A program made the translations under genes and the position numbers. DNA of 64,000 bases from Akkermansia muciniphila (GTDB taxonomy: Bacteria; Verrucomicrobiota; Verrucomicrobiia; Verrucomicrobiales; Akkermansiaceae), in NCBI RefSeq assembly GCF_040616545.1, contig NZ_CP156688.1, positions 2,914,001 to 2,978,000 of the forward strand, read 5' to 3'. The notes below the pieces were generated by a model. That model did not search any database. It worked only from the letters and a program-made list of their open reading frames with translations, and had not been told where the DNA came from. Position 1 is the first letter of the stretch; each line of letters begins with the position of its first letter. This document shows positions 1-64,000 of this stretch, one piece after another.

Positions 1-798
1 GAGCAGCCCCTTGGTGGAAAGCCCCAGGAACACGTCCGCCCCGGTCAGGGCTTCATCCAGAGAGCAGTCCTCCGACTGGGAGAACTGGGCCTTGGTGGCG
101 TGCAGGTCAATGCGCCCGGTGTGAATCAGCCCCTTGGAGTCAAACATGTAAATGTGTTCACGGCGAACGCCCAGCGTCATGTAAAACCGGGCGCAGGAGA
201 TGCCGGCAGCCCCGGCGCCGACCACCACCACCTTCATGTCTTCCAGCTTGCGGCCCGTCAGTTCCGCAGCGTTCAGGAGGGCCGCTCCGGAGATCACCGC
301 CGTGCCGTGCTGGTCGTCATGGAATACGGGGATGTTCATTTCTTCCCGCAGGCGGTCCTCCACCATGAAGCATTCCGGGGCCTTGATGTCTTCCAGGTTA
401 ATGGCGCCGAAGGTGGGTTCCATCGTCTTGATGACCTCGATCAGCTTTTCCGGCTCCTTCACGTTCAGTTCAATGTCAAAAACGTCAATATCCGCGAACA
501 CCTTGAACAGGACCCCCTTGCCTTCCATCACCGGCTTGGCGGCGTCCGGACCGATGTTGCCCAGGCCCAGCACGGCGGTGCCGTTGGTCACCACGCCCAC
601 CAGGTTGGAGCGGCCCGTGTACAGGGCGCTCTGGGATGGGTCCTCCTGAATGCGGAGGCAGGGTTCGGCCACGCCCGGGGAATAGGCAAGCGTCAAATCC
701 CGCTGCGAAAAGCAGGGCTTGCAGGGCAGCGTTTCCACCTTGCCGGGGCGGGGCTGGGAATGGTACTGCAAGGCATCTAATCTGATATCGGAACTCAT
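1..798 (-). CDS. maeB: NAD(P)-dependent malic enzyme, N-terminal part (runs off the window)
   Basis: This gene encodes the decarboxylating malate dehydrogenase that converts malate to pyruvate and CO2 in the cytoplasm. The start is the ATG complementary to 796-798, beginning MSSDIRLDALQYHSQPRPGK. The visible 266 residues hold the malic domain, with LAYSPGVAEPC and GNIGPDAAKPVMEGK motifs and the metal-site segment FHDDQHGTA. They continue into the start of the nucleotide-binding domain, with the VVVGAGAAGISCA Rossmann glycine-rich turn. The C-terminus, and any phosphotransacetylase-like extension of the MaeB type, lies outside the window. The gene is divergent from the large gene at 973. It fits the class I fumarase at 51832 in malate metabolism. 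Family assignment is firm; the cofactor preference is not visible. Confidence 0.93.
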   Translation of the reverse strand, partial: MSSDIRLDALQYHSQPRPGKVETLPCKPCFSQRDLTLAYSPGVAEPCLRIQEDPSQSALYTGRSNLVGVVTNGTAVLGLGNIGPDAAKPVMEGKGVLFKVFADIDVFDIELNVKEPEKLIEVIKTMEPTFGAINLEDIKAPECFMVEDRLREEMNIPVFHDDQHGTAVISGAALLNAAELTGRKLEDMKVVVVGAGAAGISCARFYMTLGVRREHIYMFDSKGLIHTGRIDLHATKAQFSQSEDCSLDEALTGADVFLGLSTKGLL

Positions 799-914
799 GA
801 TCGTAATGGAAAAACGGAAAATCGAGCCTTGCTTGCACCACATAATCACCATGGTTTCAAGCAAATAATCATTTAATCGCGTCACACGCCGGGACTGAAA
901 AACGGCTTTTTACA

Positions 915-943
915 TTGAAAGAGGCTTCCGGATATGGTAGTAA
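915..943 (+). promoter_or_regulatory. candidate sigma-70 promoter for the giant gene at 973
   Basis: TTGAAA at 915-920 is followed after 17 bases by TAGTAA at 938-943. A transcript from here would begin near 950. That is downstream of the alternative start codon at 934 and upstream of the ATG at 973, so it favours the latter. The -10 match is weak. Confidence 0.35.
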
Positions 944-972
944 ATAGCCGGATTATCAATTGCCTCGTGACC

Positions 973-3900
973 ATGGAAACCACTCCCCCCCTGCCTTCCG
1001 GATTTAACATCAACGGCTATCTTATTCAGTCCCTGAAGCAGACGGATTCCCTCTGCCACGTTTACTACGCATCGGACGCCGGCCACGTTCAGTACCTGGT
1101 CCGCGAGTTCTGCCCGCAGGGCCTCGCCGTGCGCGACCCGGAAAGCGGAAAACTGCGCTATCCGGAAACCACGGACATTGAACGGGAAGTCCTCCCGCTG
1201 AAAAACGATTTTGAAGCCCAGTTCCGCACCGGCTCTCTGGGGGAAATCCCCGCCCTGGGCACCCTGTACCTGGTTTATGCCCTGCCCGGCGTCCATCCGG
1301 AGCAGCCCGCGGCCCCGGCTCCACCGGTGGAACCCCTCCAGCGCGACCAGAGAGCCCTGGCTACTCCCGGACCGTCGGCAGCTCCGGCACACTCCATCCC
1401 CCTTCCCCAGCCCCGGAAAAAGAAAAGCTCCGCCGGGCTATGGATTCTCCTCCTGATTCTTCTTGGAGCCGCCTACGGCCTTTACCATTACACGCAGACC
1501 CCGGCAGAAGAGCCTGCCGCTGCGCAGGAGGCCGCCAAGCCCCAGCACAAGAAGGAAAAGAAGGAAGCCCCCAAGGCGGAAAAGAAAGCTGCCCAGCCCG
1601 CCGTGGAGGCGGAAGACCCCTTTGAACAGGAAACCGCCGCCGCGGAAAACGGCGCACCCGCTGGAGAAGAACAGCCGGAAGAAACCCCGTCCGCGGATGC
1701 CCCTGCGGAGGAGACCGGGGACGATTCCGCCGTTTCAGCCGAAGAGCCTGCTCCGGAACCTGAAGAGGCCGCGGAAGATACCGAAACGCCCGCTGCGGAA
1801 GAACAACCGGTCCCCGCCGTTCCCGCCAAGCAAAAGGAAACTCCCTCCGCCGCCCCGGCGGCACACGCCGCCGCCAAACCGGCTCCCGCTGCGCGGCCCC
1901 GCGGAAAAGCCGTCAAGCAGACCACCAACATGGGGGACGTGAACGCCTACGTGAAGAAATTCGCCAAGGCCATGACCCTCAATCAATGGAGAAAGCAGTA
2001 CGCCAACATGTACACCAGCTGGTTCGGCGGCAATGAAGAGGTAGCCAAAGGCTGGATCACCACCTTCGGCCCGCTGGGCTTCCGCGCCCGCGGACTGGAC
2101 TCCTCCTGGCCGGACGCCAATTTCCGGAGCTTCGTCCCCAAGTCCCTTCAGGACCCCAACGGAGAACCGGTAGCCAACATGTACGTGGTCACCCAGGTGA
2201 TTGAGGGCTCTCCCGCAGAAAAATACGTGAAGGAAGGTGACGTGATCCTGGGGATTGACGGCCAGCCCTTCAAGACGTCCCTCAGCCTGGACGTTCCCTA
2301 CGGCCCCTACCAGCACCAGGACAGGCGCGGCCTGGACATGCACGCGGGCCTTCTGGTGGACAAGGCGGAAGGCGCCGGGAAAATCACCCTCAATGTCATC
2401 CCCGCGGAAAACGTGGAAAAAATCCAGGGCATCCCCCCGCTCTGGAAGGAAGTCTTCCGGGAGGAACGGGCCAGAAAGCCCATTGCCCTCTCCATTCCGG
2501 TAAAGGGCGGCCAGCAGCTCCGCCTCCATGTGGATGACGGAGGCAACGGCATCGGCAGTGACGGCTTTGAATGGTCGGACCTGAGGCTGGAAGGCTCCGG
2601 AGCGCCCATTCCGCTGACCAAACTCAAGCCGCTGCAATACAGCGTGGGTTACGGGGCGGCCAAGTACGACCCCGAACGCAAGGTGTGGCTGGCCCATGCC
2701 GTCTCTTCCCTGGTCTTTGACATCCCCAAGGGGGACTGGAAGCTGAAAGGCACCGGAACGCCCGGCGGCGCGGCTTCCGTAGGCGTCACGGTACAGGTGG
2801 GCGGCTCCTCCTCCCTGCCGGATGAAGTGAAAAAATACGTGAAAAACGTCACGTTCAAGATTCCCCAGCTGGGCACGTACGCGCCCGGTTTCCCCAAAAA
2901 CTGCGCCAAAAGCAAGGCCGTGGTCCACATGATGAGCGAATGGCTGGCCGCCCAGCAGCGGGAGGACGGCTCCTGGGAGCGCCCGGGCGGCTATTGCGGC
3001 AACCATTATGATACGGGCTGGGCCGGACTGGCCCTGATGGCCACGGGCAACCCCAAGTATGACCCCGTCATCAAAAAAGCCGCGCAGTACATCGCCTTCT
3101 CCGGTTCCCAGTGCTGGTGGGCCGTCCCCCAGGCCTCCGCGGGCATCTTCCTGTGCGAATACTGGCTGCGCTACCGGGACAACTCCGTGCTTCCGGCCAT
3201 CCGCAACGGCGTGCAGCGCATGAAGAATGAAGTCCTTTACGGGGACTTCGTCACCGGGCACGGCATCCACCCCGGCTACGCGGGCACGGGCGTCAGCATC
3301 GGCGGCTCCCACATGTGCCTGTTCCTGGCGCTGGCCAGCAAGACCCCGGCGCGCACGGAAGACGACGTGCTGGACAAGATGATGGACCACGCCCAGTCCA
3401 TCTGCCCCACCGGCATGGGACCGTACGGCCGCATGACGGAAGCCTTCACCTTTGAACCCAACCGCGAATGCGGAGGCACCTACTCCGGCCGCCACGGTCC
3501 GTATTACATTGCCTCCCTCATCTGCGGAGGACCGGAACTGTACACCAAAAACAGCCGCATCATGTACGGGGAAGGCCCCATTGGCGGGTGCGACCAGGGC
3601 CACTCTTCCGAGACTCTCTCCATCATGTGGGCCCTTCCCGCCTACTGGCGCACCAGCCCGGAAGCGTACTACAAGAACATGGAGGCCTTCCGCTGGAAGC
3701 TGACGCTTCTGCGCCCGTTTGACGGCGGCATGATGCAAAACCCCAACCGCCTGGAACTGATGACGGCGGACCCCGTCATAGGCACCTACATCCGCACCAG
3801 CGTCTGGATCACGGCGCTGTGCGCGGAACGCCAGAACCTGGCGATCACGGGCAAGCCGGAATTCCAGGCAAAATCCTTCCGGAAGGTCCCACCCATTATT

Positions 3901-5364
3901 GACACGGAATCCCGCTTCCTGAATACCTACGTCCGCAACTGGTCCATGGTGAACGCGGCGCTGGGTGCCAAGGCGCCCGGTTCCCTGAAATCCGCCATCC
4001 GGGAACTGAAAAACGTTCCGGTGGAACAGGGCAGCCGCTTCAAGCTCATGAGCATCGTCAACTCCCGGGCCCTCCCCATCGCCAAGGCCATCATGGGCAT
4101 CCCCGGTCTGGACCAGCTCACCAAGGCCACCTGTGCGGAAATGATCCTGGGCATGGACGTGCGCATCTTCTTTGAACCCAAGCGGAAGGATGACAAGCCC
4201 CAGCCGGGGGAATACTCCCTGAACGTGGACGTCCAGCAGCCGCTGGGAGGCCGCGCGCTGGGGCTCCAGCGTGACAAGGAGCTGGAGGGCAAGGCCAATT
4301 CCGCCTACAAGTACGACTTTGCCGGCACGGTGCAGTTCAGCGATACCACCACCTTCTCCCCCATGGAGACCATCTCCTGGACACCTGATTCCAAATTCGG
4401 CGGCCAGTGGAACGTATACTCCTACAAGAAGGAACTCAGCGGCCCCACCCAACCGGGCGTGCAGAAAATGAGCGCCAAAGTCAAATGGCGCGTGAATGAC
4501 CTGGACGTGGAATATGACCGCCCCATAGCCGTGGGCGGCTTTGAAGTGGGCTGCGGTGAAAAAGCCCAACCGGTCACCAACTGCAACCACCTGTGGGTGC
4601 CGGGCATCCTGATCCGCGACCACGGCAACTGGGGATGCTCCTTCCACCTGCCGGACGGCACGTACATCTCCGCCGCCTCCCAGGGCAACCAGATTGAGGT
4701 GTATGATGAAACGGACAAGAAGAAGGAAAAAACCTGGGTTTCCCCGAACGACTCCTGCCTGACGCAGGGTTCCCGCTGCCTGTTCCGCGTTTCCACGGAC
4801 TGGCACGGCCTGGAGTGCCGCGTGCGCGAACTCAAGCTGCTGGGGAGCGCCACGGAGGAAGTCACGGACTACAAGCTGAAAGCCTCCACCGGAGGCCATG
4901 TGGACACCGCCAAACTGCTGGACCGGGACGCCACCACCATTGAGGAGCTGGACGCCTCCACCACGGAGGACGATCCCCTGGTGCTGGAACTCACCCTGAA
5001 ATCCCCCGCCTCCCTGCGTGCTGTGGACATCAAGATTGAAAAGGGCTACAACCGCCTTGTCATTGAAGCCAACAAGGGCGGCAAGTGGATTCCCATTCAC
5101 TGGGGCTCCCTGGGAGCCGCCACGGCCGGCGTCAGTGATGCGCAGAAAGCCATGTACGCCAATGAGCCGGAAGTGCTGCGCATGCTCCAGCTTCCGGGCA
5201 ACGGATTCATCAAGTGCATGAGGACGTTTGAACCCATTACCACCAACAGGCTGCGCGTCAAACTCTTCCAGAAGGGCGGGAAAGTCCGCCTGGCGGAACT
5301 GCACGTGTACAAGGCGGACACCGCCAAACCCGCCGTTTCCAAGCAAATGGCCGCGGCCAACTGA
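973..5364 (+). CDS. giant membrane-anchored protein: kinase-N-lobe-like head, TM, PDZ, alpha-toroid, discoidin-like end
   Basis: The function is unknown. The 1463-residue protein starts at METTPPLPSGFNINGY; an in-frame upstream start at 934 adds 13 unlikely residues. Residues about 8-100 resemble the N-lobe of bacterial Ser/Thr kinases, with YLVREFCPQGLAVRD matching the family's VAIKEYxPxxLAxRD, but no C-lobe follows. One transmembrane helix lies near 155-175 after KKKSS. A long Ala/Glu/Pro-rich linker leads to a PDZ-like domain near 390-500 (EGSPAEKYVKEGDVILGIDG). An alpha-toroid, squalene-cyclase-like region follows at about 640-980 (QQREDGSWERPGG), as in proteins I believe are labelled DUF6288. 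The end, about 1300-1463, looks like a discoidin or F5/8C fold. The head would be cytoplasmic and the rest periplasmic. It is a partial paralogue of the gene at 8227. Confidence 0.85.
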   Translation: METTPPLPSGFNINGYLIQSLKQTDSLCHVYYASDAGHVQYLVREFCPQGLAVRDPESGKLRYPETTDIEREVLPLKNDFEAQFRTGSLGEIPALGTLYLVYALPGVHPEQPAAPAPPVEPLQRDQRALATPGPSAAPAHSIPLPQPRKKKSSAGLWILLLILLGAAYGLYHYTQTPAEEPAAAQEAAKPQHKKEKKEAPKAEKKAAQPAVEAEDPFEQETAAAENGAPAGEEQPEETPSADAPAEETGDDSAVSAEEPAPEPEEAAEDTETPAAEEQPVPAVPAKQKETPSAAPAAHAAAKPAPAARPRGKAVKQTTNMGDVNAYVKKFAKAMTLNQWRKQYANMYTSWFGGNEEVAKGWITTFGPLGFRARGLDSSWPDANFRSFVPKSLQDPNGEPVANMYVVTQVIEGSPAEKYVKEGDVILGIDGQPFKTSLSLDVPYGPYQHQDRRGLDMHAGLLVDKAEGAGKITLNVIPAENVEKIQGIPPLWKEVFREERARKPIALSIPVKGGQQLRLHVDDGGNGIGSDGFEWSDLRLEGSGAPIPLTKLKPLQYSVGYGAAKYDPERKVWLAHAVSSLVFDIPKGDWKLKGTGTPGGAASVGVTVQVGGSSSLPDEVKKYVKNVTFKIPQLGTYAPGFPKNCAKSKAVVHMMSEWLAAQQREDGSWERPGGYCGNHYDTGWAGLALMATGNPKYDPVIKKAAQYIAFSGSQCWWAVPQASAGIFLCEYWLRYRDNSVLPAIRNGVQRMKNEVLYGDFVTGHGIHPGYAGTGVSIGGSHMCLFLALASKTPARTEDDVLDKMMDHAQSICPTGMGPYGRMTEAFTFEPNRECGGTYSGRHGPYYIASLICGGPELYTKNSRIMYGEGPIGGCDQGHSSETLSIMWALPAYWRTSPEAYYKNMEAFRWKLTLLRPFDGGMMQNPNRLELMTADPVIGTYIRTSVWITALCAERQNLAITGKPEFQAKSFRKVPPIIDTESRFLNTYVRNWSMVNAALGAKAPGSLKSAIRELKNVPVEQGSRFKLMSIVNSRALPIAKAIMGIPGLDQLTKATCAEMILGMDVRIFFEPKRKDDKPQPGEYSLNVDVQQPLGGRALGLQRDKELEGKANSAYKYDFAGTVQFSDTTTFSPMETISWTPDSKFGGQWNVYSYKKELSGPTQPGVQKMSAKVKWRVNDLDVEYDRPIAVGGFEVGCGEKAQPVTNCNHLWVPGILIRDHGNWGCSFHLPDGTYISAASQGNQIEVYDETDKKKEKTWVSPNDSCLTQGSRCLFRVSTDWHGLECRVRELKLLGSATEEVTDYKLKASTGGHVDTAKLLDRDATTIEELDASTTEDDPLVLELTLKSPASLRAVDIKIEKGYNRLVIEANKGGKWIPIHWGSLGAATAGVSDAQKAMYANEPEVLRMLQLPGNGFIKCMRTFEPITTNRLRVKLFQKGGKVRLAELHVYKADTAKPAVSKQMAAAN

Positions 5365-5385
5365 AGCAGCATCCCCTTCCCCTCC

Positions 5386-5422
5386 AGGCGCCGCCGCACC
5401 ATAAGTGCGGCAGCGCCTTTTT
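5386..5422 (+). terminator. Rho-independent terminator after the giant gene
   Basis: GGCGC and GCCGCAC pair with GTGCGGC and GCGCC across a five-base loop with one mismatch. Five T follow at 5418-5422. It lies 22 bases after the stop codon at 5364. Confidence 0.85.
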
Positions 5423-5582
5423 CATGACTGGAAAACGCCAGGAGCACCACAGGACCACGCTGTTTCAATACAGAGAAGGCGAACGATATTCTTTCCTCTT
5501 AAATCAAAGGGCATCCCGTGGATGACCAGCCTTTCCAGTTCCGCATGGCATGCGGCGCTTCCGGCGTGTTTTCTCCGGGATT

Positions 5583-6647
5583 TCAGTACTTCTGCACGGG
5601 AGAAGAAGACAAACCGTTCTCCGCGCCGTCATCCGCCTGCCGGCACAGGGCCTCCGCACGGCGCAGGCAGGAATCCCACGGGGAGGCCTTTTCCGGGAAT
5701 GGGAAGCACAGGGAGTCGCTCAGCTTCTCCACCCGTTTGGAGGAATCATCCCGGTCGTAGGCGTTCATATCCTCCAGGCGGGCAGCCAGGCTATCCAGCC
5801 ACGGGAGGGGTTCATGGCAGATCAGGGGGAGGTCGCACCCGGCCTTGAGGGAAAGCAGGGCCGCTTCATCCGGAGCGTACTGCGCCGCAATGGCTCCCAT
5901 GCACAGGTCATCCGTAAACACCACGCCCCTGAAGCCCAGCCGGTCCCTCAGAAGCCCCCTGATCACCCGTTCGGAAAGGGTGGCCGGGTAATCCGGATCA
6001 ATCTGCGGCAGCATGATATGGGCGGACATGATGGCGGGCAGCTCCGGACACAGCGCCAGGAAAGGCAGCAGGTCCGTCTCAAACAACTCCCGTTCATTCA
6101 GGTCAACCACGGGAAGACTGAAATGGGGGTCCGCCTGGGCGCGTCCCATGCCGGGAAAATGCTTGCCGCAGCTCTCCACGCCTCCCCGGCGCAGATTGGC
6201 GGAATAAACGCCTCCGCGTGAAATCACGTCCTGGGCATTGTCTCCCCAGCAGCGGCCCGGCAGCGCGTTGGAGGCGGCAGGATCATGGCAGATATCCAGC
6301 ACCGGGGCAAAGTTCAGATTCACCCCCAGGCAGCGGAGCGCCAGGGCCGTCACGGCGCCCAGCTCCACAATGCCGTTAAAACCGCTCCGCCGCGCCAGGG
6401 ACGCCGGGGAAGGAAGATTCAGGCCGAGGGCTGCGGTGCGCACCACACGGCCGCCCTCCTGGTCAATGGCAATGACGGGATGGTGGCGGCAAAGTTTCCG
6501 CAGCGTTTCCGTCAGCTTCCGCACCTGCTCCACGGAAGCCACGTTCCGGGAGAACAGGATGAAGCCGGCCGGCTGCAAACGCAGGATGGCCGCCTCCTCT
6601 TCCGCGCCCACTTCATGGCCGCTAATGCCGATCAGGGCGGGGAGCAT
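5583..6647 (-). CDS. nagZ: glycoside hydrolase family 3 beta-N-acetylhexosaminidase (NagZ-like)
   Basis: GH3 enzymes of this type release N-acetylglucosamine from muropeptides or other glycans. The 354-residue protein has the GH3 barrel motifs AIDQEGGRVVR and KHFPGMGRAQADPH, the NagZ His/Asp loop region. FTDDLCMGAIA holds the catalytic nucleophile aspartate. The last ~45 residues extend beyond a usual NagZ (about 340) and are charged and low in conservation signals. There is no signal peptide, so a cytoplasmic recycling role is likely. The gene lies 15 bases downstream of pyrE on the same strand and is probably co-transcribed. The final step of substrate choice (recycling versus dietary or mucin glycans) cannot be told from sequence. 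Confidence 0.88.
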   Translation of the reverse strand: MLPALIGISGHEVGAEEEAAILRLQPAGFILFSRNVASVEQVRKLTETLRKLCRHHPVIAIDQEGGRVVRTAALGLNLPSPASLARRSGFNGIVELGAVTALALRCLGVNLNFAPVLDICHDPAASNALPGRCWGDNAQDVISRGGVYSANLRRGGVESCGKHFPGMGRAQADPHFSLPVVDLNERELFETDLLPFLALCPELPAIMSAHIMLPQIDPDYPATLSERVIRGLLRDRLGFRGVVFTDDLCMGAIAAQYAPDEAALLSLKAGCDLPLICHEPLPWLDSLAARLEDMNAYDRDDSSKRVEKLSDSLCFPFPEKASPWDSCLRRAEALCRQADDGAENGLSSSPVQKY

Positions 6648-6662
6648 GAACGGAAAAAAAGA

Positions 6663-7232
6663 TTACTTGCCCAGAAGGGACGTCCGGGTATACAGGGTAT
6701 ACACGGGAATGCCGCGTTCCTCAATCGCCTGGCGGCCGCCTTCCTCACGGTCCAGCAGCACCAGGGCGGCGGCAACCCTGCCCCCTTCCGCCTCAATGGC
6801 GTCAATCGCCTTCAGGGTGGAACCGCCCGTGGTAATAACGTCGTCCACGACGATGACGGTATCTCCCGCCTGGAAATTGCCCTCAATGCGCCGGCCGCGG
6901 CCATGGTCCTTCGGCTCCTTGCGCACGGTGAACACCTGGAGCTTCTTTCCAGCCCCCTCCAGGGCGCTCGTCATGCCGACGGCCAGGGAGATGGGGTCGG
7001 CCCCCATGGTCATGCCGCCGATGGCCGCAACCTCCGGAAAACGGGGAAGAATCTCCTCCTGAACCAGCTTCCACCCCAGCGCGCCCACCAGCGTGGCCCC
7101 CACGGGGTCCAGGGCGGTCATGCGGCAGTCCACATACAGGTCGGAAACCTTGCCGGAGGCCAGCGTGAAAGTTCCCGTGCGCACGGATTTTTCCAGAAGA
7201 ATGCTTTTCAGAAGGTCGTATTGTTCACTCAT
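6663..7232 (-). CDS. pyrE: orotate phosphoribosyltransferase
   Basis: PyrE joins orotate to PRPP to give orotidine monophosphate in de novo pyrimidine synthesis. The 189-residue protein starts at MSEQYDLLKSILLEKSVRTG; a longer frame to 7352 would run through the divergent promoter region and is rejected. The PRPP-binding signature VIVVDDVITTGGSTLKAID is complete, and TFTLASGKVSDLYVDCR is the family's N-terminal substrate motif. It is the first gene of a two-gene unit with nagZ and is divergent from the L,D-transpeptidase gene. Confidence 0.95.
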   Translation of the reverse strand: MSEQYDLLKSILLEKSVRTGTFTLASGKVSDLYVDCRMTALDPVGATLVGALGWKLVQEEILPRFPEVAAIGGMTMGADPISLAVGMTSALEGAGKKLQVFTVRKEPKDHGRGRRIEGNFQAGDTVIVVDDVITTGGSTLKAIDAIEAEGGRVAAALVLLDREEGGRQAIEERGIPVYTLYTRTSLLGK

Positions 7233-7312
7233 GAAGATAGGAATGGATGAAATGGCTCCGCCGTGTATAACAGATGCCCCCGGAATAAGCAACGGATAAC
7301 AGCATGCAAATC

Positions 7313-7341
7313 TTGACAAAAAGGCGGCGAGGCTCCATAAC
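7313..7341 (+). promoter_or_regulatory. sigma-70-like promoter of the L,D-transpeptidase gene
   Basis: A consensus TTGACA at 7313-7318 is followed after 17 bases by CATAAC at 7336-7341. The start of transcription would fall near 7348, giving a leader of about 17 bases before the ATG at 7365. Confidence 0.7.
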
Positions 7342-7364
7342 CTGCCTGTCATTCCCCCGTTCCC

Positions 7365-8012
7365 ATGAAATCCGGCATACTGGCATTAGCTTCTATCAGT
7401 TCCATTCTCGTTTCCTGCAATCCGTACGGAAGGCCCCCGCTCTTTGATAAAATAGCCGGGAAAATCCAGGGCGCGTCCGGGCAGGACAGCTACCTGTCCG
7501 GTGTGGGAACCACCTCCGGGGTCAACACGGAGCTTCCGCCGGAAGCCCGCCTGGGCCAGGGATACTGGGACCTGCCGGCGGGCACTCAGGGGGAAAAGCA
7601 CATCATCATTGACCTCAAGCAGCAGAAAGTCTTTTACTACGTAGACGCCACGCTGGTGGGCGTATCCCCCATGTCCTCCGGCAAGGAAGGCTATGGTACC
7701 CCCAGGGGCACCTACAAGATCATCCAGAAGGACGCCAACTACAAATCCGGCACTTACGGCGTCCTGCGCAGCAGGGCCACCGGAGCCGTGGTGAACGGGG
7801 ACTATAACGCCCGGTCCAGCGGCCCGCCCGCGGGAACGTATTTTGACCCGGCTCCCATGCCCTACTGGATGCGGATTACGGGCGGCTACGGCATGCATGT
7901 GGGCTTCGTCACCGGGTACCCGGTCAGCCACGGTTGCGTGCGCCTGCCGGCGGACATGGCCAAGACATTCTTTGAACACACCCCCCTGGGCACCAAGGTC
8001 ACCATCCGGTAG
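7365..8012 (+). CDS. L,D-transpeptidase lipoprotein (YkuD domain)
   Basis: YkuD enzymes make 3-3 cross-links in peptidoglycan or attach proteins to it. The 215-residue protein begins with a lipoprotein signal (ASISSILVSC) with the lipobox cysteine near residue 18, so it should be membrane-anchored and face the periplasm. The YkuD domain covers about 80-215. It ends with the hallmark MHVGFVTGYPVSHGCVRLP, containing the catalytic Cys191 after His189 and Gly190. A good promoter lies just upstream. The enzyme may matter more than usual here, because the class A PBP at 26404 seems to lack transpeptidase activity. Confidence 0.92.
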   Translation: MKSGILALASISSILVSCNPYGRPPLFDKIAGKIQGASGQDSYLSGVGTTSGVNTELPPEARLGQGYWDLPAGTQGEKHIIIDLKQQKVFYYVDATLVGVSPMSSGKEGYGTPRGTYKIIQKDANYKSGTYGVLRSRATGAVVNGDYNARSSGPPAGTYFDPAPMPYWMRITGGYGMHVGFVTGYPVSHGCVRLPADMAKTFFEHTPLGTKVTIR

Positions 8013-8091
8013 CCCTTCCCTGCGGCTCCTTCTGCCGCAAAGATGAAAAAAGCCCCTGCCAGCTTCTGTAACACGGAGCGTCCCCCCTCAC

Positions 8092-8130
8092 TGCCCCCGG
8101 TGCGTCATGGCACACCGGGGGCATTCCGTT
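8092..8130 (+). terminator. terminator hairpin after the L,D-transpeptidase gene
   Basis: TGCCCCCGGTG at 8092-8102 pairs perfectly with CACCGGGGGCA at 8113-8123. It is followed by a T-containing but broken tail, so termination may be incomplete. It separates the gene ending at 8012 from the promoter at 8170. Confidence 0.65.
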
Positions 8131-8169
8131 TCATCCGGCGGCTTATGGCACACCTTCCGCACTCCGGAA

Positions 8170-8198
8170 TTGACAAGCGGTTCCGGATCTTTTTAAAT
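8170..8198 (+). promoter_or_regulatory. sigma-70-like promoter of the second giant gene
   Basis: A consensus TTGACA at 8170-8175 is followed after 17 bases by TTAAAT at 8193-8198. The leader to the ATG at 8227 would be about 20 bases and shows no Shine-Dalgarno sequence. Confidence 0.6.
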
Positions 8199-8226
8199 AC
8201 ATGAGTCTTTGATCTTTTGATTCGTC

Positions 8227-11154
8227 ATGACAACCCCTCAAACCCCAGCCCTCCCGTCCCACTTCAACATAGGCGGCTATAGAATCACGGCGCTTGTAGA
8301 AAGCGGTCCGGATTATAATCTGTACCAGGCCCTTTCCCCGGAAGGACAGGCCGTGCTGGTGCGTGAATTCTTCCCCCAGGGCCTTGTCACCCGTGACCTG
8401 GCCAGCGGGGAACTTTCCCCCGTTCCGGGAAATGAAGCTCAATTCTCCCAGGAGCAGGAAGCCTTTGAAGCCCGGTACTCCGCCAATGCGGAAGGCAAGA
8501 TGAGGGGCTTCGGAACCGTACTTTTCCTCTACCCGCTGGCACAGCCGCAGGTTCAGGCTGCGGCACAGCCCCAGCCGGCCGTAGCGCACGCCCAGGCCCT
8601 GCGCCCGGCCAAAAAACCGCAGCAGCCCCAGCTCCGGAAGCCCGTGGCCGGCCCGATCGCACCCGGCGCGCCGCTGCCCAAGTTAAAACGTTCCGGCGGC
8701 TTCCCCGTCATCACGGTCATCGTCACGGGAATGCTCGCCCTCTTCGGCTTCCTGGGCTACCAGATACTCAAGGACAAAAAGGAACCCGTCGCCAAAACCG
8801 TCGCTCCTCCGGTAGTGGCTCCCCCCAAGCCCAAACCCAAGCCCGTTGCGCCCAAGCCGGAACCCGTGGTGGTTGCCCCGGAACCGGAACCCATCGTCGT
8901 GGCGCCTGAGCCGGAACCTGAGCCTGAGCCGGAACCGGTCGCGCCCGATCTTTCCCCCTCCCCGCAAGTCATCGCCATGGAAAAGGCGCTGCGGGAGGAA
9001 GCCATGGCCTCCAAGGGCAAATTCTCTGAAAAGCTTCTGGCTAAATATCCCCTTTATGCGGAAGCCTACGTGCGCGACTACGTGAAAAAGCGCGGCGGCA
9101 CCTTCTCCCCGGACTTTGAAAAATGGCTGAAAAACACGAAAAACAACCGTGAAGTCTTCGCCATGTTCTTCCCGCCGGACCCCAGCGTCGCCACCAACGT
9201 GGCCTTCATGATTGACGAACTGGGCCTGGAAACAACGGAAAAATACAACCAGCTCGTTCTGGCCTTTGCGGTGGGGCGCCGTGAATTCGGCATGGGCGCG
9301 TTCGACCTTACCCAGCAGGGCCGCTACATTGACGCCCTGGGCAAACTGAACGGCCTGAGGTCCTCCGGCGCCATGCCTCCGCCTGCGGACCTGTACTGCG
9401 CCGGAAAGCCTCCCGTGAACTGGTACGGGAACGCTCCGCGCACGGTGGATGAAGAATGCTACAAGAAGGTGGAAGCCTACCTGGACCGCAAGAAAATCAC
9501 GCCCAAGCAGGCCTGGATCAACAAATACCCCACCGTCTCGGAAATCGGGGACACCGCCATCACGGAAGGCAACCTGGCCGGCTTCCTGCATGAATACCTG
9601 TACCGCCACGGCCAGCTGAGACGCAAGAGGGACCCGTTCCCCACCCCGGTGGAATTCTTCACCTACCTGGTGGACAAATATGAAAACTGCGGCAAGCTGC
9701 GGGACGTGGACCGCAAGCGCGTGGAATGGACCGGCGTCTCCCTGGAAGGGACGCCCTGGCCGGCCATGATGGCCCTTTCCGAAACGCGCCCCCTGCGGGA
9801 ATGCGACAGCGTATGGGAGCGCTACATGGGCCAGCGCGGCCCCACGCGCCTGTGGCTGTACGGCCCCTACCGCATGGATGACGACAAGGAGCCGCCCATC
9901 CTCTTCAGCTTTGACCCGGACCCGGAATGGTCCCGCGAGTCCAATGAACGCAAGCTCCATGAAGGCGGCGTATGCGGCACCATGTCCCTCATCTCCCGCA
10001 ACTCCCAGATTGCCCGCGGCATTCCCGCCGCTCCGGCCGGGCAGCCCGGCCACGGCAACCTGATGACCACCAACTTCAACGGCAACGGCTGCTGGCTGAG
10101 CGTAGGCCAGAGCGTGGACACGCTGAAAGCCACCACGGGATTCTGGTACTTCCGGGACTCCAAGGCGCCGCGCACCGGCAACGCGGAATACCAGTCCGGA
10201 CTGGCCCTGTCCATGAACATCGACTACGAGAAATTCATCGACAGCCGCTTTGCCATGAACATCTACAAGCTGGCGGGCGCGGGCTCCTCCACGGAAGAAG
10301 CGGAAGACGCTTCCGCCGCCCTCCCCAGGGAATTCACCCAGACCGCCATGAGAACCGTTCTCAAGGCCAACCCGTTCTATACGGAAGCCTGGTACACCCT
10401 CTTCAAGCAATCACCCCAGGACCTCATGGGGGCCACCAAGATGGTGGATGAAGTACGGGAAGCCCTCCCGGACGGCATGGGCATCAGAAAACTCTGGAAA
10501 ACGCGCAAATACGTTTCCTCCGTAGGCCGCGGGGACAAGAACGGCAAGGAAATGCTGGCCAACCACGCCAAGGAATACGTCAACGTGCTCTGCTCCGTGA
10601 TTCTGGAAAACGCCCTGAAGCAGGAACATGACTACAAGACCTTCCAGTGGGCGGACCTCATGTCCTGGCTCAAGTCCGAGTCCAAGCGCAACTCCTACCC
10701 GGAGCCGCAGGCCGCCTACCAGATAGCCTATGCCAAGGCCCAGGGCACGGACCGGCTCAAGAGGACCGTGGACAGGGGTTTCAAGAAAGCCGTCAACTTC
10801 TACCGGGATGAAAACAACGCCCTGAACGCGCCCAAGGACGTTGACCAGGAGGAAATGTCCTTCTCCCTGGACGCCCTGTGCCTGGCCCTGCCCAAGGACG
10901 AACTGCTGCCCTGGATGAAGAACATGGTGGACTCCTGCCCGGACGGTTTCAGGTACAAGCCCAAGAACAAGAAGGAAACGAAGATCCACCCCTTCTACAG
11001 CGCCCTGACGAAGAACTACATGTCCCTGGCTGACGGCACGGAAAAATCCCGCGTCAAGAAGGAGATGAAAGACTCTTCCGCCAGGATTCTGGAACTCTCC
11101 CAGAAAAAGAAGGGAGAGGGGGAAGAAAACTCCGGACGCCGCCGGAGACGCTGA
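8227..11154 (+). CDS. large membrane-anchored protein with kinase-N-lobe-like head, paralogue of the gene at 973
   Basis: The function is unknown. The 975-residue protein shares its first ~100 residues with the protein at 973: FNIGGYRITAL matches FNINGYLIQSL, and LVREFFPQGLVTRD matches LVREFCPQGLAVRD. This block resembles the first strands and the VAIKEY helix of bacterial Ser/Thr kinases, without any catalytic lobe. A Pro/Gln/Ala linker, a transmembrane helix near 158-182 (VITVIVTGMLALFGFLGYQ) and a Pro-Glu dipeptide-rich spacer follow. The remaining ~700 residues would lie outside the cytoplasmic membrane. They are rich in charged helices and aromatic residues and match no family I know. 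The end is very basic (GRRRRR). hemW starts 14 bases downstream, so both may be on one transcript. Confidence 0.85.
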   Translation: MTTPQTPALPSHFNIGGYRITALVESGPDYNLYQALSPEGQAVLVREFFPQGLVTRDLASGELSPVPGNEAQFSQEQEAFEARYSANAEGKMRGFGTVLFLYPLAQPQVQAAAQPQPAVAHAQALRPAKKPQQPQLRKPVAGPIAPGAPLPKLKRSGGFPVITVIVTGMLALFGFLGYQILKDKKEPVAKTVAPPVVAPPKPKPKPVAPKPEPVVVAPEPEPIVVAPEPEPEPEPEPVAPDLSPSPQVIAMEKALREEAMASKGKFSEKLLAKYPLYAEAYVRDYVKKRGGTFSPDFEKWLKNTKNNREVFAMFFPPDPSVATNVAFMIDELGLETTEKYNQLVLAFAVGRREFGMGAFDLTQQGRYIDALGKLNGLRSSGAMPPPADLYCAGKPPVNWYGNAPRTVDEECYKKVEAYLDRKKITPKQAWINKYPTVSEIGDTAITEGNLAGFLHEYLYRHGQLRRKRDPFPTPVEFFTYLVDKYENCGKLRDVDRKRVEWTGVSLEGTPWPAMMALSETRPLRECDSVWERYMGQRGPTRLWLYGPYRMDDDKEPPILFSFDPDPEWSRESNERKLHEGGVCGTMSLISRNSQIARGIPAAPAGQPGHGNLMTTNFNGNGCWLSVGQSVDTLKATTGFWYFRDSKAPRTGNAEYQSGLALSMNIDYEKFIDSRFAMNIYKLAGAGSSTEEAEDASAALPREFTQTAMRTVLKANPFYTEAWYTLFKQSPQDLMGATKMVDEVREALPDGMGIRKLWKTRKYVSSVGRGDKNGKEMLANHAKEYVNVLCSVILENALKQEHDYKTFQWADLMSWLKSESKRNSYPEPQAAYQIAYAKAQGTDRLKRTVDRGFKKAVNFYRDENNALNAPKDVDQEEMSFSLDALCLALPKDELLPWMKNMVDSCPDGFRYKPKNKKETKIHPFYSALTKNYMSLADGTEKSRVKKEMKDSSARILELSQKKKGEGEENSGRRRRR

Positions 11155-11168
11155 TCCCCTCCGCCCCC

Positions 11169-12278
11169 GTGCACCTTTACGTTCACATCCCCTTCTGCCA
11201 CCGCATCTGCCCGTACTGCGCCTTCTTCAAGCACACGCCGGCCTCCACGGACATGAAACTCTTCATCCGTGCGCTGGCGCGGGAGGCGGAATCCCGCGCC
11301 GCGGCCCTGTCCATGGACCGCGGGGGGGAAACGGCCACGCTCTACTTTGGCGGCGGAACGCCCTCCATGCTCTCGGATACCCATCTGGGGCGCCTCATGG
11401 AAACCCTGGACCGCCTGGTTCCCGTGGACAGGCTGGACGAATTCTCCTTTGAGGCCAACCCAGCCACCTTTACGGAAAAGAAGGTGCGCTTCTGGCGCAG
11501 CCTGGGCATGAACCGGGTCTCCCTGGGCGTTCAATCCCTGGACGCCCGCATCCTGCACCTGCTGGGGCGGGAGCACACGCCGGAACAGGCCCTCCATTCC
11601 GTGGAAATGCTGAAAAACGCAGGCATGCCCCAGGTCAACATGGACCTCATGTTCGCCATTCCGGGGCAGACGCTCTCCACCTGGGAAGCCACCCTGCGGG
11701 AAGCCGTCCGCGCCGGAACGGACCACGTCTCCGCTTACAACCTCACCTATGAGGAAGACACGGAATTCTTCCGGAGCCTGCTCCGCGGAGAAAAGCGGCA
11801 GGAGCCGGACGAAGACGCGGCCTACTTTGAACTGGCGGAAACCATACTGGAAGCGGCGGGCATGCGCCATTATGAAACCTCCAACTACGCCCGGGAAGGC
11901 TGCCGCTCCCCCCACAACATGGCTTACTGGAAAGGAGAGGACTACGTGGGCATAGGCCCCGGCGCGGTCAGCACCATCAACGGCGTGCGGTACTCCAACA
12001 CGCGGGATACGGACGCCTACATGCACAGCACGCTGGAGACCGGCCTACCCCTCTCCGACCAGGAGCCCGTCACCGCGGAAGACTACCGCCTGGAACGCAT
12101 CGCCCTGATGCTCCGGACGGATGAAGGGCTTCCGCTGAAATACATCCTTCCGGAATCCCTTCCCCTGCTGGAACAATACAGGGAACTGGATTTGGCGGAC
12201 ATTTCCCCGGAACAACGGCTCATCCTGAAAGGCCGCGGCCGCCTGCTGGTGGACGCCATTGCCGCGGAGCTGTGCTGA
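11169..12278 (+). CDS. hemW: HemW-like radical SAM protein (coproporphyrinogen III oxidase family)
   Basis: HemW-type proteins bind a 4Fe-4S cluster and S-adenosylmethionine and act in haem trafficking; many are misnamed oxygen-independent coproporphyrinogen oxidases. The 369-residue protein uses a GTG start and begins with MHLYVHIPFCHRICPYC. Its radical SAM cysteines 10, 14 and 17 are in CxxxCxxC spacing. Other family motifs are TLYFGGGTPSML, VSLGVQS, NMDLMFAIPGQT and HYETSNYAREG. No other plausible start exists upstream within the 14-base gap. A decayed second copy of the last ~45 codons lies at 16401-16535, beyond an AT-rich island. Confidence 0.9.
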   Translation: MHLYVHIPFCHRICPYCAFFKHTPASTDMKLFIRALAREAESRAAALSMDRGGETATLYFGGGTPSMLSDTHLGRLMETLDRLVPVDRLDEFSFEANPATFTEKKVRFWRSLGMNRVSLGVQSLDARILHLLGREHTPEQALHSVEMLKNAGMPQVNMDLMFAIPGQTLSTWEATLREAVRAGTDHVSAYNLTYEEDTEFFRSLLRGEKRQEPDEDAAYFELAETILEAAGMRHYETSNYAREGCRSPHNMAYWKGEDYVGIGPGAVSTINGVRYSNTRDTDAYMHSTLETGLPLSDQEPVTAEDYRLERIALMLRTDEGLPLKYILPESLPLLEQYRELDLADISPEQRLILKGRGRLLVDAIAAELC

Positions 12279-12347
12279 TTGGCGTTATTTTTCCAACTTA
12301 ATATCAATAAGTTGGAAATAAATTAAGAAATGCTTGAAATTGATTTC

Positions 12348-12378
12348 TTGACATTTTCCATTTTTTATCGCCCATTAT
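12348..12378 (+). promoter_or_regulatory. possible promoter at the left edge of the island
   Basis: TTGACA at 12348-12353 has CATTAT at 12373-12378 after 19 bases, which is longer than ideal spacing. The whole stretch from 12280 to 12400 is AT-rich. The first island gene starts at 12403. Confidence 0.35.
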
Positions 12379-12402
12379 ACCATAAATAGACAGATATGTT
12401 CC

Positions 12403-13221
12403 ATGCATCCGCTATTCAACATTTACCCTGTTTCTTTTCTGGCAGGACTTGTCTTCCTGTTGCAGGCCCCCTTTAACCACGCATGGGGAAACAAGCCTCC
12501 GGCATCAGCCCAGGAACCCCAAACCTTCATCCTGCCCCTTTACCTGAAATCCGCACCTCTTTCTGAAAAAAGGCAGGTCTTCCGGAAATCCCTATCCGCC
12601 TTTCCTTTTGCTGAAAAGAACCCGAGAATCCATCATTTTGTACGGGAATATCCGGCATTGGCCTTTGACGAAGGCGTATCTCTTTTCGTTCAGCGGACTG
12701 CCATGGGACAAACACCCGGTGATGTTTGCGCCCGTCTCAATGAATTGACCGCCCTGATGCGGCATAGGAATATGCAATCAAGGCAGCGCCGCTCCTGTCT
12801 TACGGGATTTTTGGAAAACGCCTTTCTCCGGACGTACTCTTCCCGGTACTCCCCCATGGATATGGAAGCTTTATCGCTTTGCGCCCTGATGGAACTGGAA
12901 ATGGAGGAAGGATGTCCGCCAAGCCTCCGGAGCCGCATCTTAAAAATTTGGGAAAGCGCGGCAATATCCATGGAAAAAGGAACCGGCCTGCAAAGAAAAC
13001 TGGCGGCTCTTTTATTTATAAGGACACTGCGGTACGGAAAAGAAGATCCTTATTTAATGGCCCGTTGCGGATATCGGTTAGCCAATCTTTATATACGCAT
13101 GAAAGAACCGCAAAAAGCCCGGTGGGCGGCATCCTTTATTCCGCCTATCCGGGGCATGGAAGGTTCCCGTGCCTTAATTCAGAAATGGACAACACCCGCT
13201 TCCAACAAAAAAAAATCGTAA
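12403..13221 (+). CDS. secreted protein of unknown function, island gene 1
   Basis: I do not recognise this 272-residue protein. It starts with a likely signal peptide (hydrophobic run SFLAGLVFLLQ, then AWG and ASA as possible cleavage sites). The rest is mostly alpha-helical and basic, with cysteines at scattered positions and a lysine-rich end. There are no known catalytic motifs. It is the first of four same-strand genes in a stretch clearly richer in A+T than the rest of the window, immediately after hemW. It ends 33 bases before the next gene, so they probably share a transcript. Being secreted, it may work with the two kinds of secreted protein that follow. Confidence 0.75.
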   Translation: MHPLFNIYPVSFLAGLVFLLQAPFNHAWGNKPPASAQEPQTFILPLYLKSAPLSEKRQVFRKSLSAFPFAEKNPRIHHFVREYPALAFDEGVSLFVQRTAMGQTPGDVCARLNELTALMRHRNMQSRQRRSCLTGFLENAFLRTYSSRYSPMDMEALSLCALMELEMEEGCPPSLRSRILKIWESAAISMEKGTGLQRKLAALLFIRTLRYGKEDPYLMARCGYRLANLYIRMKEPQKARWAASFIPPIRGMEGSRALIQKWTTPASNKKKS

Positions 13222-13254
13222 AAAATAACCTCATTCAACCTGCCTGATCATCAT

Positions 13255-14841
13255 ATGGACAAAGCATTAATCTCCCGATGTTTTTTTCAAATGCCTGTTT
13301 TGCTTGCAGTTGCCGGCATTGCTGCACTCTCTGTCCTCCACGCAAAAGGACAACAAGTTTATGAAGGGAAGACAACAATGGAAGCTTCCCTGTCTCCGGT
13401 TGAAGTGGTAGCCAATCTTTCCCAGCTTGCAGATAAATTGAAACAATGCTGCGCCGGAGAACTGAAAATTCCCAATACGACGGAAGTAACCGACCCCAAA
13501 TCACCCTCCACGATTTCATATAACGGGAAAATTTCCCTCAAGGATTTTAAGGATGAACGTATTTCCCAACCTACAACAGTTGCCTGGCTTTCCCTGATTT
13601 CCGATGACGGCTGCGACATCACTTATACTACGGAACAAGGTGAAAAAACAGACTGGCTGAAGGAACATGGACAAGGACATGACATTTCCAAAGGCCGCCG
13701 GGACTGTCCGCATGTCCTGAAAGCGGGATCTTATCAATTCCAGATCAAATACTCGCAAACCTATTACAATCCAAAACCGGGCACAAGTGACTTGGACGGC
13801 ATCAGCCTTGTAGTTGCTCCCATTGTCGTTGATGTGTGCATAGGAGAAAAAACGGTTCCCGCCCGCAAAAGCCACCTCTTTTTAGAGAAAAAAACCCAGC
13901 TCCGGCTTGCTATTAATAAAACTTACCTGGCGAATGGCCCTTCCGAAGATTCCGGAGGCATCCCCATCAAATGGGAAGCTCAAGCTTACTCCAAATGCCC
14001 TCAGCGATTTAATGGAGTCATTCTGGCACGCAACCATACGTTCCAACCCAACAATGGCGCCTGGAAACCCATCGGCAAAGGACCGTGCATCACCTATACT
14101 CCGACAGAAGTAGAACTAATCCGTGTGATAATTGGTGACAAAATCTTTTACTATGAAGGAATTCCCAATCGCCTGGGGGAAGTTTACTGGGCCATCCGTC
14201 CTTGTCAGGGCCTGCCCATGGCAAACCATCATTTTCTGTTATTTGTTCCTGACGACCCGGAAAAATTAAATCTCCCAAACCCCGGACTTGCCGACTGCAA
14301 CGCCATCCCAAAAATGAAAATCATCACTATCGGAGGAGATGCAGGAGCGGAAATCAAATACCAAAAAAAGCTCAAAATCATCCCAGCTGCCGGGACCGTT
14401 TATTATAAGTGGATTTATGAATCCCTATCTCCCCCATTTGCTCAAGCAGGTATAGCCAGCAAATATATTGATTGCTTAACTAACATGGTTTACCATAAAA
14501 ACGACAATCCTGATATAGCGGCTGTTGAAAACTGGTTCAAAAACCAGCATGACAAAAAATTTACAAATTTCACAAATATCATAGCTATTCAGAACAAGGA
14601 ACTATTTCAAAAAGTTCTTCATTTTTCACAAAGTTATAATGAGCAGGAACGATATCTAACCAATCCACCAACTAACCGAAATCCAGAAAGTACAGAAAAT
14701 GGATCAAATTGTGCTTCCTTAGTTTCTTCTATTTTACAATATAGTGGAGCAACTTGGGAACAGGTACTTGAAGCAGCTGACACAAACGGCATTGATGTTG
14801 GAGAACGCCGTCTTATCCCTATTAAACGTTTCAACCCCTAA
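13255..14841 (+). CDS. secreted protein with possible permuted NlpC/P60-like C-terminal domain, island gene 2
   Basis: No family is certain. The 528-residue protein has a signal peptide (LLAVAGIAALSVLHAKG) and a beta-rich, cysteine-containing N-terminal half. In the C-terminal half, ANHHFLLFVPDDPE is followed about 150 residues later by NGSNCASLVSSILQYSG. A histidine strand before an NCxxLV helix is the order seen in circularly permuted papain-like amidases such as the YiiX and LRAT groups. This makes a peptidoglycan or lipid hydrolase possible. That reading is inference from two motifs. The gene is only 5 bases upstream of the first of two tandem small secreted paralogues, an arrangement like a toxin followed by immunity genes. 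Confidence 0.75.
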   Translation: MDKALISRCFFQMPVLLAVAGIAALSVLHAKGQQVYEGKTTMEASLSPVEVVANLSQLADKLKQCCAGELKIPNTTEVTDPKSPSTISYNGKISLKDFKDERISQPTTVAWLSLISDDGCDITYTTEQGEKTDWLKEHGQGHDISKGRRDCPHVLKAGSYQFQIKYSQTYYNPKPGTSDLDGISLVVAPIVVDVCIGEKTVPARKSHLFLEKKTQLRLAINKTYLANGPSEDSGGIPIKWEAQAYSKCPQRFNGVILARNHTFQPNNGAWKPIGKGPCITYTPTEVELIRVIIGDKIFYYEGIPNRLGEVYWAIRPCQGLPMANHHFLLFVPDDPEKLNLPNPGLADCNAIPKMKIITIGGDAGAEIKYQKKLKIIPAAGTVYYKWIYESLSPPFAQAGIASKYIDCLTNMVYHKNDNPDIAAVENWFKNQHDKKFTNFTNIIAIQNKELFQKVLHFSQSYNEQERYLTNPPTNRNPESTENGSNCASLVSSILQYSGATWEQVLEAADTNGIDVGERRLIPIKRFNP

Positions 14842-14846
14842 TTTCC

Positions 14847-15464
14847 ATGACACAATCAACCACCATAGCATTCTTATCGTCGGCTTTTATATATTTCTCA
14901 GTTTGCCAGGGAGATATTTGTCAAATCAATGGTCTGAGTCCAGAAGATTTGAAAAATCTCTCTTATGATCCTCCAGGGAATGAATTGCTTTCTGAGGCAC
15001 AAGATAAAAAAGCATGGCAGACATTCGTTGAAACCTATGAAGCGCCTGTAGGCAAAGTACAGGATTGGTATAATTCCATTAGGGACAAAGATTCTGCTGA
15101 TGCTGCAGCCGATGCGTTCAAGATAGATGTCCTGCCAATTCTTAAAAAGCTGACGGGACGTTCTGCTGATATAAAGAAACAAGTCCTTGCTATTCCAGCT
15201 TCTTCTGAAATGCAAAAACTCATTCTTTCACGTATCCTCACATTGCAGAGCCGCTTGCTAGTAATTTTTCTTCCTATGCAAGACAGTAAAAAGTCAAGTT
15301 CCGATGCTTGTTATCATGGCAGCGAAAAACTCTTTGACATATTTCTAGGTCTAACGTCAACAACAGCCATGGACATTTCAAAATTTATTGAAACTCAAAA
15401 TGAAGACCAGGAAAGCATTGAAGCAGCTTTCAAAGAACCATGGACAGAGACATCATCTTCTTAA
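14847..15464 (+). CDS. small secreted protein, first copy of a tandem pair, island gene 3
   Basis: This is a 205-residue protein of unknown function with an N-terminal signal peptide (TIAFLSSAFIYFSVCQG). It is followed by a helical domain with conserved blocks KKAWQTFVETYEAPVGKVQ, ILKKLTG and QSRLLVIFLPMQ. A paralogue with the same blocks and several identical stretches is encoded at 15699. It starts 5 bases after the stop codon of the gene at 13255, so translation is probably coupled. Its periplasmic location and tandem copies after a putative hydrolase suggest an inhibitor or immunity role, but nothing in the sequence proves it. Confidence 0.75.
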   Translation: MTQSTTIAFLSSAFIYFSVCQGDICQINGLSPEDLKNLSYDPPGNELLSEAQDKKAWQTFVETYEAPVGKVQDWYNSIRDKDSADAAADAFKIDVLPILKKLTGRSADIKKQVLAIPASSEMQKLILSRILTLQSRLLVIFLPMQDSKKSSSDACYHGSEKLFDIFLGLTSTTAMDISKFIETQNEDQESIEAAFKEPWTETSSS

Positions 15465-15698
15465 AAAGCAGTTTACAGAGAAATTGCGTTGATCTCTATT
15501 AAATTTCCATCCTTTTTTTATTCTTCCCTCAATTAAGTTCCACTTACCATGTATTAATAGTGTTTCTTTGCCTCACCTGCGTGCTCTCATCCAGGAACCG
15601 CCACAAATCAATAACTTAGCCATTGCACAGAGAAAAGTTGCACAGAATAAATGTTTATTCCCCTTCATTCAGGAACCCTGTCATGCTTCCATAATCTG

Positions 15699-16319
15699 AT
15701 GATCTTGGAATACTCCATCATTCTCACATTTGCATCTTCCCTCTTTATTTATTATTCAGCGTGCTATGGGGACACCTGCCAAATCAATGGACTGGAACCG
15801 GAAGTCTTGAAAAGACTTTCTTATAATCCGCCCGGCAAGGAATTGCTCTTCAACGAACAGAATCAAAAAGCGTGGCAGACATTCGTTGAAACCTATGAAA
15901 CACCTGTAGGCAAGGTACAGAATTGGTATAATTCCATCGTGGATAAAAATTCCGCGGACGCGGCGGCAAAATCTTTTTCTACGGAAGTTTCCCCTATCCT
16001 TAAAAAACTTACAGGACCCACTTCCGACATGAAAAAGCAGGTTCTGTCTATCCCTGCATCACCGGAAATGCAGAAATTTATTCTTTTGCGCATTCTCCAG
16101 CTTCAAAGCCGCCTTCTGGTTATTTTCCTTCCCATGCAGAATGAAAGGAAAATGGATGGCCACACCTGTTACCGGGGCAGCAATCTTCTTTTCGATACTA
16201 TTCTGGAACCTACAGCCCAATCAGCCCAGGACGTTGCCAAATTCATTGATTCCCGGTATGAATCCCAAGAACACATAGAGGCTTCATTCAAAGAGCCCTG
16301 GTCCGCACCCGCCGAATAA
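15699..16319 (+). CDS. small secreted protein, second copy of the tandem pair, island gene 4
   Basis: This 206-residue protein is a paralogue of the protein at 14847. It shares QKAWQTFVETYETPVGKVQ, ILKKLTG, MKKQVLSIPAS and QSRLLVIFLPMQ. I chose the ATG at 15699 because it gives a signal peptide aligned with that of the first copy (SIILTFASSLFIYYSACYG); the frame is open back to 15651. Cysteines after the signal peptide (DTCQING) and in the second half (TCYRGS versus ACYHGS) are conserved between copies, which suggests a disulphide. The 234-base gap before it is AT-rich and may hold its own promoter. It is the last gene before the decayed hemW fragment. Confidence 0.72.
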   Translation: MILEYSIILTFASSLFIYYSACYGDTCQINGLEPEVLKRLSYNPPGKELLFNEQNQKAWQTFVETYETPVGKVQNWYNSIVDKNSADAAAKSFSTEVSPILKKLTGPTSDMKKQVLSIPASPEMQKFILLRILQLQSRLLVIFLPMQNERKMDGHTCYRGSNLLFDTILEPTAQSAQDVAKFIDSRYESQEHIEASFKEPWSAPAE

Positions 16320-16755
16320 ACTTATTAACTATGTACCTGTTCCACACTTTATTCAGCGCAGAATGTGAAAAACACTGGCGGTTCTATTTTGGCAGATAGG
16401 GAGCCTCCGCTAGGATATGCTGCCGGAATCCGGCCTTGCCGGACCATTACCGGGAACTGGTTCTGGCGGATGTCTCCCCGCCTGAAGGGCCGCGGCCACC
16501 TGCTGGTGGACGCCATTGCCGCGGAACTGTGCTGACGGAGGGAGTTTTTCCCCTGTAAAAAACCGCACACCCGCGGAATTCATGAAAAGCTGTCATGGAA
16601 ATATTCAGCCCGGGCAATATTATTCTTGGCTTTTTATGATTCGGAGACTACTCTTTTTACAGACAACGGTGTCTGCGTATTCAGATTTTGCCTTCTAATC
16701 CCGGCTCTTCGGGAATGCATTAAAGAACAATCAGATCACTTTGTCTTTTGATCAT
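16320..16755. other. intergenic stretch holding the hemW remnant and the leader of the RRM gene
   Basis: Apart from the hemW 3' fragment at 16401-16535, no open frame looks real. The last ~200 bases before the RRM gene are AT-rich and contain a small hairpin (CCCGGCTCTTCGGGA). Confidence 0.6.
16401..16535 (+). pseudogene. decayed duplicate of the hemW 3' end
   Basis: This stretch aligns with the end of hemW at about 12128-12278. The last 55 bases (16481-16535) match 12224-12278 at 52 of 55 positions, including the stop codon. Further left the match is weaker, with small indels and a gap of about 15 bases just before 16481. There is no start codon and no open frame leading into it, so it is a remnant. 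The two copies bracket the AT-rich four-gene island like the edges of an insertion. Confidence 0.85.
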
Positions 16756-17097
16756 ATGAACACAAAAATGTACGTAGGGAATTTGTCCTTCGATGCCACC
16801 GAACAGGACCTGAGGGATTTGTTTGGTTCCCATGGCGAAGTGACTGAAGTATTCATTCCGACCGACCGTGAATCCGGAAGGCCCAGGGGTTTCGCATTCG
16901 TAACCATGGAATCCGCGGATGCCATGAACAATGCTATTGAGGCCCTGAACGGCAATGAATATCAGGGACGCGCCCTGGTTGTCAATGAAGCCAAGCCCCA
17001 GTCAAACACGGGCGGCGGTTTCCGCGGCAACGGTGGCGGCGGCTATGGCGGCGGCGGCAGACGCGACAATAACGGCTACGGCCGTAATCGCCGCTAA
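16756..17097 (+). CDS. RRM-domain RNA-binding protein with glycine-rich tail
   Basis: This small single-stranded RNA-binding protein of 113 residues resembles those found in cyanobacteria and Verrucomicrobiota. The RNA recognition motif spans about residues 4-80, with RNP2 MYVGNL and RNP1 RGFAFVTM both intact. The tail is rich in Gly and Arg ([14 protein letters not shown]). I chose [10 protein letters not shown] as the start; a TTG at 16741 would only add five residues. Such proteins often act in cold adaptation or RNA chaperoning. The gene stands alone with a hairpin after it. Confidence 0.92.
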
Positions 17098-17109
17098 AAA
17101 ACGGAAATT

Positions 17110-17135
17110 GAGGGAAAGGCATTTGCCTCTCCCTC
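17110..17135 (+). terminator. hairpin after the RRM gene
   Basis: GAGGGA-A-AGGCA pairs with TGCCT-C-TCCCTC with a single mismatch and a tiny loop, 12 bases after the stop codon. No clear T run follows. Confidence 0.6.
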
Positions 17136-17140
17136 ATCAC

Positions 17141-17586
17141 CACACTTCCAGTAAGGCCCGGTGCTTCATGCTCCTGGCCTTATTATTTTTTATTGCCCAT
17201 ATTAGCCAACACAAGGTAGCAAATAGCTGCACTGGCAGACGCCGCAAACCCGCACGGGAGGGCATTTTTTCAAATCCCGCGAATAAAGCGGCATGAGCTG
17301 TAACAGCGTGTTTTCGTAAAGTTGGCACTACAAGCTGTCCCGTGTCCGGACCTGCTTACAGCCCTGGCGGACTGCACCTTTCCCCGAAGCAGTAAAAAGC
17401 GGCGGAATATTCACAAGGTAACGCAAGCGGCCGTCGCCAGGTGGATGGGGCGACTCTTTCAACAAAGCAGGTTTTACAGGTTTTCGCGAAGACAAGAAAA
17501 TGGAAAACCTCAATTAAGAAGGACCCAAGGGGGAACACGCATTATGGCAAAAAGGCGTACCTGACCAGTCGGACAATGAAACTTTG
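17141..17586. other. intergenic stretch without a supported gene
   Basis: Only short frames occur here, with no coding-like composition, homology or start signals. The composition is mixed and less GC-rich than the neighbouring genes. It may be decayed DNA at the edge of a transferred patch. Confidence 0.5.
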
Positions 17587-18087
17587 TCAGAATGATTTAT
17601 CATATGCTAATTTTCCACTGCCCTGAAACATAATCGTTCCGCAGTTTTCAAAACCATTCTTTTTCAAGATATGCTGCATGCGCTCATTCGGGAAATCAGT
17701 GTCTACCCGAATCGTTCTGACACCATTTTGAATGCACAATTTTTCAATCAGTTTGAATGCTGTTCCCGTTAGGCCCATTCCCCTGAAGCCCTTGTCAAAT
17801 GCCATCCGATGAATAACTGCATATGGACCTTCCGTTCTCCATTTTCCTTGAATATTCCGATACGCCGGTTCCCCATCAAAGTCTATACACATATATCCGG
17901 CAATTACGCCGTTTATCTTCATGACATATCCCTTGTTACTCTTTATATCATTGCGGATGGTATCCTCATTGGGGTAATCATCCGTCCACTGAACAAAGCC
18001 CTGCTCCCTCTGGAACTCTCTCCCCATGCGAATCATGTGATTACACATGTTACAATCTTCCAACTGTGCTACTTCAAGCGTATTCAT
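17587..18087 (-). CDS. GNAT-family N-acetyltransferase, probably acquired
   Basis: GNAT enzymes move an acetyl group from acetyl-CoA to an amine; the substrate here is unknown. The 166-residue protein has the acetyl-CoA loop region FDKGFRGMGLTGTAFKLIE and a typical last strand (NGFENCGTIMF). I chose the ATG at 18087 because AGGA stands 5 bases before it, a Shine-Dalgarno element otherwise rare in this window. Start codons at 18093 and 18105 are also in frame. The gene is AT-rich and its protein reads like those of Clostridia, so recent transfer is likely. It has no operon partner. Confidence 0.85.
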   Translation of the reverse strand: MNTLEVAQLEDCNMCNHMIRMGREFQREQGFVQWTDDYPNEDTIRNDIKSNKGYVMKINGVIAGYMCIDFDGEPAYRNIQGKWRTEGPYAVIHRMAFDKGFRGMGLTGTAFKLIEKLCIQNGVRTIRVDTDFPNERMQHILKKNGFENCGTIMFQGSGKLAYDKSF

Positions 18088-18514
18088 ATTCATCCTGCCT
18101 TTCAAATTTTGAGCGAGTCCGCTTTCTCCGCCAAAGGCGGACTAACACACAACTGATCCATTACCTTTCCTTCTAATAGTAGCGTGTGGAAATGTCAAAC
18201 GACTCATGGTGTTTCATAGCTTCATGGCACTGTGCATAACCCTGTTTGCCCACTTGGACTCCATTCTGCCCTTTTCAAATTGCACCGTACACCACATAAA
18301 TACTGATTTCACGGGTTTTCCGGCCGGGAAAGGATCCTATCGCCACTAAACATTTACTATTTTTATAGATGCGCCGCGGCATGTATTTCTTCCAGGACCT
18401 CCTGCTGTATGGGCGGCGGCCATCCCCCGGCGCCGTTCAAAGGATAAAGCCTCCAAGCCAGGCCACAGCATCCCGGAAGGCAGTTTTTCCACCAGCGGGG
18501 CTTCCCCTCCGCTC
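18088..18514. other. AT-richer intergenic stretch
   Basis: No convincing gene is present. A hairpin around 18116-18147 (GTCCGC pairing with GCGGAC, inner TCCGCCAAAGGCGGA) lies upstream of the acetyltransferase gene. A 63-codon frame at 18363-18554 overlaps the end of the next gene and looks like chance. Confidence 0.5.
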
Positions 18515-19297
18515 CTAATCTATCCGGAACTGGCGCGCCATCTTTTTCAGCCACCAGTCCCGGTGCCGCATTTCATCCCTGCTACGTTCCAGTTCCCGGA
18601 GCTCGCTTCCGCGCAGGCCGCCCCTCATGTACCGCTCATCCAGCTTGCGCGCTTCCGCGCGCGTATCCTTCCGCAGGGCCTTGTAAAACTGAGCTCCGGT
18701 CACCAGGCCGGTGGCGGCCCCGCCCTGGCCCACCAGGTTCATGTAAAGCTTTCTCAGCCTGTTGTAGTCCTCCACCACCCGGTTGTATTTCAGCGCGGCA
18801 TACTGGTAGCGCTCCTTCCAGTCCTCCGGACCGGGATTCACCAGGCGTTCTTCCACGGAGCCGGGTTCCGGCACGGGAGCCGGGGGGGCCTGCCCGCCGG
18901 AGGGCAGAGGCGTGAGAGGGGGAGGCTGGGGAACGGGGCGGCGGCTTGCTTTGGGAATGCCGCTGCCCGTCATGGACAGGGGGGAGCGTTCCGTCAGCAG
19001 GCTGTCCATGCGCACCTGTTCCAGCGTTTCCAGCAGATGGGCGCGCTCCTTTTGCAGGGAGGCATTGGAATCACGCTCTTCTGAAAGAGATTTCTTCAGC
19101 TTCCCCATGCTGCCGGACATTTCAGAATAGACCAGCGCGTACGCCCCCACGCACCCCAGCAGAAAGCCAAGGCCCAGCATGACGCCCCTTTCCCGCCAGG
19201 GCCCGGGACTGCGTTCCGGAGCCGGTTCCGGAACGTCCGGCTCCGGCTCATCATGGGAAGCAGTCAGGTAATGTTCCAGGGGTCCCTCGTCAGGCAT
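18515..19297 (-). CDS. single-pass membrane protein with coiled coil, unknown function
   Basis: I recognise no family in this 260-residue protein. A Pro/Glu-rich N-terminal stretch of ~35 residues precedes one transmembrane helix (VMLGLGFLLGCVGAYALVY). A likely coiled coil follows (LKKSLSEERDSNASLQKERA and on). Then comes a Pro-rich spacer and a helical, strongly charged C-terminal part rich in Arg and Glu that ends near WWLKKMARQF. The gene lies 37 bases downstream of serS on the same strand and may be co-transcribed with it. Confidence 0.78.
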   Translation of the reverse strand: MPDEGPLEHYLTASHDEPEPDVPEPAPERSPGPWRERGVMLGLGFLLGCVGAYALVYSEMSGSMGKLKKSLSEERDSNASLQKERAHLLETLEQVRMDSLLTERSPLSMTGSGIPKASRRPVPQPPPLTPLPSGGQAPPAPVPEPGSVEERLVNPGPEDWKERYQYAALKYNRVVEDYNRLRKLYMNLVGQGGAATGLVTGAQFYKALRKDTRAEARKLDERYMRGGLRGSELRELERSRDEMRHRDWWLKKMARQFRID

Positions 19298-19334
19298 GGG
19301 CTTGATTCAGAGTTGGGACGTGAAAAACGCCGGT

Positions 19335-20615
19335 TCAGGCCTGTTCCGGGCGGATGCTGTCCGCGCCGAAGTACGGCACAAGCGCTTCCGGAATGCGGAT
19401 GGAGCCGTCCGGCTGCTGGCAGGATTCCAGCAGGGCCACGTACAGGCGCGGCAGAGCCGTGCCGGAACCGTTCAGCGTGTGGCAGAACTGGTTTTTGCCG
19501 TCCGCGTCCTTGTAACGCAGGCGCATGCGGCGCGCCTGGTAGTCCGTAAAGCAGGAGCAGGAGGAAACCTCCAGATACTGCCCCTGGCCCGGCGCCCATA
19601 CTTCAATGTCGTACGTTTTGGCGGAGGAAAAGCCGAGGTCGCCCGTGCAGAGTTCAATCACGCGGTAGTGAAGCCCCAGCTTCTGGAGGATGGATTCCGC
19701 ATGGCTACGGAGCACTTCCAGCTCCCGGAAGGAGTCTTCCGGCTTCAGGATCTGCACCAGCTCCACCTTGTCAAACTGGTGGATGCGGATCATGCCGCGG
19801 TTGACGCGCCCGGCGCTCCCGGCTTCCCGGCGGAAGCAGGGCGTGTACGCCGCCATCTTGACGGGCAGCTCGCTTTCCTGCAGAATGGTGTCCCTGTACA
19901 GGTTGGTCACGGGCACTTCCGCCGTGGGAATCAGGAACATCTGCTGGTCTTCCGTGCCGTACATGTCTTCCTCAAACTTGGGAAGCTGTCCGGTGCCTTC
20001 CATGCACTCCCGCTTGACCACAAAGGGAACGCCCACTTCCTGATAGCCGTTTTCCACGGTCTGCGTGTTCAGCAGGAAGTTGATCAGGGCGCGTTCCAGG
20101 CGGGCGCCCGCGCCGCGGTACACTACAAAACCGGAGCCCGTGATCCGCGCGCCGTCTTCAAAGGAAATCATGCCCAGGTTCGCGGCCAGCTCCACATGGT
20201 CCTTCGGGTTTTCAATGGCGGGCTTTTCGCCCCACAGCTTGATTTCCGGATTGGCCGTTTCATCCGCGCCCACGGGGCATTCCAGGTGCGGCAGGTTGGG
20301 AATGTTCATCAGCAGGGAGGTAAGCTGGGCGGCATTTTCCTCCGCCATGCGGTCCAGTTCCCGGATGCGGTCGCCGATCTCGCGCACGCGCGCTTCAATG
20401 GAGGAAGTGTCCTCCCCTTTTTTCTTGAGCATGCCGATCTGCTTGGAGGTGGCATTCCGCTCGGACTGCAACGCCTGCTTTTCCGTCTCGGCATTGCGGC
20501 GCGCTTCATCACACGCCAGAACGTCATCAACAAGCTTCCACGCGTCCCCGCTGCGGGGCTTCAGGCGCGCTTTCACTTCTTCCGGATTTTCTCGTATTAC
20601 ACGGATATCAAGCAT
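19335..20615 (-). CDS. serS: seryl-tRNA synthetase
   Basis: SerS charges tRNA-Ser with serine. The 426-residue protein begins MLDIRVIRENPEEVKARLK, the standard start of the family. Upstream frame to 20774 is rejected as leader DNA. The N-terminal coiled-coil arm spans about 30-105. The class II core has motif 2 in CFRREAGSAGRVNRGMIRIH and motif 3 near LNGSGTALPRLYVALLE. The length is normal. The gene is followed closely by the coiled-coil membrane protein gene. Confidence 0.97.
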   Translation of the reverse strand: MLDIRVIRENPEEVKARLKPRSGDAWKLVDDVLACDEARRNAETEKQALQSERNATSKQIGMLKKKGEDTSSIEARVREIGDRIRELDRMAEENAAQLTSLLMNIPNLPHLECPVGADETANPEIKLWGEKPAIENPKDHVELAANLGMISFEDGARITGSGFVVYRGAGARLERALINFLLNTQTVENGYQEVGVPFVVKRECMEGTGQLPKFEEDMYGTEDQQMFLIPTAEVPVTNLYRDTILQESELPVKMAAYTPCFRREAGSAGRVNRGMIRIHQFDKVELVQILKPEDSFRELEVLRSHAESILQKLGLHYRVIELCTGDLGFSSAKTYDIEVWAPGQGQYLEVSSCSCFTDYQARRMRLRYKDADGKNQFCHTLNGSGTALPRLYVALLESCQQPDGSIRIPEALVPYFGADSIRPEQA

Positions 20616-20899
20616 AACGCGCACAGCTTGCACTCCATCCCTCCGCCACGCAAGCCAAATGAACGGACTTTCATGGAAAAACTTCACATGCAATAACCTG
20701 CCTTGCGCTCCGGCGCGGCGCGGTTTTCCTGAGGAGAAGGGGAAGGGACATCCTGCGGATTTGCCGCATGGCATGCGGAGCTCCTGACGGTCTTTTAGTG
20801 ACCGTACGGCAATGCTTTTCCGTTTCCAGCAAGTTAATTCACCTCCATTCTCATTTGTTCTTGAAGAGTCCGAACGCCACAGGGTAGTGTAGCCACACT

Positions 20900-22006
20900 A
20901 TGCAACAGACCGCACGCGCCGCTGTCCTGACAGCGCCCAAGACATTTGAAATCCGTGAGTACCCCATTCCCTCCATCGGGGATGATGAAATGCTGATCAA
21001 GGTGGAAGCCTGCGGCGTTTGCGGCACGGACGGCCATGAGTATAACCGGGACCCCTTCGGCCTCTGCCCCGTGGTGCTGGGCCATGAAGGCACCGGGGAG
21101 ATCGTCGCCATGGGCAGGAATATCACGAAGGATACGGCGGGCAATCCCCTGGCCCTGGGGGACAAGATCGTGACCTGCATCATCCCCTGCGGCACCTGTG
21201 ACGCCTGCCTGAATACGCCCGCCCGCACCAACCTGTGCGAGAACGTGGGTGTGTACGGCCTGATGCCTGACGACGACGTGCATTTGAACGGCTACTTCGG
21301 GGAGTACCTTGTCATCCGCAAGGGTTCCACGTTCTTCAATGTTTCCGGCATGACGCTGGACCAGCGCATTCTGGTGGAACCCGCCGCCGTGGTGGTCCAT
21401 TCCCTGGAACGCGCCAAGTCCACCGGACTGCTGAAGTTCAATTCCGTGGTGCTCGTGCAAGGCTGCGGCCCCATCGGCCTACTCCAGATCGCCACGCTGC
21501 GCACGCTGGGCATTGAAACCATCATCGCCGTGGACGGCAATGATTCCCGCCTGGAACTGGCTAAGGAAATGGGCGCCACACGCACCTATAATTTCACCCA
21601 TTACGCGGACTTGGACGGCCTCCTTGACGCCGTGAAGAAGGACAACGGCGGCCGCCTAGCGGATTTCGTCTTCCAGTGCACGGGCGTGGGCAAGGCCGGA
21701 GCGAACGCCTGGAAGTTCGTGAAGCGCGGCGGCGGCCTGTGTGAAGTGGGCTTTTTCATGGACGGCGGAGAGAGCGTCATCAACCACCATTACGACCTCT
21801 GCAACAAGGAGGTGACCGCCGTAGGCTCCTGGGTGTATTCCCCGCAGGATTACCCCACCACGTTCGATTTCCTGAAGCGCGCGTACGGCATCGGCCTGCC
21901 CCTGACCAAGCTGATTTCCCACCGCTTCAAGCTGGATGAAATCACGGAAGCCCTGGAAACCAACGTCCAGATGAAGGGCATCAAGATTGCCGTCATCTGC
22001 GACTAA
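20900..22006 (+). CDS. zinc-dependent medium-chain dehydrogenase (polyol/alcohol type)
   Basis: Members of this family oxidise alcohols or sugar alcohols with NAD(P). The 368-residue protein has the catalytic zinc site motifs ACGVCGTDGHEY and LGHEGTGEI. The structural zinc cysteines are in CGTCDACLNTPARTNLC, and a Rossmann turn follows in VLVQGCGPIGLLQIA. The segment around LVEPAAVVVHSLERAK recalls erythritol or threitol dehydrogenase relatives, but the substrate cannot be set from sequence. The gene stands alone between divergent serS and a terminator. Confidence 0.88.
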   Translation: MQQTARAAVLTAPKTFEIREYPIPSIGDDEMLIKVEACGVCGTDGHEYNRDPFGLCPVVLGHEGTGEIVAMGRNITKDTAGNPLALGDKIVTCIIPCGTCDACLNTPARTNLCENVGVYGLMPDDDVHLNGYFGEYLVIRKGSTFFNVSGMTLDQRILVEPAAVVVHSLERAKSTGLLKFNSVVLVQGCGPIGLLQIATLRTLGIETIIAVDGNDSRLELAKEMGATRTYNFTHYADLDGLLDAVKKDNGGRLADFVFQCTGVGKAGANAWKFVKRGGGLCEVGFFMDGGESVINHHYDLCNKEVTAVGSWVYSPQDYPTTFDFLKRAYGIGLPLTKLISHRFKLDEITEALETNVQMKGIKIAVICD

Positions 22007-22033
22007 GCGGAAGCAATTCCCTGTTCTTTTTAC

Positions 22034-22066
22034 ACCGCCGTTTCTCCGGGAACGGCGGTTTTTTTT
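22034..22066 (+). terminator. Rho-independent terminator after the dehydrogenase gene
   Basis: ACCGCCGTT at 22034-22042 pairs with AACGGCGGT at 22051-22059. Seven T follow. Confidence 0.92.
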
Positions 22067-22090
22067 GCGCCATTTTCTCCAGTGGTGACG

Positions 22091-22633
22091 TCACTTATCC
22101 GGTTCAGGCCACAGGTCCTCCCAGTCCAAAAAACGCCCCGTGTTGGGAGGGATAGCCATGATAGCCGCGACTTTTCTCTTCAACTGCGCCAATGCCGCAG
22201 GGGCAAGAACCATGGGCTCGCTCACTTTAAGGTACAGCCCCTCCCGGTACACCTGCCTCTCCAGCGTCAAATATTCCGTGATGCCTCCGCCGGAATCCAG
22301 GGCGGCGTCAATGACGAAATGCAGCAGGAAGCCGGACTCCCGGAGGTAAAAATCGAATTCATAAATCCAGGAAAAAGAGCAATTTTCATCATCATCATCA
22401 TCATCATCATCGTCGCTCACCTCCCTGCGGGGGACGCCGGAATCATACAGACGGTTCAGCTCCTGCAGGAGGGACAGGATGTGTTCACGCCTCAGCACGG
22501 TCACCTGGCATCCCTGCTCTCCCAGCATGCCATGCAGGCAGTCGATGACCAGTTCACCGCACTGCGTTTTCATGGCAAGGAGCACTTCCCGGGCCTGCTC
22601 CCATTGCCGCTCCATGTTTTCCCCGGAATACAT
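22091..22633 (-). CDS. protein of unknown function with poly-aspartate run
   Basis: I recognise no family in this 180-residue protein. It has no signal peptide or membrane helix. The middle carries nine aspartates in a row, encoded by a run of GAT codons that appears as eight perfect CAT units on the plus strand at 22387-22410. A second start at MERQWEQ (22615) is possible. The protein is acidic, with hydrophobic patches (FYLRESGFLLHFVIDAA). It lies 20 bases downstream of the amidase gene on the same strand and may be co-transcribed. Confidence 0.7.
   Translation of the reverse strand: MYSGENMERQWEQAREVLLAMKTQCGELVIDCLHGMLGEQGCQVTVLRREHILSLLQELNRLYDSGVPRREVSDDDDDDDDDENCSFSWIYEFDFYLRESGFLLHFVIDAALDSGGGITEYLTLERQVYREGLYLKVSEPMVLAPAALAQLKRKVAAIMAIPPNTGRFLDWEDLWPEPDK
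22387..22410. repeat. trinucleotide repeat (CAT)8 inside a coding gene
   Basis: Eight perfect tandem CAT units run in frame with the gene at 22091-22633, where they encode aspartate on the minus strand. Slippage would change the length of the acidic run without breaking the frame. Confidence 0.95.
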
Positions 22634-22653
22634 GATCTAGGTGTACTACAGCT

Positions 22654-23511
22654 TCACTTCCCCCACCGTTCCGTGATGCCGCCGTAGGAGTCAATGCGGC
22701 GGTCGCGGAAGAAGGGCCAGATGCGGCGGTGGTCTTCCAGGGCGTCCAGGTCCAGGTCCGCGTACAGGATGGCTTCATCACTGACGGGGGCTTTCGCCAC
22801 AATCTGCCCGTAGTAGTCTGCCACGAAGGACTGCCCCCAGAATTCGCTTTCCCCTTCCGTCCCCACGCGGTTGACGGCGCAGACGTAGCAGCCGTTGGCC
22901 ACGGCGTGGCCGCGCTGCACGGTTTCCCACGCGCAGTGCTGCTGTTCCCCCAGCAGGGGCTTTTCCTCCGGCAGCCAGCCGATGGCCGTGGGGTAAAAGA
23001 TGATTTCCGCCCCCTGCATGGCCGTCAGGCGCGCGGCTTCCGGGTACCATTGGTCCCAGCAGATGAGCACGCCGATGCGGCCGAATCTGGTGTCAAACGC
23101 CTTGTAGCCCAGGTCGCCGGGGGTGAAGTAGAATTTTTCCTCAAAGCCGGGGTCCTGCGGTATGTGCATCTTGCGGTACATGCCCAGGAACGTTCCGTCC
23201 GCGTCCACTACCCACGCGGTGTTGTGGTACAGCCCGGTGGCGCGCTTTTCAAAGCCGGAGGCCACGATCACCACGCCCAGCTCCGCGGCCAGCTTGCAGT
23301 GGGCTTCCGTCAATTCTCCGGGGATGGGTTCCGCCAGGTTGAATAGGTCGCATTCCTCCGTCCTGCAAAAGTATTCCGTGGTAAAGAGTTCCTGCGTGCA
23401 GACGATCTGCGCGCCGTTGGCGGCGGCTTCACGGATGGCGGCTTCCGTCTTTTCCTTGTTCACGGAGGGCCGGGCGTCTGCGGACAGTTGAATGAGTGCG
23501 ATTTTCGGCAT
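22654..23511 (-). CDS. aguB: carbon-nitrogen hydrolase, N-carbamoylputrescine amidase type
   Basis: AguB converts N-carbamoylputrescine to putrescine in the agmatine route of polyamine synthesis. The 285-residue protein has the nitrilase-family triad: Glu41 in CTQELF, the lysine of YRKMHIPQDPGF, and the cysteine of GVLICWDQWYPEAARL. The run IPQDPGFEEKFYFTPGD is typical of AguB. No agmatine deiminase gene is visible within the window, so the pathway partner must lie elsewhere. Another amidase substrate remains possible. Confidence 0.88.
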   Translation of the reverse strand: MPKIALIQLSADARPSVNKEKTEAAIREAAANGAQIVCTQELFTTEYFCRTEECDLFNLAEPIPGELTEAHCKLAAELGVVIVASGFEKRATGLYHNTAWVVDADGTFLGMYRKMHIPQDPGFEEKFYFTPGDLGYKAFDTRFGRIGVLICWDQWYPEAARLTAMQGAEIIFYPTAIGWLPEEKPLLGEQQHCAWETVQRGHAVANGCYVCAVNRVGTEGESEFWGQSFVADYYGQIVAKAPVSDEAILYADLDLDALEDHRRIWPFFRDRRIDSYGGITERWGK

Positions 23512-23614
23512 GCCCCTTCCTTACCCCGTTTCCCCTCCCATTCCAAGCAGGGAAAATGAATGCGACGCAATTATTTGGTGGAAAAGGGCCTGAAAAGTGC
23601 TATGAACTTATAAT

Positions 23615-24619
23615 ATGGAACCCACCACCCCCTCTCTGCCCGACGACGACGTGGCCGCCATTGACCGGCTCGGCGCCATTTACAAGGAGCTTTCCGCGGA
23701 ATTGAGCAAGATCATCATCGGCCAGCAGCGTGTCGTGGAGCTGTTGAGCATCGCCCTGTTCTCCCGCGGGCACGCGCTTCTGATGGGCGTTCCCGGCCTG
23801 GCGAAGACGCTGCTGATCAGCTCCGTGGCAAAGACGCTGGACCTCAGTTTCAACCGCATCCAGTTCACGCCTGACCTGATGCCCGCGGACATCACCGGGA
23901 CGGACATTATCCAGGATGATTCCGCCGGAGGAAAACGCCAGTTTGAGTTCATCAAGGGCCCCGTGTTCGCCAACATCGTGCTGGCGGACGAAATCAACCG
24001 CGCGCCCGCCAAGACCCAGTCCGCCCTGCTGGAAGCCATGCAGGAGCGCCGCGTCACCGTGATGGGCCGCACCTTTACCCTGCTGCCCCCCTTCTTCGTG
24101 CTGGCCACCCAGAACCCCATTGAGCAGGAAGGCACGTATCCCCTGCCGGAAGCCCAGCTTGACCGCTTCATGTTCCTGATTGAAGTGGATTACCCCACGG
24201 AGGAGGAGGAAATGCGCATTGCCCGGGAAACCACCGGGAACCGCAGCGAGGAACTCAAGCACGTCCTCTCCGGGGAGGAGATTATCTTTTACCAGGACCT
24301 GGTGCGCCGCGTGCCCGTCCCGGAACATATTTACGAGTACGCCGTGAAGCTGGTGCGCGCCACCCGCCCTTCCCTGGAGACCTCCCCGGAATGGGTGAAG
24401 CAGTACGTGGCCTGGGGCGCAGGTCCGCGCGCCGTGCAGTTCCTGATCCTGGGGGCCAAGACGCGCGCCGCCCTCCAGGGCAGCTACATCGTCCGCAAGG
24501 AGGATATTGACGCCATTGTGGAGCCCGTGCTGATGCACCGCGTGGTCACCAACTTTGCCGCGGAGTCCCAGGGCATCACGCCCCGCAAGGCCGTGGCGCG
24601 CCTGGCGGCGGAAGTCTGA
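23615..24619 (+). CDS. MoxR-family AAA+ ATPase
   Basis: MoxR ATPases act as chaperones for metal-centre or envelope proteins, often with von Willebrand factor A proteins. The 334-residue protein has Walker A GVPGLAKT and Walker B VLADEINRAPAKTQSALLEA. The sensor 1 region is VLATQNPIEQEGTYPLPEAQ, and an arginine-finger segment follows. A perfect TATAAT at 23609-23614 sits directly against the ATG. This is odd for a promoter, because transcription would then start inside the frame; a GTG at 23654 (Val14) is a possible alternative start. The DUF58 gene follows 40 bases downstream. Confidence 0.93.
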   Translation: MEPTTPSLPDDDVAAIDRLGAIYKELSAELSKIIIGQQRVVELLSIALFSRGHALLMGVPGLAKTLLISSVAKTLDLSFNRIQFTPDLMPADITGTDIIQDDSAGGKRQFEFIKGPVFANIVLADEINRAPAKTQSALLEAMQERRVTVMGRTFTLLPPFFVLATQNPIEQEGTYPLPEAQLDRFMFLIEVDYPTEEEEMRIARETTGNRSEELKHVLSGEEIIFYQDLVRRVPVPEHIYEYAVKLVRATRPSLETSPEWVKQYVAWGAGPRAVQFLILGAKTRAALQGSYIVRKEDIDAIVEPVLMHRVVTNFAAESQGITPRKAVARLAAEV

Positions 24620-24659
24620 CCGCCCCCGCGTCATCCACCCCCCTTTTCCCTGCCCTCCC

Positions 24660-25562
24660 ATGAAGTACCTGAACCATGACCTGCTCAGCCGCCTGGGGAA
24701 CCTTCCCCTGGAGGCGCGCCACAGCATGACGGGGAACGTCTCCGGCCGCCACCGGAGCGCCAACCGCGGCTCCTCCGTGGAGTTTGCGGAGTACCGCAAG
24801 TACGTTTCCGGGGACGATACGCGCCGCCTGGACTGGAAGGCGTACGCCCGGTCGGACAGGTATTACATCAAGGAGTTTGAGGCGGATACCAACCTGCGCG
24901 CCTACATCGTCATGGACCTTTCCGGCTCCATGAATTACCACCCGGAGCAGGTGGAGTCCAAGTATATGCGCGCGTGCAGGCTGGCGGCCAACCTGGCTTA
25001 CATCGCCATCCGCCAGGGGGACGCCGTGGGGCTGAGCTTTTCCCGGCAGACGAAGGACGGCGCCACGCTGCACATTCCGGCCTCCCGCCGCCCCGCCCAC
25101 CTGAACGTGCTCATCAGCCAGATGGATACGCATTACCCCAAGGGGGAAACCGTGCTGGCGGAGACCCTGCATGAACTGGCGGAGCGCGTCAGCCGCCGCG
25201 CCCTGGTGCTGATTTTTTCCGACCTGTTCACGGATACGGAGGAGCTCAAGAACGCCCTCCGGCACCTCCACTTCCGCAAGCATGACGTGGCCGTGTTCCA
25301 TCTGGTGGACCAGCTGGAGATTGATTTTGACTTTGACCGCCCCATCCGCTTTGTGGACATGGAGGGCGGCGGCTCCCTGATTACGGAGCCGGACCTGATC
25401 GCGGACGAGTACCGCTCCATCGTGGCCAATTACCTGGAAGAGACGCGCCGCATCTGCACGGACATTAACGCGGATTACCGCCTGATCAGGACCGGAGACG
25501 CCCTGGAGGACGTACTGACCGGGTTCCTGATGGGCAGGCAGAAGAAGAAAGCGGGGAGATAA
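24660..25562 (+). CDS. DUF58 protein with von Willebrand A-like MIDAS
   Basis: DUF58 proteins are the usual partners of MoxR ATPases. The 300-residue protein starts at MKYLNHDLLSRLGNLPLEAR; an upstream frame to 24555 overlaps moxR and is rejected. The DUF58 signature is seen in YVSGDDTRRLDWKAYARSD. A MIDAS-like DLSGSM metal site follows at about residue 88. No transmembrane helix is present, so it is cytoplasmic. The usual Bat membrane proteins do not follow; pth does instead. Confidence 0.93.
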   Translation: MKYLNHDLLSRLGNLPLEARHSMTGNVSGRHRSANRGSSVEFAEYRKYVSGDDTRRLDWKAYARSDRYYIKEFEADTNLRAYIVMDLSGSMNYHPEQVESKYMRACRLAANLAYIAIRQGDAVGLSFSRQTKDGATLHIPASRRPAHLNVLISQMDTHYPKGETVLAETLHELAERVSRRALVLIFSDLFTDTEELKNALRHLHFRKHDVAVFHLVDQLEIDFDFDRPIRFVDMEGGGSLITEPDLIADEYRSIVANYLEETRRICTDINADYRLIRTGDALEDVLTGFLMGRQKKKAGR

Positions 25563-25680
25563 CCTCCCGGCTGTCTCACGGAACGGTTGATCCTTCCGCG
25601 GAACGGGTGCAGGATTCCAGCGCGCTTTCCGCAGCCGGAAATGCGGCGGCTTTCATTCCTTTTTTCCCATTTTTCATCTC

Positions 25681-26256
25681 GTGGACGCACCCGTTAAAAT
25701 GATCGTGGGCCTGGGCAATCCGGGCAGGACTTATGAGGACACCCGCCATAACGCGGGCTTCATGGTGCTGGACCGCCTGGCCGCCCGGTGGGGCTGCGCG
25801 TTCAAGGCGGACAAGCAGCGCAAGTGCGAGCTGGCGGCAGGCCCCGGCGTCCTGCTGGTGAAGCCGTCCACCTTCATGAATGAATCCGGCCTGTGCGTAG
25901 GGCCCATGATGCGCTTTTTCAAGCTGGACCCGCGCAGCGTGTTCGTCATCCATGATGAGGTGGATTTTCCGCTGGGCGTCATGAAACTGCGGGAAAAGGG
26001 CTCCGCCGGAGGCCACAACGGCCTCAAGTCGCTCATCGCCCACATGGGCACCCAGGAATTCCCGCGCCTGCGCTTCGGCATCGGCCTGCCGCGCGGCAAG
26101 GGGGAGATGATCGGCCACGTGCTGGGCAAATTCCGCCCGGAGGAGCGCGAGCTTCTGGACGTGATGCTGGGCAAGGCCACGGACGCCGTGCTGTACACCA
26201 TGGAGCACGGCCTCACCAGGGCCGGCAACATCTTTAACGCCGTACAGGACCAGTAG
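25681..26256 (+). CDS. pth: peptidyl-tRNA hydrolase
   Basis: Pth frees tRNA from peptidyl-tRNA dropped by ribosomes. The 191-residue protein carries IVGLGNPGRTYEDTRHNAGF with the catalytic histidine. It also has KPSTFMNESG and the catalytic-acid segment VIHDEVDFPLG, then GGHNGLKSL. The GTG at 25681 gives MDAPVKMIVGL; the ATG at 25699 would start just before the first strand and is equally acceptable. The length is normal. Confidence 0.95.
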   Translation: MDAPVKMIVGLGNPGRTYEDTRHNAGFMVLDRLAARWGCAFKADKQRKCELAAGPGVLLVKPSTFMNESGLCVGPMMRFFKLDPRSVFVIHDEVDFPLGVMKLREKGSAGGHNGLKSLIAHMGTQEFPRLRFGIGLPRGKGEMIGHVLGKFRPEERELLDVMLGKATDAVLYTMEHGLTRAGNIFNAVQDQ

Positions 26257-26403
26257 GCGGCCCGGAGCGTTCCGGGAGGCTCCACGGGCGCATGCCTTCT
26301 TTTTTCTCTCGCCGGCAGTGTACGGTATTGCTAAACAAACGGGAATACGTTAGGATTTCCGCACGTTTTTTCCTCTCCCGGGGACCCACCCTGTTTCATC
26401 TTC

Positions 26404-28929
26404 ATGGCTGAATTAAGTTCACAAGCTCCGCGCAGGCACATGCAGGCCAACAAAAGGCGCCAACCCAAGGCGAAGCCCCGGAAACGATTCTGGAGCTTTG
26501 TCAAGAAGCTGATCCTGTGGTGCCTGGTCATGGCGGTCATCGGCGGCGGCGTAGGCTACTTCGGCTTCATGATGGCCTGGAAGCGCTATGACAACTGGGC
26601 GGCGGAGTTTGACCTGGAACGCATCAACGACCTGGAAAAACCCAGCATTATTTATGACCGGAACGGGGAGGAAATAGGCCGTATTTACGTGGAGAACCGC
26701 AGTTACGTCACGCTGGAAAAGATTTCTCCGGCCATGATTAACGCGCTGATCGCCCAGGAGGATTCCCGCTTCCGGGAACATCCGGGCTACGATTTCCTGG
26801 GGATTCTGCGCGCGGCGAAGGAATATCTCCATAACAGCGGGGACGCCAACCAGGGCGCCTCCTCCATTACCCAGCAGCTGGCCAGAAACGCGTATGACCT
26901 GAAGAACCGGGCCAAGGCTAGGAATGAAGGCAGCTTTGGCCGCAAGTTTGTGGAAATAGCCCTGGCGCGCCGCATTACGGAACGGTACAGCAAGGACCAG
27001 GTGCTGGAGTTTTACCTGAACCGCGTCTACTTCGGCAGCGGGTTCTACGGCATCCGCGCCGCCTCCCTGGGCTACTTCGGCAAGGAGCCTGCGGACCTGA
27101 CCACGCGGGAGGCGGCCTCCATCGCCGCCCTGATCAAGAACCCGAACGGCCTTTCCCCCCTCAACAATCCGGAAAGCAACCTGAAATGGCGCAACCACGT
27201 GCTCAACCGCATGGCCAAGGAAAAGTACATCACGGCGGATGAAGCGGAACGCCTTTCCGCCATGGACCTGGGGCTGGATTCCAAACCGCTGAAACGCGGC
27301 GTTTCCCACATTTACGACCGCATTTCCGCGGAAATCACCGCCTACCTGGGGGAAGAGCGCGTGAATGCCGCCGGGCTCAAGATTTACACCACCATTGACA
27401 GGAAGCTTCAGGAGGCCACGGGAAAAGCCCTGGAACAGGCCCTGGAAAATATTGAACAGCGCCCCGGCTACCGCCACCAGAAGGCCGCGGATTACCACAG
27501 CGCTTCCGGGGACAAGCCGCGCTACCTGGAAGGAGCCGTCCTGGTGGTGGACAACCAGTCCGGCGCCGTTCTGGCGTACCATGGCGGGCGCGACTATACC
27601 AAGAGGCAGTATGACGCCATCAAGGACGGCGCCCGCCCCACCGGCACCGCTGTGCTTCCCTTCCTTTACGCCACGGCCTTTGACACGGGCAAAAGCCCCG
27701 TCACCCACATTCTGGATGACGCCATTGACAACCGCCTGACGGGCATCGGCGGGTCGGAAGGCATCCTGGGGGAGTGGGGCGCGGAAAGCTCCAAAAACCG
27801 TTATGAGGGCATGATTACGGCCCACCGCGGCCTGTCCGCCTCCAAGATTGCCGCCTCCCTGCGCATGGGCATGGACATGGGCACGGCGCCGTTCGTGAAA
27901 AAGCTGACGGACTTCGGCATCCGCAAGCCCGTGCGGGAAGCGGGGAGCACGGAAGTGAACCCCGTTTACCGCCCCAAGATTTTCGTGGGCACGGAACCCG
28001 CCTCCCTGAAGGAGATGACGCTGGCCTACACCGCCATCCCGAACGGCGGCTCCCGGCCGCAGGACATTTATTACTTGGACAGGATTGAGGACGAGAACGG
28101 CCAGTTGATCTGGGAGTCCACCCAGGCCATTGAAACCCGGAACAATTCCCAGGTGCGGAAGGGGGCCGCCTCCACCGCCACGGCCTTCCAGCTCCACAAC
28201 ATCCTGCATTCCTCCCTGAAAAGCGGCTCCGCCCAGCGCGTGGCCCCGCACCTGCCCAAGGATTTCAAGGGCGGCGTGAAGACGGGCACCACGTATGATT
28301 TTGCGGACAACTGGCTGTTCGGCTATGACAGCCGCGTCACCTGCGGCATCTGGGTGGGCTTCCTGGAAGGGAAAAAGCCCATTTACAACGGGGCCTTTTC
28401 TTCAGACACCTGCGCCCCCGTGCTGGGTACGGCCATGACCACGGCAGAGCAATTGTTCCCCGCCGGGGAACTGGCCCCGCCCTCCAGCGTGGAGCGGGTG
28501 GAAATCTGCCTGACCACCGGGAAGAGGGCCACCCACAGCTGTTACGACATTGACCCGGTGGACAAGAAGTACCGCCGCCACACCATGTTTGAATACCTCC
28601 GCAAGGGGGATTCCAGCCTTCCCTTCTGCGACCTGCACGGGGAGGATGTTTCCGCCCCCGCCTCCCCCTTCACGGCGCAGACGCGTATTCTCCCCCTGCC
28701 GCCCATCCTGCCCACCAAGGCCATCCTCCAGGGGGACGACCCCTACCACACGGAGGTGAACCAGGCGCCGGCCAACCGCAACTTTGAACTGCTGAGCGCG
28801 GGAGAGAACGTGCCGGAGGCGCAGGCCCTTTCCGCGGACCCCGTTTCCCAGGACCACGCGGACACGAACATCACGCTCCCGGCGCCCAAGCCCATCAACA
28901 TTCCCGTTCCGGAATTCATCCACCTGTAA
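26404..28929 (+). CDS. class A penicillin-binding protein (PBP1A-like) with degenerate transpeptidase site
   Basis: Class A PBPs polymerise glycan strands and cross-link them. This 841-residue protein has a basic cytoplasmic start, one membrane helix (LILWCLVMAVIGGGVGYFGF) and a complete GT51 glycosyltransferase domain (EDSRFREHPGYDFLG, GASSITQQLARN). In the transpeptidase domain the KTG motif is present (residues 626-628, VKTGTTYDFADNWLFGY). The SxxK motif is not: where relatives have GSxFKPF, this protein has GTAVLPF. Thr415 replaces the catalytic serine and Leu418 the lysine. The SxN motif reads Ser478-Ala-Ser480. The domain is therefore probably unable to cross-link or bind beta-lactams, leaving the protein a glycosyltransferase. 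The ~120-residue C-terminal tail is Pro-rich. Confidence 0.92.
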   Translation: MAELSSQAPRRHMQANKRRQPKAKPRKRFWSFVKKLILWCLVMAVIGGGVGYFGFMMAWKRYDNWAAEFDLERINDLEKPSIIYDRNGEEIGRIYVENRSYVTLEKISPAMINALIAQEDSRFREHPGYDFLGILRAAKEYLHNSGDANQGASSITQQLARNAYDLKNRAKARNEGSFGRKFVEIALARRITERYSKDQVLEFYLNRVYFGSGFYGIRAASLGYFGKEPADLTTREAASIAALIKNPNGLSPLNNPESNLKWRNHVLNRMAKEKYITADEAERLSAMDLGLDSKPLKRGVSHIYDRISAEITAYLGEERVNAAGLKIYTTIDRKLQEATGKALEQALENIEQRPGYRHQKAADYHSASGDKPRYLEGAVLVVDNQSGAVLAYHGGRDYTKRQYDAIKDGARPTGTAVLPFLYATAFDTGKSPVTHILDDAIDNRLTGIGGSEGILGEWGAESSKNRYEGMITAHRGLSASKIAASLRMGMDMGTAPFVKKLTDFGIRKPVREAGSTEVNPVYRPKIFVGTEPASLKEMTLAYTAIPNGGSRPQDIYYLDRIEDENGQLIWESTQAIETRNNSQVRKGAASTATAFQLHNILHSSLKSGSAQRVAPHLPKDFKGGVKTGTTYDFADNWLFGYDSRVTCGIWVGFLEGKKPIYNGAFSSDTCAPVLGTAMTTAEQLFPAGELAPPSSVERVEICLTTGKRATHSCYDIDPVDKKYRRHTMFEYLRKGDSSLPFCDLHGEDVSAPASPFTAQTRILPLPPILPTKAILQGDDPYHTEVNQAPANRNFELLSAGENVPEAQALSADPVSQDHADTNITLPAPKPINIPVPEFIHL

Positions 28930-28944
28930 CTTCTTTTTTCACCC

Positions 28945-30369
28945 ATGCCCTCCCCATCCCAGGATACGGTAGCCTGCACCTGCCCGTCATGCGGCAACCT
29001 CTTTGCCGTGGAAACGTCTTCTCTGGGACGCCAGGTCACCTGCCCCATCTGTTCCGCCCCGGTCACGGCCCGGAAGGAAAAGGAGGCCGCAGCCCCGGCA
29101 CAGGAGGAAAAGCCCGCACAGGCACCGCAAGAACGGGCGGCCGCCCTCCCGGCACAGACCCCGGAACCTGAACCCTCCCTTCCGCAGAACTCCGCGCAGC
29201 CGGAGGAAAAGAGCCCCTCTTCCGCATCCGCCCTGGCCCCTCAAAAAAAGGCGGACAGGCGCAGCATCCCCGCTTCCGGAACCCCGGTTCCCGTTCCTGC
29301 GGAACACACCACAAAAATCCGCAAACGCAAGGAACAGGGGAACGCCGCCCCCGCCATCACCACCGCCCGCAGCGCCTCCCTGGCGCAGGCGGAACCGGAA
29401 TACAAGCCCACCGCCATGGAGGCCGCGCGCACGGAGCGCCGCCCCACCTGGCACATCTGGCTGCTTGCCGCAGGCCTGGTGCTGGCTTCCCTGGGCGTGT
29501 TCATGTTCCTGCGCGGCAGGGACATGGAAGCGGAAAGCTCCAAGATTCTGAACATTTCCGACCGGTTTGTGGACCATGAAGCGGATTTCTCCCCGGAGGT
29601 GAACAAGGAACTGCTGAGAGAACTCCAGCAGAGGGAACAGCAGTACCGCCTGGCCTCCCGCTCCCGCAGCGGGGATGACCGGGAGGCGGAAACCGTGTCC
29701 GCCCACATCACGGCGGCCATGAATCAACTGGCCCTGTACTGCATGGCCAAATCAGATGAAGAGAGGCTCAACTACGTGATGGACCCCGCCGCCACGCGTC
29801 CCAAAATGAAGCACTGGGCCGCTTACGGACGGTATAAGGACTACCTGCCGCAGGAAGCGGGCAAGAGCTCCAAGAACGGAGACCTGCTCCAAATCTCCGT
29901 GCTGATGGATGACAACACCATGCGCCCCGCCGTCTTCCTGTATGACCGGGATTCCGCCAAATGGAAGCTGGACTGGGAGGCGTGGGAAGGTTATTCCCCC
30001 ATGCTCCCGGCGGAGCTGGAAGCCAAGAGGCCCTCCACGCCCGTTCCCGTCAGGATAGCCCTCAGCATGTCCGGCCTTTACCAGGCGCCCTTCCTGGAGG
30101 AGTCCTCCCCGGAAAGCTACCGCAACACGGCCTACATCAGCTTCAACCTTGAATTCCCCAACGGCGAACGCCTGAACGCGTACGTGGACAGGTATTCCCC
30201 CCTGGCCCTGGAACTGACCAAGCTCCTTTACAACGGCCCCGTGCGCGCCTGCGTGCTCATCCATTATCCGGCGGACCTGCCCGGCGGCCAGTCCGTCATC
30301 ATTGACAAACTGCTGTATTCCGGGTGGATGAGCGACGCCACCCGCAACCTTCTTCCCGCCACCAACTGA
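28945..30369 (+). CDS. membrane protein with N-terminal zinc ribbon and extracytoplasmic domain
   Basis: I recognise no family for the whole 474-residue protein. The first 40 residues form a two-CxxC zinc ribbon (CTCPSCGNLFAVE and TCPICSAPV) like the MJ0042 type. A ~130-residue Pro/Ala/Glu-rich linker follows, then one transmembrane helix (IWLLAAGLVLASLGVFMFLRG). The outer domain of about 290 residues is mixed alpha/beta (KHWAAYGRYKDYLPQEAGK) and ends near NLLPATN. The ribbon would be cytoplasmic. It starts 15 bases after the PBP gene and is followed 29 bases later by the next gene, so a common transcript is likely. Confidence 0.82.
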   Translation: MPSPSQDTVACTCPSCGNLFAVETSSLGRQVTCPICSAPVTARKEKEAAAPAQEEKPAQAPQERAAALPAQTPEPEPSLPQNSAQPEEKSPSSASALAPQKKADRRSIPASGTPVPVPAEHTTKIRKRKEQGNAAPAITTARSASLAQAEPEYKPTAMEAARTERRPTWHIWLLAAGLVLASLGVFMFLRGRDMEAESSKILNISDRFVDHEADFSPEVNKELLRELQQREQQYRLASRSRSGDDREAETVSAHITAAMNQLALYCMAKSDEERLNYVMDPAATRPKMKHWAAYGRYKDYLPQEAGKSSKNGDLLQISVLMDDNTMRPAVFLYDRDSAKWKLDWEAWEGYSPMLPAELEAKRPSTPVPVRIALSMSGLYQAPFLEESSPESYRNTAYISFNLEFPNGERLNAYVDRYSPLALELTKLLYNGPVRACVLIHYPADLPGGQSVIIDKLLYSGWMSDATRNLLPATN

Positions 30370-30398
30370 CCAATCCAGACCCGGTTCCCCCGTTTTCC

Positions 30399-33181
<2,783 letters not shown>

Positions 33182-33214
33182 TCACAGGGGTTCCAAAACC
33201 CTCCTTTACCTTCA

Positions 33215-33246
33215 GGGCCGTTCCGGACAACCGGAACGGCCCTTTT
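33215..33246 (+). terminator. Rho-independent terminator after purA
   Basis: GGGCCGTTCCGG at 33215-33226 pairs perfectly with CCGGAACGGCCC at 33231-33242 across an ACAA loop. Four T follow. Confidence 0.95.
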
Positions 33247-33569
33247 ATATTCGGGAACCCGCCTGTGGACGCTTCCTCTCTTCCCATATTCCATCCACGG
33301 GGCCCGTTCCTTACGTCAGTCCGCTGCCCCCGTACGCCATTCTCTAAAAAAGAATCCCTTCTCCGCCTGCCGGATTTTATATGCACAAAAGCCGGGAAAA
33401 AACCTTTCCTCCCAAGCCCGGAACCTGGCGGCGGATTCAGTACTCCGCACGCATCTACGGAGGAAATCTGTTTTCCCTTTTTCCGGAAAGACGGTAAAAA
33501 ACAGGTATTCGTGTCAGCTTTTCAATTGAGTTATGACACTTCCGGGCGCCGCCTTGTCTGATTGTCTAT
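33247..33569. other. intergenic leader region of the porin gene
   Basis: No supported gene lies here. The part from about 33340 to 33560 becomes less GC-rich and probably carries the porin promoter and 5' untranslated region. No -35/-10 pair stands out. Confidence 0.5.
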
Positions 33570-35051
33570 ATGAAACATGTCATGCTCCCCACCTTGTGCG
33601 CCGCTGCCGTCGTCACCTCCTGCGATCCCGTCCTGGCCCAGCAGGTCCCTCCAGTCACGACCACTCCTCCCTATCTGAACACGGAACGCGGCCTGCGCGT
33701 GAAAACGCTGGAAGGCCGGGAAATAAGCCCAAGCCTGTTGAAGGGCATGCGCCCGGAAGAACAAATCACCAAGAGGACGCCCGGCGTTCCCACCAAGCCC
33801 AGCGTACTGCTCCAGCATGAGGCCAGGCCCTCCACACCCGGCATTGAATGGTTTGCGGCCAAGCCGCTCAAGATGATGCCGTACCTGGACAGTTCCTACG
33901 TCTTCGGCAATACCTGCGCGGAACCGAACGCCTGGATCCGTGAAGACATGATTTCCACTGGGGCGCAAAAGATCAAGACCGCCCTGTCCAGATACGGCAT
34001 CACCTATTCCGCCCAGTTCGGCTTCAACTACACGGGCCTGACGGGCGGCGGCCTGGAGGGGAAGACGGATTTCCCCTCCTACAACGGCTCCCTGCTGACC
34101 AACATCACCATTTTCCGCAACAATTCCACGGGAAGCGGCCTGTACCTGGCCTCCGAGTTCGACTTCGGCAACGGCTTTGACTTCAATGAAGGGAACAAGG
34201 GCCCCGCCACCACGCTGGGCTCCCTCCAGAACCCCACCAGCTCCTTCCAGGGGCCGGACCCCCACCTCAGCAACCTGAGCCTGGCGTGGGTGGGCGCGGG
34301 CGGCAAGCTCCTGCTGATGGCGGGCCAGCTGGACACCACCAACTACATGGACCACAACGCCTACGCCAACTCCCACAACAATAACCTGACCAACAGCGTT
34401 TTCGGCAACAATCCCATGCTCCCCCTGACGGATAATTCCCTGGGGTTCCATTTCGCGTGGCAGCCCACCACCTCCTTTTATGTGATGGGGGCCACCGCCG
34501 CCAACAACATGACCCAGAACCACAATCCGTTCAGGAACCTGAACTCGGACAACTGGACGAACGTGCTTGAATTCGGCTACGTGGCGGAGGACTTCTGCGG
34601 CATGGGTTCCGGCGTGTACCGCCTCCAGCCCTTCTTCACCACCAGCGGCGGGGACAACGGCGGCGGCGTAGCCGTGAACTTCCAGCAGCAGCTGGGCCGC
34701 GCCAGCCACCTGGGCTGGTTCTTCCGCGGCGGCTGGGCCAGTGATGACGCCGCCACGCTGACCGGCGTGCGCGTGGCAGCCACCACCGGGCTGGTTCTTC
34801 TCTCCCCCTTCCGGGGCAAGGGAGCTTCCAATGACGGGTACCTGGGCCTGGGCTTCCTCTGGCAGCAGGGCGCCAAAAAGAACGGCCCGTACGTGAACAA
34901 GAATGAATACGGCATTGAACTGACGTACGTGGCGCAGGTGACGCCCACCATGACGCTCCAGCCTGACATTCAGCTCGTCAAGAATCCCGTGAACGGACGC
35001 AGGGGCCAGACGGCCGTGGTGTTCCAGGTCCAGAACGTCTGGTCCTGGTAA
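33570..35051 (+). CDS. outer-membrane porin, OprB-like carbohydrate porin family
   Basis: OprB-type porins form outer-membrane channels for sugars. The 493-residue protein has a signal peptide (HVMLPTLCAAAVVTSCDPVLAQ) and an ~80-residue periplasmic lead. A barrel region follows, with alternating hydrophobic strands such as ITYSAQFGFNYTGLTGG, LYLASEFDFGNG and LSLAWVGAGGKLLLMAGQLD. It ends in an aromatic residue (QNVWSW), as needed for outer-membrane assembly. The OprB assignment rests on the strand pattern and on motifs around the middle (GSLQNP, SLGFHFAWQP). The hydrogenase operon starts 84 bases downstream with its own likely promoter. Confidence 0.82.
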   Translation: MKHVMLPTLCAAAVVTSCDPVLAQQVPPVTTTPPYLNTERGLRVKTLEGREISPSLLKGMRPEEQITKRTPGVPTKPSVLLQHEARPSTPGIEWFAAKPLKMMPYLDSSYVFGNTCAEPNAWIREDMISTGAQKIKTALSRYGITYSAQFGFNYTGLTGGGLEGKTDFPSYNGSLLTNITIFRNNSTGSGLYLASEFDFGNGFDFNEGNKGPATTLGSLQNPTSSFQGPDPHLSNLSLAWVGAGGKLLLMAGQLDTTNYMDHNAYANSHNNNLTNSVFGNNPMLPLTDNSLGFHFAWQPTTSFYVMGATAANNMTQNHNPFRNLNSDNWTNVLEFGYVAEDFCGMGSGVYRLQPFFTTSGGDNGGGVAVNFQQQLGRASHLGWFFRGGWASDDAATLTGVRVAATTGLVLLSPFRGKGASNDGYLGLGFLWQQGAKKNGPYVNKNEYGIELTYVAQVTPTMTLQPDIQLVKNPVNGRRGQTAVVFQVQNVWSW

Positions 35052-35067
35052 CGGGCGCCCGGAGAAA

Positions 35068-35097
35068 TTGGAAAATATTGATCGCATTTCCTTAAAA
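35068..35097 (+). promoter_or_regulatory. candidate promoter of the hydrogenase operon
   Basis: TTGGAA at 35068-35073 is followed after 18 bases by TTAAAA at 35092-35097 in an AT-rich gap. Transcription would start near 35104, which rules out the GTG at 35100 and favours the ATG at 35136. Confidence 0.35.
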
Positions 35098-35135
35098 TCG
35101 TGTCTAAATGGAAACGATTTACCTGGACCACGCAC

Positions 35136-36356
35136 ATGAAGCGCACTCAGCAACCTTCCATGCAGGAGGCGGAGCAGGCCTCCCTGAACCATGAGATATT
35201 AACCACCTGGCGCCCGGGGGAGACCCTGGGGGAACACATGGAGCGGCGCGGCGTCAGTCGGCGTGAGTTCAACAAGTGGTGCCTGAAGATGATTGCCCTG
35301 ATGGGCGTCGCCACCGTGACCGGTGGCGTTTCCAACGCCCAGGAGATTGCGGACAAGATGGCCGCCCTGAAACGCCCGGTGGTCATCTGGCTCCAGCTCC
35401 AGGAGTGCACCGGGTGCCTGGAAAGCACCATCCGCAGTTATAATGAGGAGATCGGGGACATGGTGCTTTCCGCCGTCTCCATGCCTTACGTGGAGCTTCT
35501 GATGGCTCCCTCCGGGGACGCGGCCAACGCCGCCCTGGAAGAGGCGATCAAGGAACCCCATATCCTGGTCATCAACGGTTCCGTTCCGCTCAATGACGGC
35601 GGGGTGTACTGCACCGTGGCCGGGGATACGGTGGAGCACATGCTGCGCCACTGCGCGGAAAACGCCTCCTACATCCTGGCGGTGGGCTCCTGCGCGTACT
35701 TCGGCTCCATCCAGGCCGCCCGCCCCAACCCCACCGGGGCCGTGGGCATCCGGGACATCCTGACGGACCGCACGGTCATCAACGTGCCGGGCTGCCCGCC
35801 CATCGGGGACGTGATTACCGCCGTCATCATGTACATCCTCACCTTTGACCGCGCTCCGGAGTGCGACCTGGAAACGCGCCCGCTGATGGCGTACGGCACC
35901 CGCATCCATAACAACTGCCCGCGCCGCGCCCACTTTGACGCCGGCCAGTTCGTCAACGTGTTTGACGACGAGAACGCGCGGGAATGCTTCTGCCTGTACA
36001 AGGTGGGCTGCAAGGGGCCGGATACGTTCTCCCCCTGCCCCATCGTGAAATGGAACGGGGGCGTCAGCTTCCCCATCCAGTCCGGCCACCCCTGCATCGG
36101 CTGTACGGAGCTGTACTTCTTTGACCGCATGACTCCCTTTTACAAGACGCTGCCGAACGTGAACGGCTTCGGCGTGGAGGCGTCCGCCAACGTGATCGGC
36201 GCGGTGGGCGTAGCGGGCGCGGGCGCGGCCATCGCCGCCCATGCCGTGGGCTCCGCCATCCATTACAAGCGGCAGCACATGAAGGAGGAGGCGAACGTAT
36301 CCCTCCCCGCCTTCGGTGACGCGCCCGGCTCCCCGGACAAGGAAACGGAAGAATAA
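35136..36356 (+). CDS. hyaA: [NiFe] uptake hydrogenase small subunit
   Basis: This subunit carries the Fe-S clusters that pass electrons from hydrogen to the membrane. The 406-residue precursor has a twin-arginine signal with SRREFNK at residues about 41-47, so the folded complex is exported. The proximal cluster begins with QECTGCLES, the standard two-cysteine form; the extra cysteine of oxygen-tolerant enzymes (CTCC) is absent. Further ligands appear in GSCAYFGSIQAARPNP, NVPGCPP, RAHFDAGQF and CIGCTE. A hydrophobic C-terminal anchor (GAVGVAGAGAAIAAHAVG) precedes a basic end. It is first in an operon with the large subunit, cytochrome b, protease and HypA. Confidence 0.96.
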   Translation: MKRTQQPSMQEAEQASLNHEILTTWRPGETLGEHMERRGVSRREFNKWCLKMIALMGVATVTGGVSNAQEIADKMAALKRPVVIWLQLQECTGCLESTIRSYNEEIGDMVLSAVSMPYVELLMAPSGDAANAALEEAIKEPHILVINGSVPLNDGGVYCTVAGDTVEHMLRHCAENASYILAVGSCAYFGSIQAARPNPTGAVGIRDILTDRTVINVPGCPPIGDVITAVIMYILTFDRAPECDLETRPLMAYGTRIHNNCPRRAHFDAGQFVNVFDDENARECFCLYKVGCKGPDTFSPCPIVKWNGGVSFPIQSGHPCIGCTELYFFDRMTPFYKTLPNVNGFGVEASANVIGAVGVAGAGAAIAAHAVGSAIHYKRQHMKEEANVSLPAFGDAPGSPDKETEE

Positions 36357-36385
36357 ACAGAAGCCCTTACCACCACCAGATTACC

Positions 36386-38143
36386 ATGAGCAATTACACA
36401 TCAGCGGACGTTCCGGAATCCAGCCGCGTGGTCATTGACCCCGTGACGCGCATTGAAGGCCACCTGCGCGTGGAGATGGAGGCCGGAGACGGCGTGATCA
36501 AGAACGCCTGGACTTCCACCACGCAGTACCGCGGCATTGAGGTGATCGCCTGCAAGCGGGACCCGCGGGACGTATGGGCCTTTGTGGAACGCATCTGCGG
36601 CGTCTGCACGGGCACGCACGCCATTGCGGCCCTGGCCGCCGTGGAGGACGCCCTGCAATACCCCGTTCCCGTCCAGGCGCGCCTCATGCGGGACCTGGTC
36701 AGCGGCGCCCTGGGCATCCAGGACCACGTCATCCACTTTTACCAGCTCCAGGCCATGGACTGGGTGGACGTGATGTCCGCCCTGAAGGCGGACCCCAAGG
36801 AGACCGCCGCCATCGCCAAGTCCCTTTCAGACTGGCCCCTGTCCTCCGCCTCGTATTTTGCGGGCGTGCAGCAGAAGCTGAAGGATTCCATCGCCCACGG
36901 GCAGTACTCCATTTTCACGAACGGCTACTGGGGCCACCCGGCCTACAAGCTGCCGCCGGAGGTGAACCTGCTGGGCGTGGCGCATTACCTCCAGGCCCTG
37001 GTCTGGCAGCGGGACATGATCAAGATCCACACCATCCTGGGCGGCAAGAATCCGCACCCGAACTTCCTGGTGGGCGGCATGGCCTGCGCCATTAACATGA
37101 ACAATGACCAGGCCATCAACCAGTTTGCCCTGAGCTACCTGAAACAGCTCGTGCAGACCTGCCATGACTTCATCCACAAGGTATATTACCCGGACATCGT
37201 GGCCATTGCCGGATTTTACAAGGATTACGCCCACATAGGCGCGTCCAACCCCAACTTTTTCTGCACCGGGGACCCGTCCGAGATCAACACCGGAGCTCCC
37301 GCTGGCAAGGGAACGATCAAACCCGGCGTGCTGCTGAACGGGGACTATAAAAACGTGCTCCCGTTTGACCAGGACAAGATCAAGGAATTCGTCACCAGCG
37401 CCTGGTACAAGTACACGGAAGGCCGGGACGCGGGCCTGGCCCCGTATGACGGGGAGACGAACGCGGACTACAACGGCCCGCGCCCGCCCTACAAGTGGCT
37501 TTCCGACCACCCGCAGTACACCTGGGTGAAGGCCCCGCGCTATGACGGCCACGCCATGGCCGTGGGCCCGAACGCCCGCATGATGATCGGTTACGCCCAG
37601 GGGGTGCCCGCCATCGTGGAACGGGTGGACGCCGCCTGCGACAAGCTGGGCATTCCCCGTGACAACGCCTTCCTGAACTCCACGCTGGGCCGCGTGTACG
37701 GCCGCTCCCTGGACGCCCTGATCAACGTGGACATGATGGTAAACCAGCTCCAGGAGATGACGGACCGCATCAAGAACGGGGAGACCGCCACCTTCAACCC
37801 GGAAAAATGGGAGCCGGAAACCTGGCCCTCCTCCTGCAAGGGCGTGGGCTGGGTGGAGGCGCCCCGCGGCAGCCTGAGCCACTGGGTGCGGATTGAAAAC
37901 GGCCAGACGGTGAATTACCAGGCCGTGGTTCCCAGCACCTGGAACAGCTCCGGCCGCGACGCGGAGGGGCAGATGGGGCCGTACGAGTATTCCCTGGCCC
38001 ATACCGGAAAACACCCGCTGGTGGACCCCACCCGCCCGGTGGAACCCCTGCGCACCGTTCACAGCTATGATCCGTGCCAATCCTGCGCCGTCCATTTGTT
38101 TGACGAGGAAGGGGAGGCCATTCTGACCAGACAGGACCCGTGA
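36386..38143 (+). CDS. hyaB: [NiFe] uptake hydrogenase large subunit
   Basis: This is the catalytic subunit that splits hydrogen at the Ni-Fe site. The 585-residue protein has the N-terminal pair of metal cysteines in RICGVCTGTH (about residues 68-77) and the C-terminal pair in DPCQSCAVH (about 561-569). The 15 residues after that histidine are the extension removed by the maturation protease encoded two genes downstream. The motif VIDPVTRIEGHLRVE opens the protein. It lacks a signal peptide, as expected for a subunit exported with the Tat-bearing small subunit. Its stop codon overlaps the start of the next gene. Confidence 0.97.
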   Translation: MSNYTSADVPESSRVVIDPVTRIEGHLRVEMEAGDGVIKNAWTSTTQYRGIEVIACKRDPRDVWAFVERICGVCTGTHAIAALAAVEDALQYPVPVQARLMRDLVSGALGIQDHVIHFYQLQAMDWVDVMSALKADPKETAAIAKSLSDWPLSSASYFAGVQQKLKDSIAHGQYSIFTNGYWGHPAYKLPPEVNLLGVAHYLQALVWQRDMIKIHTILGGKNPHPNFLVGGMACAINMNNDQAINQFALSYLKQLVQTCHDFIHKVYYPDIVAIAGFYKDYAHIGASNPNFFCTGDPSEINTGAPAGKGTIKPGVLLNGDYKNVLPFDQDKIKEFVTSAWYKYTEGRDAGLAPYDGETNADYNGPRPPYKWLSDHPQYTWVKAPRYDGHAMAVGPNARMMIGYAQGVPAIVERVDAACDKLGIPRDNAFLNSTLGRVYGRSLDALINVDMMVNQLQEMTDRIKNGETATFNPEKWEPETWPSSCKGVGWVEAPRGSLSHWVRIENGQTVNYQAVVPSTWNSSGRDAEGQMGPYEYSLAHTGKHPLVDPTRPVEPLRTVHSYDPCQSCAVHLFDEEGEAILTRQDP

Positions 38144-39312
38144 AAACGATTCTCATAGACAATGACCTCACCCTGGCGGTGGAGGACGCCATTCCGGCCA
38201 CTCCGGCCAACACGCCGCAGGAGGTGCTGGCCCTGGCCGTGTGCGCCTCTCCGGACGGCAGCGCGGACCCCGGGGATCTGGCCCTGCTCCACGCCGCCAA
38301 GGAGCGGAACGTGGCGCTCCCGTACGCGCAGCAGAAGGATTCCTGGCAGGCCCCCACCCGGGAAAGGCCGTACAGCACGGTCATGCTGAAAGCCGCGGAC
38401 AGGGAGGACGCCGCCCCCTTCATGGTGGCGCGCGGCAGCCTGAGGGCCCTGGAAAAGCTGTGTGAAGCGGGCCACCAGGAAAGGGAGAACATCAGGAAGG
38501 CCTTTGAGGAGTATTCCTCCTCCGGCTTTGAACCCGTGGCCATCGCCGTGCACCGCCCCGGCGCCCCGTGGCAACTGCTGGGCGTGGTGCCCATGCACGC
38601 CATGCGGGACGTCCGCAGCCTGTCCAAGGCCAAGGCGAACTTCCGCTACTTCCACGTATGGGACTGGCCGCTGCGCGTGCTGCACTGGACCTGGGTGTTC
38701 TGCATCATCGGCCTGGCGGCCACCGGCATCTGCATTGCGGAAGGGTGGTTCCTGAAGATGGGGGACCTGCACGGGGCCTTCCAGTTCGGCACGCTCCGCT
38801 TCGTGCACTACGCGCTGGGGTGGACCCTGGTGGTGGTGATGATGCTCCGCTTTTCCTGCTTCTTCATGGCGTCCAACAAGTACCAGAGCTTCCGCGCCCT
38901 TTTCCCCGTTTCCAGACAGCAGTGGAAGGACCTGTTCGCCACGGCGTGGGATTATGTGTGCGCCCGGAGCGCCCTGGCCCCCCGGTACATCGGCCACAAT
39001 CCCCTCCAGCAGTGGACGTACACGGGCGTTTACGTCCTGTTCACCACCATGGTGGTGACCGGGCTGGCCCTGTATGCCCTGTATGAGCCGCGCCACTGGT
39101 TTTACCACCTGTTCATGCCCCTGAATGACCTGATAGGCATTCCGTACGTGCGCCTGGTGCACCTGATCGGCATGTGGTGCTTCATCATCTTCGCCATGAT
39201 CCACGTGTACCTCTCCATCCTCTCCGGGAACGTGGACCGGGACGGCACCATCTCCTCCATGTTCAGCGGAGGGCGCTGGCTGCGCAAGGGCGTCAAATTC
39301 CGGGATGAATAA
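38140..39312 (+). CDS. hyaC: hydrogenase cytochrome b subunit with N-terminal P-type ATPase N-domain-like extension
   Basis: The C-terminal ~225 residues are a HyaC-type di-haem cytochrome b that passes electrons to quinone. They contain about four membrane helices and haem histidines in LRVLHWTW, LRFVHYALGW and RLVHLIGMW. The N-terminal ~165 residues are not part of that family. They resemble the nucleotide-binding domain of P-type ATPases: TPQEVLALAVCAS, DPGDLALLHAAKE, MVARGSLRALEKLCE (compare VxKGAPxxILxLC) and GFEPVAIAVHRPGAPWQLLG (compare GFRxLGVAxxxxxxWxxLG). The phosphorylation motif DKTGT is absent. The GTG start overlaps the hyaB stop codon (GTGA), so the fusion is read from the very start. 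The domain should be cytoplasmic. Confidence 0.93.
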   Translation: MKTILIDNDLTLAVEDAIPATPANTPQEVLALAVCASPDGSADPGDLALLHAAKERNVALPYAQQKDSWQAPTRERPYSTVMLKAADREDAAPFMVARGSLRALEKLCEAGHQERENIRKAFEEYSSSGFEPVAIAVHRPGAPWQLLGVVPMHAMRDVRSLSKAKANFRYFHVWDWPLRVLHWTWVFCIIGLAATGICIAEGWFLKMGDLHGAFQFGTLRFVHYALGWTLVVVMMLRFSCFFMASNKYQSFRALFPVSRQQWKDLFATAWDYVCARSALAPRYIGHNPLQQWTYTGVYVLFTTMVVTGLALYALYEPRHWFYHLFMPLNDLIGIPYVRLVHLIGMWCFIIFAMIHVYLSILSGNVDRDGTISSMFSGGRWLRKGVKFRDE

Positions 39313-39333
39313 CTACCTTTCCCCATACTTTTC

Positions 39334-39879
39334 ATGGAATCCGAGGAATATACGGAAGAACTCCGGGGCTGCCCCGTGAAGGGGAACGCCTATCCCGTGC
39401 TCGTGCTGGGCGTGGGCAACCCGCTCATGGGGGATGACGGCATAGGCGTGGAGCTGGCGCACCGCCTCCAGGAGCGGGATTACGGCCCGATGGTCCATGT
39501 GGAGGAAGGCGGAACGCTGGGCATGACCCTGCTGCCCCTGCTGGAGGACGCGGATACGGTCATCCTGCTGGACGCCGTGAAGACGGGCGCCACGCCGGGG
39601 AGCGTGGTCACCCGCAGCAGGGATGAAATCCCGCGCCATTTTTCCCACGTCATTTCTCCCCACCAGATAGGAATGAAGGAGGTTCTGGGCGCGGCCCAGC
39701 TGTGCGGCACCCTGCCGCGCGCCATCACGCTGGTGGGGGTGGAGGCGAGGCACACGGACTTCTGCCAGCCCATGTCCGCAGAGGTGCGGGGAGCCGTGCC
39801 GCAGGCGCTGGAACTGGTGGAAACCCTCATTTCCCGTGCGCTGGCGGAACAGGAGGCGCGGAAAGACGCCCATGCATGA
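39334..39879 (+). CDS. hyaD: hydrogenase maturation protease
   Basis: This endopeptidase removes the C-terminal extension of the large subunit after nickel insertion. The 181-residue protein has the family motif VLGVGNPLMGDDGIGVELA with the metal-binding acidic residue. DAVKTGATPG and the histidine segment SPHQIGMKEVL follow. An extra ~18 residues stand before the usual start. It lies 21 bases after the cytochrome gene and overlaps hypA by eight bases. Confidence 0.94.
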   Translation: MESEEYTEELRGCPVKGNAYPVLVLGVGNPLMGDDGIGVELAHRLQERDYGPMVHVEEGGTLGMTLLPLLEDADTVILLDAVKTGATPGSVVTRSRDEIPRHFSHVISPHQIGMKEVLGAAQLCGTLPRAITLVGVEARHTDFCQPMSAEVRGAVPQALELVETLISRALAEQEARKDAHA

Positions 39880-40213
39880 GGTAGGCATCATGGAAGGGGC
39901 GCTGGACATGGCCCGGCAGCTCATGGAAAAGAACGGGGGAACCCGGCTGATGCGCGTGCACATGACCGTAGGCAGCCTGAGCGGCGTGGTTCCGGAGGCC
40001 CTCCAATCCGCCTTCCTGGCCCTGAGAGACGCTTATGCGGCGCGGGACGCCTCCCTGGACGTCACCTGGGTGGAGGCCCTGTGCCATTGCGACGCGTGCC
40101 GCGCGGATTTTTTCTTCACGGAGCACGGCTACATCTGCCCCGGCTGCGGGGACCCCGCCCTGGCCATCCTGCGCGGGCGGGAGCTGGAGCTGACCCGCGT
40201 GGAGTGGGAGTAG
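39872..40213 (+). CDS. hypA: hydrogenase nickel incorporation protein HypA
   Basis: HypA delivers nickel to the hydrogenase large subunit. The 113-residue protein starts MHEVGIMEGAL, with the nickel-binding Met-His-Glu at the N-terminus. The zinc site has two CxxC pairs, in CHCDACRAD and CPGCGDP. The start at 39872 overlaps the end of the protease gene by eight bases, which implies translational coupling. hypB to hypF are not in the window. Confidence 0.95.
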   Translation: MHEVGIMEGALDMARQLMEKNGGTRLMRVHMTVGSLSGVVPEALQSAFLALRDAYAARDASLDVTWVEALCHCDACRADFFFTEHGYICPGCGDPALAILRGRELELTRVEWE

Positions 40214-40357
40214 TCCGCCATGCGGAAAACTGCGTTTCCCCCGTCCGGAAGAAAATAAGGTAAATTTACCCGAACATTTCTCCCTCCCGGACGGTCTAAT
40301 ATCATTGGCGCGCATCCACCGCGCCGCGAACGCCAACCCAGCTATAGGACCAACGCC

Positions 40358-41305
40358 ATGAGCAATATCAACCCATTCATTCTAACAGGGATGATGCCGC
40401 TTTCAGCCTCATCCATGAACCGCGTCTCCTACATGTGCCCGGTCACCATCAGCAATGACGTGGTGCAGGGCCAGACAGACATTCAGGATTCCCTCACCGT
40501 TGATTCCGGCGGAAATCTTTACATCATCAACGCTCCCGTTTACGTGGGAGGCCCCAACCAGCCGGACCACGGGCACGGCACGGCGCACCTGGTCATCCGG
40601 AACGGAGGCACCCTGACCCTCCTGGGCAACCTGCCGGACCACATGACCGTGTTTCTGGGCAGCAAGGCCAAGGGCAGCCTGGAGATCAACGGGGGGCGCC
40701 TGCTGATGGGACAGGGGCGCATCCTGGGCTCCCGGGAGCACGAAGGCAGGATCGTGATGACGGACGGCTGGCTGTTCGCCTCTGAAGTGGACTTGCCCGC
40801 CGAGAACTCGGAACTCATCATCAGGCACGGCCTGATGCGCATCCGTAAGTTTTCCGGGAACGTCTCCACCCACATTTACGGCGGCGTGCTACACGTGAAG
40901 GAGGAGGCCCATGCCAGCCGCATCCACCTGGTGGACGACGGTGTGCTGCTGCTGGGCAGCGTCACCAGCCAGCCTTCCGCGGACGTGATGGCGGGCGCGG
41001 GCATCAACTTCCGCGGGGACGGCGGCGCGCTGGTCATCCGCGTGCCCCATCCGGAAAACGCACTGACGCGCACGCGGGAGGCGGAGCATGTTTTTGACGA
41101 GCTGCTCAGAAGAGGCAAGCTTTTCCATGACAGCGAACCCATGACCAGCTTCCAGGGCTTCAACATGCGGGAATTCACCGGGCATGACAGCCTGACGTAT
41201 GCCGCCCTGCGCCCCGCCGCCCAACTGCGGGCGGAACAGAACCAGGTCACGCGCCTGCTGCACTCCTTCATGTACGGCGGTAGTGAGAAGGAACTGCCCA
41301 TCTGA
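40358..41305 (+). CDS. beta-helix-like repeat protein, unknown function
   Basis: The 315-residue protein has repeated strand-turn units such as LTVDSGGNLYIINAPVYVGG, LVIRNGGTLTLLGNL, GSLEINGGRLLMGQG and GRIVMTDGWLFAS. They are like the passenger beta-helices of autotransporters or adhesins. It has no evident signal peptide (the start is MSNINPFILTGMMPLS) and no outer-membrane barrel. The last ~90 residues are different, helical and charged. Export, if any, must use another signal. It stands alone with a strong terminator after it. Confidence 0.78.
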   Translation: MSNINPFILTGMMPLSASSMNRVSYMCPVTISNDVVQGQTDIQDSLTVDSGGNLYIINAPVYVGGPNQPDHGHGTAHLVIRNGGTLTLLGNLPDHMTVFLGSKAKGSLEINGGRLLMGQGRILGSREHEGRIVMTDGWLFASEVDLPAENSELIIRHGLMRIRKFSGNVSTHIYGGVLHVKEEAHASRIHLVDDGVLLLGSVTSQPSADVMAGAGINFRGDGGALVIRVPHPENALTRTREAEHVFDELLRRGKLFHDSEPMTSFQGFNMREFTGHDSLTYAALRPAAQLRAEQNQVTRLLHSFMYGGSEKELPI

Positions 41306-41330
41306 ACCGCGCCGGGACGGAACCCCTCTG

Positions 41331-41373
41331 CACAAAAAAGCCGCCGGCACAGAACGCCGGCGGCTTTTTTGTG
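41331..41373. terminator. bidirectional terminator between convergent genes
   Basis: GCCGCCGGC at 41340-41348 pairs with GCCGGCGGC at 41356-41364. It is flanked by six A on the left and six T on the right, so it can end transcripts from both sides (gene ending 41305 and gene ending 41397). Confidence 0.95.
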
Positions 41374-41396
41374 CAGTTGGAAACTGGAAGTATCCG

Positions 41397-41798
41397 TTAT
41401 TTCAGGAATTTGATGGTGAGGGGTGCTACGTAATCATAATCTCCATTGGCCACCTTCACGGCAGTGATAATGGCGAAAACAATCCAGGCGATGATGATTG
41501 CGGGGGCCAGCACGAAGCCGATCAATACAAAACATAAAAGGAAAGCCGCCACCGTATAAATCGCCCAGGAAATCTGGGCATTCAGGATGTTCTTGCCCAC
41601 CTTGTCCACCAGGGGGTTGGTTTCCTTCCAGACCAGCCAGCAGATCAGGGGCGGAATAATGTTTACGCCGGTGGAGAAGCCGAAAAAGACAGACACCAGC
41701 GGAGATACCGCCGTAAGGGTGGCCTGCGTCTTGTCCGTCTGTTTTTCAGGAGCGGGCTCCTGAACCGGTTCCTGGATGATTTGTTGTTCTTCGTCCAT
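41397..41798 (-). CDS. DUF4870-like small membrane protein
   Basis: This 133-residue protein has a Gln/Glu/Pro-rich start and about three hydrophobic segments (VNIIPPLICWLVWK, ISWAIYTVAAFLLCFVLIGF, APAIIIAWIVFAIITAVKVA). The segment KETNPLVDKVGKNILNAQIS between helices is typical of DUF4870 proteins, whose function is unknown. The gene stands alone and converges on the bidirectional terminator. Confidence 0.85.
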   Translation of the reverse strand: MDEEQQIIQEPVQEPAPEKQTDKTQATLTAVSPLVSVFFGFSTGVNIIPPLICWLVWKETNPLVDKVGKNILNAQISWAIYTVAAFLLCFVLIGFVLAPAIIIAWIVFAIITAVKVANGDYDYVAPLTIKFLK

Positions 41799-41980
41799 AA
41801 AAGTTTAAAGTGATGGAAAGCGGAGGAGAACGAACGGAAGCCTCTTCCACTCCTTTCCGCCTTGGTTAACACCTTTTTCACATATTCCGCCATGTAGTCA
41901 AGCTTCCAGGCCGTTCGTTTTCCGAATAAAAAGCGTTCTCCAGCAATCATCCTTGCCTCCACGGCGGGAAGGAGCTACAC

Positions 41981-42715
41981 ATGCAGGCCATGACCAACGC
42001 CCTGACGCTGCTCACCTTTTCCGTCTGCCTGGGGGCCTGCTCCCCCGGCGTGCCGGAGATATTGCCTCCGGCCTCCTCCGTCACCCGCCGTGAAGCCCTT
42101 GAAACCAGCAGGGCTTACACCGCCATGGTCTGGAAGGGTTCCTCCCGGAACGTCCGCCATGGAGAAGACCCGGACGGCATCCGCATTGACACGCCGGACG
42201 CGGCCGCTCCCGGCGACCATGCCGGCGCGTGGTGGCGCCCCGGCAAGCGTTCCACGGGCATGCCGTACAAATGGGGCGGCTTTGACACCCCGCGCCAGTT
42301 TGCCGCACGGTTGAAGGCGGACGCCGCCAGCGGAGGCGCCCCTGCCGCCGCCGGAGACATGGGAACGGCGGAAAAACAGGCGGCGGGGGATGCCGCCGTC
42401 AGCCGTTTTGCCGCCGGGGTGGACTGCTCCGGCTTCGTCTCCCGCTGCTGGCGCCTGGACAGGCCCTTTTCCACGCGGGAGCTTCCGGCCCTTTCCCGGC
42501 CCGTGCCGTGGGAGGAGCTCCGCACGGGGGATATCCTGATTGCGCCGGGACGCCATGTGCTCCTGTTCATCCAATGGGTGGGAACGGCAAAAGACAGGTT
42601 CATGGGTAGTGAAGCAGGCCCCCTGCCCGTCTGGAAATGCGGGGAGCACGTTTTCAGCCGCTCCAGCCTGGAGAAGAACGGCTACCTTCCCATGAGGTAC
42701 AGGGGGATGCTGTGA
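41981..42715 (+). CDS. NlpC/P60-like lipoprotein, probable cell-wall hydrolase
   Basis: NlpC/P60 enzymes cut peptide links in peptidoglycan. The 244-residue protein has a lipoprotein signal (LLTFSVCLGAC). GMPYKWGGFD is followed by the catalytic cysteine motif GVDCSGFVSRCW and then LRTGDILIAPGRHVLLFIQW with the catalytic histidine. An insertion of about 45 Ala/Gly-rich residues lies between the KWGG motif and the cysteine, which is longer than usual. A second start (MTNALTLL, 41990) is possible. The gene stands alone. Confidence 0.85.
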   Translation: MQAMTNALTLLTFSVCLGACSPGVPEILPPASSVTRREALETSRAYTAMVWKGSSRNVRHGEDPDGIRIDTPDAAAPGDHAGAWWRPGKRSTGMPYKWGGFDTPRQFAARLKADAASGGAPAAAGDMGTAEKQAAGDAAVSRFAAGVDCSGFVSRCWRLDRPFSTRELPALSRPVPWEELRTGDILIAPGRHVLLFIQWVGTAKDRFMGSEAGPLPVWKCGEHVFSRSSLEKNGYLPMRYRGML

Positions 42716-42750
42716 CACGCGCCATCCCAAAGAGCGCACCGGAAACAAAG

Positions 42751-42782
42751 AGCGCCCCGCCATCCGGAGACGGCGGGACGCT
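42751..42782. terminator. hairpin between convergent genes
   Basis: AGCG-C-CCCGCC pairs with GGCGGG-A-CGCT across a ten-base loop. It lies between the gene ending at 42715 and the hexosaminidase gene ending at 42821 on the other strand. Confidence 0.6.
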
Positions 42783-42820
42783 GTAAAGGCCACGGTGCAC
42801 GCAGCTGCCCGGAAGGGCAG

Positions 42821-45076
42821 TTACTGCGGCTGCACGGTCATGTTAAACACCTTCCCCTGGAAGGAGGAGCCCAGTTCCTTCAGCGGGAGCACGAAGGTGG
42901 AGCGCACTCCCTGGGTGCGGGGTCCGAAGTTTTCGTCCGGGTTGCGGAAGCTCTTGAGCGTCATGGTTCCCGCGGGCTGGCCGTCAATGAGCAGGCTGGT
43001 TTTCTCCGGTTCCCCCACAATCTCAACCTTCACCTTCTTGCCGACGGGCAGCTTGGTTCCGAAGGAGAATTCCAGGGAGTCATCACGGCGGAAGCCCATG
43101 GTGCCGTCTTTCATGACGGCAAACAGCTTGCCCTCCGGGCCGGAAAGCAGCACCTGCTCCGTTCCTTCCGGAGCGGCGGAAAGTTCAAGCTCCATGGCAA
43201 GGCGGTAGTTGGGGCCCAGCGCGGGCTGGTTCAACTGCTGGGGCAGCTTGCCGGGAACCACGGAGAAGGGCTTGGAGTCCTTCCACTTGTGGAGGGGGTT
43301 GGTGCGCGGGGCGTCTCCGATGGCCTTCACCAGTTCACGGTGCTGTTCAAAGGAGTCCGGAGCCTGGGCCTTCCCCCACATCTTCTGCGCCAGCACGTCC
43401 ATGGAGCCGGAGACGATTCCCCAGATGTCATACGGGGCATAGCCGGAGTGCATGATGTCCGTCATGTCATTCCAGATGGCGAAGGCCGCGCCAATGAGCT
43501 GGGGATGGCCGGCGGGAAGGGTTTCACTGCCGATGCGGTTGGGAACCCAGTTCTCATACAGGCCCTTGTGGTTCCGGTCCATGCGGTAATAATTGGCGTA
43601 AGGCACCACGTAAAGGGCGCCGTCATTGGTATTGATGACGTCGTAGCCCTGGTTCACGGCTTCCCAGGCGTGCATCCACCCGGTGTTCCAGAGGTTCATC
43701 TGAACGCCCTTGCTGACCACGGGGGTTTTGCCGGGCTTGGTGCTCAGGCTGCCCCAGATGCGGGGCGTGTAACCGCGTTTCAGGGCGTGCTTCAGCACGG
43801 CGTCCGCAAAATGGCGGTAGTCCTCCTTGTTGCCGTAAAATTCATCCGCGCCCACGTGCACCACGTTGCTGCCGAACACCGGACGGCCCAGCTTGGGGTC
43901 CTTCAGCAGGTACTCGTCAAACACCTTGCCCACAAGATTGATGGTCTCCGGGTTGGCGGCGTCCAGCATCTCGTTGCGGCGTTTTTCATGATTCATGGGC
44001 CCCTTGTAAATGAGGTCCGGCCTCAGCCGGGTGAAGGAAAGCGCGTGTCCGGGAGTGTCAATCTCCGGCACAATGCTGATGCCGCGGCGCGCGGCGTAGT
44101 CAACCAGGTCCGCAAATTCCTTCTTGGTGTAGGAAAGGTCCCGGGCGGTGAGGGGCTGGCCGTCCTTGCCCTTCATGTTGGATTCCAGGCGGAAGGCGGT
44201 ATATGCCTCCTTGAACGGGTCGCGCCCCTTGTCCACATAGTGCTCCTGGAAGATGAAGTTGTTGTTGATGACCAGGTGCAGGTCATTCATCTTGTACCAG
44301 GCCATGGTGCGGATCACGTCCTTCAGGTAGCTGAGGGGATACGGCGTGCGGGCAATATCCAGCATGAAGCCGCGCAACTGGAAGCGGGGGAAGTCCACCG
44401 CCGTGCCGCAGGGAACGCTGCCGGGCGTCTGGCGGAGCATTTGCAGCAGGGTGCGCGTGCCCCAGAACAGGCCGGTGGGAGTGGCCGCGCCGATGCGGAT
44501 GCCGTCCCTGGTCACCTGGAGCCGGTACCCTTCCTTGCCCAGGCTGCCGCCCTTGAGCACGGAAAAGGAAATATCCGCCTTGGCGCCGGGAGCCACAAAC
44601 TTGACCTTATGGCCGAGCACGTCTTCCATATCCGCCGCAAATATCTGCGCCAGCTCTTTTTCCGGGCACGCTACGGTAACCGTGTTACCCAGCTTGTATT
44701 CACCCTGGCCGCCCTTCCATTGCAGGATTTCCGGGATAATCCTGGGCTTCGGGTTGCCCTGGGAGGCGTTCGGGGCCTTGAGCATGATTTCATAATCCTT
44801 GCTGACGGCTTCCTTGCCGTCCTTGGTCACCTTGAAGCTGACGTTGACCGGAGTGTCTGAAATGACGGGCGCTATTTTCCCCTTGCTGTTGATGAGCTCT
44901 TCGTAATCGGCCCCCAGCAGCTTGATCTGGGCTCCGGAAGCGCTGGGCATCGGCAACTGCTTTGCGCCCGCTTTCACCTCAGGGATGGAAAGGGAATTCG
45001 CAATCTGCTGAGCATCCTGCCCCATCAGCGGAGACGCCGCAAAGGCGGCAAGCATCAGGAATATGTTCTTTTTCAT
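42821..45076 (-). CDS. secreted beta-N-acetylhexosaminidase, GH20, with C-terminal lectin-like domain
   Basis: GH20 enzymes remove terminal N-acetylglucosamine or N-acetylgalactosamine, for example from mucin glycans. The 751-residue protein has a signal peptide ([17 protein letters not shown]). A GH20b-like N-terminal domain is followed by the catalytic barrel with [30 protein letters not shown] and the catalytic Asp-Glu in HVGADEFYG (about residue 408). Past about residue 600 it has a beta-rich jelly-roll region ([18 protein letters not shown] and on) like concanavalin-type modules. It is single-gene and faces away from the NlpC gene. Confidence 0.93.
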
Positions 45077-45514
45077 TATGTTGGTTTGTTCCGGGGAAAA
45101 GGTAAGTCCGGGGTTGTGCTAAACAATACGCGGCTTTCCTCCATTTCTTGCACGGAAGCAGGAAAAAAGGACACCCGCCCCTTCCATATAGCACAGGCGC
45201 TCCCCCATGTCTATTTTGAAAGAGGAGCGGCGGGTGCGGGCCATGGCGGGCGGCAGGTTCTTCTGCGATGTTTTTTAATGGCCGCCGGGAAGGAGGGACT
45301 TCCGACCCTGACAATTTTCCGGACGGAAACCGGGGAGGAAGGAATTCCCCTCCGCTTCGCTCCGGCAGAGATTTTAAGTGCGAAGGCCGGGAAACCGGAC
45401 AATCCGGTTGGACGGAAAGCGAAGCTTAAAGTCCGCAGGGATTAAAAAAGGAGATGCCGCCTGCGCGGCATCTCCCGGAAAGACGGCCCGTCCCGCTCCC
45501 GCAGGAGGAAAGGA
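45077..45514. other. intergenic region between hexosaminidase and nitroreductase genes
   Basis: This stretch has no supported gene. It should hold the promoter of the hexosaminidase gene on the right and the terminator of the nitroreductase gene near 45441-45474. Confidence 0.5.
45441..45474 (-). terminator. Rho-independent terminator of the nitroreductase gene
   Basis: GAGATGCCGC at 45451-45460 pairs perfectly with GCGGCATCTC at 45465-45474. On the minus strand the stem is followed by CTTTTTTAAT. Confidence 0.92.
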
Positions 45515-46159
45515 TCAGGCGCGGATGTCAATCACCTCACTGGCGGGGAAGCGCACCTTCGCCTCGCGGGCATAGGAATCATCCTGTGCGCGGTAGCCCA
45601 GGGCCACGCTCACCACGGAGCGGTACGGCGTGCCGTCCAGCCCCAGGATTTCATCATACTTTTCACGGTCCATGCCGCCGATGGTGCAGGAGTCCACCCG
45701 CAGGGCGGCCGCCGCGCTGAGCAGGAAGCCCGCGGCGATGTACACCTGGCAGTCCAGCCACGTGTGCATTTTTTCCGGAGTCAGGGATTTTACGTATCCG
45801 GTGTAAAAATCAGCGGAGGAGGCCAGCTTTTCCGCGGACGGGTGGCGCGTGAACTCAATCTGGGCCAGGTAGCGGTCCACGTCCCGCTGGGTAGCCGTCC
45901 TGCGGGCGCACAGCACCACGTAATGGGAGCAGTCCTCCACCTGGGACTGGTTCCAGGAGACTTCCCGCAGGCGCGCCTTCAATTCCTTGTTGGTCACCAC
46001 CACAAATTTCCAGAGCTGGAGGCCCAGGGAGGACGGGCTGAGGCGCAGGCTTTCCGCCAGCGCGTGCCACGTGGGTTCCTCAATGCGGGCATGGGGGTCA
46101 AATTTCTTGCAGGCGTAGCGCCATTCAAGGCCGTCAATGTACTGTTCAGGGGAGATCAT
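45515..46159 (-). CDS. NAD(P)H nitroreductase family flavoprotein
   Basis: The 214-residue protein is an FMN-dependent oxidoreductase of the NfsB/nitroreductase family. The motifs are RYACKKFDP, SPSSLGLQLWKFVVV (flavin binding), HTWLDCQVYIAAGFLLSAAA and SCTIGGMD; VALGYRAQDD lies near the end. Its natural substrate may be a quinone, a nitro-compound or a flavin; sequence does not decide. It is downstream of hisC on the same strand, 32 bases away, and ends with a clear terminator. Confidence 0.9.
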   Translation of the reverse strand: MISPEQYIDGLEWRYACKKFDPHARIEEPTWHALAESLRLSPSSLGLQLWKFVVVTNKELKARLREVSWNQSQVEDCSHYVVLCARRTATQRDVDRYLAQIEFTRHPSAEKLASSADFYTGYVKSLTPEKMHTWLDCQVYIAAGFLLSAAAALRVDSCTIGGMDREKYDEILGLDGTPYRSVVSVALGYRAQDDSYAREAKVRFPASEVIDIRA

Positions 46160-46191
46160 AACAGGTGAGACAGGATGAACGCTGAAAATGT

Positions 46192-47283
46192 TTAAAGAAC
46201 TTCCCTTAAAACTTCAAGGCAACGGGCATTTTCCGCGGGAGTGCCTATGCTGATACGGATCCACTCCGGCAGGCCGTAGCCGTCCTGCGCACGGACGATC
46301 ACGCCCCTGGCCAGCATGTCGTTGAACACCTTCCTGCCCTGCCCCACCTTCACCAGGATGAAATTGCCCTGGCTGGGAATCCATTCCAGGCCCATTTCCC
46401 TGAAGGCGTCTTCATAAAAACGCATGCCCGCGGCGTTGTTCTCCACCGTGCGGCGCACGTGCTCCACGTCCGCCAGGGCGGCCAGGGCGGCCTCCTGCGC
46501 CAGCACATGCAGGTTGAACGGCGCGCGCGCCTTGTGCAGCATGCCGGTGACGTGTTCCGGCGCCACGCCGTAGCCCACGCGCAGCCCCGCCAACCCGTAA
46601 GCCTTGGAGAAGGTGCGCAGCACAATCACGTTGCGGCCCTCACGCACGAACTTCAGCGTGTCCGGCGGGTTGTCTGAAAACTCCCGGTACGCTTCATCAA
46701 AGCACACCAGCACGTGTTCCGGCACCTTGTCCATGAACTCGTCAATTTCCTGCTGGGTCACGACGGTGCCCACGGGGTTGGTGGGATTCGTGATGAAAAT
46801 GATGCGCGTCCTGTCCGTGACGGCGTCCAGGAAGCCGTTCAGGTCATGCGTCCAGTCCGGCTTGTTGGGCACCTCCACATACGCGGAACCGAACAACTGG
46901 CTCATAACCGGGTACATGGAAAAGGCGTGCCTGGCGGCCACCACTTCCGCCTGGGGGTTCAGCAGGGCATGGCACATCAGTTCAATCACCTCGCTGCTAC
47001 CCGTTCCCACCACGGTCTGGTCAAATTCCACGCCGCAGAACTCCGCAATGGCGGAACGCAGCCGGAAGGCCGCGCCGTCCGGATAAATATTAACGCCGGT
47101 AGCCGCGCGGGCAACGGCCTCCACCGCCTTTGGGGACGGCCCCAGCGGATTTTCATTGGACGCCAGTTTCACAATATCATGAGGGTCCAGGCCCAGTTCC
47201 CGGGCCGTCTCCTCAATCGGCTTGCCCGGCTGATAAGCCACCAACTCCAGCACATGCTGATTTGCGAAACTTTCAATACTCAT
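46192..47283 (-). CDS. hisC: histidinol-phosphate aminotransferase
   Basis: HisC catalyses the PLP-dependent transamination step of histidine synthesis. The 363-residue protein starts MSIESFANQHVLELVAYQPG. It has KLASNENPLGPSP, GTGSSEVIELM, FITNPTNPVGT, CFDEAYREF and the PLP-lysine motif TFSKAYGLAGLRVGYG. The length is normal. No other his genes are nearby. Related aminotransferases acting on aromatic amino acids cannot be fully excluded. Confidence 0.93.
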   Translation of the reverse strand: MSIESFANQHVLELVAYQPGKPIEETARELGLDPHDIVKLASNENPLGPSPKAVEAVARAATGVNIYPDGAAFRLRSAIAEFCGVEFDQTVVGTGSSEVIELMCHALLNPQAEVVAARHAFSMYPVMSQLFGSAYVEVPNKPDWTHDLNGFLDAVTDRTRIIFITNPTNPVGTVVTQQEIDEFMDKVPEHVLVCFDEAYREFSDNPPDTLKFVREGRNVIVLRTFSKAYGLAGLRVGYGVAPEHVTGMLHKARAPFNLHVLAQEAALAALADVEHVRRTVENNAAGMRFYEDAFREMGLEWIPSQGNFILVKVGQGRKVFNDMLARGVIVRAQDGYGLPEWIRISIGTPAENARCLEVLREVL

Positions 47284-47482
47284 AGCGGCGGAATGTTACC
47301 GCCATTACCCCCTTCTGGCAATACGGATTTCCATCCGTGAAATTCCCTTAAAAATGCCTGCCGCCGTGCCGTCCAGTCAACAAGCAGAGAGACGCCTTTC
47401 AGCGGGATTTTTCCCCTTGCCTCTTAAAGAGCATCCACCTGCCGTTATATACTCAAATGCCGGAGCCCCCTGTCCCCGGCAT

Positions 47483-48064
47483 TTATTCATCTTTACCCTT
47501 CCGGGAGCTTGAATACCGGATATCTTCCGAGACCAATTGATGGGAGTGCAGCAAATAGGTCCGCACGTAAATCCGGACCAGCTCCCCCGAGGAAAGGTCC
47601 ACATCCCAAAAAGTGAAATAGAGGCGCTCCTCCTTTTTTTCCACGATATCTGTCAGGGAATCCACAAAAAGATACGGAAAAACGGCCCGGTGAACTTCCT
47701 TTTCAAAAAACGGCCTGGAGTCCCTTACCTTCCGCATCCGGATGGTGGTCAGCAGCATTCCGTCCGGACTCAGTGTGTTCCGGGTTTCAGTATAACAGGG
47801 GTTGTTGGCCTCGTTGCGTCCCATGCTGCGTGAAACCAGGGAGCGGGAAGCCGCATCCCAATACGGCGGAGCATCCGGAATGCTATACCGTGTTCCATCA
47901 AAGGAGGGGTTCTGGAACGATTGTTTTTCCGCCGCCGTCACTTCCCGGCACAGCGTTTTCATGGAAGCAGCCGTCTCCGGCCTGATCCGGTCCCGTCCGG
48001 GGTTTTCCATCTCTCCGGCAACACATGCCAAGGGGAAAAACATGAGGAATGTTCCAATATTCAT
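47483..48064 (-). CDS. secreted protein of unknown function
   Basis: I recognise no family. I chose the ATG at 48064 because it gives a clear signal peptide (MNIGTFLMFFPLACVAGEM) and a 193-residue protein. An upstream start at 48154 would bury that signal. The mature protein is mixed alpha/beta with several aromatic residues (YLFVDSLTDIVEKKEERLYF), ends in a basic run and has few cysteines. The region is less GC-rich than its neighbours. It is not part of an obvious operon. Confidence 0.7.
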   Translation of the reverse strand: MNIGTFLMFFPLACVAGEMENPGRDRIRPETAASMKTLCREVTAAEKQSFQNPSFDGTRYSIPDAPPYWDAASRSLVSRSMGRNEANNPCYTETRNTLSPDGMLLTTIRMRKVRDSRPFFEKEVHRAVFPYLFVDSLTDIVEKKEERLYFTFWDVDLSSGELVRIYVRTYLLHSHQLVSEDIRYSSSRKGKDE

Positions 48065-48210
48065 CACTATTACTATATTCCTTACAACGTAATAGGCCAA
48101 AAAAATCTGTAAAGGATATTTTGGGTGAGGGAAAAAGGACGCCCCATCCGCCACATGCCGAAGCCACGCGCACCCTCCTGATAAAAAACGGACAGTCCCC
48201 GCCCCGGGCC

Positions 48211-48807
48211 TTACGGAACGTACCTGCCCGGCATTTCCTCCCGCGCCCGGCGGGTCATGGCCGTAATGAGCTCCGTCTTCCCCTCCGTATAGGCGTCGCG
48301 GTTGAACTCAAACTTCTCTTTTAAAGAGTGTTTGAGGCCGGCGTACTTCTGCGCCTCCTCCGGGTGAGCGGCCAGGTAATCCCGGAAGTAGAGTTCATCC
48401 CAGTCCCGCCAGGGGCGCACATGCAGGTGGAAAGCCTGCCCCCGGAAGCCTTTTTCCGTATACCCCTTCACCAGAACCAGGCGCATCTGAGCCTCGTCAC
48501 GGTGCATCTCCCGGTAGCCGCACTTCTCCACCAGGGCAGGAACTTCAAAGACAAGGGAATCAGGCCCCACCTCCAGCAGAATGTCAATGGTGGGCTTGGC
48601 TGCGAGGCCGGGAACGGCGGTACTGCCAACGTGGGAAAGGCGCCGGATGCAATGGCCCGGCACGGCGGATTCCAGAGCATCCTTCTCCCTCCGGTAGATT
48701 TCCGCCCATTCCGGCCTGGGCTCACTTATGATAATGGGGAACAGACGCCAAAGCTCTTCAAGGCTCATGGAGGACAAAGCGGTTTTATCCGGAAGACGGC
48801 GGGGCAT
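48211..48807 (-). CDS. GrpB/UPF0157-family protein (nucleotidyltransferase fold)
   Basis: GrpB proteins are small members of the nucleotidyltransferase superfamily with unknown substrate. The hallmark is HVGSTAVPGLAAKPTIDILLE. Other family segments are ELWRLFPIIISEPRPEWAEIY and FHLHVRPW. The likely start is at 48807 (MPRRLPDK) or 48768 (MSLEELWR). The frame stays open upstream to an ATG at 49041. That would add a membrane helix (FRSFLAVTAFAFVVAGYQAL) and an Arg/Gly-rich linker, and its ATG overlaps the stop of the small gene at 49250 (ATGA). A membrane-anchored version is therefore possible. Confidence 0.85.
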   Translation of the reverse strand: MPRRLPDKTALSSMSLEELWRLFPIIISEPRPEWAEIYRREKDALESAVPGHCIRRLSHVGSTAVPGLAAKPTIDILLEVGPDSLVFEVPALVEKCGYREMHRDEAQMRLVLVKGYTEKGFRGQAFHLHVRPWRDWDELYFRDYLAAHPEEAQKYAGLKHSLKEKFEFNRDAYTEGKTELITAMTRRAREEMPGRYVP

Positions 48808-49037
48808 TCCCGGAAGATACGGGAGGCGGGGGGAGAAGTCAATTTCCCCGGCGCCCCTGCCCGGCTGCCGCCGTGGAAGCGCATTCCTTCTTCCCGGATT
48901 CTCCCGCCTGCCCTGTCCGTTCCCGCACCGGGGGCGGCACCGCAGCGCCTGGTACCCCGCCACGACAAAAGCGAAGGCCGTCACCGCCAGGAAGGAGCGG
49001 AACAACCAGGCCAGCAGTTCCCAATAAATCTCTTGAG

Positions 49038-49250
49038 TCATGCGGAAGGTTTTTGACGGGAGGACGATCCGTTGCCCATATCTTCCCGGAGACGCTTGAC
49101 AGCAGAGGCAATCAGGGTAGCTTTGTCCAGCAGGCAGCGATCCACCTGGAGGGCTTCAGCTTCCGCATCCCGGAAAAAATGGACGGATAACGGCATTTTC
49201 CCCTTGATTTGAATTTTTTTCTGACTCTTTTTTTTATTTCCCGCCTTCAT
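49038..49250 (-). CDS. small basic protein, possibly DNA-binding
   Basis: This 70-residue protein starts MKAGNKKKSQKKIQIKGKMP. It is preceded by AAGGA five bases before the ATG, one of the few good Shine-Dalgarno elements in the window, which supports it as real. The middle (LSVHFFRDAEAEALQVDRCL) has the strand-helix look of ribbon-helix-helix proteins, but this is weak. Its stop codon overlaps a start codon at 49041 (ATGA) of the frame that continues into the GrpB gene. It is divergent from the helix-turn-helix gene at 49407. Confidence 0.6.
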   Translation of the reverse strand: MKAGNKKKSQKKIQIKGKMPLSVHFFRDAEAEALQVDRCLLDKATLIASAVKRLREDMGNGSSSRQKPSA

Positions 49251-49265
49251 AAAAATCCTTCTTTT

Positions 49266-49347
49266 GGTGCAATAATGGCTTCAACAGCCCTCTTACGCTG
49301 TCATAATGCACCTGAAATGGTACTTTAGTCAACGAAAATATACCATT
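49266..49347. promoter_or_regulatory. inverted repeats in the divergent promoter region
   Basis: AATGGTA at 49316-49322 and TACCATT at 49341-49347 form one inverted repeat with an 18-base spacer. GGTGCA at 49266-49271 and TGCACC at 49307-49312 form another. Both lie in the AT-rich gap between two divergent, possibly DNA-binding, genes and could be operators. Confidence 0.4.
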
Positions 49348-49406
49348 AAAGTGACCTTTTACAAAAAAGGTTGAAAAATCGCACCATTCCCGTTATAAAT
49401 CATTAC

Positions 49407-49907
49407 ATGAGTGAGAATCAGGATGAACTCAAGGTGCAGATCAAGGCATGGCTGAAAGCCCAGAACATCTCCCGCAGTGATTTTGCGGCAGCATGCTTCG
49501 TCTCTCCCCACACGGTCCGCAACTGGCTTGCCAAAGTGTCCATCCCCAAGGACAAGGAAGCTCTCATCCGCCTCATGATGGAAAAGACGGAAGGAGAGAA
49601 AAAACTGAAGGAGGCGGCAAGAGCCAATTGGAAACCCTTTGCCGTCATGCTGAGCACGGAGGATTACAAGCTCATTGAAGAAGCTGCCAGAAGAGACAAC
49701 ATGACAGTGGAGGAATGGGCGGAAGCCACTCTGATCAAGGACGCCCAAAGGAGGATGAAGAATTATTACGACGACGAAAGCAGCCTCGTGAACGATACTC
49801 CCATGGCTGCGGAAATTCCGGAGGAATACGGCGCTCCCAAGTCTTCTTCCTCTTCCAGTTCTTCGTCCTCCGCCCCTTCTTCTCCCCGCCGCAAACCACG
49901 GCAGTAA
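49407..49907 (+). CDS. DNA-binding protein with helix-turn-helix and ribbon-helix-helix-like parts and poly-Ser tail
   Basis: This is a 166-residue probable regulator. Residues ~12-45 (SRSDFAAACFVSPHTVRNWL) form an XRE-like helix-turn-helix. Residues ~73-105 (FAVMLSTEDYKLIEEAARR, then MTVEEWAEATLI) look like an Arc/MetJ ribbon-helix-helix. A run of ten serines lies near the end, before a basic tail (RRKPRQ). The start MSENQDELKVQIK is preferred over an upstream ATG at 49371. It is divergent from a small basic protein gene, with inverted repeats between, so autoregulation is plausible. Confidence 0.82.
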   Translation: MSENQDELKVQIKAWLKAQNISRSDFAAACFVSPHTVRNWLAKVSIPKDKEALIRLMMEKTEGEKKLKEAARANWKPFAVMLSTEDYKLIEEAARRDNMTVEEWAEATLIKDAQRRMKNYYDDESSLVNDTPMAAEIPEEYGAPKSSSSSSSSSSAPSSPRRKPRQ

Positions 49908-49973
49908 ACTACAGGGGATGTAAACCGCCCTTCCGGAACAGGAATGGCCGCCCTCTGACGGTTCCCTTGACTC

Positions 49974-50009
49974 AAATCCCCCGGCACCCTGCGGTTTCGG
50001 GGGATTTTT
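49974..50009 (+). terminator. terminator after the DNA-binding protein gene
   Basis: AAATCCCCC at 49974-49982 pairs with GGGGGATTT at 49999-50007. The T run continues to 50009. Confidence 0.85.
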
Positions 50010-50196
50010 ATTCCGGCGCCTGGCGCGCCGCAAGGCCTTGCGGCAACTGAACCGGGAACGGTCATGAGCAAGACCATCTTAATGAAGAAGGCGCGTCCTG
50101 CGGGCCACGGCGGGGACATTAACGCAAAGGCTTGCGGCGCCTCAGTCCGTTCTTTTTTCTTGCCTGGCATCTCCAAGGGTGTCTATCGTATTAACA

Positions 50197-51783
50197 ATGA
50201 AACAACTACTCTGCCTGCTGTTCCTTTCCGCCTTCCGGCTCCCGCTTTCCGCCCTGGCGGAGGCAGTTCCTCCGCCCGTTCCCGCCATTGCCGTCAGGAT
50301 GGTGCATCCGGACAATCAGGAGCTGGCTGGCAAAGGCAAACCGGCCCCGGAAGGGTACACGGCCTGCGTGCATGAGTTCCGGGGAAACAATGGGGAAATG
50401 AAACGGACACGGCTGTTTGTGAAAGATACTCCCGTCATCACGGAAGCGGAGGTGGAGCGTGCACAGGCAGATCCGGGCAGTCCCGGACAGATCAACATCA
50501 CCCTGAACACACGGGGCGGAAGAACCATGAAAGAAACCACCTCCGCCATGGATCTGGGGCATGACCGGCTGGCGGTTCTGGTCCATGGAAGGGTAACCAC
50601 GGCTCCCGTAGTGATGGCCATTCTTTCCAATACCTTCACCGTCTCCGGACTGGACGGGGAAAATGAAGCTGAAAACCTGGCTGAACTGCTTAACCGCAAG
50701 GCTGCCGCCGGAAAGGCGACTTCCTTCACTCCCCGTGATCTGGCCCTGTATGCCGTTCATCCGGACAGCGGCCGGCTGGTGAAGGAAGGAACGCTTTCCG
50801 TACCGGGCTACCGGCTCTGGAGCCGCCCGGGCGCGGAGGAAGGAAAGAACGCGGAGAAGGAGTACCTGTTTCTGGGGAACGCCCCCATCGTCACCGGGGA
50901 TTATGCCCAGTCCGCACGCCCCAATCTGGATTATCCGGGGCATCTGAACATCGTCTGGAATGAAGAAGGGGCCAGAAAGCTGGAACAGGCCTGCGCCGCC
51001 CTCCGGCCCGGCAGGGACAGGATAGCCGTAGTCCTGCGCGGAGCCATCCTGTCCACGCCCGTGCTCCATGGAGCGCCTTCCCATGCCACCCTCATTCCCG
51101 TGCCGGGGGATGACCGCCAGCTGGATGGCCTGTGCACGGCCATCAATAACCAGCTCCCGCCGCTCACGGAACAGCAGCAGCGGGAGGCGAAAAAGGAGCT
51201 GGCCATTTATCCCGTGCATCCCCGCAGCGCGGAGCTGGAACAGAGGTTCCTCCAGAAACTCCGGCGGGGAAGAACCATTCACCTGAAAAGCGGGTTCCGC
51301 TCCATTCCTTACAACCGCCCCGGTTTCCCGGAGCCCGTCCCGTCCTGGGCCTTCATCCGGCCGGAATCCCTGATTGGCCCGGAGGATGTCCGGTACGCGT
51401 CACGGGAGCAGAACGGCACCATCACGTGCGGCCTGCTGCCCCGGGTGCGGAAGAAGCTGCGCTCCTTCATGGACGGAAGCCCGGCGGGAAACGTGGCCGT
51501 GGCGATTGCCTTCCGGGGGAAGGTGCACCAGGTGTTCAACATCAGAAACAGCTTGTGGCAGATGTGGGGAATCCCCCTGGTTACCACCATTCAGCCTGTT
51601 TCCGCCATTTACATCCTCACCCCGGAGGAGGAACGTCGCATGGACCGGGAATTACTGTACTTCATCCTCAGGGACATGCTGTCCCCCGCCTGCCCATGGT
51701 TCTTTAAAAACTGCGTTCCCTTCCGTACCCTGGGCGAACAGAAGCCTTTTTTAATGATTGATTCCGGCTTGGACCGGCCCTGA
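50197..51783 (+). CDS. secreted protein with repeated SecD P1-head-like domains
   Basis: The 528-residue protein has a signal peptide (QLLCLLFLSAFRLPLSALA) and no transmembrane helices afterwards. It contains three related blocks. Each has a strand-rich start, then a helix, then an IAVVL-type strand. Block 1 has VKDTPVITEAEVERAQ and RLAVLVHGRVTTAPVV; block 2 has LGNAPIVTGDYAQSA and RIAVVLRGAILSTPVL; block 3 has SLIGPEDVRYA and VAVAIAFRGKVHQVF. This pattern matches the head subdomain of the first periplasmic domain of SecD (LAIVLDGxVxSAPxI). The membrane channel of SecD is absent, so it is not a translocase. The role is unknown. Start: ATG at 50197. Confidence 0.82.
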   Translation: MKQLLCLLFLSAFRLPLSALAEAVPPPVPAIAVRMVHPDNQELAGKGKPAPEGYTACVHEFRGNNGEMKRTRLFVKDTPVITEAEVERAQADPGSPGQINITLNTRGGRTMKETTSAMDLGHDRLAVLVHGRVTTAPVVMAILSNTFTVSGLDGENEAENLAELLNRKAAAGKATSFTPRDLALYAVHPDSGRLVKEGTLSVPGYRLWSRPGAEEGKNAEKEYLFLGNAPIVTGDYAQSARPNLDYPGHLNIVWNEEGARKLEQACAALRPGRDRIAVVLRGAILSTPVLHGAPSHATLIPVPGDDRQLDGLCTAINNQLPPLTEQQQREAKKELAIYPVHPRSAELEQRFLQKLRRGRTIHLKSGFRSIPYNRPGFPEPVPSWAFIRPESLIGPEDVRYASREQNGTITCGLLPRVRKKLRSFMDGSPAGNVAVAIAFRGKVHQVFNIRNSLWQMWGIPLVTTIQPVSAIYILTPEEERRMDRELLYFILRDMLSPACPWFFKNCVPFRTLGEQKPFLMIDSGLDRP

Positions 51784-51831
51784 TTTTTTTGCTCGAACCG
51801 GGGGCGGCGCTCCGCTATATTGCCTCCCGTT

Positions 51832-53478
51832 ATGGCAACACCGGATTTTCATTACCAGGACCCTTTTCCCATTGAAAAGGATGACACCCAGTACCGCCTC
51901 ATCACGTCCGACTACGTGAGCGTGGGGGACTTTGAAGGGCACCCCATGCTCAAGGTACAGCCGGAGGGCCTGCGCCTGCTGGCCGCGGAAGCCTTCCATG
52001 ACGTGGCCTTTTTCCTGCGCCCGGCCCACCTGAAGCAGGTGGCCGCCATTCTGGACGATCCGGAAGCCAGCGCCAATGACAAGAGCGTGGCCCTGACGAT
52101 GCTCCGCAACGCGGAGGTAGCCTCCGCCGGCATCCTGCCCTTCTGCCAGGATACGGGCACCGCCACCATCGTGGGCAAGAAGGGCCAGCAGGTCTGGACC
52201 GGCTGCGATGACTGCGAACAGCTTTCCCACGGCGTTTACGATGCCTACACCCAGAACAACCTGCGCTATTCCCAGACGGTGGCGCTGGACATGTACACGG
52301 AGAAGAATACCGGCACCAACCTGCCCGCCCAGATTGACATTGAAGCCGTGGAAGGCATGAAGTACTCCTTCCTCTTCGTCGCCAAGGGCGGCGGCTCCGC
52401 CAACAAGACCTACCTTTACCAGGAAACGAAGGCCCTGCTGAACCCGGCCACGCTGAAGAAGTTCCTGGTGGAGAAGATGAGCACGCTGGGCACGGCGGCC
52501 TGCCCGCCGTACCACATCGCCTTCGTCATCGGCGGCACATCCGCGGAAAAGTGCCTGAAGACGGTGAAGATGGCCTCCACCAAGTATTACGACAACCTGC
52601 CCACCACGGGCAACGAGTACGGCCGCGCCTTCCGCGACCTGGAGCTGGAAAAGGAACTGCATGAGGAAGCCTGCAAGCTGGGGCTGGGCGCCCAGTTCGG
52701 CGGCAAGTGGTATGCGCTGGACGTGCGCGTCATCCGCCTGCCCCGCCACGGAGCCTCCTGCCCGGTAGGCCTGGGCGTCTCCTGCTCCGCGGACCGCAAC
52801 GCGAAGGCCAAGATCACGCCGGAAGGCATCTTCATTGAACAGCTGGAAACCAATCCCGGACAGTATATTCCGGAAGCCCTGCGCATGACCTCCAGCGAGT
52901 CCGTCTCCATTGACCTGAACCGCCCGATGAAGGAAGTGCTGGCGGAACTGAGCAAGTACCCCGTCACCACGCGCCTGAGCCTGAACGGCACCATCATCGT
53001 GGCGCGCGACATCGCCCACGCCAAGCTGAAGGAACGCCTGGAAAAGGGTGAAGGCATGCCCCAGTACATGAAGGACCACCCCGTGTACTACGCCGGTCCG
53101 GCCAAGACCCCGGAAGGGTACCCCTCCGGCTCCTTCGGCCCCACCACCGCGGGCCGCATGGATTCCTACGTGGACCTGTTCCAGGAAAACGGCGGCTCCA
53201 TGATCATGATCGCCAAGGGCAACCGCAGCCAGCAGGTGACGGACGCCTGCCAGAAGCACGGCGGCTTTTACCTGGGCTCCATCGGCGGTCCCGCCGCCAT
53301 CCTGGCCAAGGACAACATCAAGAAGGTGGAATTGCTGGAATATCCGGAACTGGGCATGGAAGCCATCTGGAAGATTGAGGTGGAGGACTTCCCCGCCTTC
53401 ATCCTGGTGGATGACAAGGGCAACGATTTCTTCGCGAAGATCCGCGAAGGCTGGGCCTGCGCCGGCTGCGGACATTAA
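51832..53478 (+). CDS. fumA: class I fumarate hydratase (iron-sulfur)
   Basis: Class I fumarase interconverts fumarate and malate with an oxygen-sensitive 4Fe-4S cluster. The 548-residue protein has the cluster cysteines in [10 protein letters not shown], in [16 protein letters not shown] and in [37 protein letters not shown] is another family motif. The start [13 protein letters not shown] is preferred over an ATG at 51820. A TATATT at 51816-51821 lies just before the ATG, so any leader would be only a few bases. With malic enzyme it links malate, fumarate and pyruvate. Confidence 0.95.
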
Positions 53479-53507
53479 GCCGCCCGGACAGAGCGCCGGA
53501 TTTTTAC

Positions 53508-53547
53508 CCCCTGTTCCGCCATGCCGCGCGGAACAGGGGATTTTTTA
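53508..53547 (+). terminator. Rho-independent terminator after fumarase
   Basis: CCCCTGTTCCGC at 53508-53519 pairs with GCGGAACAGGGG at 53528-53539. A run of six T follows at 53541-53546. Confidence 0.95.
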
Positions 53548-53756
53548 CGGGGCTTTTACAGGAAGAGCCGCGGCCATCCCTCATCCTTCCTTACGGGAAG
53601 CGGGACAAAAATCGTTTCATCCCTGCACTCTTTTATCCCTTTTGGGCTTTTGGGTGAACTCTCCCGAGCATCCCACGGTCCGCCGTTCAAGCATTCCATG
53701 AGGAAATCCACAGCCGCCAGAAAACCTTGCAAGACATTTCCTGGAGACTTTCCCTC

Positions 53757-53784
53757 TTGACTATTTATGGAATTTTTTTATAGT
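53757..53784 (+). promoter_or_regulatory. sigma-70-like promoter of a small RNA
   Basis: TTGACT at 53757-53762 is followed after 16 bases by TATAGT at 53779-53784. No gene follows; instead a terminator stands about 40 bases beyond the expected start point. Confidence 0.7.
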
Positions 53785-53790
53785 AGCTCC

Positions 53791-53860
53791 AGTTAGTATC
53801 ATACAAATCACATCACCTCTAATAAATCGCCCCGTCCTGTGTCAGCAGGACGGGGCTTTT
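53791..53860 (+). ncRNA. candidate small RNA of about 70 bases
   Basis: A near-consensus promoter at 53757-53784 predicts a start near 53791. A strong terminator (GCCCCGTCCTG pairing with CAGGACGGGGC, then TTTT) ends at 53860. There is no open frame of note between them. The 5' part contains ATCACATCACCTC, close to the 3' end of 16S rRNA (ATCACCTCC). The segment AGTTAGTATCATACA recurs with one change at 53899. Function and targets are unknown. Confidence 0.6.
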
Positions 53861-53898
53861 CGTTAGCTGAACATTACAATGAGTAATTCAATCAGCCT

Positions 53899-53924
53899 AG
53901 TTAGTATGATACAGTAATTCACAT
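53899..53924. repeat. second copy of the small-RNA 5' segment
   Basis: AGTTAGTATGATACA, then a few bases, then TTCACAT, repeats the block at 53791-53813 (AGTTAGTATCATACA, then TCACAT). ACACCTCCTTTTT follows it. No clear promoter or terminator was seen for this copy. Confidence 0.6.
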
Positions 53925-54113
53925 GGTACACCTCCTTTTTCAATCCGGGACCAACCCGGCACGGAGATTGTGCATAAAATAACATTTATTTCAAGATTTT
54001 CTCATTTGAGAAGTTATGCCCACAAGCGGCCGAATACTGTCTTTCAGCCCTGTTTTCCGCACGTGCCGCAATCCGCTCACAGGAAAACCTCCGGAACCTG
54101 TGCGTCGCCCACT

Positions 54114-54698
54114 TCACCCAAGCAGGGAATAAAGCAGCATCAGCGCCAGATTGGCGCCAGCGGCCAGCAACAGTCTGCCCGGCTTCAAGTACCGCGCCTT
54201 TCCCAGGAAAACCGCCAGCACCGTGAAGACGGCATACAGGGACGTCCACATCAGGAAGAATTCCGCCAGATTCCTTCCGTTCCCGAGATTGTCCAGGGGC
54301 ATCTTCCAACCGTAAAACAGGAGGGGAAACGCCGGAAGCACGGCATAAACGGCATATACCCAGTTCCTCGCCACCGGCCTGAAAGTGACCGTCAGCGGGT
54401 CCCTGCCAAACAGGATATTCCGGGCATGGATGTCCTGCACTTTTTCCTTCCGCAGGGCGAAGGGAAGATAGAAGAGAAGAAGCATGGGCAGCAGGGCGGC
54501 CCAGGCGTACAAGATCGCAGCCGCCCCCAGCATGAAGACGAAGAAGGCGGTAAAAATGATGGGGATGCCCGCCATGAGCAGGAAAAGGAGGCTTGTCCTG
54601 CGATCCGATTTTTCTCCCATTTTCAGGAAGGACCATGAAAGGTAGGCCATAGGGTAAAAGGCTGGTTTTCCGGATGTTGACAGAAACCACAGCCGCAT
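54114..54698 (-). CDS. membrane protein of unknown function
   Basis: I recognise no family. The protein has five or so hydrophobic segments (LLFLLMAGIPIIFTAFFVFM, AILYAWAALLPMLLLFYLP, WVYAVYAVLPAFPLLFYG, LMWTSLYAVFTVLAVFL, LLLAAGANLALMLLYSLL). The start is unsettled: ATG at 54698, 54650 or 54620 all fit, and none has a ribosome-binding sequence. A second overlapping frame on the same strand (53986-54702) lacks the hydrophobic pattern and is rejected. The gene is divergent from queD. Confidence 0.78.
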   Translation of the reverse strand: MRLWFLSTSGKPAFYPMAYLSWSFLKMGEKSDRRTSLLFLLMAGIPIIFTAFFVFMLGAAAILYAWAALLPMLLLFYLPFALRKEKVQDIHARNILFGRDPLTVTFRPVARNWVYAVYAVLPAFPLLFYGWKMPLDNLGNGRNLAEFFLMWTSLYAVFTVLAVFLGKARYLKPGRLLLAAGANLALMLLYSLLG

Positions 54699-54822
54699 GC
54701 AAGGAAAAGCCTGCCCACCGCCAGCCGGAGCCGTCACGGCCCCTTCCTCACGCAGGAAAGGGGGACGCAGACAGACTCTGATTGGGATTGCCCGCCGCCC
54801 CTTCCCACGCTATCCTGCCCTC

Positions 54823-55275
54823 ATGGCCTACCGAATCTGCAAATCCATTGAACTGGAAAGCGGGCACCTTTTGTCCAAGCACCCCGGCAATTGCAAATTC
54901 CCCCATGGCCATACGCGCTCCGTGGAGATGGTGTTCCGGGCGGATACGCTGGACGCCAATGACATGGTGCTGGATTTCAAGGCCGTCAAGCAGATGATGG
55001 GGGATTTTCTCCAGCAGTTTGACCATTCCCTGTGCGTGAATACGGAAGACCCCAATTACGCCGCCTTTGTGGCCGCGTACGGGGAACGCATCATCCCGTT
55101 TGACCGGGAAGACCCCACCAGCGAGGTGATGGCGCGCACCATTTTCAACTTTGCCCGGCATGCGCTGGAAAAAGCCAAGGAAAGCTGCGGGGAGTACCCC
55201 GTGCGGGACTGCGTTACACTGGAACGCGTGCGCGTGTGGGAAACCAGCAGTTCCTGGGCGGAATACGGGGAATAG
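54823..55275 (+). CDS. queD: 6-pyruvoyl-tetrahydropterin synthase / QueD-like
   Basis: This family makes 6-carboxytetrahydropterin for queuosine (QueD) or pyruvoyl-tetrahydropterin. The 150-residue protein has zinc-binding histidines in LESGHLLS and PHGHTRSVEM. The fold motif VLDFKAVKQMMGDFLQQFDHSL follows, and the end has the segment VRVWETSSSWAEY with the catalytic-glutamate region. The start MAYRICKSIELE is preferred over a frame reaching back to 54697. No other queuosine genes are nearby. Confidence 0.9.
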   Translation: MAYRICKSIELESGHLLSKHPGNCKFPHGHTRSVEMVFRADTLDANDMVLDFKAVKQMMGDFLQQFDHSLCVNTEDPNYAAFVAAYGERIIPFDREDPTSEVMARTIFNFARHALEKAKESCGEYPVRDCVTLERVRVWETSSSWAEYGE

Positions 55276-55390
55276 AAGGGACAAGCCCGGTTTCCGCCGT
55301 CCCTGGAACGGGCAGGCACCACTCCATTCAGCTTGCGGGCTCCCGGCTGCAAGGCAATCTCCCCGGACGGGGTTTCCGGAAGCTCATCCC

Positions 55391-56149
55391 CTAAAAGGGA
55401 TTTAAGGAAATCATGCGCTTCTGCGTCCAGTGTCCGAAGGTGGAGGAGTACACATCCGTAATTTCCCGGGACCATTCGTCAATGGTGCGCTGATGGTGGG
55501 CGTATTTTTTAAAATCCTTGATATCCACGCCCAACAGGGCGCTGTGGTCTTCCTCATAATCCGCAAATTCGGAGACGATGCGGCCTTCTTCGTCCCGCAG
55601 GCGCCCCGCCATGGCGATATGGCCTTTTTTGATGAATTTTTTGACCAGGCCTCCCCCCTTGATGCCGCTCAACGCCGTGACAAAGATGCCCGCTTTGGCG
55701 TTCGTGGGCGTGATGGAGATGATGGCGAGTTCCAGCGTATAGGCACCCCTGGTTCCCGGAGGCACCATTTCAAAATGCGGATTTTCGGCAACCTCCTTTT
55801 CCATGCTGGTCGTGACGCTCTTCTGGAAGTATTCCGCCAGACCGCGCAGGGCATCAAACCCTTCCGCCGTATCCGGCCTCACATCCATGTGCACCGTATC
55901 CACCGGAACGACGGCCATCAGGACTTTTTTGCCATCCACGCCATTCACCTTGTCATTCCAGGCTTTTTTATCCTCAGCATTCCAGTATGCGTCAAAGGGA
56001 ATATGGGAGTCGCCATTTTTTATCTGATGGGTCACAAATCCCGTTTTGGGAACATGCTTGAAGTTGTTGGAACAAGACATTACCGCCATGCCGCCAAGCA
56101 CCACGAGGGCCATCAGAGAAGCCAGAAACAGAAACCGGTATTTTTTCAT
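55391..56149 (-). CDS. lipoprotein of unknown function (DUF3313-like)
   Basis: The 252-residue protein starts MKKYRFLFLASLMALVVLGG and has a lipobox ending in MAVMSC. It continues with VPKTGFVTHQI and a domain (LMAVVPVDTVHMDVRPDT, YTLELAIISITPTNA, GHIAMAGRLRDEEGRIVSEF) that recalls the DUF3313 lipoproteins. That family link is tentative. An upstream start at 56182 would precede the signal peptide and is rejected. It should sit in the inner or outer membrane facing the periplasm. Confidence 0.78.
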   Translation of the reverse strand: MKKYRFLFLASLMALVVLGGMAVMSCSNNFKHVPKTGFVTHQIKNGDSHIPFDAYWNAEDKKAWNDKVNGVDGKKVLMAVVPVDTVHMDVRPDTAEGFDALRGLAEYFQKSVTTSMEKEVAENPHFEMVPPGTRGAYTLELAIISITPTNAKAGIFVTALSGIKGGGLVKKFIKKGHIAMAGRLRDEEGRIVSEFADYEEDHSALLGVDIKDFKKYAHHQRTIDEWSREITDVYSSTFGHWTQKRMISLNPF

Positions 56150-56373
56150 AAACAGGCAATCAGCTAGAGTCATTTCATACATGACCCGGCTTCTCCTGTC
56201 AATAAAACCCCGGAAACCCCTTCTGCGGACGCAAGCTTTTTCCGAAGAGCGGCGTAGGAGCTTTTCACCATGCGGAGCCGGGAGCCTTCAGGGAGCGCCG
56301 CAGGCCTCTGGGGCAGCCGAAAGGAAATGAAACGTTCACGAACGAATTTAAAGAGTCCCCGTTCCGGGGAGGG

Positions 56374-58023
56374 TTACTCTTCATCATCCATGGGGCGGTA
56401 TTTCACGGCCAGTTTTTCCAGGAGTTTCAGGGCCAGGGCCGCGCGGCTGCGGAAGGATTTGTAATCCCGCGGGTCGCAGTCGCTCCAGGCGCGTTCGGCC
56501 AGCGCCAGGGCGCGGGGCCACGCCATGTATTCCACCAGTCCCATATTGTACAGGTATTCCGTCCAGATGTTGGCCTGGAGGCCGCGCACCTTGGCGGCCT
56601 CCTCCGGGGAGAGTTCCGGCAGTTCATAGCCGTAGACCTGCCTGAGCGGTATCAGGCCCCCGATGGCCTTCGGCTCCGTGGGAGCGGCGGACTGGTAGTA
56701 GTCAAAGTAGAAGTGGGAGCACGGGGCCAGAATGACCGGGTGCCCTTTTCTGGCCGCCGCCGCGGCAAAGTCATTGCCACGCCACGCCATGACGAAGATG
56801 TGCTTGTCCGCCTCCAGCTCCCCGGCTTCATCCCAGACGATGGCGTCATAACCGCCCTGGCGAACGTAGTCCGCAATCTGCCGCAGAAAGTCCCGGCTCA
56901 GGGCCCTGAGGTCCGTCTCCTTCAGGTCTTTCAGACGGCTCTGGCAATATTTGCAGTTTTTCCATGCTTCCGCGGATACCTCGTCATGGCCCAGATGGAT
57001 GGGGGAGCCGGGCGGGAAGACGGCCTTGAGTTCATCCACCACGTCTTTCACGAAGCGGAGCGTTTCCGGACGCCCCATGCAGACGGCGTCCCGGCCTTTT
57101 TTGCCTTCCACGGGAAAGTCCACCCCGTCGCAGATCAAATCCCCGTAAGCATGCATGGCCGCGTAGGAATGGCCGGGAAGGTCTATTTCCGGCACAATGG
57201 TGACCTGGCGGCTGCGGGCATAAGAGATGATTTCCCGCATTTGATCCTGGGTGTAAAAACCGCCGTAGGTGGCCTCCGGGTCATTCTCCTGGATGGCCAG
57301 CTTCACTTCCTGCCAGTTCCATTCCCCGTTGGCCAGCGGCACGCGCCACGCGCTCATGGAGGTGAGGAGGGGGTATTTTTTGATTTCCATGCGCCAGCCG
57401 GGCCCGTCCGTCAGGTGCAGGTGAAGCCGGTTGAGCTTGAACAGGGACATGGTGTCAATCATGCGCTTGACCTCCGCCATGGTGAAGAAGTGGCGGGAGA
57501 CGTCCAGCATGATGCCGCGCCATTCAAAGCGGGGAACGTCCCTGATGGAAAAAACGGGCACGGAGAAGCCTTCCGCGGTCCGGTTGGCGTTCAGTATCTG
57601 CACCGTGCTCTGCCAGGCGTAAAAGAGCCCGGAGGGAGCCGCCGCTTTCAAATGCAGCACGCCCCGGCCCTCCTTCCCGGCGTCCAGGCGCGCCTCATAT
57701 CCTTCTCCCGTTCCCGCGGGGGTTCCTTCCACGGAGCACACCACGTCTGCGGATTCCCTGTCCCCGGTCATGGAGAGGCCGGACAGGACGCCCTGGGCGT
57801 TGAGCACATTCAGGAGAGCTTCCACCACGGGAGCATCCTTTTCCGGCGCATAGACCGCCAGCCGCAGCGGGAGACGCGCCACGGCGGAGCGGTCAGACCT
57901 GCATGCGGAGGGCGCGGGGAGCAGCACCTCCTCCGCCGGGACGGCATTACCTTTTTCCGCATTCAGCAAGCCGGCCAGAACCAGCACAGCCGCTACCCGG
58001 TAAAACCGCCTTTGATCCGTCAT
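56374..58023 (-). CDS. secreted beta-N-acetylhexosaminidase, GH20 (second copy in the window)
   Basis: This GH20 exo-hexosaminidase has 549 residues from the ATG at 58023. That start gives a clean signal peptide (RVAAVLVLAGLLNAEKGNA); a start at 58059 only adds a basic lead. The GH20b-like N-terminal domain is followed by the barrel with GIMLDVSRHFFTMAEVKRMI, PEIDLPGHSYAAMHA and the catalytic Asp-Glu in HLGHDEVSAEAW (about residue 345). WRGNDFAAAAARKGHPVILA lies near the end. It lacks the C-terminal module of the enzyme at 42821. The short length and domain set are normal for GH20. Confidence 0.93.
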   Translation of the reverse strand: MTDQRRFYRVAAVLVLAGLLNAEKGNAVPAEEVLLPAPSACRSDRSAVARLPLRLAVYAPEKDAPVVEALLNVLNAQGVLSGLSMTGDRESADVVCSVEGTPAGTGEGYEARLDAGKEGRGVLHLKAAAPSGLFYAWQSTVQILNANRTAEGFSVPVFSIRDVPRFEWRGIMLDVSRHFFTMAEVKRMIDTMSLFKLNRLHLHLTDGPGWRMEIKKYPLLTSMSAWRVPLANGEWNWQEVKLAIQENDPEATYGGFYTQDQMREIISYARSRQVTIVPEIDLPGHSYAAMHAYGDLICDGVDFPVEGKKGRDAVCMGRPETLRFVKDVVDELKAVFPPGSPIHLGHDEVSAEAWKNCKYCQSRLKDLKETDLRALSRDFLRQIADYVRQGGYDAIVWDEAGELEADKHIFVMAWRGNDFAAAAARKGHPVILAPCSHFYFDYYQSAAPTEPKAIGGLIPLRQVYGYELPELSPEEAAKVRGLQANIWTEYLYNMGLVEYMAWPRALALAERAWSDCDPRDYKSFRSRAALALKLLEKLAVKYRPMDDEE

Positions 58024-58100
58024 TCCCGGAGTACGGGAACGCCCCAGCCGTTCTTTCACGCAAAGGGCGCCGCCAAGAGGGCCGCGCTCCGTGCACGCAA

Positions 58101-58133
58101 ATAAAAAGGCGCGGCTGATTGCACAGCCGCGCC
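58101..58133 (-). terminator. Rho-independent terminator of ffh
   Basis: GGCGCGGCTG at 58108-58117 pairs with CAGCCGCGCC at 58124-58133. On the minus strand the stem is followed by TTTTTAT at 58107-58101. Confidence 0.9.
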
Positions 58134-58147
58134 TCTGGTCACAACCG

Positions 58148-59587
58148 TTATTTGCGGCCGCCGAAGAGGCCGCCTAATCCTCCGCCGAGTCCACCAAGAC
58201 CTTTCAGGGAACCCAGTCCGCCGCCCATGCCGGGAAGGCCGGGCATCTTGCCGCCCTTCCCCTTCATGGCCGTCATCTGCTTCATCATGGCGCCCATTTT
58301 GCCCTTGCCGGACATCATCTTGCGCATCTCGGAAAAGTTCTTGATGAGCTTGTTCACCTCCATCAGGGAGCGGCCGCAGCCGGCGGCAATGCGGCGGCGG
58401 CGGGACGGGTTCAGCAGGTTGGGATTGCTCCTTTCCTTGGCCGTCATGGAGAGCACGATGGCTTCCATGTGCTTCATCCTTTTGGGGTCCAGCGCGCCGT
58501 CCGGAAGCTGCTTCTTGATTTTGCCGAAGCCGGGGAGCAGGCCCAGCAGGCCTTCCAGCGGTCCCAGGTTCTGCATCATCTTCATCTGGTCCAGGAAGTC
58601 GTTGAAGTCAAATTTGCCGGACATCATGCGGTCCATGGATTTGGCCGCCTGCTCCTCGTCAATGCGGGCGGCGGCATGCTCCACCAGCCCCACGATGTCG
58701 CCCATGCCCAGGATGCGGTCCGCCATGCGGCCGGGGACAAAGGGGCCGAACTGGTCCAGCTTTTCCCCTTCACCGGAAAATTTGATGGGCTTGCCCGTCA
58801 CGGAGCGCATGGAGAGGGCCGCGCCCCCGCGGGCGTCCCCGTCCAGCTTGGTCAGGACGATGCCCGTGACGTTCACGGCCCGGTCAAAGGTCTGGGCCAC
58901 GTTCACGGCCTGCTGGCCCGTAGCGGCGTCCACCACCAGCAGGGTTTCCCGCGGGGAGAGGAAGGCGTGCAGGTGGTGCAGCTCGTCAATCAGGGCTTCG
59001 TCCACTTCCTGGCGGCCCGCCGTGTCAAAAATCATCACGGTCCCGTTCTGGGTCCGGGCCCATTCCAGGGCCTCACGCGCCACGGCCACCACGTCCCGGC
59101 TGCCGGGGGCGGGCTTGTACACGGGCACTTCTATCTGTGCCGCCAGCGTGGCCAGCTGGTCCACGGCGGCGGGGCGCACCAGGTCACAGGCCACCAGCAG
59201 GGGACGGCGCCCCTCGTTTTTCAGACGCAGGGCCAGCTTCGCGCTGGTGGTGGTTTTGCCCGCGCCGTTCAGGCCCACCACCATGATTCTGGCGGGGTCC
59301 GTCAGGTCCAGCCCCACGGCGTCCCCGCCCAGCAGGGCGGCGATTTCATCCCGGAAGATTTTGACGATCTGTTCCCCGGGCTTGATGGATTTAAGGACTT
59401 CCTGCCCCATGGCGCGCTCCTTCACGCGGCCAATGAATTCCCGGGCCACGCCAAACTCCACGTCCGCTTCCAGCAACGCCAGCCGGATGTCGCGCAGGGC
59501 GTCCGCAATGTTCTTCTCTGAAATCTTGCCCAGGCCGCGCAGCCTCCGGAACGTGTTATCCAGTTTATCTGCTAAAAGTGAAAACAT
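58148..59587 (-). CDS. ffh: signal recognition particle protein Ffh
   Basis: Ffh binds signal peptides of nascent membrane and secreted proteins and, with SRP RNA, docks on FtsY. The 479-residue protein starts MFSLLADKLDNTFRRLRGLG; an upstream frame to 59650 is rejected. The GTPase has GLNGAGKTTTSAKLALRL, DTAGRQEVDEALIDEL and TKLDGDARGGAALS. The methionine-rich M domain follows (SGKFDFNDFLDQMKMMQNLG). The tail is Gly/Leu/Met-rich (GGGLGSLKGLGGLGGGLGG). The length is slightly above the usual ~450. Confidence 0.96.
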   Translation of the reverse strand: MFSLLADKLDNTFRRLRGLGKISEKNIADALRDIRLALLEADVEFGVAREFIGRVKERAMGQEVLKSIKPGEQIVKIFRDEIAALLGGDAVGLDLTDPARIMVVGLNGAGKTTTSAKLALRLKNEGRRPLLVACDLVRPAAVDQLATLAAQIEVPVYKPAPGSRDVVAVAREALEWARTQNGTVMIFDTAGRQEVDEALIDELHHLHAFLSPRETLLVVDAATGQQAVNVAQTFDRAVNVTGIVLTKLDGDARGGAALSMRSVTGKPIKFSGEGEKLDQFGPFVPGRMADRILGMGDIVGLVEHAAARIDEEQAAKSMDRMMSGKFDFNDFLDQMKMMQNLGPLEGLLGLLPGFGKIKKQLPDGALDPKRMKHMEAIVLSMTAKERSNPNLLNPSRRRRIAAGCGRSLMEVNKLIKNFSEMRKMMSGKGKMGAMMKQMTAMKGKGGKMPGLPGMGGGLGSLKGLGGLGGGLGGLFGGRK

Positions 59588-59698
59588 AATCGTATGATGC
59601 GCCAGACTGTGCCACAATTCCCCGCCCCCGTCAACAAGTGCGCCCTGCATGGGACATGATGCTTGACTTGCCGGGGGCTTCCCCCCATCTTTTCCCGC

Positions 59699-60634
59699 AT
59701 GGCACCTTTTGACCTGAAAGAGGAAATTTTACGCCTGAAACAAGAACGCAACGCCATTATTCTGGCGCACAGCTACCAGACTGGGGATATCCAGGACATG
59801 GCCGATTACGTGGGCGATTCCCTGGGGCTGGCCTACAAGGCCCAGCATACGGACTGCGGCGTGATCGCCTTCTGCGGCGTCCATTTCATGGCGGAGACCG
59901 CCAAAATCCTCAATCCGGACAAAACCGTCATCCTGCCGGACGCGGACGCCGGGTGCTCCCTGGAGGCCTCCTGCGACGCCGGGGAACTGGAAGCTTTTCT
60001 AAAAGAGAACGCCCATAAGAATTATTACGTGGTGGCGTACGTGAACTGCTCCATCGGCGTGAAGGCGCTGGCGGACGTGATCGTCACCTCCGGGAATGCC
60101 GTGAAGATCGTGTCCCAGGCTCCGGAGGACCGCCCCATCCTGTTCGTGCCGGACCAGAACCTGGGCGCCTGGGTAGGCCGTCAGCTGAACCGCCCCATGG
60201 AGCTGTGGAACGGCGCGTGCCACGTGCACATGGAGTTTACGCGGGACCAGATTCTGGCCCTGAAGGAGAAGCACCCCGGCGCGCCGGTGGTGGCCCACCC
60301 GGAGTGCACGGAGGCCGTGCGCCTGCTGGCGGACCACATCTGCTCCACGGAGAAGATGATTCCCTACTGCACGGAAAGCCCTGCCAGGTCCTTCATCATC
60401 GTTACGGAATCCGGCATCCTGCACCGCCTGCGCAAGCTGGTGCCGGGCAAGGAGTTCATCCCGGCCCCCACGGAGCAGTGCTCCTGCAGCACCTGCCCGT
60501 ACATGAAGATGAACACGCTGGAAAAACTGTACCTGGCCCTGCGGGACCTTTCCCCCGCCGTGGAACTGCCGGAAGACTTGCGCAAGAGAGCGGAAGCCCC
60601 GCTGCTGCGCATGCTGGAGCAGTCCAAATCCTGA
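59699..60634 (+). CDS. nadA: quinolinate synthase
   Basis: NadA condenses iminoaspartate with dihydroxyacetone phosphate to quinolinate in NAD synthesis, using a 4Fe-4S cluster. The 311-residue protein has ILAHSYQTGDIQDMADYVGD, VIAFCGVHFMAETAKIL, VAYVNCSIGVKALAD and APTEQCSCSTCPYMKMNTLE, which carry the cluster cysteines. The start at 59699 is preferred over a TTG-type frame at 59663. A TTGACT at 59663-59668 would give a start of transcription within a base or two of the ATG. nadB and nadC are not in the window. Confidence 0.95.
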   Translation: MAPFDLKEEILRLKQERNAIILAHSYQTGDIQDMADYVGDSLGLAYKAQHTDCGVIAFCGVHFMAETAKILNPDKTVILPDADAGCSLEASCDAGELEAFLKENAHKNYYVVAYVNCSIGVKALADVIVTSGNAVKIVSQAPEDRPILFVPDQNLGAWVGRQLNRPMELWNGACHVHMEFTRDQILALKEKHPGAPVVAHPECTEAVRLLADHICSTEKMIPYCTESPARSFIIVTESGILHRLRKLVPGKEFIPAPTEQCSCSTCPYMKMNTLEKLYLALRDLSPAVELPEDLRKRAEAPLLRMLEQSKS

Positions 60635-60650
60635 CCCGTTTTCCCTGAGC

Positions 60651-61649
60651 ATGATACGCCTTTCCGACCACATCGCGGCCGCCGGCGGCTGGCTTTCCCT
60701 GGAAGCCTTCATGCAGCTGGCCCTGCACCACCCGCAGGAGGGGTATTATTCTTCATCCATTGAGAACATCGGGCGCCGCGGGGATTTTTCCACCACTCCC
60801 ACGCTGTCCCCCATTCTGGCAAAAGCCATCGCCGCCCGCTGGAAGGAGGCCTGCGCCCGCTGCGGCAAGCGGCTGCCCCTGCTGGAGATAGGCGCCGGTT
60901 CCGGCGCGCTGGCCGTCAAGGTCCTGGAGCAGCTGGGGTTCTGGAACCGCCTGAATACGGATTACGTGATTGTGGAGTCCTCCCCCCGGCTGCGGGAATT
61001 CCAGCATCTGCTGCTCGGGAGCCAGGCCAGAATTTATGCCACCATGGAGAAGGCGCTGAAGCACTGCGACGGCAGGGCCTTTATTTTTTCCAACGAGCTG
61101 GTGGACGCCTTCCCGGCCCGCGTGTTTGAGTATACGGAACAGGGGTGGCAGGAGGTAGGCCTTGCCGTGAAGGACGGAGCCGTGCGGGAGGAACTGCGCC
61201 CCGTCCGCCAGAAGCCGCTTTTTTCCCATATGCTGGAGTACGATTCCCAGCCGGGGCAGCGTCTGGAGATTCATGATTCCTACGCGCGCTGGTTCACCGG
61301 CTGGCTGCCCCTGTGGAGCAAGGGAGTCATGACCATCGTGGATTACGGGGATGAAATGGAGCGCCTTTATTACCGCCGCCCCAAGGGTTCCCTGCGCGGG
61401 TATAAAAGCCACCAGGTGCTGAGCGGGGAGGAACTGTACCGGCACCCCGGCCTCACGGACCTGACGTGCGACGTGAACTTTACGGACCTGCTGGAGCTTT
61501 CCCGCAATTGCCTGGGGGATACGGTCACCCTGATGACCCAGCGGGATTACCTGCTCCCCTACGCGGAGAACACGCCGCAGGACGCCTTCCTGACGGATGA
61601 GGATGGCGCGGGCGGCCATTTCCACGTGCTGATTCAGGAACGGCTTTAA
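60651..61649 (+). CDS. MidA/NDUFAF7-type SAM-dependent methyltransferase
   Basis: The family's eukaryotic member (NDUFAF7, MidA) methylates an arginine of a complex I subunit during assembly. The 332-residue protein has the family start MIRLSDHIAAAGG, the motif RRGDFSTTPTLSPILAKA and the SAM-binding LLEIGAGSGALAVKVLEQLG. IFSNELVDAFPARVFEY and TIVDYGDEMERLYYRRPKGS complete the signature. It lies 16 bases after nadA and about 490 bases before nuoB, a context that fits a complex I role. The bacterial substrate is not proven. Confidence 0.9.
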   Translation: MIRLSDHIAAAGGWLSLEAFMQLALHHPQEGYYSSSIENIGRRGDFSTTPTLSPILAKAIAARWKEACARCGKRLPLLEIGAGSGALAVKVLEQLGFWNRLNTDYVIVESSPRLREFQHLLLGSQARIYATMEKALKHCDGRAFIFSNELVDAFPARVFEYTEQGWQEVGLAVKDGAVREELRPVRQKPLFSHMLEYDSQPGQRLEIHDSYARWFTGWLPLWSKGVMTIVDYGDEMERLYYRRPKGSLRGYKSHQVLSGEELYRHPGLTDLTCDVNFTDLLELSRNCLGDTVTLMTQRDYLLPYAENTPQDAFLTDEDGAGGHFHVLIQERL

Positions 61650-62138
61650 GACAGGTACGAACGCCGGAACCCGGGCGTACCCGGTCGGATGGGATGCGAA
61701 GCATGAAGCCCGCAGGGCGGTTGAGTCTGAAAAATGAACGGATTCATGGAAGGTCTGCCTTCATCCCCTCCAAGAGGGGTCATACATTAACATTTCATCG
61801 TCAATACATAACAAATCCTTTTCAGCGCTTCTGTCATAAATTTCTCCACTTTTTGAACATCATGCCGTCACCGGGACTCTAACCTGCATCAGTAACAAAC
61901 CGGGCGGCGGGAGGTAGAGAGACCGCCACCCACAATGGGGAGTTCTGAGTTTCATAGGTAATATAGTTGGATAAAAACCCGCACGGGGGAAACCCCGTGC
62001 GGGTTTATTCATCCCTGCTCCGGACCGCCCGGAAAACAAGGCCGGAACAGGCCGCAGAAAATCATGGCTGAACCAAATTAAGGCTTGAGAGTTGAAGGCA
62101 TCTCGCTAATCTGGCTTCAGCAAGAATCATCTGTTATC
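61650..62138. other. noncoding region between the methyltransferase gene and nuoB
   Basis: This region has no supported protein gene; a 62-codon frame at 61694-61882 looks like chance. It holds a GGCGG/CCGCC hairpin with a purine-rich loop containing GGAGGT (61900-61930 region). After it comes the strong terminator at 61978-62006. This could be a regulatory leader or a separate small RNA. Confidence 0.5.
61978..62006 (+). terminator. Rho-independent terminator upstream of nuoB
   Basis: CCCGCACGGGG at 61978-61988 pairs perfectly with CCCCGTGCGGG at 61993-62003 across GAAA, followed by TTTATT. No protein gene ends close before it, so it ends the upstream transcript or an untranslated leader or small RNA. 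Confidence 0.9.
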
Positions 62139-62720
62139 ATGGCCACCACGAACGAAACGAATATTTACGAAACAGGAGTACTGGACTCCAACGCGGAAGG
62201 CAGTTTTGTCTATACCACCCTGGACGCCGCCATCAACTGGATTCGTAAAAATTCCCTCTGGCCCATGCCGATGGGGCTTTCCTGCTGCGCCATTGAGTTC
62301 ATGGCCGTGGCGTGCTCCCGGTATGACCTTTCCCGCTTCGGTTCTGAAGTGACGCGCTTTTCCCCCCGCCAGGCTGACGTGATGATCGTGGCCGGCACCG
62401 TTACCTACAAGATGGCCCTGGCCGTCCGCCGCATCTGGGACCAGATGCCGGAGCCCAAGTGGTGCATCGCCATGGGCGCCTGCGCCTCCACCGGCGGCAT
62501 GTTCCGCTCTTATTCCGTGCTCCAGGGCGTGGACAAGATTATTCCTGTGGACGTTTATATTTCCGGCTGCCCCCCCCGCCCGGAAGCCATTCTGGAAGCG
62601 CTGCTCACCCTGCGCAAGAAGCTGGATACCCAGCAGCCCGCGCGCACCTTCTTCAAGAAGGAAGAGCCGCGCGAAGCCAACGCCCCCGTTCCGGTCGATA
62701 CGGAAATGCCCCTCGAATAA
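62139..62720 (+). CDS. nuoB: NADH-quinone oxidoreductase subunit B
   Basis: NuoB holds the N2 4Fe-4S cluster at the quinone site of complex I. The 193-residue protein has [21 protein letters not shown], shown here only in part as [10 protein letters not shown], with the adjacent cysteine pair. The remaining ligands are in [12 protein letters not shown] and [14 protein letters not shown]. The start [13 protein letters not shown] is preferred over a frame back to 62085. The C-terminal ~25 residues are a charged extension. nuoC follows 55 bases later. Confidence 0.95.
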
Positions 62721-62775
62721 CACGCCAGACCCCCGACTGTTTTCCTACCGTTCCACCTTTTACCATTCCTTTTTC

Positions 62776-63360
62776 ATGCCTTCTCTAGAATCACAGATCA
62801 AGACCGCCGCAGACAACGCCCAGAAACGCTTTGGGAAAGACGTCATCACGGACCGCTATGAGTTCCGCGGAGACGTTACGCTGACCGTCGCACGCCACGC
62901 CGTGGCGGACGTCGTGCGCTGGCTGCGGGATTCCGCCGGATTTGACATGATCGTGAACCTTTGCTCCGTGGACAATATGGGAGAGAGCCCCCGCTTTGAA
63001 GTCAACTACACGCTGACGCAGGCGGAAACGGGCGTGAACCTGAGCCTCAAGACGAAGGTGGACGACGGTGAGGAAGTGCCCTCCGTCTCTGGACTCTTCC
63101 AGTCCGCCAACTGGCACGAACGCGAAGTGTGGGACCTGATGGGCATTAAATTCTCCGGCCACCCGGATTTACGCCGGATTCTGATGTGGGAAGGCTATCC
63201 TTATTTTCCTTTGCGAAAGGATTTCCCGGTTCAGGGCGTACCTACTGAGTTGCCCGGCGTCGCCTTCACGGAGGCAGCCCCCACGCAGGGCGCGCCATTC
63301 GCCACGGAACAGGGCCGCTGCCCCAGTGCATGCCGCGAACCCCGGTCCCATAAATTCTAG
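62776..63360 (+). CDS. nuoC: NADH-quinone oxidoreductase subunit C
   Basis: NuoC is a peripheral-arm subunit of complex I next to NuoD. The 194-residue protein has LCSVDNMGESPRFEVNYTL, NWHEREVWDLMGIKFSGHPD and RRILMWEGYPYFPLRKDFPV, the core 30-kDa subunit signature. It is separate from nuoD, not a fused NuoCD. nuoD does not follow in the window; a lipoprotein gene does. Confidence 0.94.
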   Translation: MPSLESQIKTAADNAQKRFGKDVITDRYEFRGDVTLTVARHAVADVVRWLRDSAGFDMIVNLCSVDNMGESPRFEVNYTLTQAETGVNLSLKTKVDDGEEVPSVSGLFQSANWHEREVWDLMGIKFSGHPDLRRILMWEGYPYFPLRKDFPVQGVPTELPGVAFTEAAPTQGAPFATEQGRCPSACREPRSHKF

Positions 63361-63371
63361 CCCATTTTCCA

Positions 63372-63388
63372 GCCCCGCAAGGCGGGGC
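63372..63388 (+). promoter_or_regulatory. small hairpin between nuoC and the lipoprotein gene
   Basis: GCCCCGC at 63372-63378 pairs with GCGGGGC at 63382-63388 with a three-base loop. It lies seven bases before the ATG at 63396 and has no T run. It may limit translation of the downstream gene or act as a weak attenuator. Confidence 0.5.
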
Positions 63389-63395
63389 CCATCCC

Positions 63396-64000
63396 ATGAC
63401 CCGACTCCCCCTCATTCTGCCCGTGTGTATCATCAGCCTGCTCAGCGGCTGCCAGGACGCAAATCCGGCAGAGCAGGAATGGAGGGACCAGTTGTATAAA
63501 AATCTGGCGATCGTGGGAGCCAGAAACTGGATTGTCATTGCGGAGTCCTCCTTCCCCGCCTATACGGGCGCGGGCATCAAGACCATGGTTTCCGACAAGA
63601 CGTCAGATGAAGTGCTCATGGACGTGCTGAATATGCTGGAGGAGGAGGCCCATGTGGTTCCCCGCATCATGGTCAGCTCTGAACTGCGCAGCGTCACGGA
63701 GGATTACGCTCCTGGCGTCAAGCGTTACCGCAATAATATCAACAAGATGCTTCCGGGACGCCAGCATTTTGAGTTGATGAGCCGCACGATCAATTCCCTG
63801 ATCGAAGACGCCGCCAAGCAGTTCAACGTGCTGGTCATCAAGACCAGGACGTCCCTGCCCTATTCCAATATTTACATTGAACTGGATTCCGGGTACTGGA
63901 ATTCGGAATCGGAGACGGCCCTGCGCAAGTCCCTGGAGGCCAAGGACGCGGCCAACCGCCGCGCGGCACAGGACACGGTGCTGGACGTCCCCCTTGCTCC
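63396..64000 (+). CDS. exported lipoprotein of the RbsD/FucU-like family (runs off the window)
   Basis: RbsD and FucU are cytoplasmic sugar mutarotases. This protein (202 residues visible, no stop) begins with a lipoprotein signal (LPVCIISLLSGC). The following domain matches the family pattern: LAIVGARNWIVIAESSFP near the start and VLVIKTRTSLPYSNIYIELD near the end, the latter like the RTGExxPYANxIL strand of RbsD. The catalytic histidine of cytoplasmic members may correspond to the histidine in PGRQHFELMS. An RbsD-like fold outside the cytoplasm is unusual. The gene follows nuoC by 35 bases and may share its transcript. Confidence 0.78.
   Translation, partial: MTRLPLILPVCIISLLSGCQDANPAEQEWRDQLYKNLAIVGARNWIVIAESSFPAYTGAGIKTMVSDKTSDEVLMDVLNMLEEEAHVVPRIMVSSELRSVTEDYAPGVKRYRNNINKMLPGRQHFELMSRTINSLIEDAAKQFNVLVIKTRTSLPYSNIYIELDSGYWNSESETALRKSLEAKDAANRRAAQDTVLDVPLA

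Follow-up and report, generated by a model that had tools for sequence, protein, structure and literature searches.

The stretch of DNA analysed here (the window) comprises 64,000 nucleotides of the Akkermansia muciniphila contig NZ_CP156688.1, positions 2,914,001 to 2,978,000. It contains a [NiFe]-hydrogenase operon for which Pfam and NCBIfam profiles give the gene order hyaA-hyaB-hyaC-hyaD-hypA. The features of the operon and of the unusually long hyaC gene are as follows (window coordinates):

35100-36356, + strand: hyaA, [NiFe]-hydrogenase small subunit with a twin-arginine signal (TIGR00391, E = 4e-117)
36386-38143, + strand: hyaB, [NiFe]-hydrogenase large subunit (PF00374, E = 8e-205)
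38140-39312, + strand: hyaC fusion gene, 390 residues, P-type ATPase N-domain plus Ni/Fe-hydrogenase cytochrome b (ORF, Pfam, NCBIfam)
38140-38143, + strand: GTGA overlap of the hyaC start codon with the stop of hyaB (two divergent Akkermansia genomes have ATGA here)
38173-38598, + strand: P3A-type ATPase N-domain-like part of HyaC, residues 12-153 (TIGR01647, hhalign, Foldseek and VIA)
38599-38655, + strand: short basic linker, residues 154-172, at the place of the ATPase hinge DPPR (alignment)
38656-39276, + strand: cytochrome b with four transmembrane helices (PF01292, TIGR02125; His 182, 223, 341 and 355 invariant)
39334-39879, + strand: hyaD-type maturation protease (TIGR00072, E = 8e-41)
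39836-40213, + strand: hypA, nickel metallochaperone (PF01155, E = 1e-24)

The small subunit, large subunit and maturation protease provide the operon context expected for the HyaC/CybH protein of a group 1 [NiFe]-hydrogenase, and in one relative (G015) the operon order is unchanged and HyaB is 75% identical. The HypA match starts only at residue 13, so translation of hypA may really begin with the ATG at 39872. Directly 3' of hypA lies an ORF of 315 residues (40358-41305) without a Pfam match, whose counterparts in two other Akkermansia loci show 86-95% identity. In one Akkermansiaceae MAG (L010, 2986-4220), the hyaA match is split over two frames, an apparent frameshift that is perhaps an assembly error.

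The extended hyaC gene and its distribution

Residues 172 to 381 (approximately) of the hyaC product are an ordinary cytochrome b. PF01292 matches residues 173-377 above its cut-off (E = 1.8e-26), and TIGR02125 gives E = 3.4e-33 and 115 bits, slightly below its cut-off of 121.5 bits, which three relatives exceed. Hydrophobic stretches are found at residues 186-204, 216-245, 296-314 and 342-360. An alignment of this part with E. coli HyaC (4gd3 chain A, 235 residues) gives E = 7.5e-18; His 182, 223, 341 and 355, taken as the haem ligands, align with histidines of the E. coli protein and are invariant across the 19 loci described below. The window protein is a genuine HyaC whose domain architecture is new: it has the cytochrome b fold, the histidines, the position within hyaABCD and the N-in/C-in arrangement in common with E. 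coli Hyd-1 HyaC and with CybH of group 1, both of which lack the approximately 160-residue, putatively cytoplasmic N-terminal domain of Akkermansia HyaC.

A sequence-only reading of the window had proposed that extra residues precede the cytochrome and that they are read from a GTG overlapping the hyaB stop. Both proposals hold. Since the cytochrome part aligns from residue 11 of E. coli HyaC, approximately 160 residues of the window protein are extra and absent from ordinary HyaC, and the sequence stretches listed in that reading are all present in ORF 38140-39312. Members of the A. muciniphila group start the gene with GTG and two divergent relatives with ATG, each time at the hyaB stop. The extension frame is open in 19 of 19 loci (14 genomes plus five contigs from a related-locus search, two sets that partly overlap), with no frameshift, stop or large deletion, has dN/dS values of 0.09-0.32 and a GC3 of 0.88, which, together with the start at the hyaB stop, argues that the extension is translated. 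It is under purifying selection, and lineages with extensions that are only approximately 36% (35-37%) identical still retain it. The overlap with the hyaB stop in all start variants and the selection on the frame rule out a start-codon artefact. For comparison, dN/dS is 0.02-0.13 for the cytochrome part and 0.02-0.07 for hyaB; the extension evolves approximately 3 times faster than the cytochrome part and is the fastest of the three.

We surveyed genomes of Verrucomicrobiota for the fusion, and also examined E. coli HyaC and plasmid homologues. Among 76 Akkermansia genomes, hyaB is present in 14 and the fused HyaC in the same 14, while both are absent from the other 62. All hydrogenase-bearing genomes measure 2.7-3.5 Mb, compared with 1.7-2.8 Mb for those lacking the enzyme, which suggests that it was lost or gained clade by clade. 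A fifteenth match to the extension in this set proved to be a whole ATPase rather than a fusion. One Akkermansia MAG (G420; loci L062 and L093) has a complete P3A-type ATPase of 892 codons, and no P3A-type pump scored over the cut-off in the genome of the window.

Outside Akkermansia, the HyaC proteins of the other Verrucomicrobiota examined have no N-terminal extension, so that within this survey the extension is seen only in Akkermansia. Sampling 387 genomes across the order showed three members of a sister genus with a HyaC of ordinary length, its open frame comprising 251-276 codons and its match starting at query residue 163 or 167. Two long HyaC frames in other Verrucomicrobiota (427 codons in L069 and 386 in L084) result from read-through of the upstream frame and are not extensions. 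A 532-codon match in a sister genus is a broken, otherwise ordinary P3A ATPase and not a second fusion; this frame (L094, G705:C212:97000-105000) starts just before DKTGT, with the N-terminal third out of frame or missing. Plasmid hydrogenases gave no match covering at least 80% of the query, with the best matches lying mainly over the cytochrome part, and the cybH gene of a Bacteroidota (Parabacteroides) plasmid has an ordinary length of 738 bp, without extension. No relative of the extension was found on viral contigs.

A P3A-type ATPase N-domain at the N-terminus of HyaC

The first approximately 155 residues of HyaC are a P3A-type ATPase N-domain; they cover the segment that, in the pumps, directly follows the DKTGT site and ends at the hinge leading into the P-domain. 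In residues 1-165, the NCBIfam profile TIGR01647 (plasma-membrane H+-ATPase, P3A) matches significantly, with residues 12-152 on profile positions 302-439 (E = 2.8e-9). All 10 extension sequences tested match TIGR01647 and no other NCBIfam family. Pfam finds no match in residues 1-165 of the window HyaC, so routine annotation would miss the domain. Conversely, a profile of the extension detects pump-length frames of 831-896 codons in eight of 388 verrucomicrobial genomes (E from 1e-9 to 1e-13), and these frames carry DKTGT and TGD. A profile-profile comparison (hhalign) of the extensions with nine such ATPase N-domains gave a probability of 99.2 and E = 2e-19 over 139 columns. Scored with an HMM of nine N-domains from genuine verrucomicrobial P-type ATPases, the extensions reach 38-56 bits, whereas none of 2000 shuffles exceeds 6.1 bits. 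A sequence search of solved structures also yields two P3A chains, 5ksd and 7vh5, as weak matches.

The predicted fold agrees. An AlphaFold2 model of the isolated extension, made from only six input sequences, is of moderate confidence (pLDDT 61, pTM 0.61); the model of full-length HyaC was too poor for use (pLDDT 43.5). In a Foldseek search with the moderate-quality model of the extension, the named proteins among the matches listed are P-type ATPases, with SPCA1 and Pma1 among the best (best E = 5e-5) and TM scores of 0.35-0.55 when normalised by the query. VIA-align ranks the N-domain of Neurospora Pma1 (1mhs, residues 390-531) first, with Z = 10.1 and an rmsd of 3.2 over 133 residues. Profile, profile-profile, shuffle and fold evidence thus bear out the earlier suggestion of homology to a P-type ATPase N-domain, and its proton-pump-like flavour is borne out by TIGR01647 as the sole NCBIfam match.

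With P3A ATPases (TIGR01647; Pma1 and AHA2), the extension has in common the N-domain profile, the predicted fold between DKTGT and hinge, and the D-x-x-D, [KR]G and G[YF] motifs. Unlike these pumps, it has no phosphorylation aspartate, no P- or A-domain and no ion-transport membrane domain, Lys515 is replaced by Arg, and the Phe487 and Arg560 positions are changed. The DKTGT site is absent from the extension, as the sequence-only reading had stated, and the remainder of the protein is cytochrome b, not P-domain or transport membrane domain. The same reading had also considered the C-terminal hinge motif to be missing; here the claim has to be softened, as the hinge is altered but not wholly gone (GVVPMHAMRD versus GIIPMFDPPRDD).

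In a tree, the extensions come together as a single clade with long branches, from which no donor ATPase can be named. Since the extensions are a single clade, the data are consistent with one fusion event predating the split of the sampled Akkermansia lineages.

A cytoplasmic N-terminus is expected for HyaC. Lys and Arg residues together number 6 in the flank preceding helix 1, then 2, 6 and 2 in the three successive loops, and 6 at the C-terminus; by the positive-inside rule, this indicates an N-in, C-in topology. This charge pattern supports a location of the N-domain in the cytoplasm, in agreement with the earlier reading, while the hydrogenase works in the periplasm.

The nucleotide pocket and possible roles of the extension

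In SERCA, the ATP cleft consists of E442, F487, R489, K515, R560 and L562 (PMC7313052). Three motifs of the extension correspond to loops of this cleft:

38266-38286, + strand: DPGDLAL motif, residues 43-49, equivalent to D-x-I-D and the SERCA E442 loop (D43, G45 and D46 invariant)
38341-38379, + strand: SWxxPxxxRxYST motif, residues 68-80, equivalent to PFDPxxKRTEA and the SERCA F487 loop (alignment)
38425-38436, + strand: VARG motif, residues 96-99, equivalent to TKGA and the SERCA K515 loop, with Lys replaced by Arg (alignment)

The equivalents of E442, F487, K515 and R560 given here follow our own placement of these positions on the P3A sequences. In a gapless alignment, the E442 equivalent is D46, which is invariant and is Asp in P3A pumps as well; the K515 equivalent is the invariant R98. 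The F487 position (residue 70) is variable (Q, E, I or T), with an invariant Trp one residue earlier, at 69. At the R560 position (residue 131), the A. muciniphila clade has Glu or Gln and the divergent relatives G013 and G015 have Arg. The L562 equivalent is Val in the window HyaC. Given that the F487 and R560 equivalents are missing, classical ATP binding or sensing by the A. muciniphila extension is doubtful.

The three pocket-lining motifs nevertheless hold 15 invariant residues out of 29, compared to 22 out of 136 elsewhere in the extension (Fisher p = 1e-4, for sequences down to 35-37% identity), a test that is partly post hoc, since the alignment was known when the boundaries of the segments were chosen. 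The placement of the motifs is the best among 100 slid placements of the same pattern. Gly45, Trp69, Tyr78, Ser79 and Arg98 are invariant pocket-motif residues that are specific to the fusion. The concentration of invariance in the pocket motifs, often in fusion-specific residues, fits a pocket that has been re-tuned rather than abandoned. Since selection retains the extension while several ATP-holding residues are gone, it has probably been re-purposed as a module for sensing or docking.

What might such a module do? Without a phosphorylatable aspartate, a P- or A-domain or an ion path, the N-domain in HyaC would neither pump nor hydrolyse ATP by the P-type cycle. The rebuilt pocket (Arg in place of K515, F487 absent or displaced to a Trp, no R560 equivalent in A. 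muciniphila), together with the lack of P-type catalysis, makes a non-catalytic module most likely. Our preferred proposal, for which we see a little less than an even chance, is that the extension is a cytoplasmic regulatory module whose altered pocket would bind a ligand, nucleotide-like or otherwise anionic, and which would modulate either the passage of electrons out of the b haems to quinone or the assembly of the complex. The several lines of evidence for the domain, the co-occurrence with hyaB in 14 of 14 genomes and joint absence from the other 62, the purifying selection, the four intact histidines, the N-in, C-in charge pattern and the pocket-motif conservation speak for it; the loss of two canonical ATP contacts in A. 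muciniphila speaks against it, and the approximately 3-fold faster evolution would also fit a docking or scaffold role. The more specific version, in which an N-domain otherwise seen within ion and lipid pumps has been freed as a stand-alone regulator that senses a cytoplasmic metabolite and gates electrons from periplasmic H2 oxidation to the quinone pool, is speculative and rather unlikely.

Alternatively, the N-domain fold could do no more than bind proteins on the cytoplasmic side, for instance tethering the hydrogenase to another respiratory complex or helping to assemble the complex in the membrane. The partial loss of the canonical ATP residues, the faster evolution relative to the cytochrome part, the strict co-occurrence with the hydrogenase and the translational overlap with hyaB are all in line with such docking, which we regard as plausible though well short of even. 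However, conservation lies in the pocket motifs and not across another surface. Moreover, HyaB is exported together with HyaA via the Tat route, which makes a lasting cytoplasmic contact with HyaB unlikely.

A true ATP/ADP sensor, one that has kept the ability to bind adenine nucleotides and adjusts the electron output of the hydrogenase to the energy charge, is in our view improbable. In its favour, D46 and the Arg at the Lys515 position are invariant, an invariant Trp directly neighbours the Phe487 position, and the R560 equivalent is still present in the two most divergent relatives, whose extensions also give the highest scores against genuine ATPase N-domains. Yet the F487 position is variable in the gapless alignment, and the Glu or Gln at the R560 position in the A. 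muciniphila clade puts an acidic or neutral residue where the phosphate-contacting Arg sits. The cytoplasmic nucleotide sensor put forward in the sequence-only reading is best treated as a hypothesis; D46 and R98 are the SERCA cleft residues that are kept in equivalent form.

The relict adaptor offered there as the other option fares worse. A translated but functionless leftover of the fusion would account for the extension being the fastest-evolving part and for the partial loss of ATP residues, but is very improbable given dN/dS values of 0.09-0.32, intact frames in all loci, retention in all 14 hydrogenase-bearing Akkermansia genomes surveyed and persistence between lineages with highly diverged extensions. 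Chance resemblance, or a wrong start with the real protein beginning near residue 165, could appeal to the silence of Pfam on residues 1-165 and is contradicted by the profile, fold, hyaB-stop overlap and selection evidence to the point of being negligible.

The fusion of a hydrogenase cytochrome with a P-type ATPase N-domain looks undescribed: as the earlier reading had supposed, no description of it was found in the openly accessible literature searched. We know of no other P-type ATPase N-domain outside a pump, and the same literature yielded none. The nearest precedent found is the guanylyl cyclase-alpha of Plasmodium, which has an appended P4-ATPase whose activity is reported to be needed (PMC7858053). 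There, too, a P-type ATPase part is attached to an unrelated membrane enzyme, but it is a P4-ATPase rather than an isolated N-domain, and the enzyme and the domain of life are different. The Akkermansia HyaC would represent re-use at the level of a single domain with a clear physical setting, a cytoplasmic domain at the electron exit of a hydrogenase. Should the extension prove to bind a ligand, Akkermansia could link its H2 oxidation to a metabolite of the cytoplasm, and a metabolite-sensing gate, if real, would be a new kind of direct hydrogenase control in a major gut symbiont. At approximately 155 residues, the extension, missed by Pfam-based annotation, is small enough to be tested on its own.

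As regards the enzyme itself, the proximal-cluster motif of HyaA (35100-36356) is a plain CTGC and lacks the additional cysteines that O2-tolerant enzymes, E. coli Hyd-1 among them, possess. This suggests that the window hydrogenase is probably of the O2-sensitive kind, despite its HyaC-like cytochrome.
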